Shown: positions 1-64,000 of the stretch, in pieces
Layout: the number at the start of each line of letters is the position of its first letter
Numbering within the stretch: the first letter of the stretch is position 1
DNA from: Bradyrhizobium sp. ISRA464
GTDB lineage: Bacteria; Pseudomonadota; Alphaproteobacteria; Rhizobiales; Xanthobacteraceae
Direction of reading: 5' to 3'
Assembly (NCBI RefSeq): GCF_029910095.1
Contig: NZ_CP094526.1
Location: 4,340,001 to 4,404,000 of the forward strand
DNA length: 64,000 nt
Position numbers and translations under genes: made by a program
Notes under the pieces: generated by a model
Seen by the model: only the letters and a program-made list of their open reading frames with translations
Told to the model about the DNA's origin: nothing
Databases searched by the model: none

Positions 1-58
1 GAGGTTGGTGTTGTTTCCGGCTTGGAACCGGCCCGATCCGGCCGTCGGGCGACCGCTT

Positions 59-904
59 TTATGGGGCGAAGGCGTTCCCCGCAACCCTTTTGAGGCGCCC
101 GTCCGACGGTCCCGGCAACGCAACGACAGTGCCGTCGCGATGGATGGCAAAACCAAGGCGGCGGGCGGCGAACCAGTACCGCACGGCCATTGCGCCGATC
201 ACGCCGACGAGCGCTCCGGCGACCACGTCGCTCGGATGATGCGCCAGCAGCACCAGCCGCGTCGCGGCGATCATCAGCGCGTAGACCAGCATCACGATCC
301 GTGCCCGCGGCCATACCGCCGACACGGCGAACGCCAGCGCGAATGCGGTGATCGCGTGCCCCGACGGGAAGCTCGAATAGGCCTCGATGCCGGCGAAATG
401 ATGGAAGTTGAAGGCATTGGCCTTGCCGCCGACAAAGGGCCGGCCGCGGCCGACGATCCATTTGATCACTTCGCCCACGGCCACCGAGAACGCGACCGAC
501 AGGAACAGATATTGCAGCCGTGTTCCAAGGCCCAGCAAGGTCGCGCGAGACACACCACGCAACGCGGGAGCCACCAGCGCGACCGCGATCAGCAGAATGC
601 CGAGCGCCCACAGCACGTGCACATCCTTGCCGAAGTCGGTCAGGATCCGCACCCACCACAGGCTCGGCGTGCCGCGCGGCGGCATCAAGCTGATCTCCTC
701 GGTGTCGACGAGATACATCAGCGTGACGATCGCGGCACCGGTGACGACGACAAGCATGAGCACGTGACGCGCAGAGCGGCGCGCGGCCTCCGCCCTCAGC
801 GAATGCGACGGGGCGCGCACGAGCTGTGCGAACGACAGCCAAACCAGCGTCAGCAGTCGCCCGAAATAATTCCCGGTGTCCTGGGGCGCAGGCGGCAACG
901 CCAT
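59..904 (-). CDS. PAP2-family membrane phosphatase
   Basis: A 281-aa integral membrane protein of the phosphatidic acid phosphatase type 2 family. The three signature motifs are visible in order: KWIVGRGRP (KxxxxxxRP), FPSGH, and TRLVLLAHHPSD (SRxxxxxHxxxD type, with Thr in place of Ser). Several hydrophobic helices precede and surround them. Family members remove phosphate from lipid pyrophosphates or phospholipids at the outer face of the inner membrane; the substrate cannot be told from sequence. It starts one base after the stop of the upstream GT39 glycosyltransferase, so the two are almost certainly cotranscribed. A role in isoprenoid-phosphate recycling or lipid A modification is inferred from that pairing. 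Confidence 0.9.
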   Translation of the reverse strand: MALPPAPQDTGNYFGRLLTLVWLSFAQLVRAPSHSLRAEAARRSARHVLMLVVVTGAAIVTLMYLVDTEEISLMPPRGTPSLWWVRILTDFGKDVHVLWALGILLIAVALVAPALRGVSRATLLGLGTRLQYLFLSVAFSVAVGEVIKWIVGRGRPFVGGKANAFNFHHFAGIEAYSSFPSGHAITAFALAFAVSAVWPRARIVMLVYALMIAATRLVLLAHHPSDVVAGALVGVIGAMAVRYWFAARRLGFAIHRDGTVVALPGPSDGRLKRVAGNAFAP

Positions 905-905
905 C

Positions 906-2567
906 TCATTCCGTTCCTTCGGAGCGGAAGATCGCGATCGAGACCGCCTTGCCCTGCGAGATGTTGTAGCCCTCGATCCGCACCATCGCGTTGTAGCGCA
1001 GCCCGATCGCCTCGGCCCGCTGGACGAAGGAGCGCTCGGAGCGCTGTTCGACCAGCGCGAAGCGGCAGGCGCCCTGCGACAGGAAATCGGCGGCGCCCGA
1101 TCCGTCGGTCAGAAGTGTCGACGTTTCCGTCATGAACACGAGGCTCGGCTCGAGGAAACCTGCTGCTGCGGCTTTCGGGCCTACGCACGTGACGGTGCGA
1201 AGGGCGCGTGCCACCTCCTGACTCGGGAACACCGTCGTGAGCCGCGGCAACACCACGCCGTAGGTGCCGGCCGCCATCAGCGCCGCGGCGACCACGGCGT
1301 TGAGCAGCGAGCGCTCGGCGCGGCTGTCCTCGAACAGCCGCCAGGCAACGAGGCCGAACACCATTGCGACCGCAAACAACGGCCAGGCGGGAAACACCGG
1401 CTGATGAATCGCCTTGATGGCCCCGACGATCACGAGCACCGAGCCGGCTGCGGGGATCGCAAACCACCAGGCCGAGCCGCGCAACAACCAGGAGCGCGCC
1501 AGCACGCGCCGCTCCAGCGCGCCCGCGGTCAGGATCGCGATCGCCGGATAAAGCGGCAGCACGTAATGCGGCAGCTTGGTCAGAACAGCCTCGAACACGA
1601 TCCAGGACGGGATCAACCAGGCCAGCAGAAACTGCGCGCCAGGCTCCCGCCGTGCACGCCAGACCGCAGGCGCGGCCATTGCGGCAAGCGGCGCGCCGGG
1701 CCAGAACGTGATCCAGAACAGCAGAAGGTAGAGTCCCGGCGGCGCGCCGTGGGATTCCTGCGCCCCGAGCTTGCTCAGCATGTCGCCGCCGACCGAGTCG
1801 GCAAAGAAGGTCTCGCCGGCGCGCAGGAAGATCAGCACGAACCACGGCAGCACCAGCACCAGCAGCCACATCAGCCCCCAGACCGGGCGCATGCGTCCGA
1901 ACCAGGCGACCGACCTGTCGAGGAAGGCGAGCACCACCATCGCGAGCCCGACAAACATCAGGATCAGCGGCCCCTTGAGCAGGATGCCTCCCGCCAGCGC
2001 CGTCCAGAAGATCGCAGGCGGCCCCCACGACGGGTGCGCCGGGTCCTCGCCGCGCTGCCACGACAGATAAACCCGCGCCATCGCGCCCATCGCGGCTGTG
2101 ACCGTGAACAGCAGCATCGCGTCGGTCTTGGCAAGCCGCGCCTCGACCCCGAGCAGCACGCAGCTTGCCATCATCAATGCGGCCAGTACCGCACCCTGCC
2201 TGGTCACGAAGGCCAGCGCCGTCCAGTAGGTCAGGAGCACCGCGCCGATGGCGCCGATCAAGGATGGCAGGCGATAGACCCAGATGCGCACCTGGGCCCG
2301 CGGCACCCCGAGCGCGGATATCGTCTTCAGGGCCGCCGCCTGCATCCAGTAGATGCCAACGGGTTTCTTGTAACGGACGTCGTCCTGGAAGCGGATGTCG
2401 ACGAAGTCGCCGCTCTCGACCATCTGCTTGGTCGCCTGGGCAAAGCGCACCTCGTCGCGGTCGATCGGCGGGATGGTAAAGAAGCCCGGCAGGAACAGCA
2501 CCAGACAGGTCAGTGTCAGGAACAGGACCGAACGCCAATGGCTGGCCGTGCCGAACTCGAACGCCAT
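906..2567 (-). CDS. GT39-family (ArnT-like) membrane glycosyltransferase
   Basis: A multi-spanning protein of about 553 aa with the N-terminal acidic loop typical of dolichyl- or undecaprenyl-phosphate-dependent glycosyltransferases: PPIDRDEVRFAQAT followed by the KKPVGIYWMQ segment. About ten to twelve hydrophobic helices follow, then a soluble C-terminal part, as in ArnT/PMT-like enzymes. Such enzymes move a sugar from a polyprenyl phosphate carrier onto lipid A or another periplasmic acceptor. The frame is open up to an ATG at 2648, but the residues before MAFEF look uncoded, so the internal ATG at 2567 is preferred; neither start has a strong Shine-Dalgarno. It is followed after one base by the PAP2 gene. 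Confidence 0.85.
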   Translation of the reverse strand: MAFEFGTASHWRSVLFLTLTCLVLFLPGFFTIPPIDRDEVRFAQATKQMVESGDFVDIRFQDDVRYKKPVGIYWMQAAALKTISALGVPRAQVRIWVYRLPSLIGAIGAVLLTYWTALAFVTRQGAVLAALMMASCVLLGVEARLAKTDAMLLFTVTAAMGAMARVYLSWQRGEDPAHPSWGPPAIFWTALAGGILLKGPLILMFVGLAMVVLAFLDRSVAWFGRMRPVWGLMWLLVLVLPWFVLIFLRAGETFFADSVGGDMLSKLGAQESHGAPPGLYLLLFWITFWPGAPLAAMAAPAVWRARREPGAQFLLAWLIPSWIVFEAVLTKLPHYVLPLYPAIAILTAGALERRVLARSWLLRGSAWWFAIPAAGSVLVIVGAIKAIHQPVFPAWPLFAVAMVFGLVAWRLFEDSRAERSLLNAVVAAALMAAGTYGVVLPRLTTVFPSQEVARALRTVTCVGPKAAAAGFLEPSLVFMTETSTLLTDGSGAADFLSQGACRFALVEQRSERSFVQRAEAIGLRYNAMVRIEGYNISQGKAVSIAIFRSEGTE

Positions 2568-2709
2568 GAACAACCTGCGGCTCGAATGCGCAGGTTTTAC
2601 AGACTGTTGCCCTGCTCCGAAGCGCCGGGGTTGGAGGCCATCCACCATGGATTTCGCATACGATGAAACCGCAGCGCAAACAACTGTGCAGTTCCGCTTT
2701 CCCGCGCCA

Positions 2710-4920
2710 TCATTGCACGCGAATCACAACGGTATCCGCGGCCCCCGTGGCATCGATCACGGTCAGGCGCGCGAAGCCCGGTCCGGGCGGATCGATCAGG
2801 CGCTGGCGGCGGCTGTCGATGTCCCCGGCTGAGACACCATTGACCATTACCGTCAGCGGCAGCACGCCGCCGGCGACCTTCACCGGCATGGCCGTGTAAC
2901 GGCCGCCTTCGGAATGGTCGACGTCGATGCGCGAGCCGTTCAGCGGAAACTGGATGTGCGGCGCCTGGTCGTTGCCGCTGCGGACGAGTTCGCCGAGCGG
3001 ACGGAAACGTCGCAGCGGCGGCGGCAGCCTGGAATTGCTCGCAATCAGCACGCCCCGCGGCGGCTTCGGCAGCGCTGCCGGAATCCTCCCCGTGCGCGCG
3101 AAGGCGTCGAACAGGACCGGCGCCGCGGCCGAGCGGCCGACCAGGCCCGGCACCGGTGAGCCGTCCGGGCGGCCGACCCAGACGCCGATCGTGATGCGGC
3201 CGTCGAAGCCGACCGACCAGGCGTCACGATAGCCGTAGCTGGTGCCGGTCTTGAACGCGATTCTGTTGTGCACGCCATTCTCCGGCGGCGGCGTACCGAG
3301 CAGGACATTGCCGACCTGCCAGGCCGCAGCCCGATCCATCAGCCGCATCGTATCGCGCTCGTCCTTGGCCTGCATGATCTCGCGCAGCGGCTTCGTCGCG
3401 CCGAGCCGCGCCAGTCCGGAATAGAGCTGCGCGAGATCCTGCAGCGTCACGCCGACGCCGCCGAGGCCCATTGCGAGACCCGGCGCCTCGTCCTTGGGCA
3501 GCACCAGATTGGTTCCGGCCTGCCTCAGCCGCGACGACAGCCGGCTGGCGCCGACCCGGTCGAGCAACGCGATCGCCGGCACGTTCAGCGAAAACTGCAG
3601 CGCCTTGCGCACCGGCACCGTGCCCTGGAACGTCATGTCGAAATTTTCCGGCGCATAGGTCCCGAAGCGGATCGGGCGATCCTCGATCAGGCTGTCCGGA
3701 TGCACGAAGCCGTCCTCGAAAGCGAGGCCATAGATGAACGGCTTCAGCGTCGAGCCGGGCGAGCGCACCGCGCGGGTCATGTCGACCTGCCCTGCACGCC
3801 GCTCGTCGAAGTAATCGGGCGAGCCGACGCGCGCGAGCACGTCGCCGGTCGCATTGTCGACCGCGATGATCGCGACCGAGATGTCAGGTCCCAGCGCGAT
3901 TGCGCGGTCGCGCGCCAACGCCTCGAGGTTCTTCTGCAAGGGGGCATCCAGCGTCAGCTTGATGACGGGGGTATCCTTCATCGTCGCGATCGCCTGATCC
4001 GACGAATGCGGCGCCAGGATCGGGATCTGCTTGCGCATCTTCAACACCGGCACGGCCTTCGCCTGGGCGGCGTCCTCCTTCGACACCGCGCCCTCCTCGA
4101 CCATGCGGTCGAGCACACGGTCGCGCGCAATGTGTGCCGCTTGCGGATAGCGGTCGAGCCGCCGCCGTTCGGGAGACTGCGGCAGCGCTACGAGCAGCGC
4201 GGCTTCGGCCAGCGAGAGCCGCTTCGGCTCCTTGCCGAAATAGGCGATCGAGGCCGCGCGCACGCCTTCGAGATTGCCGCCGAACGGCGCCAGCGCGAGG
4301 TAAAGGTTGAGAATCTGATCCTTGGAGAACTGCCGCTCCAGCTCCACCGCGCGCACCATCTGCCGCAGCTTGGCGTAGACCGAGCGTTGATGCCGTGGTT
4401 CCATCAGCCGCGCGAGCTGCATCGTGATGGTCGAACCGCCGGAGATGATCTGACCGCGCGTGATGAGCTGCAACGCAGCGCGCGACAACGCCAGCGGGTC
4501 GACGCCGTGATGCTCGTAGAAGCGCTTGTCCTCATAGGCGAACAGCAGCTTCAGGTAGCCCGGGTCGACGTCGGTCTTCGCGTCGACCGGCAGGCGCCAG
4601 CGTCCGTCGGCCATCGCATAGGCACGGAGCAGCTTGCCATTGCGGTCGACGACGGTGGTCGAGACCTGCTCGGCCTGCGCAATCGGCAGCGGCCCAAGCG
4701 AGACGACCCAGGCCGCGAAGGCGCCGGTCACGATGACGAGCACCGCGGCCAGTGCTGCAATGACGCGAAGCGTCCACCCTCTGCCAGCGTCATGCCCGGG
4801 CTTGCCCCCGGCATCCGCGTTTTTCGTTCCGCTAGGCAAGTCCGCGGATCCCCGGGTCAAGCCCGGGGATGACGAGAAGAGTCCTGGGCACGCGTCTTCG
4901 CTCATCCCACCATCGCTCAT
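2710..4920 (-). CDS. pbpC: penicillin-binding protein 1C (GT51 + transpeptidase)
   Basis: A bifunctional peptidoglycan synthase of 736 aa. One transmembrane helix lies near residues 50-75, then a GT51 glycosyltransferase domain (FAYEDKRFYEHHGVD, GGSTITMQLAR), then a transpeptidase domain with SxxK at about S390 (SPGSTLKP), SLN (QFSLNVPA) and KTG (FKTGTSYGYRDAW), and the C-terminal beta domain typical of PBP1C. Its start codon overlaps the stop of the alpha-2-macroglobulin gene as ATGA, so the two are translationally coupled, as in the yfhM-pbpC pair of other Proteobacteria. The cytoplasmic N-terminal tail is unusual: roughly residues 16-45 are encoded by a palindromic repeat (4788-4874) rather than by family sequence. 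Confidence 0.95.
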   Translation of the reverse strand: MSDGGMSEDACPGLFSSSPGLTRGSADLPSGTKNADAGGKPGHDAGRGWTLRVIAALAAVLVIVTGAFAAWVVSLGPLPIAQAEQVSTTVVDRNGKLLRAYAMADGRWRLPVDAKTDVDPGYLKLLFAYEDKRFYEHHGVDPLALSRAALQLITRGQIISGGSTITMQLARLMEPRHQRSVYAKLRQMVRAVELERQFSKDQILNLYLALAPFGGNLEGVRAASIAYFGKEPKRLSLAEAALLVALPQSPERRRLDRYPQAAHIARDRVLDRMVEEGAVSKEDAAQAKAVPVLKMRKQIPILAPHSSDQAIATMKDTPVIKLTLDAPLQKNLEALARDRAIALGPDISVAIIAVDNATGDVLARVGSPDYFDERRAGQVDMTRAVRSPGSTLKPFIYGLAFEDGFVHPDSLIEDRPIRFGTYAPENFDMTFQGTVPVRKALQFSLNVPAIALLDRVGASRLSSRLRQAGTNLVLPKDEAPGLAMGLGGVGVTLQDLAQLYSGLARLGATKPLREIMQAKDERDTMRLMDRAAAWQVGNVLLGTPPPENGVHNRIAFKTGTSYGYRDAWSVGFDGRITIGVWVGRPDGSPVPGLVGRSAAAPVLFDAFARTGRIPAALPKPPRGVLIASNSRLPPPLRRFRPLGELVRSGNDQAPHIQFPLNGSRIDVDHSEGGRYTAMPVKVAGGVLPLTVMVNGVSAGDIDSRRQRLIDPPGPGFARLTVIDATGAADTVVIRVQ
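4788..4874. repeat. palindromic repeat element inside the pbpC coding region
   Basis: Two 32-base arms, 4788-4819 and 4843-4874, are inverted copies of each other with 28 of 32 positions matching and 23 bases between them. The arms carry the cgtcatgcccgggcttg-type motif that I know as a scattered intergenic palindrome in Bradyrhizobium and Rhodopseudomonas. Here the element is read through in frame and gives the low-complexity PBP1C segment beginning SSSPGLTRG and ending KPGHDAG, between the start codon and the membrane helix. Confidence 0.8.
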
Positions 4921-7900
4921 TTCGCCGACGTCACCTCGACCGTTCCGGTGGCGCTGCGGCCGTAGCGCGAGGGATTGTACATGTCCTCGACGTAGGCCTG
5001 CGGCAGCACATATTTGCCCGGCGACACCGCGCGCACGACATAGGCCACCGTGAACACCGACTTGTCGTTGGCGGCACGATCGATCGCCGCGGTGAAGCGG
5101 TCATCGCGGAACTCGGTGTTCTTGGCCTCGACGCCATCCTCGATCCAGTCAAGCGTGCCGGAATCGCCCGACGACACCAGATGCGGATTGTCGATCTCGA
5201 GACCGGCCGGGAGATAGTCGGCCACCATGATGTGCCCGAACTCCGGCTTGGCCTCTGTGACCTTCAGGACAACCGCGAAGCGATCGTTCTGCCTGGCCTT
5301 GGTGACATCGGCCGGCTTGCCGTCGAGCGTGTAGTACGCGCGCTCGATCTTGAAGCCGTTGGAGGCCGCGGGCTCCGGCGTGACCGGCGAGCCCGACACC
5401 GAGATCACTGCCTGCACCGGGGCGTCGCCGGTGTTGGTAATCTTGAGCGGCTGGCCCGTCATCTCCTCGGCCTTGTAGCTGCGATAGACCGCGGTCTTGA
5501 CCGGCTGGCCGTTGATGTCGAGCGCCAGCGTCTCCTTCGCGAGCGCGCGCGCCGCCAGCACCATCCATGCATTCTCCTGCGTGGAGGTGTAGGGCGTCAG
5601 CCCCCGCGCCGCTTCCACCCGCAGGACAGCCTGCGTCAGCGTCGCGCGCGGCGCGTTGCCTTCGCCGGCGAGCGAGACCAGTGCTGCCGCATCGCGCAGC
5701 GCCGAGCCGTAGTCGACCCGGCCGAACTCGAGCACCGGCTTCGGATTCAGCGCGTCGAGCGCGGCACTATACACCCGCTCCGCGCGGGCCTTGTCGCCGA
5801 CCAGCGCCAGCGCCGCGGCCAGCTGCGCCTTGGCGATCGGTGTCGCCAGATTGTTCAGCTTGGTGTCGGCCAGATAGCGCAGGTCGCCGATCGGCGCGGC
5901 GCCATTCCTGGCGAGCACGTAGAGGCCGTAGGCGAGATCGCGGCCGCCGTCCTTCTCGGGCTCGTTGGCGTTCACCACCGAGTTCCTGACACGGTCGAGC
6001 GCGCTCTTGAACAGCACGTCCGGCACCGCAAAACCCTTTTCGCGGGCGCGCGTCAGGAAATCAGTGACATAGGCATCGAGCCAGGCGTCGTCACCGCCTG
6101 CCGACCACAGACCGAACGAGCCGTTCGAGCCCTGACGCGCCAGGAGCCGATCGATCGCGTCGCGGATCCGCTGGTCGACGGCCATGTCCATCGCGAGATG
6201 CGCGCCGGCGGCGAGATCGTTGACATAGAGCAGCGGCAGCGCGCGGCTCGTGATCTGCTCAGAGCAGCCATACGGATAGCGGTCGAGCGCCTTCAGGATC
6301 GTCGCGGCATCGAGCGCCGTCGAGAGGCTCGCCGAGATCGACACGCTGCCGGTGCCCGGGACAAGATCGGAGAACATGTCCGAGGTCAGCGTCAGGCTCT
6401 CGCCTTTCGCCAGTGTCCGGATCGAGCGCCGTGCCAGCACTTGCGTTGCCGGCTTGACGTCGAGCGCATAATGCCGCGCCAGCGTCAGGCCGTTCGGCCC
6501 GGAGATATCGACATCGAATTCGGCGCGCCCGGCGCCGCCGGCCTCGAGCCCGAGCGACAGTGAGCCGCGCTGCCTGGCGGCGAGCTTCACCGTCGTGGTC
6601 GGGTTGCCCGAAACCTTGACCGGGCCACTCGCCTTGATGCTGACGGCATAATCGCCGGCCGAGCCTTCGACATTGTCGATGTCCATGCTCATGGTGCCCT
6701 TGTCACCCGTCAGCAGGAAGCGCGGCAGCGTCGCGGTCAGCACCACGGGGTCGCGCACGGTCACGTCGGTCGTTGCACGGCCGAGCTTGGTCGCGCTCCA
6801 GGCCACCGCCATCACCCGCGCAGTGCCGGCGAAGTCGGGGATGTCGAAGCTCACCTCCGCGGTGCCGTCGGGCCCGACCGTGACGATGCCGGAATAGAGC
6901 GCGAGCGGCTTCTGCGTCGGCGGCGAGCCCTGCAGCTCGGCGCCGCCGGCATCGCCGCCGGTCCTGATCTGGCCGCGGGTGCCCTGCATGCCGTCGATCA
7001 ACTGGCCGTAGAGGTCGCGGATCTCGGCGGTCAGGCGGCGCTGGCCGAGATAGTAATCGTCCGGCGCCGGCGGCTTGTAATTGGTCAGGTTGAGGATGCC
7101 GACGTCGACCGCCGCGATCACCACCTTGGCGTCCTCGCCCGGGCTGAGTCCGCCGAGCTTGACCGGGATCTTGAGCGTCGAGCCCGGCCGCACCAGCGCG
7201 GGCGGCGACAGCTCGACGGCCAGCGTGCGGGCCTTCTTGTCGATCCCGAACCATTTCAGCCCGATGGCGCGGCCCGGCATGCGCCCGGCGGCGACATCGA
7301 GCGGACGGCGCAGCGTCGTCATCACATAGGCCCCGGTGCCCCAATCCTTGCCGACCGGGATCTTGACCTGCTGGGTGCCTTCCTTGACGTCGACGCTTTG
7401 CGTGGTCAGCAGGCGGTCGCCCAGCACATAGACCGACAGCTTGCCGGCGGTGCGCGCATTCACCGACACCGTCATCGTATCGCCGGAGGCGTATTCCGGC
7501 TTGTCGATCGAGGTCTCCAGCAGATCCGGCGTGTCGGCGCTACCGTCGGAATACCAGCCGACGTCGAACTGCACCGAGGTGAGCGGGCCGTCGGCGCCGG
7601 TCGATTTGACGTCGAGCCGGTAGCGGCCGGGCTGCGGCTGGAACGTCAGCCGCATCGGCTTGTCGGCCGCAAGGTTGACGTCCCCGTCGGCGACGCGGCG
7701 GGTCGACTTGACCGGCTCGTATTCCCAGGACGAATTCTGCCGGTACCACTGGTAACGCGACTCCAGCTTCAACAGCTCGTAGCGCAGCCCGTCGCGCGGC
7801 AACCGCTTGCCGTCGGGGGCGACGAACACGACGTCGAACTCGGCCTTGTCGCCCTCCGCGACGCTCTTGTCGCCGAACAGCGGCTTGACGCCGATCAGCG

Positions 7901-10130
7901 AGGTCGCGGGCGCCACCGGCAGCACGATCTTGCGCTCGACCGCGCGGCCGCCGGTCTCCGCCATGCGGATGAAGATCTGGGCCTCCTGCGGCCGGGTCGA
8001 GGTCGGCGCCTTGTCGAGCTTCACCGGGAAAGTCGCCGCGCCATTGGCATCGGCCTCCGGAAGGTCCTCGATCGGGGTCCGCTCGTTGCTCGCGGTCTCC
8101 TCGTCCTCGACACCGAACTGGTAGCCGGGATAGCCCGGCCGCCCGGACGCTGCGGGCGCGACCAGCATGTCGCCTTCGAGCTGCAAGCCCGAGGTCGGCG
8201 CGCCATAGAGGAAATGGCCGCTCACTTGAAGTTCTACCGGAACTTCAGCCCTGATCATTTTGTCCTTGGTCGTGAGATCGAATTCGATCCGCTCGGCGAT
8301 ATAATCTTCGACCATGAAGGTGGTTTCGCCGACCGAATTGCCCTTGGGGTCGGCGAAGACGCGGACCCGCCAGGTTCCTGCCGACACCGCCGAATTTAGC
8401 GCGACCGCCAGTGTCCGGCCGCCGGCGCCCTGGTCGGGCAGTAAGGCGCGGCGGAACTCGACGCCATCCGGCCGCTCGATCACCATGGTCAACGGCGTCC
8501 CGGTCAGGGCATTGCCCTGCCCATCGCGCAGCAGCGCGGTCAGATAGACCGTCTCGTTGGAGCGGTAGACACCACGCTCGGCGTAGACGAAGGCGTCGGC
8601 ACCAGCGGGAATCGCGCGGCCCGCGACGCCGCGGTCGGTGAGGTCGAAGGCATTGGTCTTCAAACTCAGGAAGGCATAGTCCGCCTTGTCGTTGGTGACC
8701 GTGAGCAGCGCTGGAGACAGGCCGCCCTCGCCGCGGGCCAATCCGGACTCGAACAGCACGTGGCCGGCCGCATCGGTCCTGCGGGTCGCCAGGATCTCGT
8801 TGTTGCGGGCGACCAGCTTCACCTCGGCGTTGGCGACCGGATCGGTCGAGGCCAGCGAGTTGACGAAGACGTGGATACCGTCATTGCCGGAGAAAGCCGA
8901 CAGGCCCATGTCCGAGACGATGAACCATTGCGTCGCCAGCGTGCCGTCCTCGTCGCTTCCCGGCCCCTTCGCGGCGGCGGTCATGACATAGACGCCCGGC
9001 TGCAGGTCGCCGAGTGCCTGGTCGACCGGAAATGCGGTGACCACGTCCTGGTTCAGCGTGGTGGCGGTCGCAAGCTCGCCGGACCACACCTTGACGCCGC
9101 GCTGGTCGCCGAGCTCGGAGAGCTGGTAGCGGCTCAGCGCGCTCTGGAAGTCGGAATCGATCACCGTGTTGATCAAATTGCGGTCGCCGATCCGGAACAC
9201 GTCGATCTTGGCCGCCGGCGTGTTGACGCTGACCACCGGGATACCGCGCTGCCCTGTCCGCGGCAGCACATAGGCGCGTCCGGTAAAGCGCACGAACGGC
9301 TTGCGGTCGCGGACATAGATGTTGAACTCGGCCGACTTCGGCAGCGTCTCCTTGACCGTCGACGGCAGTCCGGCGCGCAGATTGATATTGTAGCGCTCGC
9401 CGTGCTTCAGCCCGTCGACGCAGAGCTGCTTGCCTTCCGCCGACAGCGCCGGCTTATCCGTGCCGGCCAGCGCCAGGAACGGCGCGAAATCGACCCGTTT
9501 CGCCAGTTCCTCGGAGAATTGGAAGCAGGCCCGCGGTGAGGCCGAGTCGGAATCGACGGTATAATCGAGCAGCCGGAAGCCGTGCTCGTCGCGCATCTTC
9601 TCATATTGGCCGCGGACGTCGGCGACCTCGCGCAGGTCGAGCGACAGGCGGAGCGCATCCAGCGCCGGACGCCACAGCTTGCGCTCCGACAGCGCTCTTC
9701 CGAGCACGGCCAGCGCATCCGCCTCCTCGCCCGGATTGCCGGCGCGCTGATAGGCGATGTAGGCCGCAGTCGAGGCGCGCTCCATCAGGAAGGTCTGCTC
9801 GCTCGAGCTCGCCGAGCGGATCTGGAAGATCGTCTTGGCCAGCCGCAGCCAGTTCGCGCCGTCCTCCGGCGTGGTCGCGGCGATCTGGCCGAGGGTCTGC
9901 AGGCCGGAGCGGACATCATTCCGCCTGAACGCGGCGTCGGCGTCGGTCCGCAGGCTCGCGGACGGCTTGTTGACCGGCCCCGCCTCGCTCTTGATCTGGG
10001 CCTCCAGCTTGATTGCGGAATCGGCCAGGTCGTCGCGCGTGAAGGCCTTGTCCGCGGCCTGGGCAACACCAAAGCTCACGCCAAGCGCCAGCGCGGCGCA
10101 AACTGCGGCGGCACGAACCAAACCGATCAT
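4917..10130 (-). CDS. bacterial alpha-2-macroglobulin family protein
   Basis: A very large secreted protein, about 1737 aa from the chosen start. The start at 10130 gives a clean signal peptide (MIGLVRAAAVCAALALG... AQAA) and has AGGAG eight bases upstream; the frame remains open to 10382, but that extension is not signal-like. Bacterial A2M domains follow, including the thioester motif CSEQ at about residue 1289 (YGCSEQITS), so the covalent protease-trapping chemistry appears intact. The C-terminal third has the alpha-helical thioester-domain pattern. The family acts in the periplasm, trapping proteases that breach the envelope, and is classically paired with PBP1C, whose gene overlaps this one by ATGA. 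No lipobox is visible, so the protein is probably soluble rather than lipid-anchored. Confidence 0.92.
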   Translation of the reverse strand: MIGLVRAAAVCAALALGVSFGVAQAADKAFTRDDLADSAIKLEAQIKSEAGPVNKPSASLRTDADAAFRRNDVRSGLQTLGQIAATTPEDGANWLRLAKTIFQIRSASSSEQTFLMERASTAAYIAYQRAGNPGEEADALAVLGRALSERKLWRPALDALRLSLDLREVADVRGQYEKMRDEHGFRLLDYTVDSDSASPRACFQFSEELAKRVDFAPFLALAGTDKPALSAEGKQLCVDGLKHGERYNINLRAGLPSTVKETLPKSAEFNIYVRDRKPFVRFTGRAYVLPRTGQRGIPVVSVNTPAAKIDVFRIGDRNLINTVIDSDFQSALSRYQLSELGDQRGVKVWSGELATATTLNQDVVTAFPVDQALGDLQPGVYVMTAAAKGPGSDEDGTLATQWFIVSDMGLSAFSGNDGIHVFVNSLASTDPVANAEVKLVARNNEILATRRTDAAGHVLFESGLARGEGGLSPALLTVTNDKADYAFLSLKTNAFDLTDRGVAGRAIPAGADAFVYAERGVYRSNETVYLTALLRDGQGNALTGTPLTMVIERPDGVEFRRALLPDQGAGGRTLAVALNSAVSAGTWRVRVFADPKGNSVGETTFMVEDYIAERIEFDLTTKDKMIRAEVPVELQVSGHFLYGAPTSGLQLEGDMLVAPAASGRPGYPGYQFGVEDEETASNERTPIEDLPEADANGAATFPVKLDKAPTSTRPQEAQIFIRMAETGGRAVERKIVLPVAPATSLIGVKPLFGDKSVAEGDKAEFDVVFVAPDGKRLPRDGLRYELLKLESRYQWYRQNSSWEYEPVKSTRRVADGDVNLAADKPMRLTFQPQPGRYRLDVKSTGADGPLTSVQFDVGWYSDGSADTPDLLETSIDKPEYASGDTMTVSVNARTAGKLSVYVLGDRLLTTQSVDVKEGTQQVKIPVGKDWGTGAYVMTTLRRPLDVAAGRMPGRAIGLKWFGIDKKARTLAVELSPPALVRPGSTLKIPVKLGGLSPGEDAKVVIAAVDVGILNLTNYKPPAPDDYYLGQRRLTAEIRDLYGQLIDGMQGTRGQIRTGGDAGGAELQGSPPTQKPLALYSGIVTVGPDGTAEVSFDIPDFAGTARVMAVAWSATKLGRATTDVTVRDPVVLTATLPRFLLTGDKGTMSMDIDNVEGSAGDYAVSIKASGPVKVSGNPTTTVKLAARQRGSLSLGLEAGGAGRAEFDVDISGPNGLTLARHYALDVKPATQVLARRSIRTLAKGESLTLTSDMFSDLVPGTGSVSISASLSTALDAATILKALDRYPYGCSEQITSRALPLLYVNDLAAGAHLAMDMAVDQRIRDAIDRLLARQGSNGSFGLWSAGGDDAWLDAYVTDFLTRAREKGFAVPDVLFKSALDRVRNSVVNANEPEKDGGRDLAYGLYVLARNGAAPIGDLRYLADTKLNNLATPIAKAQLAAALALVGDKARAERVYSAALDALNPKPVLEFGRVDYGSALRDAAALVSLAGEGNAPRATLTQAVLRVEAARGLTPYTSTQENAWMVLAARALAKETLALDINGQPVKTAVYRSYKAEEMTGQPLKITNTGDAPVQAVISVSGSPVTPEPAASNGFKIERAYYTLDGKPADVTKARQNDRFAVVLKVTEAKPEFGHIMVADYLPAGLEIDNPHLVSSGDSGTLDWIEDGVEAKNTEFRDDRFTAAIDRAANDKSVFTVAYVVRAVSPGKYVLPQAYVEDMYNPSRYGRSATGTVEVTSAK

Positions 10131-10407
10131 GATGGAGCTCCTGAAGGGCCCGCGGACAAGCGCCGCATGGGGCTGAAAAGTGCGCGAAAAGGTGACGGAG
10201 TAAAGGCGCCGAAATGACCGAACAAAAACATCACAGACTGCAGCCGTTTGACCAGATCGGGCGGCCGAATCCTGCCGCCACGGTGAGCTGGGCCCGCGGA
10301 CCGGGCGGCCCCCCTGCTCGCCTTTGTCGCCCGACCACAAAAATCGGTTCGGACGGACTTGGCGGAAAAGCGGATTTTTCATATTGGCGGTGCTAGAAGA
10401 CGGCCAC

Positions 10408-10484
10408 GGTCCCGTAGCTCAACTGGATAGAGTAGCGGATTTCTACTCCGCGGGTTGCAGGTTCGAATCCTGCCGGGATCGCCA
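10408..10484 (+). tRNA. tRNA-Arg (anticodon TCT)
   Basis: A 77-base cloverleaf. The acceptor arm ggtcccg (10408-10414) pairs with cgggatc (10474-10480) with one G-U. The D stem is gctc/gagt. The anticodon stem gcgga/tccgc encloses the loop tttctac, with anticodon TCT at 10442-10444. The T arm contains ggttcgaatcc. CCA is encoded at 10482-10484. It reads AGA arginine codons, which are rare in this GC-rich genome. Confidence 0.97.
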
Positions 10485-10690
10485 GCTTTGTGCGATCCGC
10501 TTCGACGCGACGGCCGGTTCGGCCTCAGCTTCCTGGCCTTTGCCGCAAGCCGTCTGACCGACGAGAAGGCGCTCCGGCTTGTCGTCTCTCGCCGCCGCCA
10601 ATCTTGCGATCTAGGGTTCTCTTAACCACGAATGGGGGACTCCCCCCGAGATAGCGAACCGATCGCTCCCCATTCGCATTGTACCGGACC

Positions 10691-11152
10691 ATGCGTACCG
10701 CGCGTCATTTGGTCGTCCTTGCGGCGTGTGGCGCAGCCGTCTTCGCTGCGCCGATGGGAATCGCCGTTGCACAGCAGGTCCAGGCCGGAACGCTTGAGTG
10801 TCGTGGCGGCCCCGACACCGGGTTCGTTCTGGGCTCGGTGACCAATCTCAATTGCGTGCTGCATGTCGATAGCTCGCCGGATAGTCGCTATGTCGCAGCC
10901 ATTCAGAATTTCGAAGTCTTCATCGGCGAAAGGGACGTCGCACTGAATTGGAAGGTGATGGCACCCGTGCCATGGCTCGGGATCGACGATCTCGTCGGCA
11001 CTTACACGCACGCCGGCGACGGCTCCAATGTTCTGGTCGGCGGCGCAAATGCCACGATCACATTACGTCCGTTGACCGAGCGGAATGAAGCCTCAGCACC
11101 GCCCGCGAACATCGAAAACCTGGAGATTCGACCGATGGATCGAGGATCCTGA
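10691..11152 (+). CDS. DUF992 family secreted protein
   Basis: A 153-aa exported protein. The ATG at 10691 begins a signal peptide (MRTARHLVVLAACGAAVFA ... AVAQQ); a TTG 12 bases upstream is also in frame but less likely. The mature part has the DUF992 pattern: AGTLECRGGPDTGFVLGS, then LNCVLHVD with a second Cys, a central LNWKVMAP segment, GTYTHAGDG, and NVLVGGANATITLRPL near the end. The function of the family is unknown; it is common and multicopy in Bradyrhizobium and relatives. The two cysteines probably form a disulfide in the periplasm. Confidence 0.8.
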   Translation: MRTARHLVVLAACGAAVFAAPMGIAVAQQVQAGTLECRGGPDTGFVLGSVTNLNCVLHVDSSPDSRYVAAIQNFEVFIGERDVALNWKVMAPVPWLGIDDLVGTYTHAGDGSNVLVGGANATITLRPLTERNEASAPPANIENLEIRPMDRGS

Positions 11153-11245
11153 TCGCCGCCCCGCGCTATCGGCCTCGTGGCAAAAGGCGAGGCCCGTGCC
11201 GGCTTCATCACCAACACGGCCGGCTATGCCAACGAGCCGACTATT

Positions 11246-11473
11246 CTACATTCCGTGGCTCTCAAATACCTTCCGGCAGCTTCTGCTCAACCTCGTTCGG
11301 TGTTGCTGCAAGCACTGTTGAACCGCGTTGTCATCGGCGAGATCCTTGCGGCAAAATCGCTGTGCATCTCGCCTGCACGCCTGCTGCTCCTGTGGTGATC
11401 CCATGTGCCCCTGAGCCCAGGACGATGACGTCCCAATCAGCAACGCAACAGCGGCGAGCATTAGCTGGCGCAT
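11246..11473 (-). CDS. small secreted cysteine-rich protein
   Basis: A 75-aa protein with a signal peptide (MRQLMLAAVALLIGTSSSWAQG) and a mature part with four cysteines in the pattern EQQACRRDAQRFCRK ... VQQCLQQHRTRLSRSCRKVFESHG. This matches the 'cysteine-rich repeat' small periplasmic proteins common in Bradyrhizobium; their function is not known to me. The start is supported by AGAAGG a few bases upstream of the ATG. The gene stands alone, convergent with the DUF992 gene. Confidence 0.75.
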   Translation of the reverse strand: MRQLMLAAVALLIGTSSSWAQGHMGSPQEQQACRRDAQRFCRKDLADDNAVQQCLQQHRTRLSRSCRKVFESHGM

Positions 11474-11989
11474 CGACCTTCTCCCTTGGTCCGTGACACA
11501 ACACTTCCGAACGCGGGATAAGGCGCGAACCTATCGCGCGGTTCCCTCGGTTGGGCGAGGAATCGACCCACCGGACGAACGCAGGCTTGTCGCGCTGTAC
11601 CGCGACCGACATCACCGAGCGTCCGAAGAGCGCTCCCGTCGCGTATAGCTTGGAGATGCTTGGGCGCGCAGCAATCGCATCGCGCTTGATCTGGTTGGTC
11701 TCAGCGCTTCCGGATGGGAATACTTCAGAGAAGATGGGCCCTTGCACTCGACCGAGCGAGGTAATCCCGTTTCCCCAATTGCGGACCCATTGGACTGGCC
11801 GTCTAATCGCGCGGCGAGCAAAGCTGGCGTGAGCCTCCCCGGCTTATCCGGCCCTCGGAAGCGGGCCACCTACTTCGGAAGCACAGGCGGGTGGCCCGCG
11901 AGGGCCCCCCCCCCCCCGCTCGCGTTCCAGATTCTGACCGGCGCGCGGGCGATTGCTTTCAGGGTTGGGGAATGCGGTAACCCATCCCG
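11474..11989. other. intergenic region with a 13-C homopolymer
   Basis: No reading frame in this 516-base stretch looks coding: the open frames have no signal peptide, domain or Shine-Dalgarno. The one notable feature is a run of 13 consecutive C residues at 11905-11917. It may be a remnant or simply spacer. Confidence 0.5.
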
Positions 11990-12223
11990 TCAATAGGCCC
12001 CTTGATGTCCCAGTTTAAAGTTCGGCCGCACGTCGGCGCAGCGCTTACCGCAGACAGAGCAGACGAGCCGCGGCTCGATATCGGAGAGCCGCAGATCGTT
12101 GCTCCAGCGGTCCGCCATGAGTGCGATCGAGTGGCTGCACGCGTAATCCGAACAGAAGACCAGCACTCCGCGCACGCCTGCCGTGTGCATCTCGCCGAGG
12201 GTGATCTTTTGAGGGCGCCTCAT
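11990..12223 (-). CDS. small CxxC-type conserved hypothetical protein
   Basis: A 77-aa protein beginning MRRPQKITLGEM. It has cysteines placed like a small zinc ribbon: CSDYACSHSI near the middle, then LVCSVCGKRCADVRP at the C-terminus. I recognise the family as a widespread uncharacterised rhizobial protein. The frame extends upstream to 12307, but the family begins at MRRPQK, so 12223 is preferred. Zinc binding is inferred from the cysteine pairs only. Confidence 0.7.
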   Translation of the reverse strand: MRRPQKITLGEMHTAGVRGVLVFCSDYACSHSIALMADRWSNDLRLSDIEPRLVCSVCGKRCADVRPNFKLGHQGAY

Positions 12224-12303
12224 ACCCAATGATCGCTCCGATAGCGCGCGGCGAGAAGCCGCCAGCAATCGCGGCGATGATGCTCCGGCAAACAAGGGAT
12301 TGG

Positions 12304-12486
12304 TCAAGGCGCGACGAACGTTGTTTCATTGGGCTGAGCAAGCATTGATAGGGCAGCCTGCTCTTCGGCAAGGCGCTGATCGATGAAGTGGCGTTCGACG
12401 TCCGAGAGTCGGGTCTGGAGCAAGCCGCGATAGCGCGCGATGTTATTTTCGTGCGCGCGTTGCCGAGCCAATTTCTCATCAGTCAT
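12304..12486 (-). CDS. small hypothetical helical protein
   Basis: A 60-aa charged, predominantly helical protein (MTDEKLARQRAHENNIARYR ... DVERHFIDQRLAEEQAAL). Proteins of this type are common in Bradyrhizobium and uncharacterised. A longer frame reaches 12522, but the conserved-looking part begins at MTDEKL. It has no signal peptide or membrane segment. It lies 80 bases upstream of the CxxC protein gene on the same strand and may be cotranscribed with it. Confidence 0.6.
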   Translation of the reverse strand: MTDEKLARQRAHENNIARYRGLLQTRLSDVERHFIDQRLAEEQAALSMLAQPNETTFVAP

Positions 12487-13192
12487 ATCGCCGCAAGCGC
12501 TTGTTTTCATCACTTTCCCCAACGCAACGCAGAGCTGGACTGAAAGGCGGTAAACATTCCGGCGGGGCTAGCGAACGGCCTCGACGTGACCGGGACACCC
12601 CGGTCAAGAGCACCGGAAGCCGTCCACCATCCCATGGGCGCTCTGTACGAGCAGCAAGCACTGTACTGGGAAAAGCGGCAATGGGAGATGTGATTTCGGG
12701 ATACCCCGTTCGGGCGGGTTCATGGCGGAAATCTTCGTGGTCCGCGGCGCGACGAGATGGCTACGCTTGAATGGACGGCCGTGGAGGTCCACTCAGCCCG
12801 GGAGCCGCGAGCCGTCATGTCCAATTCAGAACAACAACGCAGACTACCGAACTGCTTAAGGGGCTGCTCCCGCCCTGGTGCACAGCGGCCAAGGATCGCA
12901 ATGGTTACGAAAATCGGACGAATGATCAAACGTTTGCCGACACATGTTGCTGACATCAGAGAGAACCCGCGATGGCTGCCGATGTTTGCGCTCGGACGCG
13001 TGCCGCGGCTCGTCCTCGAAATCAGCTTCGGCGTCAGCGGAAAGCTGCACCGCCGTTTTCATGGCGAGCCGGTCGTTCACTAACATTCGGGGGAAGACAC
13101 GAGGGCCAGGCGCATCCGACGCTGCGGAGGATCGCGGCGAAGTCAGAAAGAACGGAAACAGCGTTTCCGCCCGCCGGGCTCGTGGCGACTGA
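12487..13192. other. intergenic region, no convincing gene
   Basis: About 700 bases in which several overlapping frames are open on both strands, the longest a plus-strand frame at 12757-13083. None shows a recognisable motif, signal peptide or convincing ribosome binding site. A short inverted repeat (gaccggg/cccggtc) lies near 12590. I cannot assign a function. Confidence 0.4.
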
Positions 13193-13405
13193 CTATCCTC
13201 CTCGCCCAACCATGGACGAAGCCCGGTCAAGCCATTGGCGCGTCGCCTCGTCGCTCCAGCCAGGCACCGCGAAGCGCGTCGTCGGGGCTGCGGCCGCGGG
13301 CGGATGCGTAGACACAGGCTGGCGGGCGCGGGCGTGACGCACCGGTGCGGCGCTCGCGGACGCGCACAGGATGAGCAGCAGACCAAGAGCCAGAACGGAA
13401 CGCAT
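13193..13405 (-). CDS. small secreted hypothetical protein
   Basis: A 70-aa exported protein: signal peptide MRSVLALGLLLILCASASAA, a His/Arg/Pro-rich linker, then a conserved-looking end (FAVPGWSDEATRQWLDRAS). The start at 13405 is preferred over the longer open frame because it begins the signal peptide and has AGGAG upstream. The type is familiar from Bradyrhizobium genomes; its function is unknown. Confidence 0.7.
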   Translation of the reverse strand: MRSVLALGLLLILCASASAAPVRHARARQPVSTHPPAAAAPTTRFAVPGWSDEATRQWLDRASSMVGRGG

Positions 13406-13511
13406 CGCATTTGCTCCTGACGACCCGTGACGATGACGTGCGAGATTATCACCTTCCCCGGAGCCGCAGACCTTGAGCGCGTCAATCACGTGGTCCTCCC
13501 GCAGCCGCGCG

Positions 13512-13925
13512 TCAGGACCGCGACCTCGCTTCGACGTAACGCTTGAAATTGTTCAGGATGGCCTGCCAGCCGCCGCGCTGCTGCTCGAGCGAATGGGTGT
13601 CCTCGCTGTCGAACGCAACCTGCACCTTGACGCCGCTGCCCTCCGGCGTGAATGCAATCTGCGCGGTACGGTCGCCGAAAGAATATTCGAGCAGCCGGGG
13701 CGCCTCCACCTTGGTGTAGGTGCCGGCGAAATCAAACCCCATGCTGCCGTCCTTGGCCTCCATCCGCGATGAGAAGGCACCGCCCACGCGCAGGTCGACG
13801 GTCGCCGCGGTGGTGTGCCAATCGTCGGAGGCAGCGTTCCACTGCTTGATGTCGTCAGGCGTCGTATAGGCCCGCCAGACCTCGGCGATCGGTGCGGCAA
13901 CGGTCGTTTCGACGGCGATCGTCAC
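13512..13925 (-). CDS. SRPBCC/AHSA1-type ligand-binding domain protein
   Basis: A 137-aa START-like (SRPBCC) protein. The pattern is typical of the AHSA1/polyketide cyclase-like branch: VETTVAAPIAEVWRAYTTPDDIKQW at the N-terminus, DLRVGGAFSSRMEAKDGS, FAGTYTKVEAPRLLEYSFGDR, and the terminal helix QRGGWQAILNNFKRYVEA. Such proteins form a hydrophobic cavity; the ligand cannot be predicted. The GTG start at 13925 sits behind AGGACAGG; an ATG at 14093 would add an unrelated N-terminus. The gene is monocistronic. Confidence 0.85.
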   Translation of the reverse strand: MTIAVETTVAAPIAEVWRAYTTPDDIKQWNAASDDWHTTAATVDLRVGGAFSSRMEAKDGSMGFDFAGTYTKVEAPRLLEYSFGDRTAQIAFTPEGSGVKVQVAFDSEDTHSLEQQRGGWQAILNNFKRYVEARSRS

Positions 13926-14143
13926 TTGCCTGTCCTCATGATTTGCGGATTTGCCCAGCCGGTGCGCCGGAACCGCGGCCAATCTACGACCTTCCCTCTG
14001 ATCCACAAAATGCGCCCGACTGCCCCTCCGCCAGCCGGCGGCCGACACAACAATTTCGTCAGGAATGGCCGTGTAAGGATAATGCCGTTGCAAGCCTTGG
14101 ACGGCCAGAGCCGCGGCCGCCCGAACGACCGCGAGAGAACCCC

Positions 14144-14449
14144 ATGCGGAACCTGAACACCGTCCTGAGCAAGCTGAACGATCGACTGCTGCGGCTGGAG
14201 GGCGAGCTGTTCGTCCTGCGGTCGATCGCCAGAGCCTCGCTGACGGCCGGAGATGAATCCGCCGCCCGCACCCGCAAGCTGTTGGAGGGCGCCAAGCTGG
14301 CGCTTGCCGATGAAGCCGAGCGGCCGCTCGACAGCGCGACGAGCAAGTACGTTGCGGCCGCCATCGCCATGGTCGATGAGCTGCTCGAGCATCCCCGCGA
14401 GGCGGCGCCCCTGTTCAGGGTGATCGACGGCGGCAAGCGGGATGACTAG
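14144..14449 (+). CDS. hypothetical helical protein
   Basis: A 101-aa protein, MRNLNTVLSKLNDRLLRLEG..., rich in Leu, Ala, Arg and Glu, with likely amphipathic helices and no membrane span or signal peptide. I do not recognise the family. The ATG at 14144 is chosen because the frame before it (from 13892) is not protein-like. Its TAG stop is also the first three bases of the 105-bp inverted-repeat element that follows. Confidence 0.55.
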   Translation: MRNLNTVLSKLNDRLLRLEGELFVLRSIARASLTAGDESAARTRKLLEGAKLALADEAERPLDSATSKYVAAAIAMVDELLEHPREAAPLFRVIDGGKRDD

Positions 14450-14551
14450 AGCGTTTTCGAGCGAAGTGGACACCGGTTCGCGTGAAGAAAACGCGTCAAA
14501 ACAAGAATCTAGAGCTTCGGTTCTGATTCAGTTAGAACCGAAAATGCTCTA
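14447..14551. repeat. MITE-like interspersed repeat, copy A
   Basis: A 105-bp element bounded by inverted ends tagagcgttttcg (14447-14459) and cgaaaatgctcta (14539-14551), matching at 12 of 13 positions. Inside lies a conserved segment around aaaacgcgtcaaaacaagaa and a stem cggttct/agaaccg. A diverged second copy is at 61134-61226. The type is familiar as a dispersed repeat in Bradyrhizobium. It encodes no protein. Confidence 0.8.
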
Positions 14552-14674
14552 GCTTCCGCACGATCACGAAGTCGACATCGATCCTGCGCGACGAAACGGC
14601 AAAAATTAACCGGGCCTTAAGTGGTGCATCAGATTTTTCAGAAAGGACAATCCTTTCGTTGAGAAGCCCAAATT

Positions 14675-14890
14675 ATGCCGGTCGTTTTGGAAGTGCGAGA
14701 CAGCTTGAACCAGTTGCTTCCCAATTATGGCTTTACCCTCGACCCCTGTGAATTCGACGATTACACGGATATTGCGAGGATCATTCTCCAGACCGTGCGC
14801 GATGGCGACTGGCGAGCTCACAAAGTTCAATTTTCGATCGGCGGGCGACCGGTTGGGACTGCGACCTACCAGTCCGGCGAGGCCGCGTAA
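14675..14890 (+). CDS. small hypothetical protein
   Basis: A 71-aa protein beginning MPVVLEVRDSLNQLLPNYGF and ending in an FSIGGRPVGTATYQSGEAA segment. The composition is protein-like, acidic in the middle (CEFDDYTDIARIIL), without signal or membrane segments. A GAGAAG lies about ten bases before the ATG. I do not recognise the family. A short inverted repeat (aaagga/tccttt) lies just upstream. Confidence 0.45.
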   Translation: MPVVLEVRDSLNQLLPNYGFTLDPCEFDDYTDIARIILQTVRDGDWRAHKVQFSIGGRPVGTATYQSGEAA

Positions 14891-14937
14891 GCGTCAGCGC
14901 GCGACCTGAAAGCCACTTCGAGAGCCATCTTGAAGTT

Positions 14938-15573
14938 CTATGGTGCGCGCCGAATCGCCGCGTCATACCCCTCGATCGTTGCCTTCGCCCTGATTGCGAT
15001 GTCCGTGGCCGTCATGCCCGGCTTGTAGAGACTGCTGCCGAGACCGAAGGCACGGATGCCGGCCTTCACATAGTCAGCAAAATTCTGGTCGGAGACGCCG
15101 CCGACCGCTGCGATCATCAGGTTCGGCGGCAGCACCGCGCGGATCGCGGTGATGCCGGCTGCCCCGAGCACGCTCGCCGGAAAGAACTTCAGGCTCGACG
15201 CTTCCGCCTTCGCCGCCAGCAGCGCCTCGGTCGGCGAGAACACGCCGGGCATGGTGACCATTGCGCGCTCGCGAGCGCGCGCCAGCACGTCGACATCGAC
15301 GTTCGGAGAGACGATCAGCCGGCCGCCGACATCATGGAGACGGTCGACCTCCGCGGCCGTCAACACGGTGCCCGCGCCGATCAGGACATCGGCCGGCGCA
15401 CGCTTCGCGGCGACCTCGATCGAGCGGAACGGCTCCGGCGAATTCAGCGGAATCTCGATTGCTGTCATGCCCGCCTCGATCAGCGCGCTCACGATACCAT
15501 CGGCCTCGTCCGGCTTGATGCCGCGCAGGATCGCGACCAGCGGACGCTTCATCGGCGGAAACGGGATACTCAT
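14938..15573 (-). CDS. dgoA: 2-dehydro-3-deoxy-6-phosphogalactonate aldolase
   Basis: A class I aldolase of the KDPG/KDPGal family, 211 aa, a TIM barrel that splits 2-keto-3-deoxy-6-phosphogalactonate into pyruvate and glyceraldehyde 3-phosphate. Visible family motifs are LVAILRGIKPDEA with the catalytic Glu in AIEIPLNSP, GAGTVLTAAEVD, the Schiff-base Lys in SSLKFFPA, and AVGGVS. The ATG at 15573 has GAAGGAC upstream and lies 11 bases after dgoK; an ATG at 15597 would overlap dgoK. The two genes form a D-galactonate operon on the minus strand. Confidence 0.92.
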   Translation of the reverse strand: MSIPFPPMKRPLVAILRGIKPDEADGIVSALIEAGMTAIEIPLNSPEPFRSIEVAAKRAPADVLIGAGTVLTAAEVDRLHDVGGRLIVSPNVDVDVLARARERAMVTMPGVFSPTEALLAAKAEASSLKFFPASVLGAAGITAIRAVLPPNLMIAAVGGVSDQNFADYVKAGIRAFGLGSSLYKPGMTATDIAIRAKATIEGYDAAIRRAP

Positions 15574-15584
15574 TGCGTTGTCCT

Positions 15585-16499
15585 TCAGCTCTTCCATATT
15601 GCCGCCGCGGCCCTGGACAGGCCGCGACGGACCGCCTCTTCCGCATCGACAAAGCGGAGCGGAATCGAAAGGGTTTCGAACGCCATCTGATAGAGCCGCT
15701 GAAGCCGCCCCGACGCAATCAGCGTGACCGGGGTCTCACGCGGACGTTCTGCAAGCCCGGCCGCCAGCTCGAGGCCGATCAATGTGCCCGAGATCGTCTC
15801 GCGCGCCGCCGAGGCACTGCCACCGAACAGAAGCTGTCGCGATCGCACGCGAAACAGCAGATTGGCCGCGAGCGCCGGCGCGTTGAAGGCGTCGGTCACG
15901 GCTATCCCGAACGCATCTTGGTCAACGGCCTCCCCCGCACCATCGACGGCGTGCGACAGGATCGTCTCGCGCGCGACCGCGCTGAACAGCTCTCCGGTCA
16001 TGAATGTCGCAAAGCGTTCGACCGTTTCGCCGCGCATGCGCACCCATTTGGAATGCGTTCCCGGCATGCACACGACCGCCTCACCGGCCGCGTCGAAGCC
16101 GAGCGCCCCGAGCAGCTGGGTCTCCTCGCCGCGCATCACGTCCGGTGCCGCGGCATCGCGCTGCGCGATCCCCGGCAGGATCCGGATGTCGCGCGCCTGG
16201 CCGCCGACCACGACGGCGTGATCGAGCATATCGGACAGATGCGCGGGAGTGTCGATATAGCCGGCCTCGACCCAGCCCTGTCGCGCGCCGGCCATGCCGC
16301 AGATCACGACCGGCAGGCCGGCGGCCACGCCGAGTGCATCGAGATGCGATTGCAGCACCGACGCAAAGCCGGGCTTCGCCGCGGCCATCATGCCTTCGTC
16401 GCTACGGCGTTGATCCAGGGCGTGGCCGGAGCGATCCATCAGCCACAGCCGGAAACTGCTGGTGCCCCAATCGACGGCGACATATGCGGCACTAGTCAT
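15585..16499 (-). CDS. dgoK: 2-dehydro-3-deoxygalactonokinase
   Basis: A sugar-acid kinase of about 304 aa that phosphorylates 2-keto-3-deoxygalactonate, the step before DgoA. The N-terminus AAYVAVDWGTSSFRLWL is the phosphate-binding motif of the ASKHA fold. PVVICGMAGARQGW, MRGEETQLLGAL and CMPGTHSKWVRM are characteristic of DgoK. The start at 16499 places MTSAAYVAVDWG at the N-terminus; the frame is open 45 bases further upstream without support. dgoA follows directly. No galactonate dehydratase or transporter gene is adjacent in this window. Confidence 0.93.
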   Translation of the reverse strand: MTSAAYVAVDWGTSSFRLWLMDRSGHALDQRRSDEGMMAAAKPGFASVLQSHLDALGVAAGLPVVICGMAGARQGWVEAGYIDTPAHLSDMLDHAVVVGGQARDIRILPGIAQRDAAAPDVMRGEETQLLGALGFDAAGEAVVCMPGTHSKWVRMRGETVERFATFMTGELFSAVARETILSHAVDGAGEAVDQDAFGIAVTDAFNAPALAANLLFRVRSRQLLFGGSASAARETISGTLIGLELAAGLAERPRETPVTLIASGRLQRLYQMAFETLSIPLRFVDAEEAVRRGLSRAAAAIWKS

Positions 16500-16637
16500 T
16501 TCGGCTCGGTTCCGGGGCTCTTGCTGGGACGGATTCGAGGGCAATGGTTAGCACAAAGGCGCGTGGCGCAAGAGCCGTGCCATCTGCCCGACAGGCAATT
16601 CAATTTTTGCCTCACACGTCGTGGTGGACGTCCAGCC

Positions 16638-16690
16638 CTCGCGCGACCAGCATTTCCGCTTTTCAGAAGCGCACCTCAGTCTATGCCACC
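16638..16690. repeat. fragment of the long interspersed repeat
   Basis: The stretch around tttcagaagcgcacctcagt (16660-16680) closely matches tttcagaagcgcaactcagt inside the long repeat at 18460-18475, and the surrounding ccctcgcgc...tttcc context also corresponds. It appears to be a short relic of the same element. The rest of the 16500-16845 interval holds the dgo promoter region and a possible 34-codon frame. Confidence 0.5.
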
Positions 16691-16780
16691 CCTGAATGCA
16701 CCGCGCAATGATTTCTTGGCATCGCGAAGGTTGGCTTCGCAGTGTGCGATTGCCTCATTCAACGCGGCGATCATTCTCAT
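16676..16780 (-). CDS. possible very small protein (34 aa)
   Basis: A short frame, MRMIAALNEAIAHCEANLRD followed by AKKSLRGAFRGGID, with a helix-like, charged composition. The frame stays open further upstream without an ATG, so this may be the tail of a decayed gene. Its stop overlaps the repeat fragment. There is no recognisable family and no clear Shine-Dalgarno, so this is a weak call. Confidence 0.25.
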   Translation of the reverse strand: MRMIAALNEAIAHCEANLRDAKKSLRGAFRGGID

Positions 16781-16845
16781 CTCTCGATGCAAAGCGGGCT
16801 CGGTGTGCCTAGGACCACGGGCCCATAGCTGACTGCACCCTTTGC

Positions 16846-17988
16846 TCAAGCAGCGAAGATGAACCGTGTGCCCGTGTAGGAGCGCAGAAGCTTGTTCGGA
16901 ATCTCGGCCTTGGCAATCTCATTGAACGGCTCACCAGTGCAGTGAAGCGGAATTACGTAGTCGATCTCCATACCCTTCAGCGCGGCGATTGTGTCGCGGA
17001 CATAGTCCTCCTTGTAGGGTGCGAGGTGAAAGCCACCGATCACCGCATGAACTTTGTTGATACCCGAAACGGCTTGGGCCTGTTTGATCGCATTGATTAC
17101 CCCCCGATGACTGCAAGAGGTCAACACAATCAACCCACGGCCCTTCAAATTGAACGCGGTGGCGATCTCGTGCTGGAACTGGTCCGGGATGACAGCCTTC
17201 GTCCGTTCGTCTTCCGGAAGCTTGTCGGCATAACACCCAATGCCGTGGTCCACGCCGATCTTCATGGCACTGGGGGACAGCAGTTTCTCGAAGCTCGTCT
17301 GGCCGATGTGTCCCGTGGTAAAGCCGTGATCGGCGACCAACGACGGTCCTTCGGCGTAGGTTACCGCCACGTTCGCGTCTTCCAGCGCTTTCCGATCCAG
17401 GGCTCCGAAATCGCCACGCACCGGCGGAGCCGTCCATTCACGCGAGCAGAATGCCTCCTCGCCACCGATATAGATAGGCAGCTCGGCTTTCAGCTTGCCG
17501 TTGTTCTTCTTTAGGAATCCGGCGAGACCGCCAAAATGATCGTAGTGACCGTGGCTCAGGACAAGGGCATCAAGCGCGGCCGGATCGATGCCTACGAGAT
17601 TGGCGTTGTTGACCAGCGCGTCGGGCGTGAATCCGAAATCCATCAGGACATTTCGTGTTTCGCTGCCGCGTCGCGACTCGACGTGCATCGATAGGCCGAA
17701 CTCGCTGATCAACGTTCTGCCCGGTGGATGGCCACTGCCGATCCCCCAGCCGAAGTGTTCAATCTCGACATCCGATATCTTCCGGCTCGGCGCGACAGCG
17801 AATTGATAGCTGTCCACGACCACGCGCACCGCCACACGGTCGATCTCCGGAACCTTACCGACGATCGCTTCTGCGCGTACCGGCTTCCCGCTCCCGATCA
17901 GCGTGGCCACAATGGCGCTGAACAGGGCAGCACCGCCACCGCAGACCACATCGCGCCGATGAATTGCGTTGCACAGGCAAATTGACAT
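16846..17988 (-). CDS. exported MBL-fold metallohydrolase
   Basis: A 380-aa metallo-beta-lactamase-fold protein with the metal motif LSHGHYDHFGG (HxHxDH), then TSCSHRG and IGGFHLAP, and a terminal IPLHCTG, the pattern of the dihydropterin-ribofuranosylaminobenzene-phosphate synthase-like branch. The N-terminus (HRRDVVCGGGAALFSAIVATLIGSG) has a twin-arginine followed by a hydrophobic stretch, suggesting Tat export to the periplasm. The ATG at 17988 has a strong AAGGAGG; an ATG-type extension to 18027 is unlikely. The substrate cannot be told. The gene stands alone between the dgo operon and a repeat region. Confidence 0.85.
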   Translation of the reverse strand: MSICLCNAIHRRDVVCGGGAALFSAIVATLIGSGKPVRAEAIVGKVPEIDRVAVRVVVDSYQFAVAPSRKISDVEIEHFGWGIGSGHPPGRTLISEFGLSMHVESRRGSETRNVLMDFGFTPDALVNNANLVGIDPAALDALVLSHGHYDHFGGLAGFLKKNNGKLKAELPIYIGGEEAFCSREWTAPPVRGDFGALDRKALEDANVAVTYAEGPSLVADHGFTTGHIGQTSFEKLLSPSAMKIGVDHGIGCYADKLPEDERTKAVIPDQFQHEIATAFNLKGRGLIVLTSCSHRGVINAIKQAQAVSGINKVHAVIGGFHLAPYKEDYVRDTIAALKGMEIDYVIPLHCTGEPFNEIAKAEIPNKLLRSYTGTRFIFAA

Positions 17989-18399
17989 GGTCAAATCCTC
18001 CTTTTGCGTGGTCCTTTGCTGCCGCAAGGTGTCACGCGGAAACGCGCTCCAGGGTGGGAGGCGTTGGGGTGCCGAACACGCCAGCGTCTGGCAGCCCGCA
18101 CACCGAGGATCAGAGGCATGCTATCTTGTGCTGGACAGCGTGGCGAGTCTCGTTCGGCACAGGCGAGGCCAAGCTCAGTTTCGACATCAAGACAAAAGCG
18201 GACGCCATCCGTTCACCGGACTGGGATACAAGCGGGTGACTTGGTCCGGTGGCCCCGATGCAGAGGTGTTGAGCGCCAGCCCGAAAGTCCGCATTTGCAG
18301 GCAGTGTGAACCTAGCCGAGCCGGTCGGTCTTTCCGCATTGTGAGTGCGGGCGCGACCTCACTAGGCGCCGCGGCATCCGCCTGGTGTTGCCAATTGGA

Positions 18400-18965
18400 C
18401 ACGACGGGCAACTCAGCGAAAACCCGTCAAGCCCTCGCGGCAGAAATATTTCTGTTTTTCAGAAGCGCAACTCAGTGTATGAATGGCCCGTCTCACCCGC
18501 CTGAGGGGCGCTTCGCGATCGTCACGAGTGTTGGGTCGAGATGCGGTGGACGCCGAAGTCACGGCTGACGAGCGTGGCAGATAGCGGACGGTGAAGTCGT
18601 GCAGGCCTGACGCCCTGGTGGCAGGTGTCTCATCAGCAAGGGACAAGCTCTCCTACTGATGACGGTGACAACAAAGCCCAGTCTCGCCGGGGAGAGCACG
18701 TATAAGCCGTAACCCATCGCGCAGGGAAAGCCGGGATTGCTCCGGTTTCACCTGTGGTCCTACCTCCCGAGCTTTCCATTTGCTCGGGACCCATGGGTGC
18801 GATCGGCACCCGGCTTTCCCTGCGCCCTCTGCGAATTCGGAGAGCGAAACGAACGGCAAGACTCGGGCGTTTCACGCCGCGAGAACGCGGCCTCACGTCC
18901 TCCCCGCTGTCTGACATGTGAATCGGATCCCCGCGGTGCCGCCCGCGCACCGTCAGCCTGCAAAA
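18400..18965. repeat. long (about 560 bp) interspersed repeat
   Basis: This stretch contains no protein-like frame but carries a series of segments I recognise as a dispersed Bradyrhizobium repeat: the gacgggcaactcagcgaaaa part, aaatatttctgtttttcaga, gaggggcgcttcgcgatcgt, gcggtggacgc, ccggggagagcacg, gccgtaacccatcgcgcagg, and cggctttccctgcgccctct. The order agrees with full-length copies as I remember them. The boundaries are approximate. The 18028-18400 part upstream is non-coding with nothing recognisable. Confidence 0.6.
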
Positions 18966-18997
18966 GGCGCTTGCGTCAGCGAACGCACGGATATCAA

Positions 18998-19213
18998 CTA
19001 CCGTGCACCCTTTAGCGTACAGGACGTTGTACAGGTGGTTACGTTGCCGTGGTCACACTTGATACAGGCGTTAACACACTGCTCCATGACCTTGGGATTG
19101 TATTGGCTGTAGAGATTGGCCGCGCAGGCGTTGGTCGATCCAGTGACCTCCGGATCAGACCAGCAACCGGACAGGCAAAGTGCTGCGGCACCCAGAACGG
19201 CGACCTTGAGCAT
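18998..19213 (-). CDS. small cysteine-rich lipoprotein
   Basis: A 71-aa protein beginning MLKVAVLGAAALCLSGC, a type II signal peptide whose lipobox ends at Cys 17. The mature part has further cysteines in ACAANLYSQYN, VMEQCVNACIKCDHGNVTTC and TSC, suggesting disulfides. It is probably anchored in the inner or outer membrane and faces the periplasm; its function is unknown. GGAGG lies just before the ATG. The frame opens 15 bases earlier, but the lipobox fixes the start. Confidence 0.7.
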   Translation of the reverse strand: MLKVAVLGAAALCLSGCWSDPEVTGSTNACAANLYSQYNPKVMEQCVNACIKCDHGNVTTCTTSCTLKGAR

Positions 19214-19345
19214 AAGGCCTCCTGCCACGTTCCACCGAAGTAACCTTTACCGGTTAGGTTAAGTTCTGGTTTCAATTGCGACCTTATCCGGAAGCAGTAT
19301 TGCTTATCCACCGGACAATTCCCCAAGGTCCGGGCCCACACCGGC

Positions 19346-19382
19346 AAAGCCGTCAGGCGCTTTCGCTTGGCGGCTTTGTTTT
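19346..19382 (+). terminator. Rho-independent terminator-like hairpin upstream of a small gene
   Basis: aaagccgtc (19346-19354) pairs with ggcggcttt (19369-19377), nine pairs including one G-U, with an inner aggcg/cgctt stem, followed by tttgtttt. It sits only 26 bases before the ATG at 19408, and no plus-strand gene lies upstream within a kilobase. It could therefore end a small RNA made from 19214-19345, or attenuate the gene downstream. Confidence 0.55.
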
Positions 19383-19407
19383 CCGGTAATGCGAGGATAT
19401 CAACAGG

Positions 19408-19581
19408 ATGGCTCGAAAGCCGCGCTGGTCGTTCAAGGAAGACCGCCGCCTCATGGAACTGGCTCGCTCCTCCAAGTCGCTCGAGGAGGTCGCCAAGGTC
19501 ACCGGTCGCTCACCGGAGCGAATCAAGAAGATGGCGATGCGACTCGGGCTGTCGATCAAGCCGCGAGCCGCCAAGAAGTAA
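19408..19581 (+). CDS. small helix-turn-helix / SANT-like protein (57 aa)
   Basis: A 57-aa basic protein, MARKPRWSFKEDRRLMELAR..., whose pattern (W-x4-D-x2-L-x2-L, then KSLEEVAKVTGRSPERIKKMA, MRLGLSIKPR) looks like a three-helix Myb/SANT or homeodomain-like DNA-binding unit. AGGATATCAACAGG precedes the ATG. It is a complete protein rather than a fragment of a larger regulator, since it has a clear start and a lysine-rich end. DNA binding is inferred. A terminator-like hairpin directly upstream suggests its expression may be controlled post-initiation. Confidence 0.65.
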   Translation: MARKPRWSFKEDRRLMELARSSKSLEEVAKVTGRSPERIKKMAMRLGLSIKPRAAKK

Positions 19582-19613
19582 CCGCAAGGACCCGTTGCCG
19601 ACCCGGCGGCCCG

Positions 19614-19862
19614 CTAGGTCCCCGCAGGAGGGCAATCCTCCTTCGCCCGCACGCGAATCGCCTTATTCCCGGCCTCGGCCGTGCGGGTGCAGCTGGTGAA
19701 CATGAAGGCAACCCGGCTGCATTGCCACTGCGGACCGAGCGCCGCGCTGGAGACCGGTTCCGGCGACGGCAGGCCGAGCACCACGAGGGCCGCCAAGCCG
19801 GCGCATGTTACGACCGCCGCGGCGAGCGCCGCACCCTTTCTGGACCACAGCTTGAAGATCAT
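19614..19862 (-). CDS. small single-span membrane or secreted protein
   Basis: An 82-aa protein with a basic N-terminus and one hydrophobic helix (WSRKGAALAAAVVTCAGLAALVVLG), then a short periplasmic tail with cysteines (QWQCSRVAFMFTSCTRTAEAG, EDCPP). Similar small proteins recur in rhizobia. Its function is unknown. It is convergent with the SANT-like gene and followed upstream by another tiny membrane-protein gene in the same orientation. Confidence 0.55.
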   Translation of the reverse strand: MIFKLWSRKGAALAAAVVTCAGLAALVVLGLPSPEPVSSAALGPQWQCSRVAFMFTSCTRTAEAGNKAIRVRAKEDCPPAGT

Positions 19863-20002
19863 CGCTTTGGTTCCTGTCGATCCCAGGCATCTTGGATCGG
19901 CGCACCCGCTTCCCCTATGATCGGGATCACAATCCAGGCCGGTTATTTCGGGTACCGTGGCTACGCCATCTGGGGTCGATACTGCACTGCCGCAAGAACC
20001 GT

Positions 20003-20178
20003 CAGCGCGACGGCTCGATCACATTGCAGTTGGTGCGGCCAGCCATCACACAGTCCTGTATCTTGCTCGCCGAGGTCAGGGCATGGGCGAGCCAGAGCCC
20101 AACCGCGAGCATCACGGCCGCCACCAGCAATCCCACCAGCGCGCCGCGGCGGCCGCCACCTTCGTCCGGATCACCCAT
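20003..20178 (-). pseudogene. frameshifted small membrane protein of a QDC-x5-GR-x-NC-like family
   Basis: The frame from the ATG at 20178 reads MGDPDEGGGRRGALVGLLVA, a transmembrane helix, then ASKIQDCVMA, after which the frame gives only a few unrelated residues to a TGA. Moving one base after the GTGATGGCT stretch (near 20040) restores GRTNCNVIEPSR and a stop at 20003. The restored QDC-VMA-GRTNC motif matches QDC-AAQ-GRRNC in the related frame at 57.8 kb, and the type is familiar in Bradyrhizobium. One missing base therefore seems to have broken the gene, or it is a sequencing error. Confidence 0.55.
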
Positions 20179-20363
20179 GATTGCTTCGGTTCCAAGTCAT
20201 GCCGGGCGCATCATGACCGCTTTGCCCGCTGGCGCGCGATCAAATCTGCAACAGTCGTCAGTTAAAATCGACGGGCCGGGCATCGCCGCCGCAATTCCAT
20301 TGCACGCAGTGACCCCTTGCGAAAAACTGCTCGCTCAATGAAGCGCGTGTGCGGGGCGTGCCA

Positions 20364-20588
20364 ATGAGCGAACAGGAAACGACCTACGACTTCCATCGCT
20401 ACAGGCAGTTGCTGTCTGAAGCCGTCGACGAAACCAGCCGGCTGCGGCTGATCGATCTGCTGATCAAGGAAAGGGCCCGTGACAGGCTGGAGGCCCAGCG
20501 CATGTCCGACCGGGTCGCGATGACCGCCGAGACGGTCGCCAAGGTCCTGGGCAGCAGCGGCCGCCGCGCGCAGGTCCAGCGCGGCTAG
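20364..20588 (+). CDS. small hypothetical helical protein
   Basis: A 74-aa protein, MSEQETTYDFHRYRQLLSEA..., highly charged and helical, without membrane or signal segments. The pattern LRLIDLLIKERARDRLEAQR is conserved among Bradyrhizobium hypothetical proteins as I recall them. The start at 20364 is preferred to one 15 bases upstream because the family begins MSEQE. Its function is unknown. Confidence 0.65.
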   Translation: MSEQETTYDFHRYRQLLSEAVDETSRLRLIDLLIKERARDRLEAQRMSDRVAMTAETVAKVLGSSGRRAQVQRG

Positions 20589-20631
20589 GATGTTCGGCGA
20601 ATCGCGGTGATCGTTCACTCACCGGCGCCGG

Positions 20632-20730
20632 TCATTTGCCGGATGCGACCATCGCGATCGCCATCTCGTAGATCAGGAACGCTGATGTCAGCACGCTGAT
20701 CAGCATCGTTTTGTGCCATTTGCTGCTCAC
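20632..20730 (-). CDS. 32-aa single-transmembrane peptide
   Basis: GTG at 20730 begins MSSKWHKTMLISVLTSAFLI then YEMAIAMVASGK, essentially one hydrophobic helix with a short basic N-terminus (positive-inside). GGGGAG lies six bases upstream of the GTG. An internal ATG would give 24 aa. The clean membrane profile plus ribosome site makes this a plausible small membrane protein too short for ordinary gene callers; its function is unknown. Confidence 0.45.
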   Translation of the reverse strand: MSSKWHKTMLISVLTSAFLIYEMAIAMVASGK

Positions 20731-20849
20731 TCATATCTCCCCTGCTTTGCTGTCCTCCCTCGACGCTGGCATTTTCGCCGGGGTTCACTTATTGAAACGC
20801 CGAACTGAATCCCCACCAACACCGAACAGAAAGCAGCAAGGCTTCCTCT

Positions 20850-21206
20850 ATGAGTGGCTTCAAGGAACCGGGTTTTGCCGACCGCCAGAAAGCGGCCAAG
20901 CAGGCGCGGCAGGACATCCTCAACAAGTTTCGCGCCCGGCCGGGGCCTGACGATCCGGCGGTGAAGGCGCGAGCCGAGGAGCGCGCGGCGATCGCGGAAC
21001 GCCGCGCCAAAGCCAAGGAAGCCCGCGAGGCCGAGAAGGCCGAACAGAAGCGCCGCGAGGACGAAGCCGCTGCCGCCGAGGCAGCCCGGATCGCGCGCGA
21101 GAAGGAAGAAGAAGCCGCCCGGCAGGAGGCCCTCCTCGCCGAACAAAAGGCCAAACGCGACGCCCGCTACGCCGCGCGCAAGGAACGCGGCAAGAAGAAG
21201 CGGTAA
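20850..21206 (+). CDS. DUF6481 family protein
   Basis: A 118-aa highly charged protein starting MSGFKEPGFADRQKAAKQAR, the DUF6481 N-terminal pattern, followed by a long Ala/Glu/Arg-rich segment (about residues 45-105) predicted as a continuous helix or coiled coil, and a basic KKKR end. The family is alphaproteobacterial and uncharacterised; the strongly basic C-terminus suggests nucleic acid or ribosome contact, which is inference. A GC-rich hairpin at 21216-21238 follows the stop. Confidence 0.8.
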   Translation: MSGFKEPGFADRQKAAKQARQDILNKFRARPGPDDPAVKARAEERAAIAERRAKAKEAREAEKAEQKRREDEAAAAEAARIAREKEEEAARQEALLAEQKAKRDARYAARKERGKKKR

Positions 21207-21215
21207 GCGCGCAAC

Positions 21216-21238
21216 AGGCCCGCCCCGGCGGCGGGCCT
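21216..21238 (+). terminator. GC-rich hairpin after the DUF6481 gene
   Basis: aggcccgcc (21216-21224) and ggcgggcct (21230-21238) are perfect inverted 9-mers with a five-base loop, ten bases after the stop codon. There is no T run, so it may be an mRNA 3' stabiliser or a Rho-assisted terminator. It also lies between two convergent genes. Confidence 0.5.
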
Positions 21239-21263
21239 GGCGACGATGGCGTGACGGCGGCGA

Positions 21264-21497
21264 TCAGTTCTTCTTCATCATGCCGTCGTCTTTCTTCATC
21301 ATCCCGCCATCCTTCTTCATGGCGTCGTCCTTCTTCATCATGCCGCCTTCCTTCTTCATGTGATCCTTGGACATCGCGTCCTCCTTCTTCATCGCGTCGT
21401 CCTTGCCCATCTTGTCCTGAGCGAGCGCGGCCGGCGCGAGCGCGAGGCTGAACGAGAGGATCGCGGCCGAGAGGCCGATGCAGGTCTTGGTGGTCAT
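21264..21497 (-). CDS. pentapeptide MXKDX repeat protein
   Basis: A 77-aa secreted protein: signal peptide MTTKTCIGLSAAILSFSLAL...AALAQ, then a mature part built almost entirely of MKKDD/MKKDG-like pentapeptides (DAMKKEDAMSKDHMKKEGGM and so on). NCBI names this type 'pentapeptide MXKDX repeat protein'. The periodic Met and Lys/Asp residues suggest a metal-binding or disordered role, unproven. Two closely spaced ATGs exist; 21497 is preferred because AAGGG is better spaced for it. The repeats make the gene prone to length variation. Confidence 0.75.
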   Translation of the reverse strand: MTTKTCIGLSAAILSFSLALAPAALAQDKMGKDDAMKKEDAMSKDHMKKEGGMMKKDDAMKKDGGMMKKDDGMMKKN

Positions 21498-21827
21498 GAG
21501 GGTCATCCCTTGTGTGAAGCGAATGTGAAAGCGACGACTGCCGCTCCCTGCTCGACGCACCCGGGCCATCAAACGTTACCTCAATAACAAACTCTTGAAC
21601 CGCGGTGCCGCGCGAATGAGCACCACCCGCATGGGTTGAACTGCGATGCTGCGTCGTCGCGCCGCAGTGTGCGCCGCAGCAACGTCAAAGCTTGCCGCCA
21701 TGCATCCGCTCGCACTATCAGGGCGCCTCGAACTATCAGACTAGAGAAGATTCGCGCGAAGACCGGCTATGGTGCGCCCGGCACCGGCCTAGCCAGCCAC
21801 TCAAGAAGCTCACCAGGGGGAGACATC

Positions 21828-22850
21828 ATGCTTACACGCCGCCACGTCCTCGCGTCCGCTCTGGCCGCACCCGCCATCCTGCGAATGGGCATCGGGACCG
21901 CGCACGCCGCGACCACGCTAAAGATCTCGCACCAGTTTCCCGGCGGCACCATCGACAAGGGCGACTTCCGCGACCGGCTGTGCAGGATGTTCGCGGCCGA
22001 GGTTGCGAAGCGCTCGGGCGGCGAGATCGCGGCCGAGGTCTATCCGAACTCGTCGCTGATCAAGACCAACGCGCAGTTCTCGGCGATGCGCAAGGGTGCG
22101 CTGGATATCAGCCTGTATCCGATGCCCTATGCCGGCGGCGAGCTGCCCGAGACCAATATCGGCCTGATGCCCGGGCTGGTGACGACCTACGATCAGGGGC
22201 TGCGCTGGAAGAAGGAGCCGGTCGGCAAGGCACTGAGCGATTTCCTCGCCGACAAAGGCATCCTGCTGCTGACATGGGTCTGGCAGGCCGGCGGCGTCGC
22301 CAGCCGCTCGAAGCCGATCGTTGCGCCGGAAGACGCCAAGGGCATGAAGGTGCGCGGCGGTTCGCGCGAGATGGACATGGTGCTGCAGACCGCCGGCGCC
22401 GCGGTGCTGTCGGTGCCCTCCAACGAAATCTATGCGGCGATGCAGACCGGCGCCTGCGATGCCGGCATCACCTCCTCCACCAGCCTGATCTCGTTCCGTC
22501 TCGAAGAGGTCGCGAAATCGCTGACTTCGGGTGCCGGCGCCTCCTACTGGTTCATGCTGGAGCCGCTGATGATGTCGAAGGCGATCTTCGACAAGCTGCC
22601 GAAGAACCAGCAGGACATCATCCTGGCGGTCGGCACGGAGCTCGAGGCCTTCGGCCGCAAGGGCGCGCAGGACGACGACGCCGAGGTCGCCAAGGTCTAC
22701 GAGAAGGCCGGCGCCAAGGTCAGCGCACTCGATGCCGCCACCGTTAGCAAGTGGCGCGACATCGCGCGCGATACCGCCTGGAAGGACTACGGCGCCAAGA
22801 CGGCGACGGCAGCCAAGCTCCTGAAGCTCGCAAGCGACGTCGCCGCATGA
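21828..22850 (+). CDS. dctP: TRAP transporter substrate-binding protein (DctP)
   Basis: A periplasmic solute-binding protein of 340 aa. The N-terminus MLTRRHVLASALAAPAILRM has the twin-arginine form, so Tat export is likely. The mature protein has the DctP family pattern: TTLKISHQFPGG, FAAEVAKRSGGEIAAEVYPN, LMPGLVTTYDQG, APEDAKGMKVRGGSREMDMV and SVPSNEIYAAMQTGACDAGI, in which the conserved Arg of KVRGG would bind the carboxylate of an organic acid. AGGGGGAG precedes the ATG. It is first in the dctPQM operon; the ligand is not predictable from sequence. Confidence 0.93.
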   Translation: MLTRRHVLASALAAPAILRMGIGTAHAATTLKISHQFPGGTIDKGDFRDRLCRMFAAEVAKRSGGEIAAEVYPNSSLIKTNAQFSAMRKGALDISLYPMPYAGGELPETNIGLMPGLVTTYDQGLRWKKEPVGKALSDFLADKGILLLTWVWQAGGVASRSKPIVAPEDAKGMKVRGGSREMDMVLQTAGAAVLSVPSNEIYAAMQTGACDAGITSSTSLISFRLEEVAKSLTSGAGASYWFMLEPLMMSKAIFDKLPKNQQDIILAVGTELEAFGRKGAQDDDAEVAKVYEKAGAKVSALDAATVSKWRDIARDTAWKDYGAKTATAAKLLKLASDVAA

Positions 22851-23401
22851 TGCATGGTCCGATCGCGGATCAACCGGAAGCCGCACATATGGCCACGGGC
22901 AGCTCGCCCGTGGCTGTTCTCGAGCGCGCGCTTCGTATCTGCAACAACATCATCGTGGTGTTCGCCGCGATCGCCCTGGTCGCGGCCTGCATCATCCTGA
23001 GCTACAGCGTGCTCGGGCGTGCGCTCTTCCACATGGCCAATTACTGGCAGGACGAGGCCGCAGTGTTCCTCCTGGTCGGCGCTACCTTCATGACCTCGGC
23101 CTATGTGCAGAGCCAGCGCGGTCACGTCAGCATCGAGGCGTTTGTCGGCCTGCTCTCGCCACGGGCCAATCGGGTCCGGCTGTGGCTGGTCGATGCCGCG
23201 AGCCTTGCGTTCTGCACCTTCTTCGCCTGGAAGTCGTGGACCCTGGCGCACGAGGCCTATGTCGATGGCCAGGTCTCGAACTCGATGTGGTCGCCGCCGC
23301 TCGCGATCCCCTATGGGCTGATGGCACTTGGCATGAGCCTGCTCTGTGTGCAGATCCTGCTGCAGATCCTCGTTCCGCTGACCGGTGGCGGCCGCCGATG
23401 A
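22847..23401 (+). CDS. dctQ: TRAP transporter small permease (DctQ)
   Basis: The four-helix small membrane subunit of the TRAP transporter, about 184 aa. Hydrophobic helices begin at NNIIVVFAAIALVAACIILSY; the family pattern FHMANYWQDEAAVFLLVGAT...YVQSQRGHVSIE is present. An ATG at 22847 overlaps the dctP stop as ATGA, giving translational coupling; an ATG at 22889 is an alternative start. Its own stop overlaps the dctM start the same way. It pairs with DctM in the inner membrane. Confidence 0.9.
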   Translation: MMHGPIADQPEAAHMATGSSPVAVLERALRICNNIIVVFAAIALVAACIILSYSVLGRALFHMANYWQDEAAVFLLVGATFMTSAYVQSQRGHVSIEAFVGLLSPRANRVRLWLVDAASLAFCTFFAWKSWTLAHEAYVDGQVSNSMWSPPLAIPYGLMALGMSLLCVQILLQILVPLTGGGRR

Positions 23402-24756
23402 CCGTGTTCGGAATTGGCATCTCCTACGGGCTTGCCACCCTGTTCGCGATGTTCTCGGGCATGCCCATTGCATTCGCCCTGGGCGCCGTCGCCGTCGTCT
23501 TCATGGCGATCTACATGCCCGCCGCCTCGCTCGATACGGTAACGCAGAACGTCTACGAGGAAATGGCGTCGATCACGCTGCTGTCGATCCCGCTGTTCAT
23601 CCTGAAGGGCGCCGCGATCGGCAAATCCCGCGCCGGTCAGGACCTCTACTCGGCGCTGCATGCCTGGCTGCACCGCATTCCCGGCGGCCTCGGCGTCGCC
23701 AATGTGTTTGCCTGCGCGCTGTTCGCGGCGATGGCCGGCTCCTCGCCCGCGACCTGCTCGGCGATCGGTTCGGCCGGCATTCCCGAGATGCGCAAGCGCG
23801 GCTATTCCGGCGGCTTTGCCGCGGGCATCATCGCCGCCGGCGGCACGCTCGGCATCCTGTTGCCGCCCTCGATCACGATGATCCTGTTCGCGGTCGCCGC
23901 CGAGAAATCGCTGGGCCGGCTGTTCCTCGCCGGCATCGGTCCCGGCCTGCTGCTGGTGACGCTGTTCGGCCTCTACGCAGTGTTCCGCTTCCGGAAGGAA
24001 TATGCTGCCGCCCGTGCCACCTATGACGCCACCGGCAAGGACGCCGCGATCTTGCAGCACGACGAGTTCACCATGGCCGAGCGCTTCAGCGTGCTGCCCC
24101 GCGTGATCCCGTTCGTGCTGCTGCTGACCGGTGTGATGATCGCGCTCTATGGAGGCTATGCGACCCCGTCGGAGACGGCCGGGCTCGGCGGCCTGCTGGC
24201 GCTCGCGCTGATTGCGGTGATCTACAGTGTGTGGCGGCCGAGCGACCTGTCGCCGATCCTGAGATCGACGATCCGCGAGTCCACCATGCTGATGCTGATC
24301 ATCGGCATGTCGCTGCTCTATTCCTACGTGATGAGCTATTTGCACATCTCGCAGTCCGCGGCGGAATCGATTGTGGCGATGCATCTGCCGCGCTGGGAGC
24401 TGTTGTTCGCGATCCTGGTGATGGTGATCGTGCTCGGCTTCTTCCTGCCGCCGGTCTCGATCATCCTGATGACCGCGCCGATCATCCTGCCGCCGCTGCG
24501 CGCCGCCAATTTCGACATCATCTGGTTCGGCGTCGTCATGACCATCGTCATGGAGATGGGCTTGATCCATCCGCCGGTCGGCCTGAACATCTTCGTCATC
24601 CGCAACGTCGCGCCCGACATCTCCTTGAGCGAGGTGATCTGGGGCACGTTGCCGTTCGTGCTCCTGATGATGTTCGCGGTGCTGCTGCTCTGCATCTTCC
24701 CGGAAATCTCCACCTGGCTGCCGAACCTCGTCATGGGGTCGGAGGGAGGGGGATAG
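23398..24756 (+). CDS. dctM: TRAP transporter large permease (DctM)
   Basis: The large membrane subunit, 452 aa, about 12 helices, of the DctM/IT superfamily. Typical segments are FSGMPIAFALGAVAVVFM, SIPLFILKGAAIGKS, FAAMAGSSPATCSAIGSAGIPEM, GTLGILLPPSITMILF and, late, GFFLPPVSIILMTAPIILPP and IHPPVGLNIFVIRN. It uses a sodium gradient to import the ligand delivered by DctP. The start codon overlaps the dctQ stop (ATGA). The operon ends in an inverted repeat that separates it from the convergent hmgL. Confidence 0.95.
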   Translation: MTVFGIGISYGLATLFAMFSGMPIAFALGAVAVVFMAIYMPAASLDTVTQNVYEEMASITLLSIPLFILKGAAIGKSRAGQDLYSALHAWLHRIPGGLGVANVFACALFAAMAGSSPATCSAIGSAGIPEMRKRGYSGGFAAGIIAAGGTLGILLPPSITMILFAVAAEKSLGRLFLAGIGPGLLLVTLFGLYAVFRFRKEYAAARATYDATGKDAAILQHDEFTMAERFSVLPRVIPFVLLLTGVMIALYGGYATPSETAGLGGLLALALIAVIYSVWRPSDLSPILRSTIRESTMLMLIIGMSLLYSYVMSYLHISQSAAESIVAMHLPRWELLFAILVMVIVLGFFLPPVSIILMTAPIILPPLRAANFDIIWFGVVMTIVMEMGLIHPPVGLNIFVIRNVAPDISLSEVIWGTLPFVLLMMFAVLLLCIFPEISTWLPNLVMGSEGGG

Positions 24757-24762
24757 AACCTC

Positions 24763-24829
24763 TGTAGGATGGGTAGAGCGCAGCGAAACCCATCACGTTC
24801 GTGGGTTTCGCTACGGTCTAACCACGCTA
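24763..24829. repeat. inverted repeat between convergent dctM and hmgL
   Basis: gcagcgaaaccca (24780-24792) and tgggtttcgctac (24802-24814) are inverted copies with 12 of 13 matches, flanked by gtaggatgggtagagc and by a degraded mate ending at the hmgL stop codon. This is the 'taggatgggtagagcg' repeat seen widely in Bradyrhizobium as I recall. It probably also serves as a bidirectional terminator. Confidence 0.65.
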
Positions 24830-25732
24830 CGAAGCACGACGCTTCTTCGCATTGAGCGCGGAGGCGACGCGGCTTACTGGCGGCCGTCCCAGCAGTCTGC
24901 TGACCTCGTTCGTCGCGGCCAGCAGCTTCTCCATGTCGACGCCGGTTCTGATCCCCATGCCCTCGAGCATGTAGACCACATCCTCCGTTGCAACATTCCC
25001 GGTCGCGCCCGGGGCATACGGGCAGCCGCCGAGGCCGCCGGCCGCGGAATCGATGACACGGACGCCCTCCTCCATGCCGGCATAGATATTGGCGAGCGCC
25101 TGGCCGTAAGTGTCGTGAAAATGCATCGCGAGGTTGGCCATGGGAACGCTGCCGCCGACCGCACGCATCAGCTCCCGCGCCTTGACCGGCGTGCCGACGC
25201 CGATGGTGTCGCCGAGCGAGATTTCGTAGCAGCCGAGATCGAACAGCGTCCTGGCGACATCGACGACCGCCTGCGGCTTCACTTCGCCGTCGAACGGGCA
25301 GCCGAGCACGCAGGAGATATAGCCGCGCACCTTGATGCCGTCGGCTTTGGCGCGCGCCAGCACCGGTTTGAAGCGCTCGATCGACTCGGTGACCGAACAG
25401 TTGATGTTGGCGCGCGAGAAGCCCTCGGAGGCGGACGCGAACACCGCGATCACCTTGGCGCCAGCGGCCTGCGACGCCTCATAGCCCTTCTCGTTCGGCA
25501 CCAGCACGTGGAACTCACCCTTGAGATGGCCGACGCCACGCAGCACGTCGGCGGATCCCATCATCTGCGGAACCGCCTTTGGCGATACGAACGCGCCGAC
25601 CTCAACCGTCGGCAGGCCGGCGTCGATCAGGCGCTCGACGAACGCGATGCGGTCAGCGACGCTGATCGGCGTCTTCTCGTTCTGTAGCCCGTCGCGCGGG
25701 CCAACCTCGATGATGCTGATACGATCGCTCAT
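24827..25732 (-). CDS. hmgL: hydroxymethylglutaryl-CoA lyase
   Basis: A 301-aa TIM-barrel lyase that splits HMG-CoA into acetyl-CoA and acetoacetate, the last step of leucine degradation. Family motifs are visible: IEVGPRDGLQNE at the N-terminus (catalytic Arg and metal-binding Asp), CVLGCPFDGEV, MHFHDTYGQALAN (metal His) and GGCPYAPGATGNVATEDVVYML, containing the catalytic Cys. The start overlaps the stop of the biotin carboxylase gene as ATGA. It is last in the ivd-mccB-mccA-hmgL operon. It is also known as mvaB or liuE. Confidence 0.95.
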   Translation of the reverse strand: MSDRISIIEVGPRDGLQNEKTPISVADRIAFVERLIDAGLPTVEVGAFVSPKAVPQMMGSADVLRGVGHLKGEFHVLVPNEKGYEASQAAGAKVIAVFASASEGFSRANINCSVTESIERFKPVLARAKADGIKVRGYISCVLGCPFDGEVKPQAVVDVARTLFDLGCYEISLGDTIGVGTPVKARELMRAVGGSVPMANLAMHFHDTYGQALANIYAGMEEGVRVIDSAAGGLGGCPYAPGATGNVATEDVVYMLEGMGIRTGVDMEKLLAATNEVSRLLGRPPVSRVASALNAKKRRAS

Positions 25733-27738
25733 GACTCAGCCAGCGGCTCCACCTCGGCAAGCTCAACGCCCTCGCCGACAATGTCGCCGACCTTGCATTT
25801 GAGCTTCTTCAGCACGCCCGCATAGGGTGCGCGCAGGGTCTGCTCCATCTTCATCACTTCCAGCGTGAGGATTGGCGCGCCCTTCTCGAGCGTCGCGCCT
25901 TCCTCGGCAAGCAGCGCCACCACGGTGCCCGGCAAGGGCGCGACGATTTTGTCCTCGCCGACCTGCTCCTCGCTCTCGCCGCCAAACGGGTCGACCCAAT
26001 GCAGATCGAAACGGCCGTTGCGGGTGCGCAGGTAGAGCTCGTGGCCCTCGATCACCGACGCCACACGCGATTTCACGCCATTGAGCGTCAGGTCGAATCC
26101 GGCGTCATCGGGTGACGAGATAGTGAATGTCAGTTCACGCCCGCCGACGGACAGCGTCGACGGCCCGTTGCCGTAGTGCAGCGTGATGGTCTGCGCTGGC
26201 TCGTGGCCTTGCCGCAACGAGAAGACACGCTGGCGGCGGCCGACCGGCATCCAGCCGAAGGTCTGCCAGGGCGAGCTCGCCTCACTCCGCGCGGCCTTCT
26301 GCTCCTCGTTCACGATCGCAGCCACCGCTGCACAAAGCTCGAACTCTCCGGCCGCGCCTTTCTCGGCCGTCAGGTTCTTCAGCTCGCGCTCGATGAAGCC
26401 GGTATCGATCGTATTGGCGCGCGTGGCCGGATGCGTCACCAGCGCCGAGAGGAAGGGGATGTTGGTGACGATGCCGCGGACATCGGTCTCTTCCAGCCCG
26501 CGATTGAGCTTCTCGATCGCCGCCTGACGGGTCGGCGCCCAGGCGATCACCTTGGCGAGCATGGCGTCGTAATATGGCGACACGCTGTCGCCGCTGCGGT
26601 AACCGGCGTCGATACGCAGGCCGTCGCGTTGCGGCGGCGTCCGCCAGGTCTTGATGCGGCCAACTGACGGCATGAAGTTCTTCTGCGGATTTTCCGCGTA
26701 GACACGCGCCTCGATGGCGTGGCCGTTGAGCTTGACCTCATCCTGTTTCAGCGGCAGCGCCTCGCCGAACGCGACGCGGAGCTGCCATTCGACGAGATCG
26801 ACGCCGGTGATCAGCTCGGTGACGGGATGCTCGACCTGCAAGCGGGTGTTCATCTCGATGAAGAACACGTCCTTGCCGTCGGAGACGAACTCGATCGTAC
26901 CGGCGCCTACGTAGTTGACCGCACCGGCCGCCTTGCGCGCGGCTTCGCAGACCGTCTCACGCTGCGCGGCATTCAAGGTCGGCGACGGCGCCTCCTCGAT
27001 CACCTTCTGGTGCCGCCGCTGCAGCGTGCATTCGCGCTCCCACAGCGAGAGCAGATTGCCATGGCTGTCACCAACGATCTGCACCTCGATATGGCGCGGG
27101 TTCTGCACGAATTTCTCGATCAGCATCCGGTCGTCGCCGAACGCCGCCTTGGCCTCGCGCTTGGCGCTGACGATCGCAGCCGACAGCTCGGCCGCCGAAT
27201 TGACTACACGCATGCCGCGACCGCCGCCGCCGGCGGAGGCCTTCACCAACACCGGAAAGCCGATCCGGTTGGCAGCGTCGGCAAGAGTGGCCTCGTCCTG
27301 GGCTTCGCCATGATAGCCTGGCACCAGCGGCACACCGGCCTTCTCCATCAGCGCCTTGGAGCCTGACTTGGAGCCCATCGCCGTCATCATCTCGGCGGTC
27401 GGGCCGACGAATACCAATCCGGCCTCGAGACAGGCCTGGGCGAACTCGGCATTTTCCGAGAGGAAGCCATAACCAGGATGGACCGCCTCCGCGCCGGTCT
27501 CGCGGGTAGCCGCGATCACGCGCTCGATGTTGAGATAGCTGTCGCGCGCCCGCGCCGGCCCCAGCAGCACAGCCTCGTCGGCCAGCGCGATATGCATCGC
27601 ATCGCGGTCGGCTTCGGAATAGACGGCGACCGTGCGCAGCCCCATGGCGCGCGCGGAGCGGATGACGCGGCAGGCGATTTCGCCGCGGTTGGCGATCAGA
27701 AGCGTGCGGAAGCGCCGGTAGAGTCTTGAGCGGTCCAT
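25729..27738 (-). CDS. mccA: methylcrotonyl-CoA carboxylase biotin-containing subunit
   Basis: The 669-aa alpha subunit of an acyl-CoA carboxylase. In order: a biotin carboxylase domain (RTLLIANRGEIACRVIRSA; ATP-binding ASAGGGGRGMRV; EMNTRLQVEHPVTE), a BT linker domain, and a C-terminal biotinyl domain with the biotinylated Lys in LEVMKMEQ. The context with ivd, mccB and hmgL identifies it as 3-methylcrotonyl-CoA carboxylase rather than propionyl-CoA carboxylase. The ATG at 27738 is two bases from the mccB stop; the open frame continues to 27855 inside mccB but is not family sequence. Also called liuD. Confidence 0.95.
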   Translation of the reverse strand: MDRSRLYRRFRTLLIANRGEIACRVIRSARAMGLRTVAVYSEADRDAMHIALADEAVLLGPARARDSYLNIERVIAATRETGAEAVHPGYGFLSENAEFAQACLEAGLVFVGPTAEMMTAMGSKSGSKALMEKAGVPLVPGYHGEAQDEATLADAANRIGFPVLVKASAGGGGRGMRVVNSAAELSAAIVSAKREAKAAFGDDRMLIEKFVQNPRHIEVQIVGDSHGNLLSLWERECTLQRRHQKVIEEAPSPTLNAAQRETVCEAARKAAGAVNYVGAGTIEFVSDGKDVFFIEMNTRLQVEHPVTELITGVDLVEWQLRVAFGEALPLKQDEVKLNGHAIEARVYAENPQKNFMPSVGRIKTWRTPPQRDGLRIDAGYRSGDSVSPYYDAMLAKVIAWAPTRQAAIEKLNRGLEETDVRGIVTNIPFLSALVTHPATRANTIDTGFIERELKNLTAEKGAAGEFELCAAVAAIVNEEQKAARSEASSPWQTFGWMPVGRRQRVFSLRQGHEPAQTITLHYGNGPSTLSVGGRELTFTISSPDDAGFDLTLNGVKSRVASVIEGHELYLRTRNGRFDLHWVDPFGGESEEQVGEDKIVAPLPGTVVALLAEEGATLEKGAPILTLEVMKMEQTLRAPYAGVLKKLKCKVGDIVGEGVELAEVEPLAES

Positions 27739-27740
27739 GG

Positions 27741-29345
27741 TCACATCCTGAACAGGCCAAACTTCGTCGGCTCGATCGGCGCATTGACGGCGGCCGACAG
27801 CCCGAGCCCGAGCACCAAGCGGGTATCGGCGGGATCGATCACGCCGTCGTCCCACAGCCGCGCGGTGGCGTAATAGGGATTGCCCTGGCTCTCATACTGG
27901 GCGCGAATGGGAGCGCGGAATTTCTCCTCCTCTTCCGCCGACCAGGTCTCGCCCTTGGCCTCGATATTGTCGCGGCGGACCTGGCTCAGCACCATGGAGG
28001 CCTGCTCGCCGCCCATCACGGAGATGCGGGCATTGGGCCAGAGCCAGAGGAAGCGTGGGCTGTAGGCGCGGCCGCACATGCCGTAATTGCCGGCCCCGTA
28101 GGAGCCGCCGATCACGACGGTGAATTTCGGCACGCCGGCGGTGGCTACCGCGGTCACCAGCTTGGCGCCGTCACGGGCGATGCCGCCGGCCTCGTACTTC
28201 TTGCCGACCATGAAGCCGGTGATGTTCTGCAGGAACACCAGCGGAATGCCGCGCTGGCAACACAGCTCGATGAAGTGCGCGCCCTTCAGCGAACTCTCGC
28301 TGAACAGGATGCCGTTGTTGGCGATGATGCCGACCGGATAGCCCCAGATATGGGCGAAACCGCAAATCAGCGTGGTACCGTAGAGCCTCTTGAACTCGTC
28401 GAATTCGGAGCCGTCGACGATCCGCGCGATGATGTCGTGCACGTCGAACGGCTTGCGCCCATCGGCAGACACAACACCGTAGATTTCCTCAGCCGGAAAC
28501 AGCGGCTCCTGGGGGGTGCGCATATTGAGCGGCGCCTTCGTCGGCTGCTTCAGCGTCCCCACGATGCGCCGGGCGATCCCGATCGCATGGGCATCGTTCT
28601 GCGCGTAGTGATCCGTGACGCCGGAGTGCCGCGAATGAACATCGGCGCCACCCAGTTCCTCGGCCGTGACGACCTCGCCGGTCGCAGCCTTCACCAGCGG
28701 CGGACCGCCGAGGAAGATGGTGCCCTGGTTGCGCACGATGATGCTCTCGTCCGACATCGCCGGCACATAGGCGCCGCCCGCGGTGCAGGAGCCCATCACG
28801 ATCGCGATCTGCGGAATGCCGGCTGCAGACATCTGGGCCTGATTGTAGAAGATGCGCCCGAAATGCCGCTCATCGGGGAAGATCTCGTCCTGCAGCGGCA
28901 GGAACGCGCCGCCGGAATCCACCATGTAGACGCAGGGCAGATTGTTCTGCCGCGCGATGTCCTGGGCGCGGAGATGCTTCTTCACCGTCATCGGGTAGTA
29001 GGTCCCGCCCTTGATCGTGGCGTCGTTGGCGACGATGATGCATTCGCGCCCAGCAATGCGTCCGATGCCGGTGACAATGCTCGCCGAATGCACGTCGCCG
29101 CCATAGACACCATTGGCGGCCAGCGGCGACAGTTCCAGGAATGCCGTGCCGGGATCGATCAGAAGATCGACGCGATCGCGTGCCAACATCTTGCCGCGCG
29201 AGGTGTGGCGCTTGCGCGAGGTCTCGCCCCCGCCGCCGGCAACTTGATCGAGCTTGTCGCGGAGCTCCGCGACCAGGCCACGCATCACCTCGGCGTTATG
29301 CGCAAATTCTTGGGATGTCGGATCGATCGTCGAATGAAGCAGCAT
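27741..29345 (-). CDS. mccB: methylcrotonyl-CoA carboxylase carboxyltransferase subunit
   Basis: The 534-aa beta subunit, transferring carboxyl from biotin to 3-methylcrotonyl-CoA. Both crotonase-like carboxyltransferase halves are present: [20 protein letters not shown] and [19 protein letters not shown] in the N-terminal half, and [19 protein letters not shown] and [18 protein letters not shown] (oxyanion-hole glycines) in the C-terminal half. The start at 29345 gives [14 protein letters not shown] as in the family. It is cotranscribed between ivd and mccA. Also called liuB. Confidence 0.95.
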
Positions 29346-29430
29346 ATGCGTTGCACGTCTCGTTGGTGATACCGTCAGGACTTGCGCAAAATAGATCATC
29401 GCGCCGGGCGGCGCGATAGACTGTGGATCT

Positions 29431-30603
29431 TCACGCCGTCTTGGTGAACAGCTCGCGGCCGATCAGCATGCGACGGATCTCGCTGGTGCCGGCGCCGATC
29501 TCATAGAGCTTGGCGTCGCGCAACAGGCGGCCGGTCGGATAGTCGTTGATGTAGCCGTTGCCGCCCAGGAGCTGGATCGCATCCAGTGCGCATTGGGTGG
29601 CCTTCTCGGCGGCGTAGAGGATCGCGCCGGCGGCATCCTCGCGCGTGGTCTCGCCGCGGTCGCAGGCCTTGGCCACCGCATAGACGTAGGCGCGCGAGGC
29701 GTTCATCGTGGTGTACATGTCGGCGATCTTGCCCTGCACCAGCTGGAACTCGCCGATCGGCTCGCCGAACTGCTTGCGCTCGTGAACATAAGGCAGCACC
29801 ACATCCATGCAGGCCTGCATGATACCGATCGGACCGGCAGCCAGCACCGCGCGCTCATAGTCGAGGCCGGACATCAACACATTGACGCCGCGGCCGAGCT
29901 CGCCAAGCACGTTCTCCTGCGGCACCTCGCAATCCTCGAACACCAGTTCGCAGGTGTCTGAGCCGCGCATGCCGAGCTTGTCGAGCTTCTGCGCGGTGGA
30001 AAAGCCCTTCATGCCCTTTTCGATGATGAAAGCGGTGATGCCGCGCGGCCCGGCATTCGGATCGGTCTTGGCATAGACCACAAGCGTATCGGCGACGGGC
30101 CCGTTGGTGATCCACATCTTGTTGCCGTTCAGCACGAAGCGGTCGCCCTTCTTCTCGGCGCGGGTCTTCATCGAGACCACGTCCGAGCCGGCCGAGGGCT
30201 CCGACATCGCGAGTGAGCCGACATGCTCGCCCGAGATCAGCTTCGGCAGATACTTGCGCTTCTGCGTCTCGTTGCCATTGCGGCGGATCTGGTTGACGCA
30301 GAGGTTGGAATGCGCGCCGTAGGACAGGCCAACCGACGCGGATGCCCGCGAGATCTCTTCCAGCGCGACGCAATGCTCGAGATAGCCGAGGCCCGAGCCG
30401 CCATACTCCTCCTCGACCGTAATGCCGTGCAGGCCCAGCGCGCCGAGCTTCGGCCAAAGGTCGCGCGGAAACTGGTTGGAGCGATCGATCTCGGCCGCCC
30501 GCGGCGCGATCTCGTTGGTCGCGAAATCATGCACCGTCTCGCGGATCGCATCCGCGGTCTCGCCGAGGTCGAAATTGAACATTGCCGCCTGGTTCGAGGC
30601 CAT
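29431..30603 (-). CDS. ivd: isovaleryl-CoA dehydrogenase
   Basis: A 390-aa acyl-CoA dehydrogenase oxidising isovaleryl-CoA to 3-methylcrotonyl-CoA. FAD-binding and active-site segments are clear: [34 protein letters not shown], and [17 protein letters not shown], which carries the Glu that acts as base at the position typical of IVD. The C-terminal part [33 protein letters not shown] is standard. It is the first gene of the leucine catabolic operon, 85 bases before mccB, and divergent from a tetR gene. Also called liuA. Confidence 0.96.
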
Positions 30604-30634
30604 GATCCCTCCCTTAGAGATTCATTCTGCAATT

Positions 30635-30650
30635 AAACGATCATACGTTT
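30635..30650. promoter_or_regulatory. operator-like palindrome, site 1 (ivd side)
   Basis: aaacgatcatacgttt is an inverted repeat (aaacg/cgttt around six bases) 32 bases upstream of the ivd ATG. Its reverse complement matches site 2 at 12 of 16 positions. It is a likely binding site for the divergent TetR regulator. Confidence 0.5.
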
Positions 30651-30732
30651 TTTTATTGGCTTCGCAAGCCATCGTGCTATGGTTTGCAAACGAACCCAGC
30701 AGCACATTGAATCTGCTAGGATTTTGTGCAAT

Positions 30733-30748
30733 AAACATACGGTCGTTC
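30733..30748. promoter_or_regulatory. operator-like site 2 (tetR side)
   Basis: aaacatacggtcgttc resembles the reverse complement of site 1 (12 of 16 identical) and lies 50 bases upstream of the tetR ATG. The two sites, about 98 bases apart, would allow one regulator to control both divergent promoters. Confidence 0.45.
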
Positions 30749-30797
30749 GCTTGTTTCCGAGATATCCGCTGCAAGCCAACACCCATCCGAGGCTTCG

Positions 30798-31460
30798 ATG
30801 GCACGCACGATCGGCTCACACGGTCCCAAGACGCTGGAGGCGATCCGCAAGGCCGGCGTGCGCCTGATCTACGAGCACGGCTATGAGGCGATGAGCCTGC
30901 GCCAGCTCGCCGCCGAGGTCGGCATCCAGGCCGGCTCGCTCTACAATCATATCAGCACCAAGCAGGATCTGTTGTTCGACCTGGTGCAGGACCATATCAA
31001 CGATCTCCTGCGCCAGCTCGATCATGCGCTCGACGGAAAGGCCGATCCAGTCGAAAAGCTGCGTGCCTTCGTCGCCTTCCACGTCACCTACCACATGACG
31101 CGGAAACGCGAGGTCTTCATCGCCAATTCCGAGCTGCGCAGTCTCGAGCCGAAGAACTATGAGGCCGTTGTGGCGCTGCGCGGCGCCTACGAGCAGCGGC
31201 TGGCCCAGATCCTCACCGACGGGGTGTCCGAAGGCGTCTTTGAGGTCGTCGACATCCAGGTCGCGACCTTTGCGATCATCGCGCTCCTGACCGGGCTTTG
31301 CACCTGGTATCGCCCCGGAGGCCGGTTGACGAAGGAGGCGATCGTCGCAGCGCATGAGAAGCTCGTGCTGTCAGGTGTCGGCGCAGCGCCGGCTGAAGCG
31401 GGCGAAGTGCGCAGGAGCAGCGAGGGTCTCCGCAGCGCTGTGGCGGGTGAGCGCCCGTGA
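30798..31460 (+). CDS. TetR/AcrR family transcriptional regulator
   Basis: A 220-aa regulator with an N-terminal TetR helix-turn-helix (TLEAIRKAGVRLIYEHGYEAMSLRQLAAEVGIQAGSLYNHISTKQDLLF, residues about 12-60) and a helical ligand domain. It is divergent from the ivd operon with two matching palindromes between, so it most likely represses leucine/isovalerate catabolism, releasing on an acyl-CoA intermediate; the ligand is inferred. Its end overlaps the following lrp gene as GTGA. Confidence 0.88.
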   Translation: MARTIGSHGPKTLEAIRKAGVRLIYEHGYEAMSLRQLAAEVGIQAGSLYNHISTKQDLLFDLVQDHINDLLRQLDHALDGKADPVEKLRAFVAFHVTYHMTRKREVFIANSELRSLEPKNYEAVVALRGAYEQRLAQILTDGVSEGVFEVVDIQVATFAIIALLTGLCTWYRPGGRLTKEAIVAAHEKLVLSGVGAAPAEAGEVRRSSEGLRSAVAGERP

Positions 31461-31954
31461 CAGAACGCCAACAGTTCGATGACATCGACCTCAGGATCCT
31501 GTCCGAACTGCAGAACGACGGCCGGATCAGGATCAACGAACTCGCAGCCCGCGTCGGCATCACCGCCCCACCCTGTCTCCGCCGGGTCAGGGCGCTGCGC
31601 AGCCGCGGGGTGATCCGGGCCGTCCGCGCGACCCTCGACGAACGGATGCTTGGCTATGAAGTCACGACCTTCGTCCTGATCCAGCTCGAGAGCCAGACGC
31701 TTTCGGCGATCGAGGCGTTTGAGGCCGCCGTGGCGGCGGTGCCGCGGTTTCTGCAGTGCTGGCGGATCTCGGGCGACGCCGATTTCATGCTCAAATGCGT
31801 CGCACCTGATGTCAACGACATGCGTCAGCAGCTCCTGCAGTTCGCAAGCCTGCCGAATGTTCGCAAAATCAGAAGCTTTCCGGTCCTCGGCGTCTCGAAA
31901 GACGCGCCGTTGCCGATCCCCGGCAGCCTGGCCGCTCCAAGCCCGGCGACCTAA
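31457..31954 (+). CDS. Lrp/AsnC family transcriptional regulator
   Basis: A 165-aa Lrp-type regulator: N-terminal helix-turn-helix (FDDIDLRILSELQNDGRIRINELAARVGITAPPCLRRVRAL) and a C-terminal RAM/AsnC ligand domain (VLIQLESQTLSAIEAFE, CWRISGDADFMLKCVAPDVNDM). Such proteins sense amino acids. The GTG start overlaps the tetR stop (GTGA), so both regulators are made from one mRNA. Together with the divergent leucine-degradation genes this suggests dual control by an acyl-CoA sensor and an amino acid sensor; that link is inference. Confidence 0.9.
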   Translation: MTERQQFDDIDLRILSELQNDGRIRINELAARVGITAPPCLRRVRALRSRGVIRAVRATLDERMLGYEVTTFVLIQLESQTLSAIEAFEAAVAAVPRFLQCWRISGDADFMLKCVAPDVNDMRQQLLQFASLPNVRKIRSFPVLGVSKDAPLPIPGSLAAPSPAT

Positions 31955-31968
31955 TCTCCGGAATGGCC

Positions 31969-32274
31969 CTAGTGAGTCCAGGGCTCCCAGCGGCGGAACG
32001 CGAAATTGTCGGCATAGGCGATCTGGCGAGGCGCCGATGCCTGCGGCTCGATCACCTGGTAGGCGATGCCCTTGCGCTCGCAATAGGCGACCGCTTCTTC
32101 CTTGGTCTCGAACCGGAGCGAGAGCTGCTGCTTCATGTCGGTGGACGAGGTCCAGCCCATCAGCGGCTCCACGGTGCGCGGCTGCTCCGGCTCGTAATCC
32201 AGTTGCCAGTCCTTGGCCGTGGCGCGTCCCGATTGCATCGCGTTTTTGGCGGGCTTAAAAATGCGTGCGGTCAT
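31969..32274 (-). CDS. respiratory complex I accessory subunit (NDUFS4-like)
   Basis: A 101-aa protein of the ETC complex I subunit (NDUFS4) family: MTARIFKPAKNAMQSGRA, WQLDYEPEQPRTVEPLMGWTSSTDM, LRFETKEEAVAYCERKGIAY, and ending AYADNFAFRRWEPWTH. In alphaproteobacteria and mitochondria this supernumerary subunit sits on the peripheral arm of NADH:quinone oxidoreductase. As usual it stands alone away from the nuo operon. The length equals the typical bacterial form. Confidence 0.9.
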   Translation of the reverse strand: MTARIFKPAKNAMQSGRATAKDWQLDYEPEQPRTVEPLMGWTSSTDMKQQLSLRFETKEEAVAYCERKGIAYQVIEPQASAPRQIAYADNFAFRRWEPWTH

Positions 32275-32498
32275 GGATGGTCGGGCCTCGTGGGATATGC
32301 AACATGAAGCGAATGGAGGAAACCGCCGGGATAGTATAGAGACACCGCTCAGCGATGTGATCGGTGATTCCCCATCCCGGATGTTACCTTCGCCGGACCG
32401 ATATAGTCATTCTACCGCGCTGTGACAATCTGGGCCTCGGGGCTTCCCGCGGCCGGCAGCGCGGCCTTCTCGAAAGCGTCACCTCGAAGAAGCGGCCC

Positions 32499-33665
32499 AT
32501 GGAAATCCACGCCACCCTGCCCGAAAAAGGACGTGACCTCCGGCTCGACCTGTTCCGGGGAATCGCGAACTGGGCGATCTATCTCGACCACATCCCCGAC
32601 AATGTCGTGAACTGGATCACGACGCGGAATTACGGGTTCAGCGACGCCGCTGACCTCTTCGTCTTCATCTCCGGCTACACAGCATCCTTCGTCTATGCCC
32701 GCATGATGCTGGAGCGGGGCTTCATCGTCGGCGCCACGCGGCTGACCAAGCGCGTCTGGCAACTTTATGTCGCCCACATCATCCTGTTCGTGATCTACAT
32801 CGCTTCGATCAGCTATCTCGCGCTGCGTTTCGGCGATTCCGAGATGATCAACGAGTTCAACGTCGCGGGCCTCGTCGACAACGCGACCGAGACGTTGCGG
32901 CAGGGCCTGTTCCTCAAGTTCAAGCCGGTTAACCTCGACGTGCTGCCGCTCTACATCGTGCTGATGGGGCTGTTCCCGCCGGTGCTGTGGTTCATGCTGC
33001 GGCAGCCGAACTGGACCATGCTGGCCTCGCTGGTGCTGTGGCTGGTGTCGCGGCATATGGGCTGGAACCTGCCGGCCTACCCGGCCGGGACCTGGTACTT
33101 CAATCCGTTCTGCTGGCAGGTGCTGTTCGTGTTCGGATCGTGGTGCGCGCTCGGCGGCGCGCGCCGGAACATGCACATCATCAACTCGCGCTACACGCTC
33201 TGGTTCTGCATCGCCTATCTGATCTTCGGGCTGATCATGACCATGGCCGGGCGATTCCCCGAGTTCGGCGCGATGTTCCCGGACTGGCTCTATTCGGCCT
33301 TCAACCCGAACGACAAAACCAACCTCGCGCCCTATCGCTTCCTGCACTTCGCGGTGATCGTGGTGCTGGTAATCCGCTTCATTCCGAAGGACTGGGAGGC
33401 GCTGGAGTGGAAGATGTTCGACCCGCTGATCGTGTGCGGCCAGCAATCTCTCGCGGTGTTCTGCGTCGGCGTGTTCCTGTCCTTCGTCGGCCATTTCGAG
33501 CTGTCGATGAGCTCGGGCTCGCTGTTCGCCCAGATCTTCGTCAGCATCTCCGGCATCGCGATCATGACGATCGTCGCCTATTACATCTCCTGGTCGAAGC
33601 GGCAGGACAAGCCGGTCAAGCCGCCGGCCCCCGCCAAGCCGCCGGCGCCAGCCAAGGCGGGTTGA
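32499..33665 (+). CDS. opgC: OpgC family membrane protein
   Basis: A 388-aa integral membrane protein with about ten helices and the OpgC pattern near the N-terminus: RDLRLDLFRGIANWAIYLDHIPDNVVNW and GFSDAADLFVFISGYTASFVYA. OpgC proteins add succinyl or similar groups to osmoregulated periplasmic glucans. The C-terminus is an odd proline/alanine/lysine repeat (KPPAPAKPPAPAKAG). The ATG at 32499 gives a normal N-terminus (MEIHATLPEKG); the frame before it is open but not family-like. The gene is monocistronic. Confidence 0.9.
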   Translation: MEIHATLPEKGRDLRLDLFRGIANWAIYLDHIPDNVVNWITTRNYGFSDAADLFVFISGYTASFVYARMMLERGFIVGATRLTKRVWQLYVAHIILFVIYIASISYLALRFGDSEMINEFNVAGLVDNATETLRQGLFLKFKPVNLDVLPLYIVLMGLFPPVLWFMLRQPNWTMLASLVLWLVSRHMGWNLPAYPAGTWYFNPFCWQVLFVFGSWCALGGARRNMHIINSRYTLWFCIAYLIFGLIMTMAGRFPEFGAMFPDWLYSAFNPNDKTNLAPYRFLHFAVIVVLVIRFIPKDWEALEWKMFDPLIVCGQQSLAVFCVGVFLSFVGHFELSMSSGSLFAQIFVSISGIAIMTIVAYYISWSKRQDKPVKPPAPAKPPAPAKAG

Positions 33666-33970
33666 CTGTCGTCGTCACTTGCCCGGCGGCCGCCCCTTGC
33701 CGCCCGGCTGGCCGCTCCGCCACCTGCCTTTTGACGAGAACGCGTCCCAGGTGGCGGTCCAGCTATATTCGACGGCTGGCGCACTGGCAGCCATCGATGT
33801 TCACCCGCGCAACAAATCGAGGCCATGTTGCACGGCGCGGAATTTGCCATGGACGCGGCTTCTTCGCCGCAGCTCCTGATCACGATCGCTGCGCGCTGGG
33901 CGCGGCATGGAGCCGCGCGCTTCTGGATAGCCCTCGCTCTCCGCCCTCGTGTGATGCGCGCGGAGCGTGA
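33666..33970. other. intergenic region between opgC and the carbamoyltransferase gene
   Basis: No firm gene in about 305 bases. A minus-strand frame of 39 codons (33675-33794) reads MAASAPAVEYSWTATWDAFS and ends GGKGRPPGK; it is protein-like in composition but I recognise no family and it has no clear ribosome site. It may be a small gene or a remnant. Confidence 0.3.
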
Positions 33971-35794
33971 TCAGCCGGCGCGTCCGCCCTCCGGCGGGGC
34001 CGTCGTCGCGACGATAGTTGTGACGTCGCCAAACGTCCTCATGACCGGCGCAACGACCTTGTGCATCTTGTTCTTCGAAATCAACGCATCGTGCAGCACG
34101 AGGTGATCGATGCCTGTGGTGAGGAAGCAGTTCACGGCGTCCTCAGGCGTCTCGATGATCGGCTCGCCCTTGACGTTGAAGGAGGTGTTGATCAGCACCG
34201 GCACGCCGGTCAGCGCCTCGAACTCCTTCAAGAGGCGGTAAAGCATCGGGTTGGTCGCCTCCCGCACACTCTGGACTCGCGCCGAGCCGTCGACGTGCAC
34301 GACCCCTGGAATCCTGTCGCGCCATTCCGGCCGCACCGGTTTTGCGATCAGCATGAAGGGCGAGTCTTCCTCTCCCTCGAAAACCTCCTTCATGCGCTCC
34401 GCGAGCACGATCGGCGCGAACGGACGAAACGCCTGCCGGTGCTTGACCCGGCTGTTGAGGATGTCCTTCATTTCGGCCCGGCGCGGATCGGCGAGCAGGC
34501 TGCGGTTGCCGAGCGCGCGCGGACCGAACTCCGACCGCCCCTGAAACCAGCCGATCACGCGCTGATCGGCGAGCAGCCTAGCGGTGTCGCGGCAGATGTT
34601 GTCGCTGCGCCTGGCATCGATCTGGACGCGGACCAGGAAGTTCTGCAGCGCCGCGGCCACCTCGTTGTCGCCGTAGGGCCTGCCGACATAGGCGTGGTCC
34701 ATCACGAAACAGCGCCGCTGCTTGAGGATCTCGAGCCAGCCATAATAGGCGCAGCCGATGGCGATGCCATCGTCGCCGGCGGCCGGCTGGATCCAGATGT
34801 TCTCGAAGCCCGCCTCTCGCGCGATGCGTCCGTTCGCCACGCAATTCAGCGCAACGCCACCGGCGATACAGAGGTTCTTGGCGCCCGTGGTCTCGCGCAG
34901 CCAGCGCGCACGCGCCAGCAGCACGTTCTCGGTATCATCCTGCACACGCCAGGCGATGTCCTCCCAGTGCCGCATCGCCGGGCTCTTCTCCCAGCTGCCG
35001 CTGTCGAGCACATAGGGCTGCTGGTTCTCGGCAGTCCAGAACGGCACTTTCAGCTTACCATCCGTCATCTCGAGCAAGTGGCCGACCTGCTCGCGGCGCC
35101 CGTAGGGCGCAAGCCCCATCAACTCGCCGCACTTGTTCCAGTCGCCGAACACATAGGTCGAGACACGACTGTAGAGCGCGCCGAGGCCCGGCATGTTGTA
35201 GAATTCGTCGCTCAGCAGGCCACGGGCCGGCTCCATGAAGACCTTCTTCAGGCATTCCAGCCTGACGTCGTCGAACCTGTAGTAGCTCTCGGATTCGCGC
35301 GCCAGCGGGCTGCCGCCATCGTCGGAAGGATAAGATTCCATCGCATCGGCGCGATAGCTGCCGACACCATCGACGATCATCACCGCACCATCCCGGAACG
35401 GCGACACCGCGAACGCGCTGTAAGCGTGCGCGAGGTGATGCGAGATCGACACCACCTTGTCGGATCCGGAGCGAAACAGCGGGTGCTTCATCGCCTCGTT
35501 CCGCTCGGCGATCGGCAGGAAACCCGACATATCCTGATGGACCAGCCGCTCTTCCATCTCCGGCACCGGCAGGATGTAGCTGTTGCGCACGACGAGATCG
35601 ACATCGTCGAGCGTGATGCCCTCGGCCCCGAGGCAATAGTCGATCACCTCCTTGTAGAACCCGGATGCATGCTTCTCCCGCGTGATCCGTTCCTTGGAGA
35701 TCGCGAATGCGATGGCGCCGTCGCGCAGCAAGCAGGCGCTCACATCATGGTCGTAGCTGTTGAGACCAAGGACGTAGGTGTGTTGTTTGGGCAT
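33971..35794 (-). CDS. carbamoyltransferase (NodU/CmcH family)
   Basis: A 607-aa O-carbamoyltransferase. The N-terminal YrdC/Kae1-like (ASKHA) domain shows VLGLNSYDHDVSACLLRDG, ISKERITREKHASGF and SHHLAHAYSAFAVSPF, with HHxxH-type metal residues, then GGVALNCVANGRI. The C-terminal domain shows GRSEFGPRALGNRSLLADPR and LINTSFNVKGEPIIETPEDA. The enzyme uses carbamoyl phosphate and ATP to carbamoylate a hydroxyl, as NodU does on Nod factors and CmcH/TobZ on antibiotics. There are no nod genes or biosynthetic genes next to it, so the acceptor is unknown. The ATG at 35794 is preferred over a GTG two codons upstream. Confidence 0.9.
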   Translation of the reverse strand: MPKQHTYVLGLNSYDHDVSACLLRDGAIAFAISKERITREKHASGFYKEVIDYCLGAEGITLDDVDLVVRNSYILPVPEMEERLVHQDMSGFLPIAERNEAMKHPLFRSGSDKVVSISHHLAHAYSAFAVSPFRDGAVMIVDGVGSYRADAMESYPSDDGGSPLARESESYYRFDDVRLECLKKVFMEPARGLLSDEFYNMPGLGALYSRVSTYVFGDWNKCGELMGLAPYGRREQVGHLLEMTDGKLKVPFWTAENQQPYVLDSGSWEKSPAMRHWEDIAWRVQDDTENVLLARARWLRETTGAKNLCIAGGVALNCVANGRIAREAGFENIWIQPAAGDDGIAIGCAYYGWLEILKQRRCFVMDHAYVGRPYGDNEVAAALQNFLVRVQIDARRSDNICRDTARLLADQRVIGWFQGRSEFGPRALGNRSLLADPRRAEMKDILNSRVKHRQAFRPFAPIVLAERMKEVFEGEEDSPFMLIAKPVRPEWRDRIPGVVHVDGSARVQSVREATNPMLYRLLKEFEALTGVPVLINTSFNVKGEPIIETPEDAVNCFLTTGIDHLVLHDALISKNKMHKVVAPVMRTFGDVTTIVATTAPPEGGRAG

Positions 35795-36148
35795 GGACAC
35801 TCTTCGGAGGGCGGCTCGCGATGTTCACAGATTACGATCGTGTCGACTTCAAGTTCTCGGCGCGGATTCCTTGTCTCCAATTCTGCGGCGCACAAATCCA
35901 ATCGATGCAGATCAAGATGAACAGAATGAACGGCAGATGAACGACATGATGAACGCAGCAACATGATCATCCATCGCAAACAGCACTGTAACTTGACCCG
36001 ACCTGTTCGTCTCAATAGGCTCACAAAGCTCGTAAGAACGTTAGTGAAGATATTGTCTTAGCGCATCCGAACCGATGTCGGTGTCGCGCGTCTAAGCAAG
36101 ACAGCCAGCATCGGTGCTGATGTCTGGAAGTGATCCGGAGATTCTCGA
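35795..36148. other. intergenic region upstream of two divergent genes
   Basis: About 350 AT-richer bases between the carbamoyltransferase gene and the Gly/Tyr-rich peptide gene. It holds their promoters. I see no gene and no strong repeat. Confidence 0.5.
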
Positions 36149-36421
36149 ATGACGAAACGCTACAATGTCCTGACGCGCTGCCTTGCGGCGGTCGCTTTGC
36201 TGTTCGTCTATGTCGCGAGTTCGTCCGCCATTCTGTTGGGTGCGACGACCACGCCGGCACAGGCGCAATGGCGCGGACGCGGTTGGGGCTATCGCGGCGG
36301 CTGGGGTTATCGCGGCGGCTGGTATCGCGGCCGTGGCTACTATCCCCGCGGGTACGGTTTCTACCGGCCCGGTCCCCGTTGCTGGTGGACCCCGCGCGGC
36401 GTTCGCGTTTGCCGGTGGTAA
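36149..36421 (+). CDS. small secreted Gly/Tyr/Arg-rich protein
   Basis: A 90-aa exported protein: a signal peptide (LTRCLAAVALLFVYVASSSA ... AQAQ) and a mature part of about 50 residues dominated by Gly, Arg, Tyr and Trp in imperfect repeats (RGWGYRGGW, GYRGGWYRGRGYYPRG), ending CWWTPRGVRVCRW. The two cysteines near the end could form a disulfide. Such short basic peptides are frequent in rhizobia; function unknown. GGAG precedes the ATG. It ends in a strong terminator. Confidence 0.75.
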   Translation: MTKRYNVLTRCLAAVALLFVYVASSSAILLGATTTPAQAQWRGRGWGYRGGWGYRGGWYRGRGYYPRGYGFYRPGPRCWWTPRGVRVCRW

Positions 36422-36459
36422 CAACCTCCGGTCCCGCGCAAACGAACCCACAACACGAC

Positions 36460-36494
36460 ATCAGGTGCGCCGGTTCCGGCGCACCTGATTTTTT
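36460..36494 (+). terminator. Rho-independent terminator
   Basis: A perfect 14-bp stem, atcaggtgcgccgg (36460-36473) with ccggcgcacctgat (36476-36489), is followed by six T. It lies 40 bases after the stop of the Gly/Tyr-rich protein gene. Confidence 0.9.
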
Positions 36495-36747
36495 GTGCCA
36501 GGAGATTTCCGCTGCCGGGCAAGAAAGAGCCCCGGATGGACACCGGGGCTCCAGTCCACGGGAGAGAACTGCGGAAGCGATGAAATCGACGACGAACTGC
36601 CTGCTCCGTCATCGAATGCGCTTACGACCACTGCGTGTATTAAAGCCGCATCTAGCTGTCTAAAGCTGTAGCCCTGAGGCAACAATCGGCTGGAATGATC
36701 GGCGCGCCAGGGTTCCGCGGGGACAATGCGACTGGAACCGAGCGAGC
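36495..36747. other. spacer with a second hairpin
   Basis: gagccccgg (36527-36535) and ccggggctc (36543-36551) form a 9-bp hairpin that, read on the minus strand, is followed by tttctt, so it may end the cyclase transcript. Nothing else is recognisable. Confidence 0.45.
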
Positions 36748-37524
36748 CTAGCCATCGAGGATCGCAACCGCCCTCGTCCATCCCGCCGACGCGCGCTCGA
36801 TCTTCACAGGGAAGCACGACACCATGAATCCGGTGGACGGAAGCTGCTCGAGATTGTGCAGCTTCTCGATGTGACAGTAGCCGATGTGCCGCCCAGCCTT
36901 GTGACCTTCCCAGATCAGACTGGCGTCCTTCGTCTCGGCGTATTTCTTCGCGGTGTAAACGAACGGCGCATCCCAGCTCCAGCCGTCGATGCCGGTCAGC
37001 CGCACACCCCGCTCGAGCAGATACATCGTCGCCTCGTAGCCCATGCCGCAGCCCGAATTGACGTAGTCGGGGCGACCGTATTTGGCGCCGGCACTGGTGT
37101 TGACGACGACGATCTCCAGCGGCGACAGCGTGTGGCCGATGCGCTTGAGCTCGGTCTCAACATCCTTCGCGGTCGCGACGTAACCATCCGGCAGGTGCCG
37201 GAAGTCGAGCTTCACGCCCGGCTGGAAGCACCATTCCAGCGGCACCTCATCGATGGTCCAGGACCGCTCGCCGCGGTTCATGGTCGGATGGAAATGCCAG
37301 GGTGCATCGAGATGCGTGCCGTTGTGGGTGGAGAGCGAGACCTGCTCAACGGCCCAGCCCTGCCCGTCCGGCAGATCCTCGGCCTTCAATCCCTCGAAGA
37401 ACTGCAACATGCGGGGCAGGCCCTGCTGGTGGTCGATGTATTGAATAGTCGGGTGGTTACCGGGCGGATCGGCCGGAACGTCATTCTGCAGGGGAACGGA
37501 GATATCGATCAGTGTGCGCGCCAT
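36748..37524 (-). CDS. cyclase family protein (kynurenine formamidase-like)
   Basis: A 258-aa metal-dependent hydrolase of the Cyclase/KynB family. The hallmark HxGTHxDxPxH motif is present as THNGTHLDAPWHFHP; other family segments are LIDISVPLQNDVPADPPGN and GIDGWSWDAPFVYT. Members hydrolyse N-formylkynurenine or related cyclic or amide substrates; this one lies in a branch of unclear substrate. The ATG at 37524 has GAGGA upstream; the open frame continuing to 37950 is spurious. The gene is monocistronic. Confidence 0.85.
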   Translation of the reverse strand: MARTLIDISVPLQNDVPADPPGNHPTIQYIDHQQGLPRMLQFFEGLKAEDLPDGQGWAVEQVSLSTHNGTHLDAPWHFHPTMNRGERSWTIDEVPLEWCFQPGVKLDFRHLPDGYVATAKDVETELKRIGHTLSPLEIVVVNTSAGAKYGRPDYVNSGCGMGYEATMYLLERGVRLTGIDGWSWDAPFVYTAKKYAETKDASLIWEGHKAGRHIGYCHIEKLHNLEQLPSTGFMVSCFPVKIERASAGWTRAVAILDG

Positions 37525-37964
37525 GGCGGTCCTCGCTGATTGTTCTCGTCGGGCCGCTCTACCCTGCCAGCCCGTTCGCGCGATCGGCAAGCCACATCCG
37601 CTCGACCCGGATAACGCGCGCCGCAGGTCAGCGTGCAAGCCAAGCCGCTGCGAACGCCGCTGCCTGCCCTTGAACCTTCGGGGCGGCAGGCACGACTGAT
37701 GAGTGCTGGGGATTTGAGGGCCCAGTCTTTCGTGCGGCGCCCGCCTGGACGAACATACTACGTCCAGGCGGCGCTGATGCATTCCACGATGCAATCTCTG
37801 GCTTATGATCATGCCGGCTGTGCTGGCCCTTCGGTCCCGATTGCCGCCGGCCGAAGTCCTGCCCCGCCGAGCGAGGTTCTCCTCGAGGGCTGGCAGCAAC
37901 TCTGCACGGGGGCACCCCTGGCCGCTCCGGGAGGGTCCGGGCGATCGCAATGAGATAGGGTGAA
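37525..37964. other. intergenic region with strong inverted repeats
   Basis: About 440 bases without a gene. It holds a 38-base hairpin (37737-37774) whose core arms cgcctggacg and cgtccaggcg are perfect inverses around a nine-base loop, and a second inverted pair gcctgcc/ggcaggc near 37665-37690. These could be repeat elements or an uncharacterised structured RNA. Confidence 0.5.
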
Positions 37965-38041
37965 TGGTCGGGGCAGCTGGATTCGAACCAACGACCTGCA
38001 GTACCCAAAACTGCCGCGCTACCAGGCTGCGCTATACCCCG
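37965..38041 (-). tRNA. tRNA-Pro (anticodon TGG)
   Basis: A 77-base cloverleaf on the minus strand. The acceptor cggggta pairs with tgccccg with one wobble. The anticodon stem gcagt/actgc encloses loop tttgggt with anticodon TGG. The T loop is ggttcgaatcc, and CCA is encoded at the 3' end (37965-37967). Confidence 0.96.
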
Positions 38042-38106
38042 ACATTTCCGAGAGACCTGTCGATACACGCATAAGTCGGCGCCAGCAAGGCACCGCGTCG
38101 GGTCTT

Positions 38107-38586
38107 TCAGCGGCCGTTGAACAGGGGATGCGCCACCCGGTCGCCCGGCTGGATGCCGTACTTCTGCGCGGTCCCCGCGATCACCTCCAGGACGCCCTTC
38201 GCGAGCCCCCGCGACGGAATGATCTTCGTCGACAGCGGCTCGGTGTTCTCGGCGATCCGCAGGATGCGGCCATCGGCGCGAATGAAGATCATGTCAAGCG
38301 GGATATAGGTGTTCTTCATCCACATCGACACCTCCTGCTCCGGCGAGAAGTCGAACAGCATGCCTTTGCCGTCGGCCAGCTCCTTCCGGTACATCAGGCC
38401 GGTTTCCTTCTCCCGCTCCGTGGTCGCCAGTTCGACCGAGAAGACGTGAACACCCGACTTGGTGACGATCTCAAGCGGCTCGAAAGTTGCGGCCTGTGCC
38501 CTCGGGCCAGCCAGCGCGCCGAACAGGATGACGAGTGCGGCCACTAGCAAAGGGCGCAGCCGCCCGGCAAACGAAGCAAAATTCAT
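38107..38586 (-). CDS. DUF192 family secreted protein
   Basis: A 159-aa exported protein. Signal peptide about residues 1-32 (RPLLVAALVILFGALAGPRAQA), then the DUF192 domain: FSVELATTEREKETGLMYRKEL, MLFDFSPEQEVSMWMKNTYIPLDMIFI, ENTEPLSTKIIPSRGLAKGVLEVIAGTA. It is a small periplasmic fold of unknown function found across Proteobacteria. It lies between tRNA-Pro and a double cold-shock gene on the same strand. Confidence 0.9.
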   Translation of the reverse strand: MNFASFAGRLRPLLVAALVILFGALAGPRAQAATFEPLEIVTKSGVHVFSVELATTEREKETGLMYRKELADGKGMLFDFSPEQEVSMWMKNTYIPLDMIFIRADGRILRIAENTEPLSTKIIPSRGLAKGVLEVIAGTAQKYGIQPGDRVAHPLFNGR

Positions 38587-38716
38587 CGATAAATACTCAC
38601 GTCGGGGAGGTTGTCCGGGCGGACCCTAACCCGACGATCGCGGCAAATGCCAGAGCCTTGGGGGCAGCCCGGCGGCTCACGTTTCCGTCAGGCGCTCTCG
38701 CGGAGTGGCGTTAAGG

Positions 38717-39382
38717 CTAGTGCGACGACAGCGCAGACGGGCCGCTCTCGGGATGGATCTCGGCGGCCATCATGCCCTTGGAGCCGGGCCCGAACCGCAC
38801 CAGCACATACTGGCCGGGGCGGAGCTCGGTCATGCCGAAGCGACGCAGCGTTTCCATGTGGACGAAGATATCCGGCGTCCCTTCCCCGCAGGTCAGGAAG
38901 CCGAAGCCGCGCAGCCGGTTGAACCACTTGACCTGCGCGCGTTCGAGCCCGCTGGTCGGCGTGACGGTCACGTGCGTCCGCGGCGGCAGCATCTGCGCCG
39001 GATGGATCGCGGTCGACTCATCCATGGAGACGATGCGGAAGGCCTGATAGCCCTTCGCGCGCTGCACGCATTCGACAACGAGGCGCGCCCCTTCATAGGC
39101 GGTCTGATAGCCGTCGCGCCGCAGCACCGTCACGTGCAGCAGGACGTCGGGCCAGCCATTGTCGGGAACGATGAAGCCGTAGCCCTTCGAGGCGTCGAAC
39201 CATTTGATGACGCCGGAGATTTCGACGAGGTTGGCGGCAGCGTCGCCAAGACCGGAGAATGCATCGATCGCCGGATCGCGCGGCGCGCCGCTTGCGTACT
39301 CGCCTGATCCAAGTCTGTTCTGCCCGCTTCCGCTCACCGGCGGTCCGCCGAGCTTCTTGGACTCAAATCCGTCCGACCCCAT
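38717..39382 (-). CDS. double cold-shock domain protein
   Basis: A 221-aa protein with two cold-shock domains. CSD1 (about residues 55-120) has EISGVIKWFDASKGYGFIVP with RNP1 KGYGFI and RNP2 VLLHV; CSD2 (about 145-210) has AQVKWFNRLRGFGFLTCGEG and DIFVHME. The Gly/Ser-rich N-terminal 50 residues are probably disordered. Two-domain CSPs of this kind are standard in alphaproteobacteria and bind single-stranded RNA or DNA. The ATG at 39382 is used; an in-frame GTG lies 15 bases upstream. Confidence 0.9.
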   Translation of the reverse strand: MGSDGFESKKLGGPPVSGSGQNRLGSGEYASGAPRDPAIDAFSGLGDAAANLVEISGVIKWFDASKGYGFIVPDNGWPDVLLHVTVLRRDGYQTAYEGARLVVECVQRAKGYQAFRIVSMDESTAIHPAQMLPPRTHVTVTPTSGLERAQVKWFNRLRGFGFLTCGEGTPDIFVHMETLRRFGMTELRPGQYVLVRFGPGSKGMMAAEIHPESGPSALSSH

Positions 39383-39582
39383 GACCCCGGACCCCACACA
39401 TCAATTGCAATTTGCCGTCGTTACGGCGACGCCTGAACACGCGGCTATCCATGACCAACTCACGAGAGCGCTGCGCGAATCTCTCGAATCAAAAGATAAC
39501 ACTCCCGCCTGCCGCGCATAGCTAAAAAACCAATTTGCCGGGAACTATGAACAGGCTTGCACAGCCACGAATCAAATGGCCA

Positions 39583-40344
39583 TCAGTTGCCCACGAACGG
39601 ACCGAGCGTCTCGCCGATGTCGTGGCGGATCACGAGATCGGCAATGTCGTCCTGATCGGTCGGCTCATTGTTGATGATCACGAGCCTCGCGCCGCAGTTC
39701 TTCGCCATCATCGGAAAGCCCGCGGCCGGCCACACCACGAGTGATGATCCGACCGCGAGAAACAGATCACAATGCTGGGAGAGTTCCGTCGCGCGGAGCA
39801 TCGCGTCCTCGGGCATTGCCTGTCCGAACGAAATCGTCGCGGTCTTGACGGGATCGCCGCAGTCCGCGCAGTCGGGTGCGCTGCCGGTCGTGTCGAAGAG
39901 CTGTTTCACCCACGGGAGATCGTAGGCCTTGCTGCAGCCAATGCAGCGAGCGTAGGTCGTGTTGCCGTGCAACTCGATGACGTCGTCGGCCTTGAAGCCC
40001 GACGCCTGATGCAGATTGTCGATGTTCTGGGTGATGACGCCAGGAACCTTTCCAGCCCGATAGAGCGAAGCAAGTGCCCGATGCCCTCGGCCGGGCCTGG
40101 CTGCCGCAAAGGTCGGTTCCATCGCAAAACGGCGCCGCCAGGATTCATCGCGAGCGTCCCGGCTCGCAACGAATTCGTCGAACGGGATCGGCCGGTTGCG
40201 GGTCCAGATCCCGCCCGGCGAACGGAAATCGGGAATGCCGCACTCGGTGGAGATGCCGGCGCCGGTAAACGGAACGATGGTGGATGCCTCGGCAATCATG
40301 TTGCCGAGTTGCTCGACGCCGCTCCGCAGGTCCTTTGCAATCAC
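39583..40344 (-). CDS. cobB: Sir2-family NAD-dependent protein deacylase
   Basis: A 253-aa sirtuin. NAD-binding GAGISTECGIPDFRSPGG, TQNIDNLH, the catalytic His in ELHGNTTYARC, two zinc-binding pairs (CIGC and CADC), VGSSLVVWPAAG and the C-terminal DIADLVIRHDIGETL are all present, so the enzyme should be active. It removes acyl groups from lysines, coupling protein acetylation state to NAD. Monocistronic; the gene symbol is by family analogy. Confidence 0.92.
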   Translation of the reverse strand: MIAKDLRSGVEQLGNMIAEASTIVPFTGAGISTECGIPDFRSPGGIWTRNRPIPFDEFVASRDARDESWRRRFAMEPTFAAARPGRGHRALASLYRAGKVPGVITQNIDNLHQASGFKADDVIELHGNTTYARCIGCSKAYDLPWVKQLFDTTGSAPDCADCGDPVKTATISFGQAMPEDAMLRATELSQHCDLFLAVGSSLVVWPAAGFPMMAKNCGARLVIINNEPTDQDDIADLVIRHDIGETLGPFVGN

Positions 40345-40421
40345 GCGAAATGATCCGGTTTGTCACTCCACTATAGCACGGTCCGATCGGTTGCGAGATC
40401 GGCACGCGATGGAGTCCTCGC

Positions 40422-40658
40422 TCAAGCGGCCTTGGCCGCCTGCTCCTTCGGAGCGCTCTCCTCCTCCCTCTTCCTGATTTTGGCAACGGGGGCCGCCGGC
40501 GCCTTCTTCACCGGCTTCGCATATTGCGAGAGCCGCGAAAGCTCGGCTTCGAGCTCGGCCTGCTGTGCGGCAACCTTTTCGTACAGCTTTTCGGTGGCGT
40601 GATCGCGCAGGCTTGCGAGTTCTTCGATGCTCAGTGCGTCCAGATCGATCTTTGTCAT
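40422..40658 (-). CDS. short H-NS-like oligomerisation-domain protein
   Basis: A 78-aa protein, MTKIDLDALSIEELASLRDH..., whose first 45 residues follow the N-terminal helices of rhizobial H-NS-family proteins (IDLxxxSxxEL, then a heptad-rich segment). The C-terminal part is only a basic Ala/Lys/Pro/Glu-rich tail (KPVKKAPAAPVAKIRKREEE), with no W-x-G-x-G-R-x-P-x-W DNA-binding motif. It may be a stand-alone oligomerisation domain, comparable in principle to H-NST antagonists; this is inference. No DNA-binding remainder is found downstream in any frame. Confidence 0.55.
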   Translation of the reverse strand: MTKIDLDALSIEELASLRDHATEKLYEKVAAQQAELEAELSRLSQYAKPVKKAPAAPVAKIRKREEESAPKEQAAKAA

Positions 40659-40830
40659 TGCGGCCTCCCGTTTTCCTTTTGGCTAACGGGAAGCCCGGCG
40701 AGCGACATGGCGGCGTGCGCCTTATCCACCGCCATCGGTTGATCATAATCCTGCACCGCCCGCTCCGCACTCACGCCAAGATCGCCCATGCCTATGCGCC
40801 TCGGGGGCGGCACCACGGAGAGGATGGGCA

Positions 40831-40992
40831 ATGACCGAGAAGGAAGACGCGATCGCGCGTGAGCGCGAGGAGATTGCCGCACGCGTTGCCAGCTTCCGGG
40901 CGACGCAGCAGAAGTTCGAGCGCGATCGTCAGGAATACTACGCCAACACGCTGGGCAATGTCTGGAGCGGGTTTCAACGCGAGACGGCGTGA
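40831..40992 (+). CDS. small hypothetical helical protein (53 aa)
   Basis: A 53-aa highly charged protein: MTEKEDAIAREREEIAARVA, then SFRATQQKFERDRQEYYANT. It is preceded by ggagaggatgggca, a good ribosome site. It recurs in Bradyrhizobium as I recall. Predicted to be nearly all helix; function unknown. Confidence 0.6.
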   Translation: MTEKEDAIAREREEIAARVASFRATQQKFERDRQEYYANTLGNVWSGFQRETA

Positions 40993-41138
40993 TATCGTGC
41001 GACGTCACGCAATATCCAAGTCGTGTGCCGCTGCGTCCTCTCGCGACATGGACGCATCCTAAGTGCGCAGATCACGCTGACAAGAGACGCCGAAACGCGA
41101 TGTCGCATCCCGGCGGATTGCGCGCCGATGCGGAGCTG

Positions 41139-41169
41139 AAAAAGCCCGGAGCGATCTGCTCCGGGCTTT
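41139..41169 (-). terminator. Rho-independent terminator for the Tyr-rich protein gene
   Basis: Arms aaagcccggagc (41141-41152) and gctccgggcttt (41158-41169) are perfect inverses with loop gatct. Read on the minus strand the stem ends in five T (complement of 41139-41143). It lies just after the stop of the gene at 41175. Confidence 0.85.
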
Positions 41170-41174
41170 GGCCG

Positions 41175-41486
41175 TTACCAATAGTGGTGCCAATAGTGGT
41201 GCCAATAATGGTGTCGATAGTACGGCCTGCCGTAGTACCCGCCATAATAGGCGTAGGGTCCCGGCTCATAGTAGCCGTAATAGCGCGGCCCATAATAGTA
41301 CCCGGGATAGTAAGCCGGCCCGTAGTAGGGGCCGTAAGCGCCCGCCACGCCCGCAGCGATAGCGCCGGCAGCCAGGCCGAAGGCCAGGCCAGGCCCAATC
41401 CCGATATGGCGCGCCTGCGCTGGCGCGCTGACCATGGTCGCGCCAACCGTCGCGACCGTCGCCAGAACAGCCAATGCCTTTTTCAT
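41175..41486 (-). CDS. small secreted Tyr/Gly/Pro-rich protein
   Basis: A 103-aa exported protein: signal peptide MKKALAVLATVATVGATMVS...AQA, a glycine/alanine hydrophobic stretch (GLAFGLAAGAIAAGVAG), then a Tyr/Pro/Gly-rich tail ending in tandem HHYW units. The tail's DNA at 41178-41213 consists of three 12-bp units (ccaatagtggtg), so its copy number may vary between strains. Start at 41486 is fixed by the signal peptide. Function unknown; it ends in a strong terminator. Confidence 0.75.
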   Translation of the reverse strand: MKKALAVLATVATVGATMVSAPAQARHIGIGPGLAFGLAAGAIAAGVAGAYGPYYGPAYYPGYYYGPRYYGYYEPGPYAYYGGYYGRPYYRHHYWHHYWHHYW

Positions 41487-41684
41487 GCGCAACCTCCTCA
41501 CATGATCTGACAAATTAACGCCTGATAAATTAACGCAAGCGGACAGCGTTGGTTGCAGGTCGGGGCGTCGACACGAACGACCGGGTTCCATAGCCATGCG
41601 ATTGCGCAGGGCTACCATCAGTTAGTGCATGAACAAAAAGACAACCTTGGGGTTAGAAGGTGGGAATAAGTCAGGGTTGGCATC

Positions 41685-41786
41685 ATGCCGGCGTGGATGG
41701 AACTTCTGCTCAACGTGATGGGCTTTGCCGGCTTCATCGGCATTGCGATGTATCACAAGCATCCGAATGGAAAGCTGCCTGATTGA
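41685..41786 (+). CDS. 33-aa small membrane protein
   Basis: MPAWMELLLNVMGFAGFIGI followed by AMYHKHPNGKLPD: one hydrophobic helix and a short basic tail. Very similar tiny proteins (MPxWMxLLLNVxGxAGF) occur in Bradyrhizobium annotation as I recall. No strong Shine-Dalgarno is visible (cagggttggcatc before the ATG). Confidence 0.5.
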   Translation: MPAWMELLLNVMGFAGFIGIAMYHKHPNGKLPD

Positions 41787-42211
41787 GCGATCGGCGGCGG
41801 CGCTAATTGGGCTTCTGCGGCCCAGCCGGGGCATGCGCCAGCCTGCTCGCCGTCACTAAGACGCGTCACCTTCCGGCCTCGGCCAAAGCCAGAAACTGAT
41901 CACCACGACGATTGCGCGGAACATTAGCCCGACGCCAACTCGTGTCGGTTGACCAATCCGCAATGTGAGATGTCGGCATCATGGCCGCCATAGCAGCACA
42001 ACGCCGCCACAAGCTGCAGCAGTACGGAACGGGGTCCGCTGGCCAAGGCCGGCACTTTGGCAAATGCCAAAATCGTCCACCGCTTACTCAGCGGTTATCC
42101 GCAGCAAATCCACAGGGGTGATAATCGAATTTATCAAGCAAATGCGTGATCTTGCTGCGCACATATCCACACCCCATTCGCCCGCGCGCCGCATTCGCCA
42201 CGCCCCCGACG
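41787..42211. other. intergenic region with DnaA-box-like cluster
   Basis: No convincing gene in about 425 bases. Within 77 bases lie ttatccgca (42095-42103), aaatccaca (42106-42114) and atatccaca (42163-42171), one, two and one mismatches from the DnaA box ttatccaca. This may be chance or a small DnaA-binding cluster. Confidence 0.35.
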
Positions 42212-42559
42212 TCAGACCTCCGCCAACCACTTCAGAGTAGCCCGAAAACTCAGGCTGCGTGTTCCCACCAGCACGGTGCCGAATGCATCCGCGCCGTCCT
42301 CCCCGAACGTGCCCGAGAAGCCGCTATGGACCTCCCGCCCGCCGGCCAGCGGCCGCACGAACGGATCCGGCAACGGCGTGTGCTGGCTGGTGCTGAGATG
42401 TCCCTTCCAGGTCCCGTCACCGACCGTGTAGGCGCCGATCGACCAGAAATAAGGACCGCCGCCGATGAGGAGGCCATCGCGTAAGATCAGGATGCCGCTG
42501 TCGCGCCCCCTTACGCCGTCGGTCATATGCATGTGAACCGAGTAAAGCCCGTTCTTCAT
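42212..42559 (-). CDS. GrlR-like regulatory protein
   Basis: A 115-aa beta-rich soluble protein, MKNGLYSVHMHMTDGVRGRD..., with ILRDGLLIGGGPYFWSIGAYT and GTWKGHLSTSQHT, the pattern of the GrlR family, named after the negative regulator of the enteropathogenic E. coli type III secretion island. Many rhizobial and environmental genomes carry such proteins with no linked secretion genes; their role there is unknown. Nothing type III-related is in this window. Confidence 0.7.
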   Translation of the reverse strand: MKNGLYSVHMHMTDGVRGRDSGILILRDGLLIGGGPYFWSIGAYTVGDGTWKGHLSTSQHTPLPDPFVRPLAGGREVHSGFSGTFGEDGADAFGTVLVGTRSLSFRATLKWLAEV

Positions 42560-42733
42560 CCGTCGCGCCGCTTGCCTCTCGCTGCAGCATTATTGCGCGA
42601 ACCGGGGTGATCCGCGAGCGGCCTCATGTCGCGATTTGGCTCACCCGACAGATCCGGAGACCAAGGTATCCCGTCAGAATTTATTCACAATTCGTTAAGA
42701 AGGCGCAGGCAAGGTCGGGCGGGAGGAAGAGCC

Positions 42734-42907
42734 ATGCTCATCTATCCGGTGCCTGTCGAAGTCACACGAGCCAGAGTGCAACTCGTCGCCGACCAGACGG
42801 CGAAGGCCGAGCCTCGCATTGTCAGCGAGGACGTGCTGGACGTGTTCGCCGCCAAGAACAAGGCCGACCGCGACGCCGTGGAAACCATCCTCGATATCAA
42901 GGCGTGA
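42734..42907 (+). CDS. 57-aa hypothetical protein
   Basis: MLIYPVPVEVTRARVQLVAD ... VLDVFAAKNKADRDAVETIL: a small soluble protein with a beta start and helical end. GGGAGGAAGAGCC precedes the ATG at 42734. The end of the gene is duplicated: an 18-bp unit containing the stop codon occurs twice in tandem at 42893-42928. Family unknown to me. Confidence 0.55.
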   Translation: MLIYPVPVEVTRARVQLVADQTAKAEPRIVSEDVLDVFAAKNKADRDAVETILDIKA

Positions 42908-42928
42908 CCTGATATCAAGGCGTGACCT
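42893..42928. repeat. 18-bp tandem duplication across a stop codon
   Basis: gatatcaaggcgtgacct occurs twice back to back (42893-42910, 42911-42928). The first copy carries the TGA of the 57-aa protein gene, so the second is non-coding. Confidence 0.9.
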
Positions 42929-43099
42929 GCCGCAACCCGGCACGCGTCAGTCTGTGTCGCAGCGCGGCCTATCCAAATCGTGACCCCACACATGCCGAAC
43001 CGGCTGGATAGCACCCTGCCGCAGCGGGCGTTTTGCTGCTATTGAGGGCACGAACCATTCAACCAAAACCATCTCCGGAAAACTCCAGGGAGCCCAACC

Positions 43100-43552
43100 A
43101 TGCGCTATCTCCACACCATGCTGCGCGTCCGCAACCTCGATACGGCGCTGAAATTCTATCAGGACGCTCTGGGCCTCAAGGAAGTGCGCCGCATCGACAA
43201 TGACAAGGGGCGCTTCACGCTGGTGTTCCTTTGCGCGCCCGAGGACCAGCATTTGCTCAAGGCGCTGCCGCAGACGCGCGGCGCGCCACTGGTCGAACTC
43301 ACCTACAACTGGGACGAGGAGAAATACGGCGAGGACCGCTATTTCGGTCACCTCGCCTATGAGGTCGACGATATCTACGCGACCTGCGAGAAGCTGATGA
43401 AGATGGGTGTCACCATCAACCGGCCGCCGCGCGACGGCAACATGGCGTTCGTGCGCTCGCCCGACCTGCATTCGATTGAGCTGCTGCAGAAGGGCGATCC
43501 GAAGCCGCCGGCGGAGCCGTGGACCTCGATGCCGAATACCGGCCACTGGTAG
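43100..43552 (+). CDS. gloA: lactoylglutathione lyase (glyoxalase I)
   Basis: A 150-aa vicinal-oxygen-chelate enzyme that isomerises the methylglyoxal-glutathione hemithioacetal. The four metal ligands of GloA are in place: His 5 (MRYLHTMLRV), Glu in LVELTYNW, His in FGHLAYEVDD and Glu in DLHSIELLQ. The ATG is preceded by ccagggagccc. It lies upstream of a glutathione S-transferase gene, a sensible thiol-detoxification pairing, with a decayed small gene between. Confidence 0.95.
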   Translation: MRYLHTMLRVRNLDTALKFYQDALGLKEVRRIDNDKGRFTLVFLCAPEDQHLLKALPQTRGAPLVELTYNWDEEKYGEDRYFGHLAYEVDDIYATCEKLMKMGVTINRPPRDGNMAFVRSPDLHSIELLQKGDPKPPAEPWTSMPNTGHW

Positions 43553-43556
43553 GTCC

Positions 43557-43705
43557 TTGTACAAATTCCTCATGCACGTCCGCCATCCCGCCTACCGCCT
43601 GGTGGTGAAGGCGGACGCGCCCTTTCCGTCCGCGAAGCCGTCGATCGCGACGGCTACTCGCTGTTCAGGATCGGACTCTCACTCTCAGAGCTTCCAACAT
43701 CCTAA
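43557..43705 (+). pseudogene. remnant of a small gene with internal deletion and frame change
   Basis: One frame from TTG 43557 reads a protein-like start (YKFLMHVRHPAYRLVVKADA), and a different frame from 43628 reads a protein-like end (VREAVDRDGYSLFRIGLSLS, then ELPTS and a TAA at 43703). Together they resemble the two ends of one short protein with the middle lost. Neither frame alone is a complete gene. The interpretation is from composition and a vague family memory. Confidence 0.35.
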
Positions 43706-43830
43706 ATGCGCGTATCCGCACGCTCTGGCACCAGCGCCTCGATTTATTGCTCCTGGTACAATTCATCCCGCGCATTTCGCAAGCGGCTGCGCTAAGAACG
43801 CAGGCCGAGGACAACTGCGGGAGAGAGCGC

Positions 43831-44475
43831 GTGAGCGACAGCAAGTCACAACTGACGATCTGGGGCCGGGCCAATTCGGTCAATGTGCAGAAAGTACTGT
43901 GGTCCCTCGCCGAGCTCGACCTGCCCTATCAGCGCATCGACGCCGGCATGCAGTTCGGCAAGAACGATCAGCCCGAATATCTCGCGATGAATCCGAATGG
44001 TCGTATCCCGACGCTGGTCGACGGCGACTATGTGCTCTGGGAATCCAATTCGGTAATGCGCTATCTTTGCATGGCCTACGGCCAGGGCTCGCCGATTTAT
44101 CCGCAAGCGCCCAAGACGCGCGCCGCCGTCGACCGCTGGCTCGACTGGAGCCTGTCGACGATGCAGCCGGCCGACCGTCCGGTGTTCTGGGCGCTGGTGC
44201 GCACGCCGCCGGAAAAGCGCGACATGGTGCAGATCCAAAAAGACGTTGATGCAGAAGGCGTGGTGTGGCGGGTTGTCGAGGCCCAGGTCGCAAGCCGCCG
44301 CTTCATCGAAGGCGATCAGTTCACGATCGCCGACATCGCGCTCAGCGTTTTTGCGCGGCGCTGGCTGGGCGTCGAAGGCGTCGTCAAGCCGAAGCTACCC
44401 AACCTCGAGCGCTGGTTCGGCGAGCTCGGGCAACGGCCCGGCTTCATCCGCTTCGTCGCACCACCGATGTCATAG
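43831..44475 (+). CDS. glutathione S-transferase family protein
   Basis: A 214-aa GST. The N-terminal thioredoxin-like domain has LTIWGRANSVNVQKVLWSL, where Ser takes the catalytic position, then NPNGRIPTLVDGDYVLWESNSVMRYL (the conserved cis-Pro and glutathione-binding ESN). The C-terminal helical domain has FIEGDQFTIADIALSVFARRW with the N-capping box. The GTG at 43831 follows GGGAGAGAGCGC; an ATG at 43747 is less likely. It lies downstream of gloA. Confidence 0.9.
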   Translation: MSDSKSQLTIWGRANSVNVQKVLWSLAELDLPYQRIDAGMQFGKNDQPEYLAMNPNGRIPTLVDGDYVLWESNSVMRYLCMAYGQGSPIYPQAPKTRAAVDRWLDWSLSTMQPADRPVFWALVRTPPEKRDMVQIQKDVDAEGVVWRVVEAQVASRRFIEGDQFTIADIALSVFARRWLGVEGVVKPKLPNLERWFGELGQRPGFIRFVAPPMS

Positions 44476-44491
44476 CGAGGACAAAGGCCGC

Positions 44492-44737
44492 TCACCGCCC
44501 GGTTGACATTCCACCGCCCACGCTGATGCCGCCGCCGAGCTTCACGCAGGTGTCGCTGCCTTCCACCTTGACGAAGCCCGGTCCGAACGATGCGCAGGGA
44601 TTGCTCCGCGTCGTGCTTTTCGACGGCAAAGTCTTCCAGGCATCAGGCGGCGTCTGAAGTTTCCGTCCGTTGCTCTGCTGCGCGAGCGCGGCAGCCGGAA
44701 GCAGGACGGCGATGATGACGAAGCATGTTTTCCGCAT
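44492..44737 (-). CDS. small secreted protein with a porin-like segment
   Basis: An 81-aa protein: signal peptide MRKTCFVIIAVLLPAAALAQ, then a short mature part containing NPCASFGPGFVKVEGSDTCVKLGG, closely like the N-terminal strand of alphaproteobacterial porins (C-x-xYGxGFxxxPGTDTCxKIGG), and a Gly/Ser-rich end. The barrel is absent, so this is either a small porin-derived protein or a truncated porin. The start is fixed by the signal peptide; the frame remains open upstream to 44959 without meaning. Confidence 0.6.
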   Translation of the reverse strand: MRKTCFVIIAVLLPAAALAQQSNGRKLQTPPDAWKTLPSKSTTRSNPCASFGPGFVKVEGSDTCVKLGGGISVGGGMSTGR

Positions 44738-44768
44738 TCGGCCTTTTACCGCGCGTCGCCGATCGCGG

Positions 44769-45026
44769 CTAGCTGACGAATTTGACGCCGAACGTCTTGC
44801 CGTCCTGCCAAACCACTTCGCACGCCCGACCGGTGCGGGCGTCGCGCGAAAACGCCAGCCGTAGCTTGGCCGGCAGCGTGTTGTTGTCGTCGACCGTGAC
44901 CTTTGCGCCCGAGGACGACATATCCTCGACGACGCAGGGTCGCGCGGCAAACCCGCCATCGAGGGTGATCCAACCGGCTCGGCGCAGCGATTTGCGCACT
45001 TCGCGCTTTTTTGTTCCGAACACCAT
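44769..45026 (-). CDS. PilZ domain protein
   Basis: An 85-aa single PilZ domain: an RxxxR-like start (KREVRKSLRRAGWITL), then CVVEDMSSSGAKVTV, the D/NxSxxG motif, and CEVVWQDGKTFGVKFVS. PilZ domains bind cyclic di-GMP; the RxxxR arginines are present, so binding is plausible. Small free-standing PilZ proteins are abundant in Bradyrhizobium. GTG at 45029 is an alternative start one codon earlier. Confidence 0.88.
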   Translation of the reverse strand: MVFGTKKREVRKSLRRAGWITLDGGFAARPCVVEDMSSSGAKVTVDDNNTLPAKLRLAFSRDARTGRACEVVWQDGKTFGVKFVS

Positions 45027-45222
45027 CACGTCATCCCCAAACCTCAGCCCTAACCCCGGTCACTTTACAAACGGTTGCGAAATCGCGGCGAATTGCAGCG
45101 ATCGACGGATCGGGACTCGCGCCAGTGCTTTCGCCAATCGATGCCGGTTGGAGGAGTCCGCGACAATCCTCTGAATTTGCAGGAATTTTCGATTGCGCCG
45201 TGGCGCGCCACCCAGAACAAAT

Positions 45223-47235
45223 CTACGAATTCTTATGTAATTGAGATTGCTGTATACTTTCCGTGCATGCATGGGCCTGCGCCCCGGAGCCCAGATCGGG
45301 ACGAATGCCGTAGCGGCGCAGCTTAGCGTACACGGTGCTCTTGGCGAGACCGAGCGCGGATGCGGTGGCTGCCACATTGCCATTGAGCGATCGCAGCGTG
45401 CCTGCGATGAGATCGCGTTCAGACGACTCGGCCAACGACAGACCCTGTTCACCTCCGGTGCGCAATTCCCTCCGGCAGATGAGATCGGGCAGGTCCGAAA
45501 CTTCGATCACCTCGCCCCGCCCGGTCAGCATCAGGCTCTCGACGAGATTGCGCAGCTCTCGGACGTTGCCGGGCCAGTCATGGCCTTGCAGACGCGCGAT
45601 GCTCTCCGGTGCAAAACGGCAATCACTGATGCCATAGCGAGTCCTGGCCTGAGCGACGAAGTGTTCGACCAGCATCGGAATATCATCCGCCCGCTCCCGC
45701 AGCGGAGGCACGATGATCGGGACCACTGCCAGCCTGTAGTAAAGGTCCTTGCGGAAACGCCGTTCGTCGACCTCGATTTGCAGGTCGCGGTTCGTCGCGG
45801 CGACAAGCCGGAAGTCCACCTTGCGCGTCGTGGTTTCGCCGATGCGGTTGATCTCGCCATTCTCCAAAGCCCGCAGCAACATCGGCTGGAGGTCGAGCGG
45901 CAATTCGCCAATTTCGTCGAGGAAGAGACTTCCGCCCGAAGCGGCTTCGATCTTCCCGGCGGAGCCGCCGCGACGCGCGCCGGTGAAAGCGCCGTCCACA
46001 TAGCCGAAGAGCTCGCTGGCAAGCAGCTCGCGCGAGACGCTGCCGCAATTGACGACGACGAAGGGACGGTCGCGTCGAGGCGACGCCGCGTGGATGCCTT
46101 GCGCAAAGATCTCCTTGCCGACGCCGGTCTCGCCAAGCAGCAGGACGGGAGCGGAACTCGCGGCGACGCGACGGCATGTCTCGACCACCGCATGCATCTT
46201 CGCATTGCCGTGAACGACGTTGACGAATGCCTTCGACCCCTCGCGCGCGAGCGGCAGGCAGGTCCTGTTCGCCGCCGGCTTTGGCGCCACCATGACTGTG
46301 CCAAGGTGTTCACCCTGGTAGACCACCGGCCGCAGCCACTCCTCCTTGATCCAGGCCGGGCGTGAGGTCCCCCAAGGCCGATCATCGCTGGTCCCGAGCT
46401 GAGGAAAGTCGGGCTGGCACCGCGGCGCGCCGAGATCGCGCATGATCTGCGCCATCTCGCCATTGGCCTTGAAGGGGCGCCCGGCGCTATCGAACAACAC
46501 GGTGTGGTGCCGGTCCGTGGCAGGCAGCATCCAGAAGCACTGGTCGAGAAGCCGATAGCGCGCGTCCATCTCCATCTGGAGCAACTGGGCCTCGATCCGC
46601 GCCGCCGCCGAAATCGCCAGCGCGAGGGCCTGTCGTCCGTAGGAATCGGACAGCCCAGAAATATCGATGGCCCCGATGACAGCGCCGTCGATCGGGTCGC
46701 GAATGACCGAGGCCGAGCAGGTCCAGCGCTGGATGCCAGAGCAGAAATGTTCAGTCGCATGCACCTGGATGGCCTGGCCGGTTTCCAGCGCCGTGCCGAT
46801 CGCGTTGGTGCCGCAGGTCGTCTCGCTCCAATTGCTGCCGGGCAACAGGTGGGTCTTCTCCACCGCGTTACGCAAGGCAAGCCTGGTATCGCCCTCCAGG
46901 CGCAACACGATGCCATCGACATCGGTCAGCACCATCACTGTGCCGGTTTCGAGCATGTAGTCGCGCGCCAGCGCCATGGTCGAAGCGCCGGCATGGACCA
47001 GGCGGGTACGCTTGTCGAGCAGGCGGTGTAGCCGTTCGTCATTCATCGGCAACGGAGCCTGGCTGCGCCGGTAGTCCACGGCCGATTGCTGGCTCCGCCG
47101 CCAGGAATCATTGATCGCGGGCCGAACGACCTGCCCGCCGGCACCGGTCCCGGACATGAAGCGTTCCCAGCTTGTCAGGACGTCGCGTTCAATATCTGGA
47201 TTCGCAAAGGCTTCCTCTGGCGTCTGACCCAACAC
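45223..47235 (-). CDS. sigma-54-dependent activator (AcoR type)
   Basis: A 670-aa enhancer-binding protein. N-terminal GAF-type sensor region, then an AAA+ domain with Walker A GETGVGKE, the sigma-54 contact loop GAFTGA, Walker B GGSLFLDEIGELP and GNVRELRNLVESL, and a C-terminal Fis-type helix-turn-helix (NVAATASALGLAKSTVYAKLRRYGI). There is no receiver domain, so it senses a small molecule directly. GTG at 47235 follows GGAGGAA; the longer frame to 47343 is not family-like. It lies downstream of a BVMO-esterase pair that has a -24/-12 promoter, which it very probably activates. Confidence 0.93.
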   Translation of the reverse strand: MLGQTPEEAFANPDIERDVLTSWERFMSGTGAGGQVVRPAINDSWRRSQQSAVDYRRSQAPLPMNDERLHRLLDKRTRLVHAGASTMALARDYMLETGTVMVLTDVDGIVLRLEGDTRLALRNAVEKTHLLPGSNWSETTCGTNAIGTALETGQAIQVHATEHFCSGIQRWTCSASVIRDPIDGAVIGAIDISGLSDSYGRQALALAISAAARIEAQLLQMEMDARYRLLDQCFWMLPATDRHHTVLFDSAGRPFKANGEMAQIMRDLGAPRCQPDFPQLGTSDDRPWGTSRPAWIKEEWLRPVVYQGEHLGTVMVAPKPAANRTCLPLAREGSKAFVNVVHGNAKMHAVVETCRRVAASSAPVLLLGETGVGKEIFAQGIHAASPRRDRPFVVVNCGSVSRELLASELFGYVDGAFTGARRGGSAGKIEAASGGSLFLDEIGELPLDLQPMLLRALENGEINRIGETTTRKVDFRLVAATNRDLQIEVDERRFRKDLYYRLAVVPIIVPPLRERADDIPMLVEHFVAQARTRYGISDCRFAPESIARLQGHDWPGNVRELRNLVESLMLTGRGEVIEVSDLPDLICRRELRTGGEQGLSLAESSERDLIAGTLRSLNGNVAATASALGLAKSTVYAKLRRYGIRPDLGSGAQAHACTESIQQSQLHKNS

Positions 47236-47437
47236 GCTTCCTCCTTTGACGCGCTGAGTGGTCCAAGATCTTCTGGTTGTTAGGGGACCCCGAGCTTTAT
47301 CGCCTGATTTTGAAACCATTCCAAGCCACCGCGCAACTGACAACCGGAATCAAGGCGCAACTTTGGCGCGCCTCCGGCCGCACTGCGAAAGCCGCGAAGC
47401 CCAAAGGCGCGCCGATTGTCCTGGCCTGACAAGGCGC

Positions 47438-48631
47438 TTAGGCGGCCTTGCGTCGGTGCAGCGTGTCGTAGAAGGCCGTCTCGAAACGCATATAGCCGGT
47501 GAACGAAGCCGGATCGCCAAATGGCAGAATCTGGGTCGCCCAATAGCCGCCGAAGCCATTCTGCCGGTCGATCCAGTAGAACAGGTTCGCAAGTCCCGCC
47601 CAGCCGAGCGCGCCGGCCGGCCGGCCCGTCGGGGCCTCCTCGTCATTGACCATGAACGTGAACGACCACGATTTCGACTGGCCCGGGAAGAACTCGGCAT
47701 CGTTGGAGAGCGACTTGATCACGCCCGGCAGCGCGGTCACCTTGAGATCCCCGAGGTGGTTCTTTTCTGCCATGTTCACGGTCTCCGGTTTGAGCACCCG
47801 GCCGTGCGGGCCATTGCCGTCGTTCAGCCACATCCGAATGAAGCGCATGTAGTCGCCGACCGTGCTGTAGAGGCCGTGCCCGCCCATATGGACCTCGGGA
47901 TTCGAGGGCAATTCGAAGTCCATCGGCGTGAGCGAGCCATCGGCGTTGCGGGCATGCATGCCGGCGAGCTTGCTGCGCACGGCATCGTTGATCTCGAACG
48001 TCGTGTTCGCCATTCCGAGCGGCTTGAAGATCCGCTCGGCGAAGACTTCGCCGAGCCGCTTGCCGGTGATGCCCTCGACGACCTGACCGACCCAATCGAT
48101 GTTCGTTCCATACTCCCACTTTGAGCCGGGATCGAACAGGAGCGGCGTCATGATCGAGGCCTTGGACGCGGTGATCACGCTCGGCTGTCCGTGCTCGGTC
48201 GCCAGGCGCAAATAGTTCTCGTTGAAGAAGTCGTAGCCGAAGCCGCCGATATGCAGCAGCAGCATGCGCGTGGTCACTTCGCGTTTCGGCGCGCGGAGCT
48301 TGGGCTGGCCCTTGGCGTCGAAGCCGTCGATCACCTGCAGCTTGCCGATGTCGGGCGCATATCTCCTGGCAGGAGCATCGAGGTCGAGCCGGCCCTCTTC
48401 GATCAGTTGAAGGGCGGCGGTGCCGGTGATCGCCTTGGTTGTCGAGAAGATGGCAAAGCTCGTATCTGTCGTCATCGCGTCCGGCTTGTCGGTCCGACGC
48501 TTGCCTGCCGCGCCTTCGTAGATGTTGCCGTTGCGGTCCGTCACCATGGCGACAACGCCCGGGACACCCGGCCCCTTCGTGACCGTCTCATTGAGGATTG
48601 CATCGGCGTCTACAGCGAATTCTCTGGACAT
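47438..48631 (-). CDS. serine hydrolase of the beta-lactamase/family VIII esterase type
   Basis: A 397-aa serine hydrolase. SxxK is STTK in [23 protein letters not shown]; the Y-x-N motif is YGTN in [11 protein letters not shown]; a late GWAGLAN segment resembles the third motif. There is no signal peptide, which fits an intracellular family VIII carboxylesterase rather than a beta-lactamase. GGAGGAAACAC precedes the ATG at 48631. Placed 81 bases after a Baeyer-Villiger monooxygenase gene, it probably hydrolyses the ester that enzyme makes; the exact substrate is unknown. Confidence 0.88.
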
Positions 48632-48712
48632 GTGTTTCCTCCGTTTGATTTTGAGAAATATGAAAAAGGAGGGCCGCGCTCGCGCGATCGATCGCACGGC
48701 CCCTCGCGGTGC

Positions 48713-50347
48713 TTATTGCTTCGCGAAGCCCTGATAGCCGGCGGCGGCGACTTCATCGCACTTCTTGCGATAGGTCCCGACGCCGCCGATGTAGGACAGG
48801 AGGCGGCGCGGCTTGCCCTCGACGTTGGAGCCCATGTACCAGGAGTGAGTCTTGGTCACGAGGGTCGTGTTCGCGATCTCGTCGTGATGGGCGACCCAGG
48901 CATCTTGAGTGTCCCGCGTTGGCTCGATGACGCGCAGCTCGTTCTTGCGGAGATAGCGAATGCAGTCGCTGATCCACTCGACCTGCTGCTGCAAGCACGT
49001 CGTCATGTTGCAGAGGGCCGTCGAGGGCGCCAGCGGCGCACCGGTCGTGAACATGTTCGGATAGCCATGGACCTGCAGCCCCATGGTGGTGCGAATATCG
49101 CGGCTCCATTCGTCCTTCAGCGAGCGGCCGTCGCGGCCGCGGATATCGATGCGGGTGAGCGCGCCTGAGCCGGCGTCGAAGCCGGTCGCAAGGATGATCA
49201 CGTCGAAGTTGTACACGGTTCCGTCGGCGAGCTTGATGCCGTCGGGCGTGAGCCGCTCGATCGGATTGTTCTTCACGCTGACCAGCTCGACATTCGGCCG
49301 GTGATAGGCCTCGAGATAGTTGGTCTCGAGTGGAACGCGATGCGTGCCGAAGCCGTAGTCGGTCGGAATCAGCGTCTCGCACAGCTTCGGGTCCTTGAGG
49401 CGGGCGCGCATCTTCTTGCGGACGAATTCGGAGATCTCCTCGCTGACCTCCTCCTCGAAGAACATCTCTGAGAACGAGGCAAGCCACAGCCGCAGCGAGC
49501 CTTCGTCCCAGATCTTTTCAAGCACCGCATGACGTTGCTCGGTCGTCAGGTCCTTCCAGTTGCCGTTGGTGAAGTCGTACTCGAACCCGGTGAAGCTGTA
49601 GGGAAGCGTCTCGCAGAATTCCTTGAAGCGCGCCTTGTAGGCTTCGACCTCCTTCGGACCGTATTTCGGATTCTTCATCGGGATGATGTATTGCGGCGTT
49701 CGCACGAACACCTTCAGGCTGCCGACGTCGCCGGCGATCGTCTGGATCACCTGAATGCCGGTCGCTCCGTTACCGACGACGCCGACGCGCTTGCCGGCAA
49801 GATCGAGATCCTGCTTCGGCCAGCGGCCGGTGTGGACGAGCTTGCCCTTGAACGTCTCCTGTCCGGGAAACACGGATGTCAGCGGCGCCGACAGCATGCC
49901 GCAGCAGGTGATCAGGAACTGCGCGTCGATCACATCGCCCTTGTCGGTCGTGATGGTCCAGCGCTGCGTCGCCTCGTTGTAGACGGCGGAGGTGATCGTC
50001 GTTGAGAAGCGGATGTCCTTGCGCAGATCGAGCTTGTCGGCGACGTAGTTGAGCCAGCGTTCAATCTCGGGCTGGCCGGGGAAGCGTTCGCTCCAGCTCC
50101 AGCCCTTGTAGAGCTCTTCCGAGAACAGATACTGGTAGATGTAGGCCTCGGAATCGAAGCGCGCGCCCGGATAGCGATTCCAGTACCACGTTCCGCCGAC
50201 GCCCGTGGCCGTGTCGAACGCCTTGACCTTGAGACCCTGCTCGTCGCGCAACTTGTAGAGCTGGTAAAGACCGGCAACGCCCGTGCCAATCACCACCGCG
50301 TCGAGACCCTCGTGCTGACGCGCGCCATTGGTCTTGTTCTCACTCAT
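48713..50347 (-). CDS. Baeyer-Villiger-type flavin monooxygenase
   Basis: A 544-aa NADPH/FAD monooxygenase converting ketones to esters or lactones. N-terminal FAD Rossmann motif (DAVVIGTGVAGLYQLYKLRDE), GVGGTWYWNRYPGARFDSEAYIY, the BVMO fingerprint FKGKLVHTGRWP (FxGxxxHTxxWP) and the second Rossmann motif GVVGNGATGIQVI are all present, followed by the ILATGFDAGSGAL segment. It resembles cyclohexanone/acetone monooxygenases. It heads an operon with a serine esterase and an AcoR-type activator and has a sigma-54 promoter 64 bases upstream. Confidence 0.94.
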   Translation of the reverse strand: MSENKTNGARQHEGLDAVVIGTGVAGLYQLYKLRDEQGLKVKAFDTATGVGGTWYWNRYPGARFDSEAYIYQYLFSEELYKGWSWSERFPGQPEIERWLNYVADKLDLRKDIRFSTTITSAVYNEATQRWTITTDKGDVIDAQFLITCCGMLSAPLTSVFPGQETFKGKLVHTGRWPKQDLDLAGKRVGVVGNGATGIQVIQTIAGDVGSLKVFVRTPQYIIPMKNPKYGPKEVEAYKARFKEFCETLPYSFTGFEYDFTNGNWKDLTTEQRHAVLEKIWDEGSLRLWLASFSEMFFEEEVSEEISEFVRKKMRARLKDPKLCETLIPTDYGFGTHRVPLETNYLEAYHRPNVELVSVKNNPIERLTPDGIKLADGTVYNFDVIILATGFDAGSGALTRIDIRGRDGRSLKDEWSRDIRTTMGLQVHGYPNMFTTGAPLAPSTALCNMTTCLQQQVEWISDCIRYLRKNELRVIEPTRDTQDAWVAHHDEIANTTLVTKTHSWYMGSNVEGKPRRLLSYIGGVGTYRKKCDEVAAAGYQGFAKQ

Positions 50348-50692
50348 GCATTCCTCCCAATCTCGCTTGTTGTCCTCCTCCCGCCGAAGGCGTGAGATGC
50401 GAGTGAGAAACGCAGGTTGTGTGCCAACCCTGATGAGCTGTTCTAAGTGCTTGCGATAGTTAAGCTTATGGTTTGCCGGCTATGCGGCTCGGCGTTCGAA
50501 ATTCGAACCGGAGGAGGCCGGCGAGGCCGAAATCCGGACGCGTCTCGCGAAGCGCGCACCCGATTCGCACTCGGCCGCTGGTCGACACCGATGAGCCCGG
50601 CGGCAGCGGCCCTTGCGTCGAAGAGCGCCCCGCGGCTTTGGTCATCGTGCGGTAGCGTACGGGATCCTGGAGACAGCTGGAGGCGACGGTCG
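50348..50692. other. BVMO upstream region
   Basis: Besides the -24/-12 element the stretch up to tRNA-Glu holds no gene I can support. Upstream activator sites for the AcoR-type protein would be expected in 50430-50600, but no clear palindrome stands out by eye. Confidence 0.4.
50411..50427 (-). promoter_or_regulatory. sigma-54 (-24/-12) promoter of the BVMO operon
   Basis: On the minus strand the bases read TTGGCACACAACCTGCG, against consensus TTGGCACGNNNNTTGCA. The invariant GG and GC are separated by the required ten bases. It is placed about 64 bases before the BVMO start codon, and the same cluster encodes a sigma-54 activator. Confidence 0.75.
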
Positions 50693-50767
50693 TGGCGCTC
50701 CCTAGCGGAATCGAACCGCTCTCTCCACCGTGAAAGGGTGGCGTCCTGACCGATAGACGAAGGGAGC
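50693..50767 (-). tRNA. tRNA-Glu (anticodon TTC)
   Basis: A 75-base cloverleaf on the minus strand. Acceptor gctccct pairs with agggagc perfectly. The anticodon stem ccacc/ggtgg encloses ctttcac with anticodon TTC. The T arm is gcggttcgattccgc, and CCA is encoded at the 3' end (50693-50695). Confidence 0.97.
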
Positions 50768-50961
50768 AAAACTCCCGGCAAATCAATACGTTATACGTGA
50801 GAAGCGCCGGATCGGTCGTTGCCGGTCACCGGCTGCGACGGGCGAACGTATAGTGGCGATTGGTCGGCCGGGCAAGCACCTAGACGATGTTTTCCCGAGA
50901 GCGGCCTGGCACGTCCTCTACCCGCTTCCTTCTGAGCGGTCTGAACCGCAGGCCGATTTGG

Positions 50962-51108
50962 TCACCTGCAGGACAATCCGGCCTCGATCGAGGTCCAGAA
51001 GCCGCAATGCGGTGGCACATGCGCGTGCGCCCGCGTGCCGGCGTGAACCAAAATGGCGACGGCAAGCGCGACGACGACTGCGGGAACAACAGCTCTTCCA
51101 AATTTCAT
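50962..51108 (-). CDS. small secreted peptide (48 aa)
   Basis: MKFGRAVVPAVVVALAVAIL then VHAGTRAHAHVPPHCGFWTS: a clean signal peptide with an AHA cleavage-like end, and a mature part of about 20 residues with two cysteines (PHCGFW, LSCR). A second ATG four codons upstream is possible. No strong Shine-Dalgarno. The export signal makes it more credible than the longer overlapping frames. Confidence 0.4.
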   Translation of the reverse strand: MKFGRAVVPAVVVALAVAILVHAGTRAHAHVPPHCGFWTSIEAGLSCR

Positions 51109-51216
51109 GCGCCTGCGCATCAAACGACATCGTGGCCTAACTAAGGCCTATTCGACATCACCGGTGTTTGCCGACGACGAGGCGGCGCACCGCCGTTTCG
51201 GCTGATGCGTCGCCAC

Positions 51217-51567
51217 CTATCGCTGATTGGCGATACTGGCCACGTCCTGACGGTCGTTCGGTGGCGGCGCCGGCGGCTTGATGCATGTGCTGCAGATCAC
51301 AAGCTTCCGTGCGAGCCGATCGTCGTCATCCGCAGCCGCGGTCTGTTGGTCACCGCTTGATTGCGCAGCGGCAGGCGAAGCGTTCCGTGCATGCCGCTGC
51401 GGCGGTGGCAGGTTCGGATCCCGTCCAGCGCCGTCCCAGGCAAGCGGACCCGACCCTGACGGTGTCGTGGTCGTCATGCCGTATTGAGCATATTGCGCGC
51501 AGGCACCGAGCGCGATCGGCAGGAGCAACACTGCGGCCTTGCCGACCCAGTTCCGGATTGAAGACAT
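51217..51567 (-). CDS. small lipoprotein
   Basis: A 116-aa protein with a type II signal peptide (AAVLLLPIALGAC; lipobox LGAC, Cys 23), then a low-complexity Pro/Gly/Ala-rich mature part (SGSGPLAWDGAGRDPNLPPP) and a late pair of cysteines (VICSTCIKPPAPPP). It is likely an envelope lipoprotein of unknown function. Confidence 0.65.
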   Translation of the reverse strand: MSSIRNWVGKAAVLLLPIALGACAQYAQYGMTTTTPSGSGPLAWDGAGRDPNLPPPQRHARNASPAAAQSSGDQQTAAADDDDRLARKLVICSTCIKPPAPPPNDRQDVASIANQR

Positions 51568-51698
51568 GATCGAACTCTCACGCTATTCGTACTGTGACCT
51601 AAAAGCAGAACCGCTAAGAAATCGTTTGCCGTATTGATCGATCGTCACATCAAACGAAGACCGCATTGAGGCGGGCAAGGAACAGCCGGAGTCCGATC

Positions 51699-52931
51699 AT
51701 GCCTGAAATAACCAGTCGCTTCGATGGCAGGCGCGTGCTCGCCGACCTCAACGCGCTCCGCTCAATCGGCGCTTACAAGACCGGCGTGCACAAACCGACG
51801 TTTTCGGAACCCCATATTCATTCCCTCCACTGGCTCGCGCAGCGGCTGCCCGAGGCTGGCCTCACCGCGACGATCGACGGCATCGGCAACGTTCTCGGCA
51901 CAAGCGCGAAGACTGGATCGAAGCTGCTGGCCGGTTCGCATCTCGAAAGCCAGAACCATGCGGGCTGGCTCGATGGCCCGCTCGGCGTCATCTACGCGCT
52001 CGAGGCAGCGCGCGTGATCAACGCCGATCCGGGCGTCAAAGGCGCCGTCGAGGTGGCAGCCTGGTGCGACGAGGAAGGACATTTTGGTCACTTCCTCGGC
52101 AGCCGATCCTACGTCGGTGCGGTGACCGAAGCCGAGATCGACGCCGCGCGCGACCGCAGCAGCGATCGCACGATGCGTCAGGCATTGCGTGATGCAGGGC
52201 TCGCCGGTCGCCCGCGCCTGCAGGCAGAGCCTGGCCGCCATATCGGCTATCTTGAGGCGCATATCGAGCAAGGCGATACGCTCGAGAGCGGCGTCCTCAA
52301 GATCGGCGTTGTCACCTCCATCGTCGGGATCTGGCAGTACCGGATCACGTTCACCGGCGAGCAGAACCATGCCGGCACCACGCGGATGGCGATCCGCAGG
52401 GATGCCGGCCTTGCGCTCGCGCGGTTCTGCGTGGCAATCGACGACAACTTCCCTGCCCTGTGCGGACCGCGTACGGTCTGGACCACCGGCCGCATCGCGC
52501 TCGATCCCGGCGCGCCAAGCATCATTCCCGGGCGCGCCGAGATGCTGTTTCAGATCCGCGATGACGATCCCGCGGTGATTGCGCGCCTGGAGGAGCATCT
52601 GCATCGCATGGCGGCCGACGTCACCGCGCAGGGCCGTTGCAGCGTCGAGGTTGAACGCATCAGAACCGGCGCCCCCGCGATGATGAGCGGCGCATTCCAG
52701 GACGCGATCGAAGCTGCCAGCGCGACCTTCGCCGCCGGCCAGTCGATCCGGATGCCGAGCGGCGCCGGACACGACGCCCAGATCCTCGCCACGATCATGC
52801 CGGCCGCCATGCTATTCGTGCCGTCGATCGGCGGCATCAGCCATCACTGGAGCGAAAACACCGAGGACGCCGACATCGTGATGGGTGCGCAGGTCTTTGT
52901 CGAAGCCTGCCGGCGCCTGTTGGCACGTTAG
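51699..52931 (+). CDS. M20-type amidohydrolase (carbamoylase / allantoate amidohydrolase family)
   Basis: A 410-aa Zn-dependent hydrolase of the hydantoinase/carbamoylase branch of peptidase M20. Metal-binding regions are recognisable: LAGSHLESQNHAGWLDGPLGV, AWCDEEGHFGHFLGSR, IEQGDTLE, the dimerisation-domain motif GEQNHAGTTRM, and MPSGAGHDAQ near the end. Members hydrolyse N-carbamoyl-amino acids, allantoate or ureidoglycolate; the usual Asp of GSHxD is Glu here, so the exact substrate is open. The ATG at 51699 begins MPEITSRFDG. It converges on a TauE-type exporter gene. Confidence 0.88.
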   Translation: MPEITSRFDGRRVLADLNALRSIGAYKTGVHKPTFSEPHIHSLHWLAQRLPEAGLTATIDGIGNVLGTSAKTGSKLLAGSHLESQNHAGWLDGPLGVIYALEAARVINADPGVKGAVEVAAWCDEEGHFGHFLGSRSYVGAVTEAEIDAARDRSSDRTMRQALRDAGLAGRPRLQAEPGRHIGYLEAHIEQGDTLESGVLKIGVVTSIVGIWQYRITFTGEQNHAGTTRMAIRRDAGLALARFCVAIDDNFPALCGPRTVWTTGRIALDPGAPSIIPGRAEMLFQIRDDDPAVIARLEEHLHRMAADVTAQGRCSVEVERIRTGAPAMMSGAFQDAIEAASATFAAGQSIRMPSGAGHDAQILATIMPAAMLFVPSIGGISHHWSENTEDADIVMGAQVFVEACRRLLAR

Positions 52932-52951
52932 CCACCTGACGGTCGTGGCCC

Positions 52952-53857
52952 TCAGGTCGGACCGCCTCGGTTGCCAGATCTCAGCGAAGCCAACACTTGC
53001 GAACCCTTCACGGTCCCTCTTCGCACGGTGAAGAAGACGTACAATAAATAGGCGTCGATCAGGATCGTGCCCGCCATGACGCTGTAGGCCCACGGGCTCT
53101 CCATCAGGTTCAGTTCGATCAAGACACGAGACAAACCGAATCCCACGACCCACCCATCAAAGCTCATACATATCCGGCGAAACGTCTCGGCATCCAGCCG
53201 TCGAATGAGATAGGCACCGAGCGGTATGCCGACGAGAACGCAGGGCACGAGCACGAACAGGATGCTCCGGCTTTCCTCGATGAACAGACCGAGCCTGTAG
53301 TACGCGATCGCAGTCAGGCTGGACTCCGCCACCCGGACCAGTGCGAGTCCGGCGCGAAACTCATCTTTGACGAGGCCCTGGTTGTTGAACAGAATTGCTA
53401 GCGGCGGTCCCGAGATGGTCGTTACCGAGTACAGGATCCCGAGCGTCGTTCCAAAGGGCAAACCGACGAGCCATTTCGACTGAATCGGCCTCCGCCAACC
53501 GGCTGCCTGCAGCAGGATAAGCGGCAGAATAATCGAGTAGGTGGCGAATTTGGTCCAGCCGGGTTGCAGCGAAGTCAGAGCAAAGGCTCCGATTGCGATG
53601 CCGGGCAGCATGCCGATGAGAATGGGCAGCACGCGCCTCCAAACGGCCGGAACGCCGCTCAGATTGATGCACAGAACGTACAGATTGACGAAGACCTCGA
53701 CAACAACGACGGCAGGATTGAGGATACGATTCGTGTAGAAGACGAGCGCGACCGGCACGGTAAGGGACGAAAACCCGTAGCCAAGCGCACCGTTTACGAA
53801 GGCCGCAAGCAGAGCGATCACGGCAAGAACGATCACAGCGGCATCAATCGAAGGCAT
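52952..53857 (-). CDS. TauE/SafE family membrane transporter
   Basis: A 301-aa protein of about eight helices with the TauE/SafE pattern: AFVNGALGYGFSSLTVPVALVF in the first half and the repeated motif WLVGLPFGTTLGILYSVTTISGPPLAILFNNQG in the second. The family exports or imports small anions such as sulfite, sulfonates or sulfoacetate; the substrate here is unknown. Monocistronic. Confidence 0.88.
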   Translation of the reverse strand: MPSIDAAVIVLAVIALLAAFVNGALGYGFSSLTVPVALVFYTNRILNPAVVVVEVFVNLYVLCINLSGVPAVWRRVLPILIGMLPGIAIGAFALTSLQPGWTKFATYSIILPLILLQAAGWRRPIQSKWLVGLPFGTTLGILYSVTTISGPPLAILFNNQGLVKDEFRAGLALVRVAESSLTAIAYYRLGLFIEESRSILFVLVPCVLVGIPLGAYLIRRLDAETFRRICMSFDGWVVGFGLSRVLIELNLMESPWAYSVMAGTILIDAYLLYVFFTVRRGTVKGSQVLASLRSGNRGGPT

Positions 53858-54506
53858 CTTTGGCTTTTACCGTATCGGCGACGACAGTCGGTTTTTCCGC
53901 GGCATTATAGCGCAACGAAAGGAGCGCGGCGCCGAAACTTGGGCCCGTGGCGGGTTGAGGCTCGCCACAGTCTGCGAAGCGGTGATGTCGTCGCGGCGTC
54001 GCCCCCTTTCCGAGCAAGTTGGGCTGACTGCTATTGTCGATTGCAACCACTTTGTCGGCGCGCAGACCCGCCTCGCAGCGATTGGCCTCGCGATGCGGCT
54101 CATGAAGCTCAGCGCAAAAAGGCTGGACCCAAGCGTCCCGTTCCAGAGCTGGATGGTGGCGATGCTGTCGGCGCTGGCCGGGGGCCCCGAGCGCCACGAA
54201 CGCGCACGGTCATCAAGTGACGGAACATTTTCGTCTGCGGCGCAAAATTCAAGCTAGGCACATCCTGATACGGCAGCTGTAACGAAAGGCGAGACTGGAA
54301 AACGGCGTCACGCTGAATAAAGCTCGTGGAACCGGGGCGGAAGGTGGAGCCGGCGATTGACACCGTGGCAAACCGGTCACGGCGCTGGATCGAGCCTGAG
54401 CCGGGCCGGCTGACCTGATAGCCGCCGCCGATTTGCAATCCGGTGAACTTGCTGCCATTTCTTCCGCACGCATCGCTTTGGTGCCATCAAAGGGGCCATC
54501 GGGCTC
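53858..54506. other. intergenic region with possible gene remnant
   Basis: About 650 bases without a convincing gene. A minus-strand frame at 54240-54440 has protein-like composition (LQIGGGYQVSRPGSGSIQRR, then DRFATVSIAGSTFRPG) resembling outer-membrane or repeat proteins, but it has no start signal and I cannot name a family. It may be a decayed gene. Confidence 0.3.
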
Positions 54507-55544
54507 ATGTTATTGCTTGAGTCGCTTCCGACTGTGATCGGCGCCGCCGCCATCGCACCTGCGTTACTGGTGCTGTGGCTTGTCATCGCGGCCGACGAGC
54601 GACCCGGACCGCCCGCGCAGGTGTGGCTTGCTTTCGTGCTCGGCGCAGCCAGCATTTCGCTGCTTGGGCTGGCGCGGGTGCCGTTCAATGCGCTGCTCGC
54701 GATCCCCGGCGATCCCTGGATAACGCAGGCGATCCGCTCGCTGTTCGGCGTCGCCGCGCCCGAGGAAATCGTCAAGGTTCTGGTCATCGTCGGCATCTCC
54801 TCGCGGCGCCGCGCCTTTGCCGATCCGATGGACACGGTGGTTTACGGCGCCGCTGCCGGATTGGGCTTCGCCGCCTACGAAAACCTCGCCTATCTGGTCC
54901 AGCACAAGGACATGTGGCGCGCACTGGCGGCCCTGCGCAGTGTCCTCACCGTGCCGTTTCACGGCTCGCTCGGCATCGTCGCCGGGGCCTATCTGGCGAT
55001 CGCGCGTTCAGGCGGCGCGCTCGGTGCGCATCGTGGCAACCGCGACTGGGCGCGCATTACGAGCTGGGCGCTCGTGCTGGTCGCGCCGATCGCATTGCAT
55101 GCGGCGTTCGATTTTCCGCTGCTGTCGCTGCAACGCATTCCCGACCTCACGCCGACCGTGCGCCTGCTGCTGGGCTCGGCGAGCGTGCTGATCGGCTTCT
55201 CCTCGATCGGATTTGCGGTTCGGCTGGTACGGCGCGTCGGCAAGCATCACGCACCGCGCACCGAGGTTGCGCGTGAGCGGCTTAGCCAGCTGCGGCGGAT
55301 GTGGGCGCTCCTGCTGATCGGTGGCGGTGCTGGCTTTGCCGGCGTCGCCTTCCTGCTCACCTCGCTCCACCACTGGTATGTCAATCCCGAGCGCAACGCG
55401 TCGTTCATCCTGGTCCCGATCGGCTTCACGTCGATCCTGATCGGCCTTGCGCTCCTGGTCGCGACCGGCGCGGTCTACTTCCTCGGCCGCAGCCGGATGC
55501 GGACGGCGACGGAGGGCTTTTCGTCGGCATCCGGTCCGAGTTAG
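54507..55544 (+). CDS. PrsW-family intramembrane metalloprotease
   Basis: A 345-aa membrane protein with about nine helices and the PrsW/CAAX-protease-like motifs in order: AAPEEIVKVLVIVG (EExxK), GLGFAAYENLAYL (FxxxEN), VPFHGSLGIVAGAY (His) and APIALHAAFDFPLL (HxxxD). Such proteases cleave within or near membranes; the best-known, PrsW, cuts an anti-sigma factor. No such partner is adjacent. It is followed closely by hdeD. Confidence 0.88.
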   Translation: MLLLESLPTVIGAAAIAPALLVLWLVIAADERPGPPAQVWLAFVLGAASISLLGLARVPFNALLAIPGDPWITQAIRSLFGVAAPEEIVKVLVIVGISSRRRAFADPMDTVVYGAAAGLGFAAYENLAYLVQHKDMWRALAALRSVLTVPFHGSLGIVAGAYLAIARSGGALGAHRGNRDWARITSWALVLVAPIALHAAFDFPLLSLQRIPDLTPTVRLLLGSASVLIGFSSIGFAVRLVRRVGKHHAPRTEVARERLSQLRRMWALLLIGGGAGFAGVAFLLTSLHHWYVNPERNASFILVPIGFTSILIGLALLVATGAVYFLGRSRMRTATEGFSSASGPS

Positions 55545-55576
55545 GATCACATCCACGCGCACCGGGAGATCTGCGA

Positions 55577-56152
55577 ATGACCCTTCCCAATGATCTCGAC
55601 AAGCTGCGATCGGAGATGAGCGCTGCGGTCAAGCGGCACTGGAAGGCATTCCTGTTCGAAGGCATCCTGCTGGTGATCCTTGGCATCGCCGCTCTGATCG
55701 TGCCGCCGCTGGCGAGCCTCGCCGTCACGATCTTTCTTGGCTGGATGTTTCTGATCAGCGGCATCGGCGGACTTATCGCGACGTACTGGGCGCGCAACAT
55801 GCCGGGCTTCTGGTGGTCGCTGATCTCGGCCGCCCTCGCCGTTCTCGCCGGCCTGGTTCTGCTGGCGCGTCCGCTTCAGGGTGTGCTGACGCTGACCATT
55901 GTCGTCGGTGCCTATTTCGTCGCCGAGGGCGTCGCCACCATCATGTACGCGCTGGAACACCGCCGCGAATTGTCCGGGCGCTGGTCGTGGCTAGCGGTCG
56001 CCGGCCTGATGGACATCGTGATCGCATTCTTCATCATCGCGGGCCTGCCGGGCTCGGCGCAGTGGGCACTTGGTCTCCTGGTCGGCCTCAACCTGATGTT
56101 CGGCGGGGCCACCCTGATCGGTATGGCGCTCGCGGCCCGCAGCTCCTCATGA
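55577..56152 (+). CDS. HdeD family membrane protein
   Basis: A 191-aa protein of six helices with the HdeD (DUF308) repeat pattern: HWKAFLFEGILLVILGIAALIVPPLASLAVTIFLGW and three paired hairpins. In E. coli HdeD contributes to acid resistance at high density; in rhizobia the function is not established. It starts 32 bases after the prsW-like gene and probably shares its transcript. Confidence 0.9.
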   Translation: MTLPNDLDKLRSEMSAAVKRHWKAFLFEGILLVILGIAALIVPPLASLAVTIFLGWMFLISGIGGLIATYWARNMPGFWWSLISAALAVLAGLVLLARPLQGVLTLTIVVGAYFVAEGVATIMYALEHRRELSGRWSWLAVAGLMDIVIAFFIIAGLPGSAQWALGLLVGLNLMFGGATLIGMALAARSSS

Positions 56153-56175
56153 CCGCAAACCGGTCGCATTAAGGG

Positions 56176-56204
56176 GTGACAAGCCAAAATCGATAGGCTA
56201 TAGA
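56176..56204 (+). promoter_or_regulatory. promoter of the aroF leader transcript
   Basis: gtgaca (56176-56181) and tataga (56199-56204) are separated by exactly 17 bases, a good housekeeping promoter. Transcription should begin around 56210-56212, at or within a base or two of the leader ATG. Confidence 0.6.
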
Positions 56205-56211
56205 GCCGCCC

Positions 56212-56292
56212 ATGATCACCGTTGCCACCAGCTATTTTTGGTACTTTAGCTACGACAGCTTGCTGGCGGCAGGAGGATCGCGCTCAATCTGA
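56212..56292 (+). CDS. aromatic-rich attenuator leader peptide
   Basis: A 26-codon frame, starting MITVATS and ending GGSRSI, holds seven consecutive-region codons for Tyr, Phe, Trp, Tyr, Phe, Ser, Tyr at 56233-56253 (SYFWYFSY with the flanking Ser). Six of the seven are aromatic. No Shine-Dalgarno is possible if the promoter at 56176-56204 is right, so it would be translated as a leaderless mRNA, as known for rhizobial trpL. It is a sensor for charged tRNA-Tyr, tRNA-Phe and tRNA-Trp, not a functional protein product. Confidence 0.8.
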   Translation: MITVATSYFWYFSYDSLLAAGGSRSI

Positions 56293-56342
56293 AGAATTGC
56301 AGCAAACGTCCGAAACAAGCCGCCAGACCTGGCGGCTTTTTT
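56224..56342 (+). promoter_or_regulatory. transcription attenuator of the DAHP synthase gene
   Basis: Four segments can pair in mutually exclusive ways. Segment 1, gccaccagc (56224-56232), pairs with segment 2, gctggcggc (56262-56270), with 8 of 9 pairs. Segment 2 (56263-56270) can instead pair perfectly over 8 bp with segment 3, gccgccag (56319-56326). Segment 3, agccgccag (56318-56326), pairs perfectly over 9 bp with segment 4, ctggcggct (56329-56337), followed by six T: a Rho-independent terminator. The aromatic codons lie between segments 1 and 2, so a ribosome stalled there covers segment 1 and frees the antiterminator. Confidence 0.85.
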
Positions 56343-56377
56343 GTGTGCCGGCAGGTCCCAATCCTAAGGAGCCAGCC

Positions 56378-57463
<1,086 letters not shown>

Positions 57464-57489
57464 CGAAGTACGGAGGATTGAGCGCAATC

Positions 57490-57517
57490 GGCGGAGCGCG
57501 CGCCATCGCGCTCCGCC
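57490..57517 (+). terminator. hairpin after the DAHP synthase gene
   Basis: ggcggagcgcg (57490-57500) and cgcgctccgcc (57507-57517) are perfect 11-bp inverses with a six-base loop, 26 bases after the stop and before the convergent gene at 57533. There is no T run on the plus strand. Confidence 0.6.
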
Positions 57518-57532
57518 CTCCTCCGGCGCGGC

Positions 57533-57778
57533 CTAGCAGCCGCGGCAGATGCTCTTGATTTTCTTGTCGAGCGCCGCGTCTTCCTTGTTCGTCTGGCTGT
57601 TCGGATCGCTCAGATTCTTCTCGCTGGGAACGTCGCTGGCTCGCGGCTGTCGGTGCCCGACCGGCGCCTGGGGCAGCGGCCTGTCCTTCTGCATGGTGGT
57701 GACCCCGCCCTGCTGCGCCAAGGCCTGGGGCGCTCCAATCGCAACCAGCAACGCCATCGACAAAACTGTTTTTCGCAT
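57533..57778 (-). CDS. small secreted hypothetical protein
   Basis: An 81-aa protein with a signal peptide (MRKTVLSMALLVAIGAPQAL AQ) and a hydrophilic mature part, PRASDVPSEKNLSDPNSQTN, ending DKKIKSICRGC with two cysteines. It recurs in Bradyrhizobium as I recall; function unknown. It is the last of a minus-strand run starting with epmA. Confidence 0.65.
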   Translation of the reverse strand: MRKTVLSMALLVAIGAPQALAQQGGVTTMQKDRPLPQAPVGHRQPRASDVPSEKNLSDPNSQTNKEDAALDKKIKSICRGC

Positions 57779-57793
57779 TTTGCGTCTCCGCCT

Positions 57794-58018
57794 CTAGCCC
57801 TTATTTCTCGCGCCCGGTCCGGGACATCGATGATAGCGCAGTTGCGTCGCCCCTGTGCTGCGCAATCCTGCACCTTCCGTATATCGGCCATGGTGCCATG
57901 TAGCCAGATTCCCGCGGCGACCAGCACCACAAACAAGCCGAGCATCACAGCATTTTCGATCCCGCGGCGGCCCTCGTCCTCGGGCGGCTCCTGCCGTCCT
58001 TCCCCTGCGCTGGCTCAC
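57794..58018 (-). pseudogene. frame-disrupted small membrane protein, relative of the 20-kb gene
   Basis: Directly after kamA, one frame reads PPEDEGRRGIENAVMLGLFV, a membrane helix, RKVQDCAAQGRRNC, then AIIDVPDRARE. It aligns with the 20-kb frame (DEGGGRRG ... KIQDCVMA-GRTNC). But no start codon precedes PPEDEG in this frame: the only candidate, a GTG overlapping the kamA stop as GTGA (58018), is in another frame. At the 3' end this frame runs on 169 bases into the next gene to 57610, while the GTG frame stops at 57794. One or two indels are therefore likely. A truncated start at 57945-57948 is the alternative. Confidence 0.4.
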
Positions 58019-59106
58019 GATTCCGGCGGGTACAGGTGAACGTCACCACAATAATCGACGACACGATACTGCCGTTCCGTGGAACCTTCACGTTCCCGGG
58101 AATCTGACTGCGACAAATAATCCGGCCCGATCGGCGCCTTGCCATGGCCGCCGGGAATGTCGAGCACGTAGTCGGGCTGGCACAGGCCTGAGACCCGCCC
58201 CCGCAAGGAGCGCATCAGGCTTTGCCCGGCCTCGATCGTGGTGCGCAGATGGCCGGTGCCCGGCGCGAGATCGCCGTGATGCAGGTAATAGGGCTTGATC
58301 CGGCACTCGACGAAGGCGCGCATCAGCGCTTCGAGCGTCGCGGCGTCGTCATTGACCCCGCGCAGCAACACGGACTGGCTGACCAGGGGGATGCCGGCGT
58401 CAGCGAGGCGCGCACAGGCTGCACGCGCGTTCTCCGTGAGTTCGCGCGGATGATTGGCGTGGAGCGCGACCCAGGTCGTCGCGCCATCCAGCCGCAGCGC
58501 CGCGATCATCTCTGGGTTGACGCGTCCGGGATCGGCAACGGGTACGCGGGTATGGATGCGGATGATCTTGACGTGATCGATCCGGGCGAGATCGGCCATG
58601 ATCTCCGTCAGCCGGCGCGACGACAGCATCAGCGGATCGCCGCCGGTCAGGATGACCTCCCAGATCTCCGGATGCGCGCGGATATAGTCCAATGCCGCAC
58701 GATAGGCGTCATCGGACAACGCGGTGGACTTGCCCGGCCCGACCATTTCACGACGGAAACAGAACCGGCAATAGACCGCGCAGACGTGGACCAGCTTGAG
58801 CAGCACCCGGTCGGGATAGCGGTGGACGATCCCGGCGACCGGCGAATGCGCGTCGTCGCCGATCGGATCGGCGTTCTCGCCAGGCTGCTCCACGAGCTCC
58901 TCGGCACTCGGAACGAATTGCCGCGCGATCGGATCGTCGGGATCGGCCGGGTCGATCAGCGCGGCAAGCTCCGGCGTCACCGCGACGGCATAGCGCGCAG
59001 CGACCTTTTCCAGCTCCGCCAACGCCTCCACCGGGGCGAGCCCGGCGTCGACCAGCTCGCGCGGTTGTCGCAGCGTTGCAGCAAGTTTGGGATCGATTCT
59101 GTTCAT
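58015..59106 (-). CDS. epmB: lysine 2,3-aminomutase-like radical SAM protein (EpmB/KamA)
   Basis: A 363-aa radical SAM enzyme with the cluster motif CAVYCRFCFRRE (CxxxCxxC) and the PLP/lysine regions ILTGGDPLMLSSRRL and HHGDLAPGTGHLRTT. In the EF-P pathway EpmB converts (S)-alpha-lysine into (R)-beta-lysine. The start overlaps the stop of epmA as ATGA and efp is divergent from epmA, so this is EpmB-like rather than a catabolic KamA. Length fits the short EpmB-like form. Confidence 0.92.
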   Translation of the reverse strand: MNRIDPKLAATLRQPRELVDAGLAPVEALAELEKVAARYAVAVTPELAALIDPADPDDPIARQFVPSAEELVEQPGENADPIGDDAHSPVAGIVHRYPDRVLLKLVHVCAVYCRFCFRREMVGPGKSTALSDDAYRAALDYIRAHPEIWEVILTGGDPLMLSSRRLTEIMADLARIDHVKIIRIHTRVPVADPGRVNPEMIAALRLDGATTWVALHANHPRELTENARAACARLADAGIPLVSQSVLLRGVNDDAATLEALMRAFVECRIKPYYLHHGDLAPGTGHLRTTIEAGQSLMRSLRGRVSGLCQPDYVLDIPGGHGKAPIGPDYLSQSDSREREGSTERQYRVVDYCGDVHLYPPES

Positions 59107-60155
59107 GTTTCTCCCGCAGGCGGTGTCCAGACCACCTGGTCAATTCTCGGCGCGCCGCTCGCCAGCATCACCAGCCGATCGAAGCCGAGCGCAACGCCGC
59201 TCGCCTCGGGCATCTGGCCGACCGCGGCAATGAAGTCCTCGTCAAGCGGATAGCGCTCACCGTAACGCCTGGCCTTCTCGTCCATTGCCGCGGTGAAGCG
59301 ATCGCGCTGCTCAACGGCATCGGTCAGCTCGCCGAAGCCGTTGGCGAGCTCGACGCCGCAGGCATAGATCTCGAAGCGCTCAGCGACACGCGAATCGCCG
59401 GCCTTGGTGCGTGCCAGCGCCGCTTCCGGCGACGGATATTCGAACAGCACCGTCAGGCGGCCCTGCCCCAGATTGGGCTCGACATGCTCGACCAGCACCT
59501 TGCTGAAGATATCGGACCAGGTGTCGTCATCCGCAATCCGCACCCGTTCCCGCGCGGCCGCCGCCAGCGCTGCCCGATCGCCCTCGCCGCCTGTAATTGT
59601 CGCCAGCAGATCGATGCCGGCAAAGCGATCGAAGGCCGCCGCGACGGTCAGCAGTTCCGGCTCGACGAAGGGGTCGGCGGTCTTGCCACGGAACGAGAAC
59701 CGGCCGATCCCGGTCGCCTGCGCGGCGTGCGCGATCACCACGATCGTATCGGCCATGATGGCATCATAGCCTGCATTGGCGCGGTACCATTCCAGCATCG
59801 TGAATTCAGGCAAGTGCAGATCACCACGCTCGCGATCGCGGAACACCCGCGCGAACTCGTAGATTTTCGGCTCGCCCGCCGCGAGCAGCTTCTTGCAGGC
59901 GAATTCCGGCGAGGTGCGGAGATAGCGTGTCGCATGGGAGCCGTCGGCCCGCGCCAGCCGGGTGCGGGGCGCGTGGATATGGGTCTCGTTGCCCGGAGAA
60001 ATCTGCAGGATCCCGGTCTCGACCTCGGTAAATCCCTGCTCCTCGAACCAGGCCCTGAGCGCCTTCGTCACCGCGCTCCGCGCGAGCAGGAACGGCTTGC
60101 GGTCAGCGTAGCGCGACCGCGTCCACCACGGCGAAGGGTTGTCTGGTCCGGTCAT
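59103..60155 (-). CDS. epmA: EF-P lysine aminoacylase EpmA (GenX/PoxA)
   Basis: A 350-aa class II lysyl-tRNA synthetase paralog without the anticodon-binding domain. Class II motifs are visible: motif 2 YEFARVFRDRERGDLHLPEFTMLEWYRA, and motif 3 ANGFGELTDAVEQRDRF with ALGFDRLVMLASG. EpmA activates (R)-beta-lysine and attaches it to a lysine of EF-P. It overlaps epmB by ATGA and is divergent from efp. Confidence 0.95.
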   Translation of the reverse strand: MTGPDNPSPWWTRSRYADRKPFLLARSAVTKALRAWFEEQGFTEVETGILQISPGNETHIHAPRTRLARADGSHATRYLRTSPEFACKKLLAAGEPKIYEFARVFRDRERGDLHLPEFTMLEWYRANAGYDAIMADTIVVIAHAAQATGIGRFSFRGKTADPFVEPELLTVAAAFDRFAGIDLLATITGGEGDRAALAAAARERVRIADDDTWSDIFSKVLVEHVEPNLGQGRLTVLFEYPSPEAALARTKAGDSRVAERFEIYACGVELANGFGELTDAVEQRDRFTAAMDEKARRYGERYPLDEDFIAAVGQMPEASGVALGFDRLVMLASGAPRIDQVVWTPPAGET

Positions 60156-60548
60156 TTCGATCTCGCCCGATGTGACGAATCGCCATCAGCAACCGCCATC
60201 ATTTGTTTAAGAGACAAATATAAGCCCTTGATATTGAAACGATTGCCAACCGACATGATCTTTGTCTCACGCGAGTGCGGCGACGTTTGTCCCTTCTTGT
60301 CGAAAGACACCAGCCTTGTCCACGTGGCTGACCCCTGTCGAAGCCCGCGCCAAGGCTCGCAAAATCTCAGATGACATGGGAAGACGGCCCCGATTGGCCA
60401 GATCGGAGACCTGCAATCTGCCGAAATCAGCCGCAAAAGGCTGGCATCTCAGGGACAAATCAGTATGTTGCAGCCCGAAATCGCCGCCAAGGCAGAGGGG
60501 TTGCCGATCCGGTTTGCGCCCCCGCCTCCCAAATTCAGGAAAACACCT
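60156..60548. other. divergent promoter region between epmA and efp
   Basis: About 390 bases shared by the two divergent EF-P pathway genes. The frame of efp is open back to an ATG at 60465, but those 28 codons ([13 protein letters not shown]...) are not EF-P sequence. I see no other gene; a 94-codon minus-strand frame crossing it has no support. Confidence 0.5.
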
Positions 60549-61115
60549 TTGAAAGTCATCGCCAGTTCCATCCGCAAGGGCAACGTCATCGAACAGGACG
60601 GCAAGCTCTATGTGGTGCTATCAGCCGAGAACATTCATCCCGGCAAGGGCACCCCGGTCAGCCAGATCGAAATGCGCCGCATCGGCGACGGAGTTAAGGT
60701 CTCGGAGCGCTACAAGACCACCGACCAGGTCGAGAAGGCCACCGTCGAGGACCACAACTTCAACTACCTCTATGAAGACGGCGACGGCTTCCACTTCATG
60801 AACGCCGAGAATTACGACCAGGTCCAGGTCTCCAAGGAGATCGTCGGCTCTTCTGCGCCGTATCTGCAGGAGAACATGACCGTGAAGCTCTCGCTGCATG
60901 AGGGCAATCCGGTCGCGATCCAGCTGCCGCAGCGCGTGACGCTGGAAGTCGTCGAGACCGAGCCGGTGACCAAGGGCCAGACCGCCTCCTCGTCCTACAA
61001 GCCCGCGGTGCTTTCCAACGGCGTGCGCACCGGCGTGCCCCCGCACGTCACCACCGGCACCCGCATCGTGGTCATGACCGAGGACGGTTCCTACGTCGAA
61101 CGCGCCAAGGATTAG
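60549..61115 (+). CDS. efp: elongation factor P
   Basis: A 188-aa translation factor that rescues ribosomes stalled on polyproline. It has the three-barrel EF-P pattern: [38 protein letters not shown] (modification-site Lys at about residue 33 in the HPGKG loop), [23 protein letters not shown], and [19 protein letters not shown], the C-terminal signature. The start is TTG at 60549 with AGGA seven bases upstream, giving exactly the usual length; ATG 60465 would add 28 foreign residues. The target of EpmA/EpmB is therefore encoded beside them. Confidence 0.95.
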
Positions 61116-61133
61116 CGGCTAGCTGTGAGCTTT

Positions 61134-61226
61134 CCGAAGCGAGCGGGCAGGTTCGCGTTAAGAAAACGCTTCAAAACAAGAATCTAAAACTTGGGTTCCG
61201 ATTCAATCGGAACCCAATATGCATTA
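61134..61226. repeat. MITE-like interspersed repeat, copy B
   Basis: A diverged copy of the element at 14447-14551. The core matches (aaaacgcttcaaaacaagaa), and the stem is now gggttccgatt/aatcggaaccc, an 11-bp perfect inverted pair. Relative to copy A both sides of the stem have changed together at two positions. The outer inverted ends are degraded. Confidence 0.75.
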
Positions 61227-61245
61227 ATCTCTCCGGCAGTCGCAC

Positions 61246-62838
61246 ATGAGCCGGGGGGTCGCGTTGGGCAGGAAGGTCGTCAGCTTCGCCGGTTGCTGGC
61301 TGGCAGCTTTGCTCTTCCCCCTGACCGGCGCGTCAGCCGACGAGTTCAGGACGCCGTCAATCTCGGCCATGCGGGTCGAATGGCGTTCCGCGCTCGACCA
61401 GTTGCGGCAGGAAATCAACGCCCGGCCGGCCATTGCCTCCAGCTTCAGCTTCGCGAGCCAGCGCCGGGTCCCGGCCTACGACCCGCGCTCGACGCCCGCA
61501 TTGGTGCAGTTGAACGCGGTGACATCGCCGATTTTCCCCGGCATCGCGCGCAGCCCCATCCCGGTGCTGCTGCCGTTCGATACGGCAAGCTATCTCGAGG
61601 CGCGGCAAGGCGGTGCGCCGGACAGCCTCCCCGTGTCTCGCTATCAGGCCGACTTCCGTGCTGCCGATCTCTTCCATGCCGGCCCATCCGGCTACGATGC
61701 CGTGTTCTCGCTCGACCCCGGCGCGACCGACGGCATGCCGCAGCGGACCTTCGCAAAGCCGGTCGAGGTCCAGATCTCGGGCTCAATCCTGGTCTACGAC
61801 CTAGCTGATCGGCTGATCGGCAAAGGCGAGCCGGTCAAGGCGCTCGCCACGCAGTTCCCGGACATGCGCCGCTTCATCCGGGAAGGCTATGTCCGTTACG
61901 CCTTCACCCGGTTCGGAATTCCTTACGTCGTGTCGATCCAGTGCCTCGACAGCGCGCCGCGTCCGAAGCGGCTGGCCTGCCGCGAAGCCTATCCCGTCGC
62001 CGAACGCTTCCTGAAGGCCTTGCGCATCGCCGGCGGCTAGCCGTCGCAGCCGCGCAGCGATATCGCCAGCGCCCCCGCCGAACGACCGGCGGTGCCATCG
62101 CCCGACTTCACCTATCGCCCGAGCGGCGACATCATCGTCAACAGCGGCGGGCACCATCGGGGTGGCCGCGCCGACTTCACCGTCTATTCTCAGATCCGCT
62201 TTCCGCTCGAGAAGGCGCCGGCCTTCGCCCATTCGCAGTCCTTTCCCAAGCACGGGCGTGTCGATGAATATCCCTGGCAGGACAATTTCTGCGAGGTGCG
62301 CAGCTTTGAGGTCGGACAATGCGCCGGCGGCTATGGCCATCAGGGCCAGGACATTCGCCCCGGCGCATGTCCGCCCGGGAGCGCGGACGGATGCAACCCC
62401 AAGCGGCAGGCGGTTGTTGCGGTGCGCGACAGCATCGTGATCCGCTCACCGCAGCAGCAGGCGGTCACGCTGCAGGTCAATACCCGCACCGAACATATCC
62501 GCTTGCGCTACATGCACATGAACCCGTCCGTGATGGATGCCGACGGTCTGCTCAACGGCCGCCGCGTCACCGAAGGCGAGAAGATCGGCGTGGTCTCGAA
62601 CTATCTCGATCATCCGAACGGCACGACGCGGCATCTGCATTTCGATGTGCAGGTGTTCACGCGCGACGGCTGGATCTGGGTCAATCCCTACACCACGCTC
62701 GTGTCGGCCTATGAGAGATTGATCCGCGGCCGCGGGCGCGAAATCGGCCCCGAGCCGGGGCTTGCAGCCGCCGTCGCCCATGCCCTGCCCGAGGACGTCA
62801 CACGTCACATCGACATCCAGGAGGGCGGCAGCAATTAG
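61246..62838 (+). pseudogene. secreted LytM/M23-domain protein split by an in-frame amber codon
   Basis: One continuous frame of 530 codons is interrupted by a single TAG at 62038-62040. The 5' part (264 codons) has a signal peptide (VVSFAGCWLAALLFPLTGAS) and an uncharacterised domain. After the TAG come 17 in-frame codons rich in Pro, Ala and Ser, a GTG at 62092, then a LytM/M23-like part with GYGHQGQDIRP and TRHLHFDVQVF, the metal-binding HxxxD and HxH motifs. The 3' part has no signal peptide, although M23 domains act in the periplasm. A nonsense mutation in a linker is the simplest reading; two genes or readthrough are alternatives. Confidence 0.65.
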
Positions 62839-63025
62839 CTAGGCCGTGTCACCATAACCCCGGCGCGACGAAAGCCACGTCCGCTCTGCGCCGTTAGCGA
62901 CCAAGCTCGCGCGGCGACGCAATATGTCGCGAAGGGCCAATTGCCGAAATCGCGACCCGCTCGGCAGAGAGCTGCTGATTTGTGCAAGGAAGCCGCAGCG
63001 TCCCCGACGCCGCGGCTTCAGAGTT

Positions 63026-63505
63026 TCACGCCGACGGCGGTTTGATAGTTACACCGTACTTGGAAGCAATCGCCACCAGCCTTGGGGGGTCCGGCATGCC
63101 GCCACGGGTAGCGGTTTCGAGGTCCGCGAACATTTGATCAAGGCCGCAGCTGGGCGTACTGAGCATGAGGACGCGAGCGGTCTCGTCCCCGACATTGCGG
63201 AAAGCATGGTAGCGCCCGCGGGCACCGAAGAAAAAATCACCCGGACCGACGGTAAGCGGCGCGGCCTCGCCTTCTCGCTCGATCAGGATCTCGCCACTTA
63301 GGACATAGAAGGCCTCGTCCTCGCGGCTATGCGTATGTAGTGGCGCCCCCGCTCCCGGCGGGATGACGGCCTCCCAAAACGACAGGGACCCGCCTGTTTC
63401 AGCACCCGTTACCTTGTAAATGTGGGTGACGCCCAACACGTTCAGTGTCGAACCGGCTTCAGGCTCACGCGAAAGGGCCGTAGCCGCAGCGAGACTGTTG
63501 GTCAT
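63026..63505 (-). CDS. cupin-domain protein
   Basis: A 159-aa single cupin. The metal-binding motif 1 is LHTHSREDEAFYVLSGE (G(X)5HXH(X)3-4E(X)6G type) and motif 2 is VGPGDFFFGARGRYHAFRNVG. Small cupins of this type are often dioxygenases, isomerases or ligand sensors; the substrate is not visible. AGGAG precedes the ATG at 63505. It is divergent from a LysR gene, which probably controls it. Confidence 0.88.
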   Translation of the reverse strand: MTNSLAAATALSREPEAGSTLNVLGVTHIYKVTGAETGGSLSFWEAVIPPGAGAPLHTHSREDEAFYVLSGEILIEREGEAAPLTVGPGDFFFGARGRYHAFRNVGDETARVLMLSTPSCGLDQMFADLETATRGGMPDPPRLVAIASKYGVTIKPPSA

Positions 63506-63623
63506 TTCCAATCTCCTGTTCTCTGCCCCAATCATTGCGATCGCCAGATAACTAGCTCCGTTTGGGAAGTCTGATTAGCCGGTATTCTCTGGACTTGCCG
63601 TTCTGATTTCAGGACAATCGGCG

Positions 63624-64000
63624 ATGGATCCTCTCGACGGAATCGCTGCCTTTGTTCGTGTGGTCGATAGCGGAAGCTTTTCGGCGGCGGCGGCTCGCTT
63701 GAAGATTTCCAAGTCCGCGGTCAGTGCCCATGTGCAACGGCTCGAGAATCGCCTGGGCGTTCGCCTTCTGAATCGGACGACCCGTCGAGTATCCCTAACC
63801 GAGGCGGGCGCGGCCTATTATCGCCATTGCATCCGAATTCTCGCCGAGGCTGAAGCGGCTGAGCAGGCAGCTGCTGCGCTCCAACACCAACCGCGCGGTA
63901 CGCTGCGCATTTCGGCGCCGGACAGCTTTGGATGGATGCATGTCGCTCCGGCGCTTTCGGGCTTCTTGAGACGCTATTCGGAGCTTGCCGTCCACATCAC
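63624..64000 (+). CDS. LysR family transcriptional regulator (partial)
   Basis: The first 125 codons of a LysR-type regulator running off the window end. MDPLDGIAAFVRVVDSGSFS begins the winged helix-turn-helix (AAAARLKISKSAVSAHVQRLENRLGVRLLNRTTRRVSLTEAG), followed by the linker helix and the first strand of the effector domain (RGTLRISAPDSFG). It is divergent from the cupin gene; LysR proteins usually control the divergent neighbour. Confidence 0.92.
   Translation, partial: MDPLDGIAAFVRVVDSGSFSAAAARLKISKSAVSAHVQRLENRLGVRLLNRTTRRVSLTEAGAAYYRHCIRILAEAEAAEQAAAALQHQPRGTLRISAPDSFGWMHVAPALSGFLRRYSELAVHI

Follow-up and report, generated by a model that had tools for sequence, protein, structure and literature searches.

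A probable attenuator with an aromatic-rich leader peptide precedes type I DAHP synthase genes in Alpha-, Beta- and Gammaproteobacteria

In C. glutamicum, the aroF gene is preceded by the attenuator aroR with its Phe-Tyr-Phe leader (PMC4046766), which a review citing Neshat 2014 describes as induced by Phe limitation with no effect of Tyr (PMC11802643). Other cases are older or predicted. An attenuation hypothesis was put forward for E. coli aroF (Camakaris 1980, via PMC8632094), RNA motifs were predicted in Shewanella before aroF ("attenuator sensing tyr-tRNA," after Camakaris) and aroH (PMC2659441), and predicted attenuators before aroA-tyrA of Vibrio and others come from an attenuator database (PMC1173090). 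Attenuation at gammaproteobacterial DAHP synthase genes has therefore been suggested before. The uORFC-13-1 motif is likewise a predicted attenuator before an aroF DAHP synthase gene, with a Phe-coding uORF (PMC8632094). As for rhizobia, the rnTrpL transcript of S. meliloti starts with the ATG of trpL (PMC7298713), and among the leaderless mRNAs of B. japonicum 192 transcription starts fall exactly at the start codon (PMC4842269).

A survey of proteobacterial regulons mentions, in its available part, attenuation for trp and pheA, and it assigns the control of the E. coli DAHP synthase isozymes to TyrR and TrpR (PMC5343134). The main text of a survey of premature terminators, in the portion available, is without aroF, aroG or DAHP (PMC2965389), and neither the element presented here nor related terms were found in the accessible portions of PMC2864571, PMC12125101 and PMC4117421. 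No description of the present leader family was found in the available portions of the open-licence literature; much other literature lies outside this scope. An earlier note on the present DNA named no characterised example in Bradyrhizobium, and aroR of C. glutamicum is an already reported attenuator of a DAHP synthase gene, according to the source sections available.

The window analysed is a stretch of 64,000 nucleotides from Bradyrhizobium sp. ISRA464 (contig NZ_CP094526.1, positions 4,340,001 to 4,404,000). In it, the gene for a type I DAHP synthase, closest to those of Bradyrhizobium by protein comparison and tree (87% to B. algeriense), follows the elements listed in table 1. The earlier note had read here a promoter GTGACA-N17-TATAGA with an ATG at the expected start, a 26-codon leader with six aromatic codons in seven and three alternative pairings, and all of these were found again. 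In detail, the ATG at 56212 lies 7 nt from the promoter, the leader translates as MITVATSYFWYFSYDSLLAAGGSRSI* (56212-56292) with its aromatic codons at 56233-56253, and the enzyme starts with GTG at 56378, within the interval marked in the earlier note. The terminator stem joins 56317-56325 with 56330-56338 in 9/9 pairs, with six T at 56337-56342. Segments 1 and 2, claimed to match in eight of nine positions, gave 9/10 with one mismatch on recounting (56223-56232 with 56262-56271), which is close to the claim. The pairing of segments 2 and 3 is that of GCTGGCGGC with GCCGCCAG.

An intrinsic terminator lies between the leader and the gene, and the short leader ORF abounds in codons for the end products under control. 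The terminator is the single site of its kind in 55900-56700, where shuffles give 0.5 by expectation, and the predicted folding of the stretch is somewhat more stable than that of its shuffles (z −2.25; 4/200 as low). The promoter is absent from the output of the consensus promoter scan because that scan requires the −10 box to end in T. Farther downstream, at 58015-60155 (minus strand) and 60465-61115 (plus strand), an EpmA-like EF-P lysine ligase is located beside a lysine-2,3-aminomutase-like protein, and an ORF of the same region resembles EF-P by eye; this is perhaps an EF-P modification cluster.

Table 1. Elements of the putative attenuator and the gene that follows it (positions in the window)
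Feature	Position	Strand	Remarks
−35 element GTGACA	56176..56181	+	Read from the sequence; TGACA/GGACA precedes most alpha leaders
−10 element TATAGA	56199..56204	+	Spacer 17; ATG 7 nt downstream
Leader peptide gene, 26 codons	56212..56292	+	ATG at predicted +1, without Shine-Dalgarno; from translation and conservation
Segment 1 (GTTGCCACCAGC)	56221..56232	+	Partner is segment 2; duplex −15.7 kcal/mol, p 0.02; family-wide support weak
Control codons Tyr Phe Trp Tyr Phe Ser Tyr	56233..56253	+	Aromatic run also in relatives
Segment 2 (GCTGGCGGCA)	56262..56271	+	Partner common to segments 1 and 3
AGGAGG, Shine-Dalgarno-like, within the leader	56271..56276	+	Directly after segment 2
Segment 3 (AAGCCGCCAG)	56317..56326	+	Pairs with 2 or 4
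Segment 4 (CTGGCGGCTT) and T run, intrinsic terminator	56329..56342	+	
Possible segment 5, GCCGGCAGG	56347..56355	+	3′ of the T run; complementary to segment 4, 8/9
AAGGAG, Shine-Dalgarno of DAHP synthase	56366..56371	+	Read from the sequence
Type I DAHP (3-deoxy-7-phosphoheptulonate) synthase, aroFGH family	56378..57463	+	TIGR00034 532 bits (cut-off 173); PF00793

Ribosome-mediated transcription attenuation is, with a probability of about 0.9, the control acting on this DAHP synthase gene, and the switch would probably turn the gene on when aromatic amino acids run short. We infer the start site, the stalling and the amino acids that are relevant in the cell. RNA polymerase would start at A56212, give or take a base or two, the transcript would open with the leader's own AUG, and the ribosome would initiate there without a Shine-Dalgarno sequence. 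Under a shortage of charged tRNA for Tyr, Phe or Trp, the ribosome would stall on codons 8-14 and cover segment 1, leaving segment 2 free to pair with segment 3 once the latter is made; the 3:4 terminator would then be blocked and DAHP synthase transcribed. When all three are plentiful, the ribosome would pass codon 15 and either mask segment 2 or leave it to segment 1; with segment 2 unavailable, segment 3 would pair with segment 4 and transcription would stop at 56337-56342. If a stall on any aromatic codon antiterminates, the leader would be an OR gate for the shortage of any aromatic amino acid.

The occurrence of the element was examined in 123 upstream regions, namely 80 related loci fetched by protein, 42 from the family sample and the window, with a rule asking for a short ORF with at least four aromatic residues in eight codons and a terminator starting within 110 nt. 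Leader and terminator were found in 104/123 regions of alpha-, beta- and gammaproteobacteria, a count that is not independent because the loci are interrelated and some species are possibly included twice. The same rule returned 0/123 reverse strands and 0/366 dinucleotide shuffles. The 19 misses consist of L045, with only 52 nt of upstream DNA, L047, with a leader present and a terminator below the rule, and 17 loci without the element, corresponding to 17/80 of the fetched relatives. The element is missing in the rows of Methylotenera, Rhodocyclales, Chitinimonas, Ferrovum, Enterovibrio (two loci examined) and Undibacterium and in L053, L057 and L068. Within the family sample of the window, the enzyme is carried by 43/295 genomes and 4/47 genera, and the leader is present in 43/43 of the genomes that bear it.

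For these and the following counts, one locus (L080) missed by the first detector passes the final rule, and the leader set fell from 134 to 133 after removal of one duplicate. Aromatic ORFs without a proper terminator (L053, L060 and L072) were left out of the promoter, duplex and folding counts, one alpha leader without a detected terminator out of the duplex and folding counts, and three leaders out of the counts of Shine-Dalgarno-like stretches and segment 5.

Both pairings of segment 3 covary in alignment A1, which holds 58 leaders. The 3:4 helix is paired in 99.4% of the cells, with three pairs changed on both sides (31 double-change cells); its covariation score was reached by 0/500 shuffles, which do not keep relatedness, and slid versions were 15-63% paired. 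The 2:3 helix is 89.6% paired, one end pair accounting for 28/42 of the unpaired cells, and three of its pairs carry double changes (16 cells). Among shuffles of the same kind, likewise blind to relatedness, 0/500 reached its score and 16/500 its number of double-change pairs, with slid versions 17-61% paired. A compensating example is that of L122 and L123, where CTGGCAG stands opposite CTGCCAG. Segments 2 and 4 have a core sequence in common, as expected because both compete for segment 3.

Leader by leader, the 2:3 duplex beats mononucleotide shuffles (p ≤ 0.05) in 55/76 alpha, 33/44 beta/other and 6/12 gamma cases, and the 1:2 duplex in 36/76, 15/44 and 4/12, respectively; in L086 the segment detector picked the wrong stem. 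The 1:2 protector is the weaker pairing, good in the window and not supported family-wide by the shuffle tests. An antiterminator excluding the terminator is present as a potential structure, on the basis of covariation and folding. The conserved layout and the covariation of the pairings confirm, at the level of sequence comparison, that the observed arrangement is real and more than chance. Conservation of codons and stems among relatives had been named beforehand in the earlier note as a check, and it proved favourable to a leaderless, aromatic-rich leader that attenuates DAHP synthase. Far from being confined to Bradyrhizobium, the element occurs with type I DAHP synthase in three classes.

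Upstream of the promoter lies, in the same orientation, an HdeD-like (DUF308) ORF that ends at 56152, some 165 nt short of the stem. The hairpin could be taken merely as the terminator of that gene, and the aromatic ORF as a product of chance. This is extremely improbable, given that a separate promoter lies in between, that leader and terminator never coincided in the 366 shuffles, and that segment 2, which is outside the terminator, covaries with segment 3. Leader and hairpin also persist without the HdeD-like gene, which is present in only 30/109 of the loci searched (L002-L110), all labelled Bradyrhizobium or the same genus; the leader is therefore independent of it.

The promoters of the attenuators showed a constant spacing in alphaproteobacteria. 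The −10 box of the best promoter lies 6-9 nt before the ATG in 77/77 alpha leaders (74 of them at 6-7), a result favoured by the choice of the first ATG in six leaders with ATGATCATG, and 10.3% of shuffled upstream sequences place it there. The spacer is 17 in 72/77. In gamma leaders, the best −10 box is at 7-10 nt in 10/12 cases. Beta/other leaders have their best promoter scattered (22/43 at 20-32 nt before the ATG), so that led leaders without a Shine-Dalgarno are likely there. Binding to the anti-Shine-Dalgarno of −5 kcal/mol or lower, in equal windows of 20 nt, was found at 58/60 enzyme starts versus 11/60 leader starts.

The putatively leaderless layout, with the ATG at the predicted transcription start, is fixed in alphaproteobacteria, and both the promoter spacing and the Shine-Dalgarno comparison agree with it. 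An earlier start codon served by an ordinary ribosome binding site, which would make the leader not leaderless, is rather improbable. In-frame upstream starts in several relatives, the affinity of the 11/60 alpha leaders and the distant promoters of half of the beta/other set (22/43) would be in line with such a start; the 77/77 alpha −10 boxes at 6-9 nt with the 17-nt spacer in 72/77, and a window without a Shine-Dalgarno at that place, are against it.

The proposed stalling was explored with a folding sketch, thermodynamic and not a measurement, in which a ribosome was masked at each codon and the RNA ended after segment 3. For the window, the probability of 2:3 was 0.86-0.94 with the ribosome on codons 8-14, 0.29 on codon 15, at most 0.09 on codons 16-25, 0.28 on codon 26, 0.48 on the stop codon and 0.30 with no ribosome. 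With five footprint sizes, codons 8-12 gave 0.93-0.94 and codons 17-24 at most 0.17, codons 13-14 varied with the assumed footprint (0.19-0.93), and the stop codon gave 0.28-0.49, segment 2 not needing to be covered from there. This profile would place the end of the aromatic run close to the point from which a stalled ribosome starts covering segment 2. Codons 2-7 also reached 0.89-0.93; with antitermination predicted throughout codons 2-12, the sketch does not set the aromatic codons apart on their 5′ side and bounds the sensing window only at its far end.

For the full-length RNA at equilibrium, the terminator prevails with the ribosome on codons 9-14 (0.82-0.97) and is favoured at nearly all stall positions of the window, with codons 6-8 as exceptions. 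Antitermination would therefore have to be kinetic, decided during transcription. Over all leaders, a stall on the aromatic codons raised 2:3 above its level with the ribosome at the stop codon in 110/132 (63/76 alpha, 11/12 gamma and 36/44 beta/other) and did not in 22.

Two further elements may modulate the switch. The 4:5 duplex beats mononucleotide shuffles in 45/76 alpha, 6/12 gamma and 2/44 beta/other leaders; a general 4:5 pairing in the last group was rejected as unsupported. GCCG occurs within 16 nt after the T run in 67/75 alpha, 10/12 gamma and 3/43 beta/other leaders. Segment 5 gives little independent evidence because 48/67 of the alpha cases are one identical sequence pair with one fixed mismatch; it is possible that it locks the readthrough form. 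Within the leader, a purine-rich, Shine-Dalgarno-like stretch reaches −5 kcal/mol in 124/130 leaders and in no spacer control. Against their own shuffles, 19/75 alpha, 3/43 beta/other and 0/12 gamma leaders stand out (p ≤ 0.05), and as the beta and gamma shuffles do about as well, the stretch may be a matter of composition only. Perhaps it acts as a ribosome pause.

All 355 TTN codons of the aromatic runs encode Phe and none Leu, which is partly due to selection for aromatic content and is not expected of a merely U-rich tract; the TAN codons (328) are necessarily Tyr, since a stop would close the frame. Phe, Trp and Tyr occur together in the runs of 71/77 alpha, 12/12 gamma and 21/44 beta/other leaders, and only Phe and Tyr in 6/77, 0/12 and 23/44. 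The three-amino-acid leader of the earlier note hence describes the majority of alpha leaders and every one of the 12 gamma leaders and fails as a label of the family, because Trp is absent from the 6/77 alpha and 23/44 beta/other runs.

A switch mainly for Phe and Tyr, or for Phe alone, with an incidental Trp codon, is a real if minority possibility. It would suit the runs without Trp and the behaviour of C. glutamicum aroR, whose Phe-Tyr-Phe leader, in the account available, answers limitation of Phe and not of Tyr (PMC11802643). It fits less well with the retention of Trp in 71/77 alpha and 12/12 gamma runs and with the modelled stall at Trp10, which antiterminates in the same way as its neighbouring codons. 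Sensing of all three aromatic amino acids remains the preferred reading for the leader of the window.

The leader is closely linked to type I DAHP synthase. The covariance model R1, constructed from A1, has one strong match in the genome of the window (109.7 bits), the next reaching 24.4. In the class draw, an even draw, TIGR00034 is present in 9/337 genomes, and R1 matches over its full length in 9/9 of them (57.9-109.7 bits); some of the searched genomes are closely related to sources of the R1 training set or have leaders in common with it. The match is directly upstream on the same contig in 8/9; in G481 leader and gene are on different contigs. The phylum draw gave matches in 27/249 genomes at E ≤ 1e-6, with the enzyme just downstream in 27/27 and true members as low as 39.7 bits.

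At E ≤ 1e-3, R1 lists 43/337 genomes of the class draw, 34 of them beyond the nine with the enzyme. These extra genomes score about 25-31 bits, with the exception of G497 (46.9 bits), which was rejected as its match sits at the 3′ end of argB, and the enzyme is absent from 21 loci fetched among the extra matches (L140-L160). Apart from G497, matches above 40 bits in both draws are only beside the enzyme. Since true and false matches are not told apart by R1 score alone, membership was judged by position beside the enzyme.

The lowest-scoring match among these nine, in G571 (L139, 1059-1192), is a degenerate leader (MNAARTLSARFYPRSIAGGIRGA) whose aromatic residues are a single Phe and a single Tyr. 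A terminator that looks intact and then the enzyme follow it, and the sensor of this attenuator is perhaps being lost. A bin labelled Anaerolineae (L056) contains the enzyme with an odd leader (MSRYFSFFSWYGYF...), possibly mis-binned DNA.

The tree of 81 enzymes includes 63 with the leader, 17 without and one unknown, with L047 scored by eye as having a leader though it fails the detection rule. The leader needs five changes on this tree, for a mean of 15.7 with shuffled labels and 0/500 as low. Fourteen of the 17 absences fall within one group of 18 rows which also holds three with the leader, and this clustering suggests that the leader may have been lost within one group of enzymes, within the limits set by the rooting, the quick tree method and the long branches. 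The leaders of L122 and L123 (genus g45 of the same family) resemble by eye those of xanthomonads and Bordetella (PLAEEG tail) and not those of Bradyrhizobium, hinting at a separate acquisition of enzyme plus leader.

The earlier note spoke of the entry enzyme of the shikimate pathway, but the enzyme of the window is not the only one. A type II DAHP synthase is also encoded in this genome (729 bits, G000:C1:4996537-4997868, L196), and its 500 nt of upstream sequence showed no short ORF with an aromatic run.

DAHP synthase controls the entry of carbon into aromatic synthesis, and the element would be an RNA-level counterpart of TyrR/TrpR control in rhizobia, relatives of Burkholderia and xanthomonads. 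The set of leaders allows specificity with or without Trp, leaderless or led translation and loss of the switch to be traced on one enzyme tree. A wider proposal would see an ancient attenuator family outside Rfam, inherited with type I DAHP synthase in the three classes and acting as a general aromatic OR gate, with segment 5 locking readthrough in alphaproteobacteria and xanthomonads and the Shine-Dalgarno-like stretch timing the ribosome; taken as a whole, it is speculative and doubtful.

The terminated leader might have an additional role in trans, through the small RNA, the peptide or both, as rnTrpL/peTrpL does in Sinorhizobium. Its layout, a leaderless mini-mRNA of ~130 nt with its own promoter and terminator, is similar to that of rnTrpL in the available account (PMC7298713); as the cis function alone can explain the conservation, such a role is unlikely, and cis attenuation remains the reading followed here. 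In comparison with S. meliloti trpL/rnTrpL and Bja-peTrpL, the element is likewise a ribosome-dependent rhizobial attenuator; those leaders, as far as described in the parts available, have Trp codons only and precede trpE(G), so that both peptide and gene differ from those of the window (PMC7298713). A search of the window's genome for the known Bja-peTrpL peptide gave no match, an outcome that carries no weight as evidence of absence. The uORFC-13-1 motif comes from Acholeplasma and environmental sequences (24 examples) and has a ribosome binding site in the portion of its description available, unlike the leader of the window.

The E. coli, Shewanella and Vibrio proposals place attenuation before DAHP synthase genes, as here, and give, in their available parts, no aromatic-run leader of the present kind. 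The aroR-aroF locus of C. glutamicum has likewise an aromatic leader peptide and attenuation before a DAHP synthase gene, but in an actinobacterium and with three aromatic residues and no Trp, the likeness being one of description only. At the leader, both in the window and in the loci of 12 relatives, no family of Rfam 15 exceeded its gathering cut-off. Low-threshold matches (RNAI 21.4 bits versus 47, Phe_leader, BjrC1505 and Thr_leader) were rejected as far below the gathering scores, and as no Rfam family exists, annotation based on Rfam misses the element. Phe_leader (RF01859) combines an aromatic leader with an intrinsic terminator, as in the window, but its match there has 20 bits against a cut-off of 55 and covers only 56296-56345.

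The E. coli ilvGMEDA leader senses several related (branched-chain) amino acids with one leader, and the present leader would share this multi-amino-acid sensing, but for aromatic instead of branched-chain amino acids. Not found described for DAHP synthase and these classes in the literature searched, the switch is a widespread variant of a classical mechanism.
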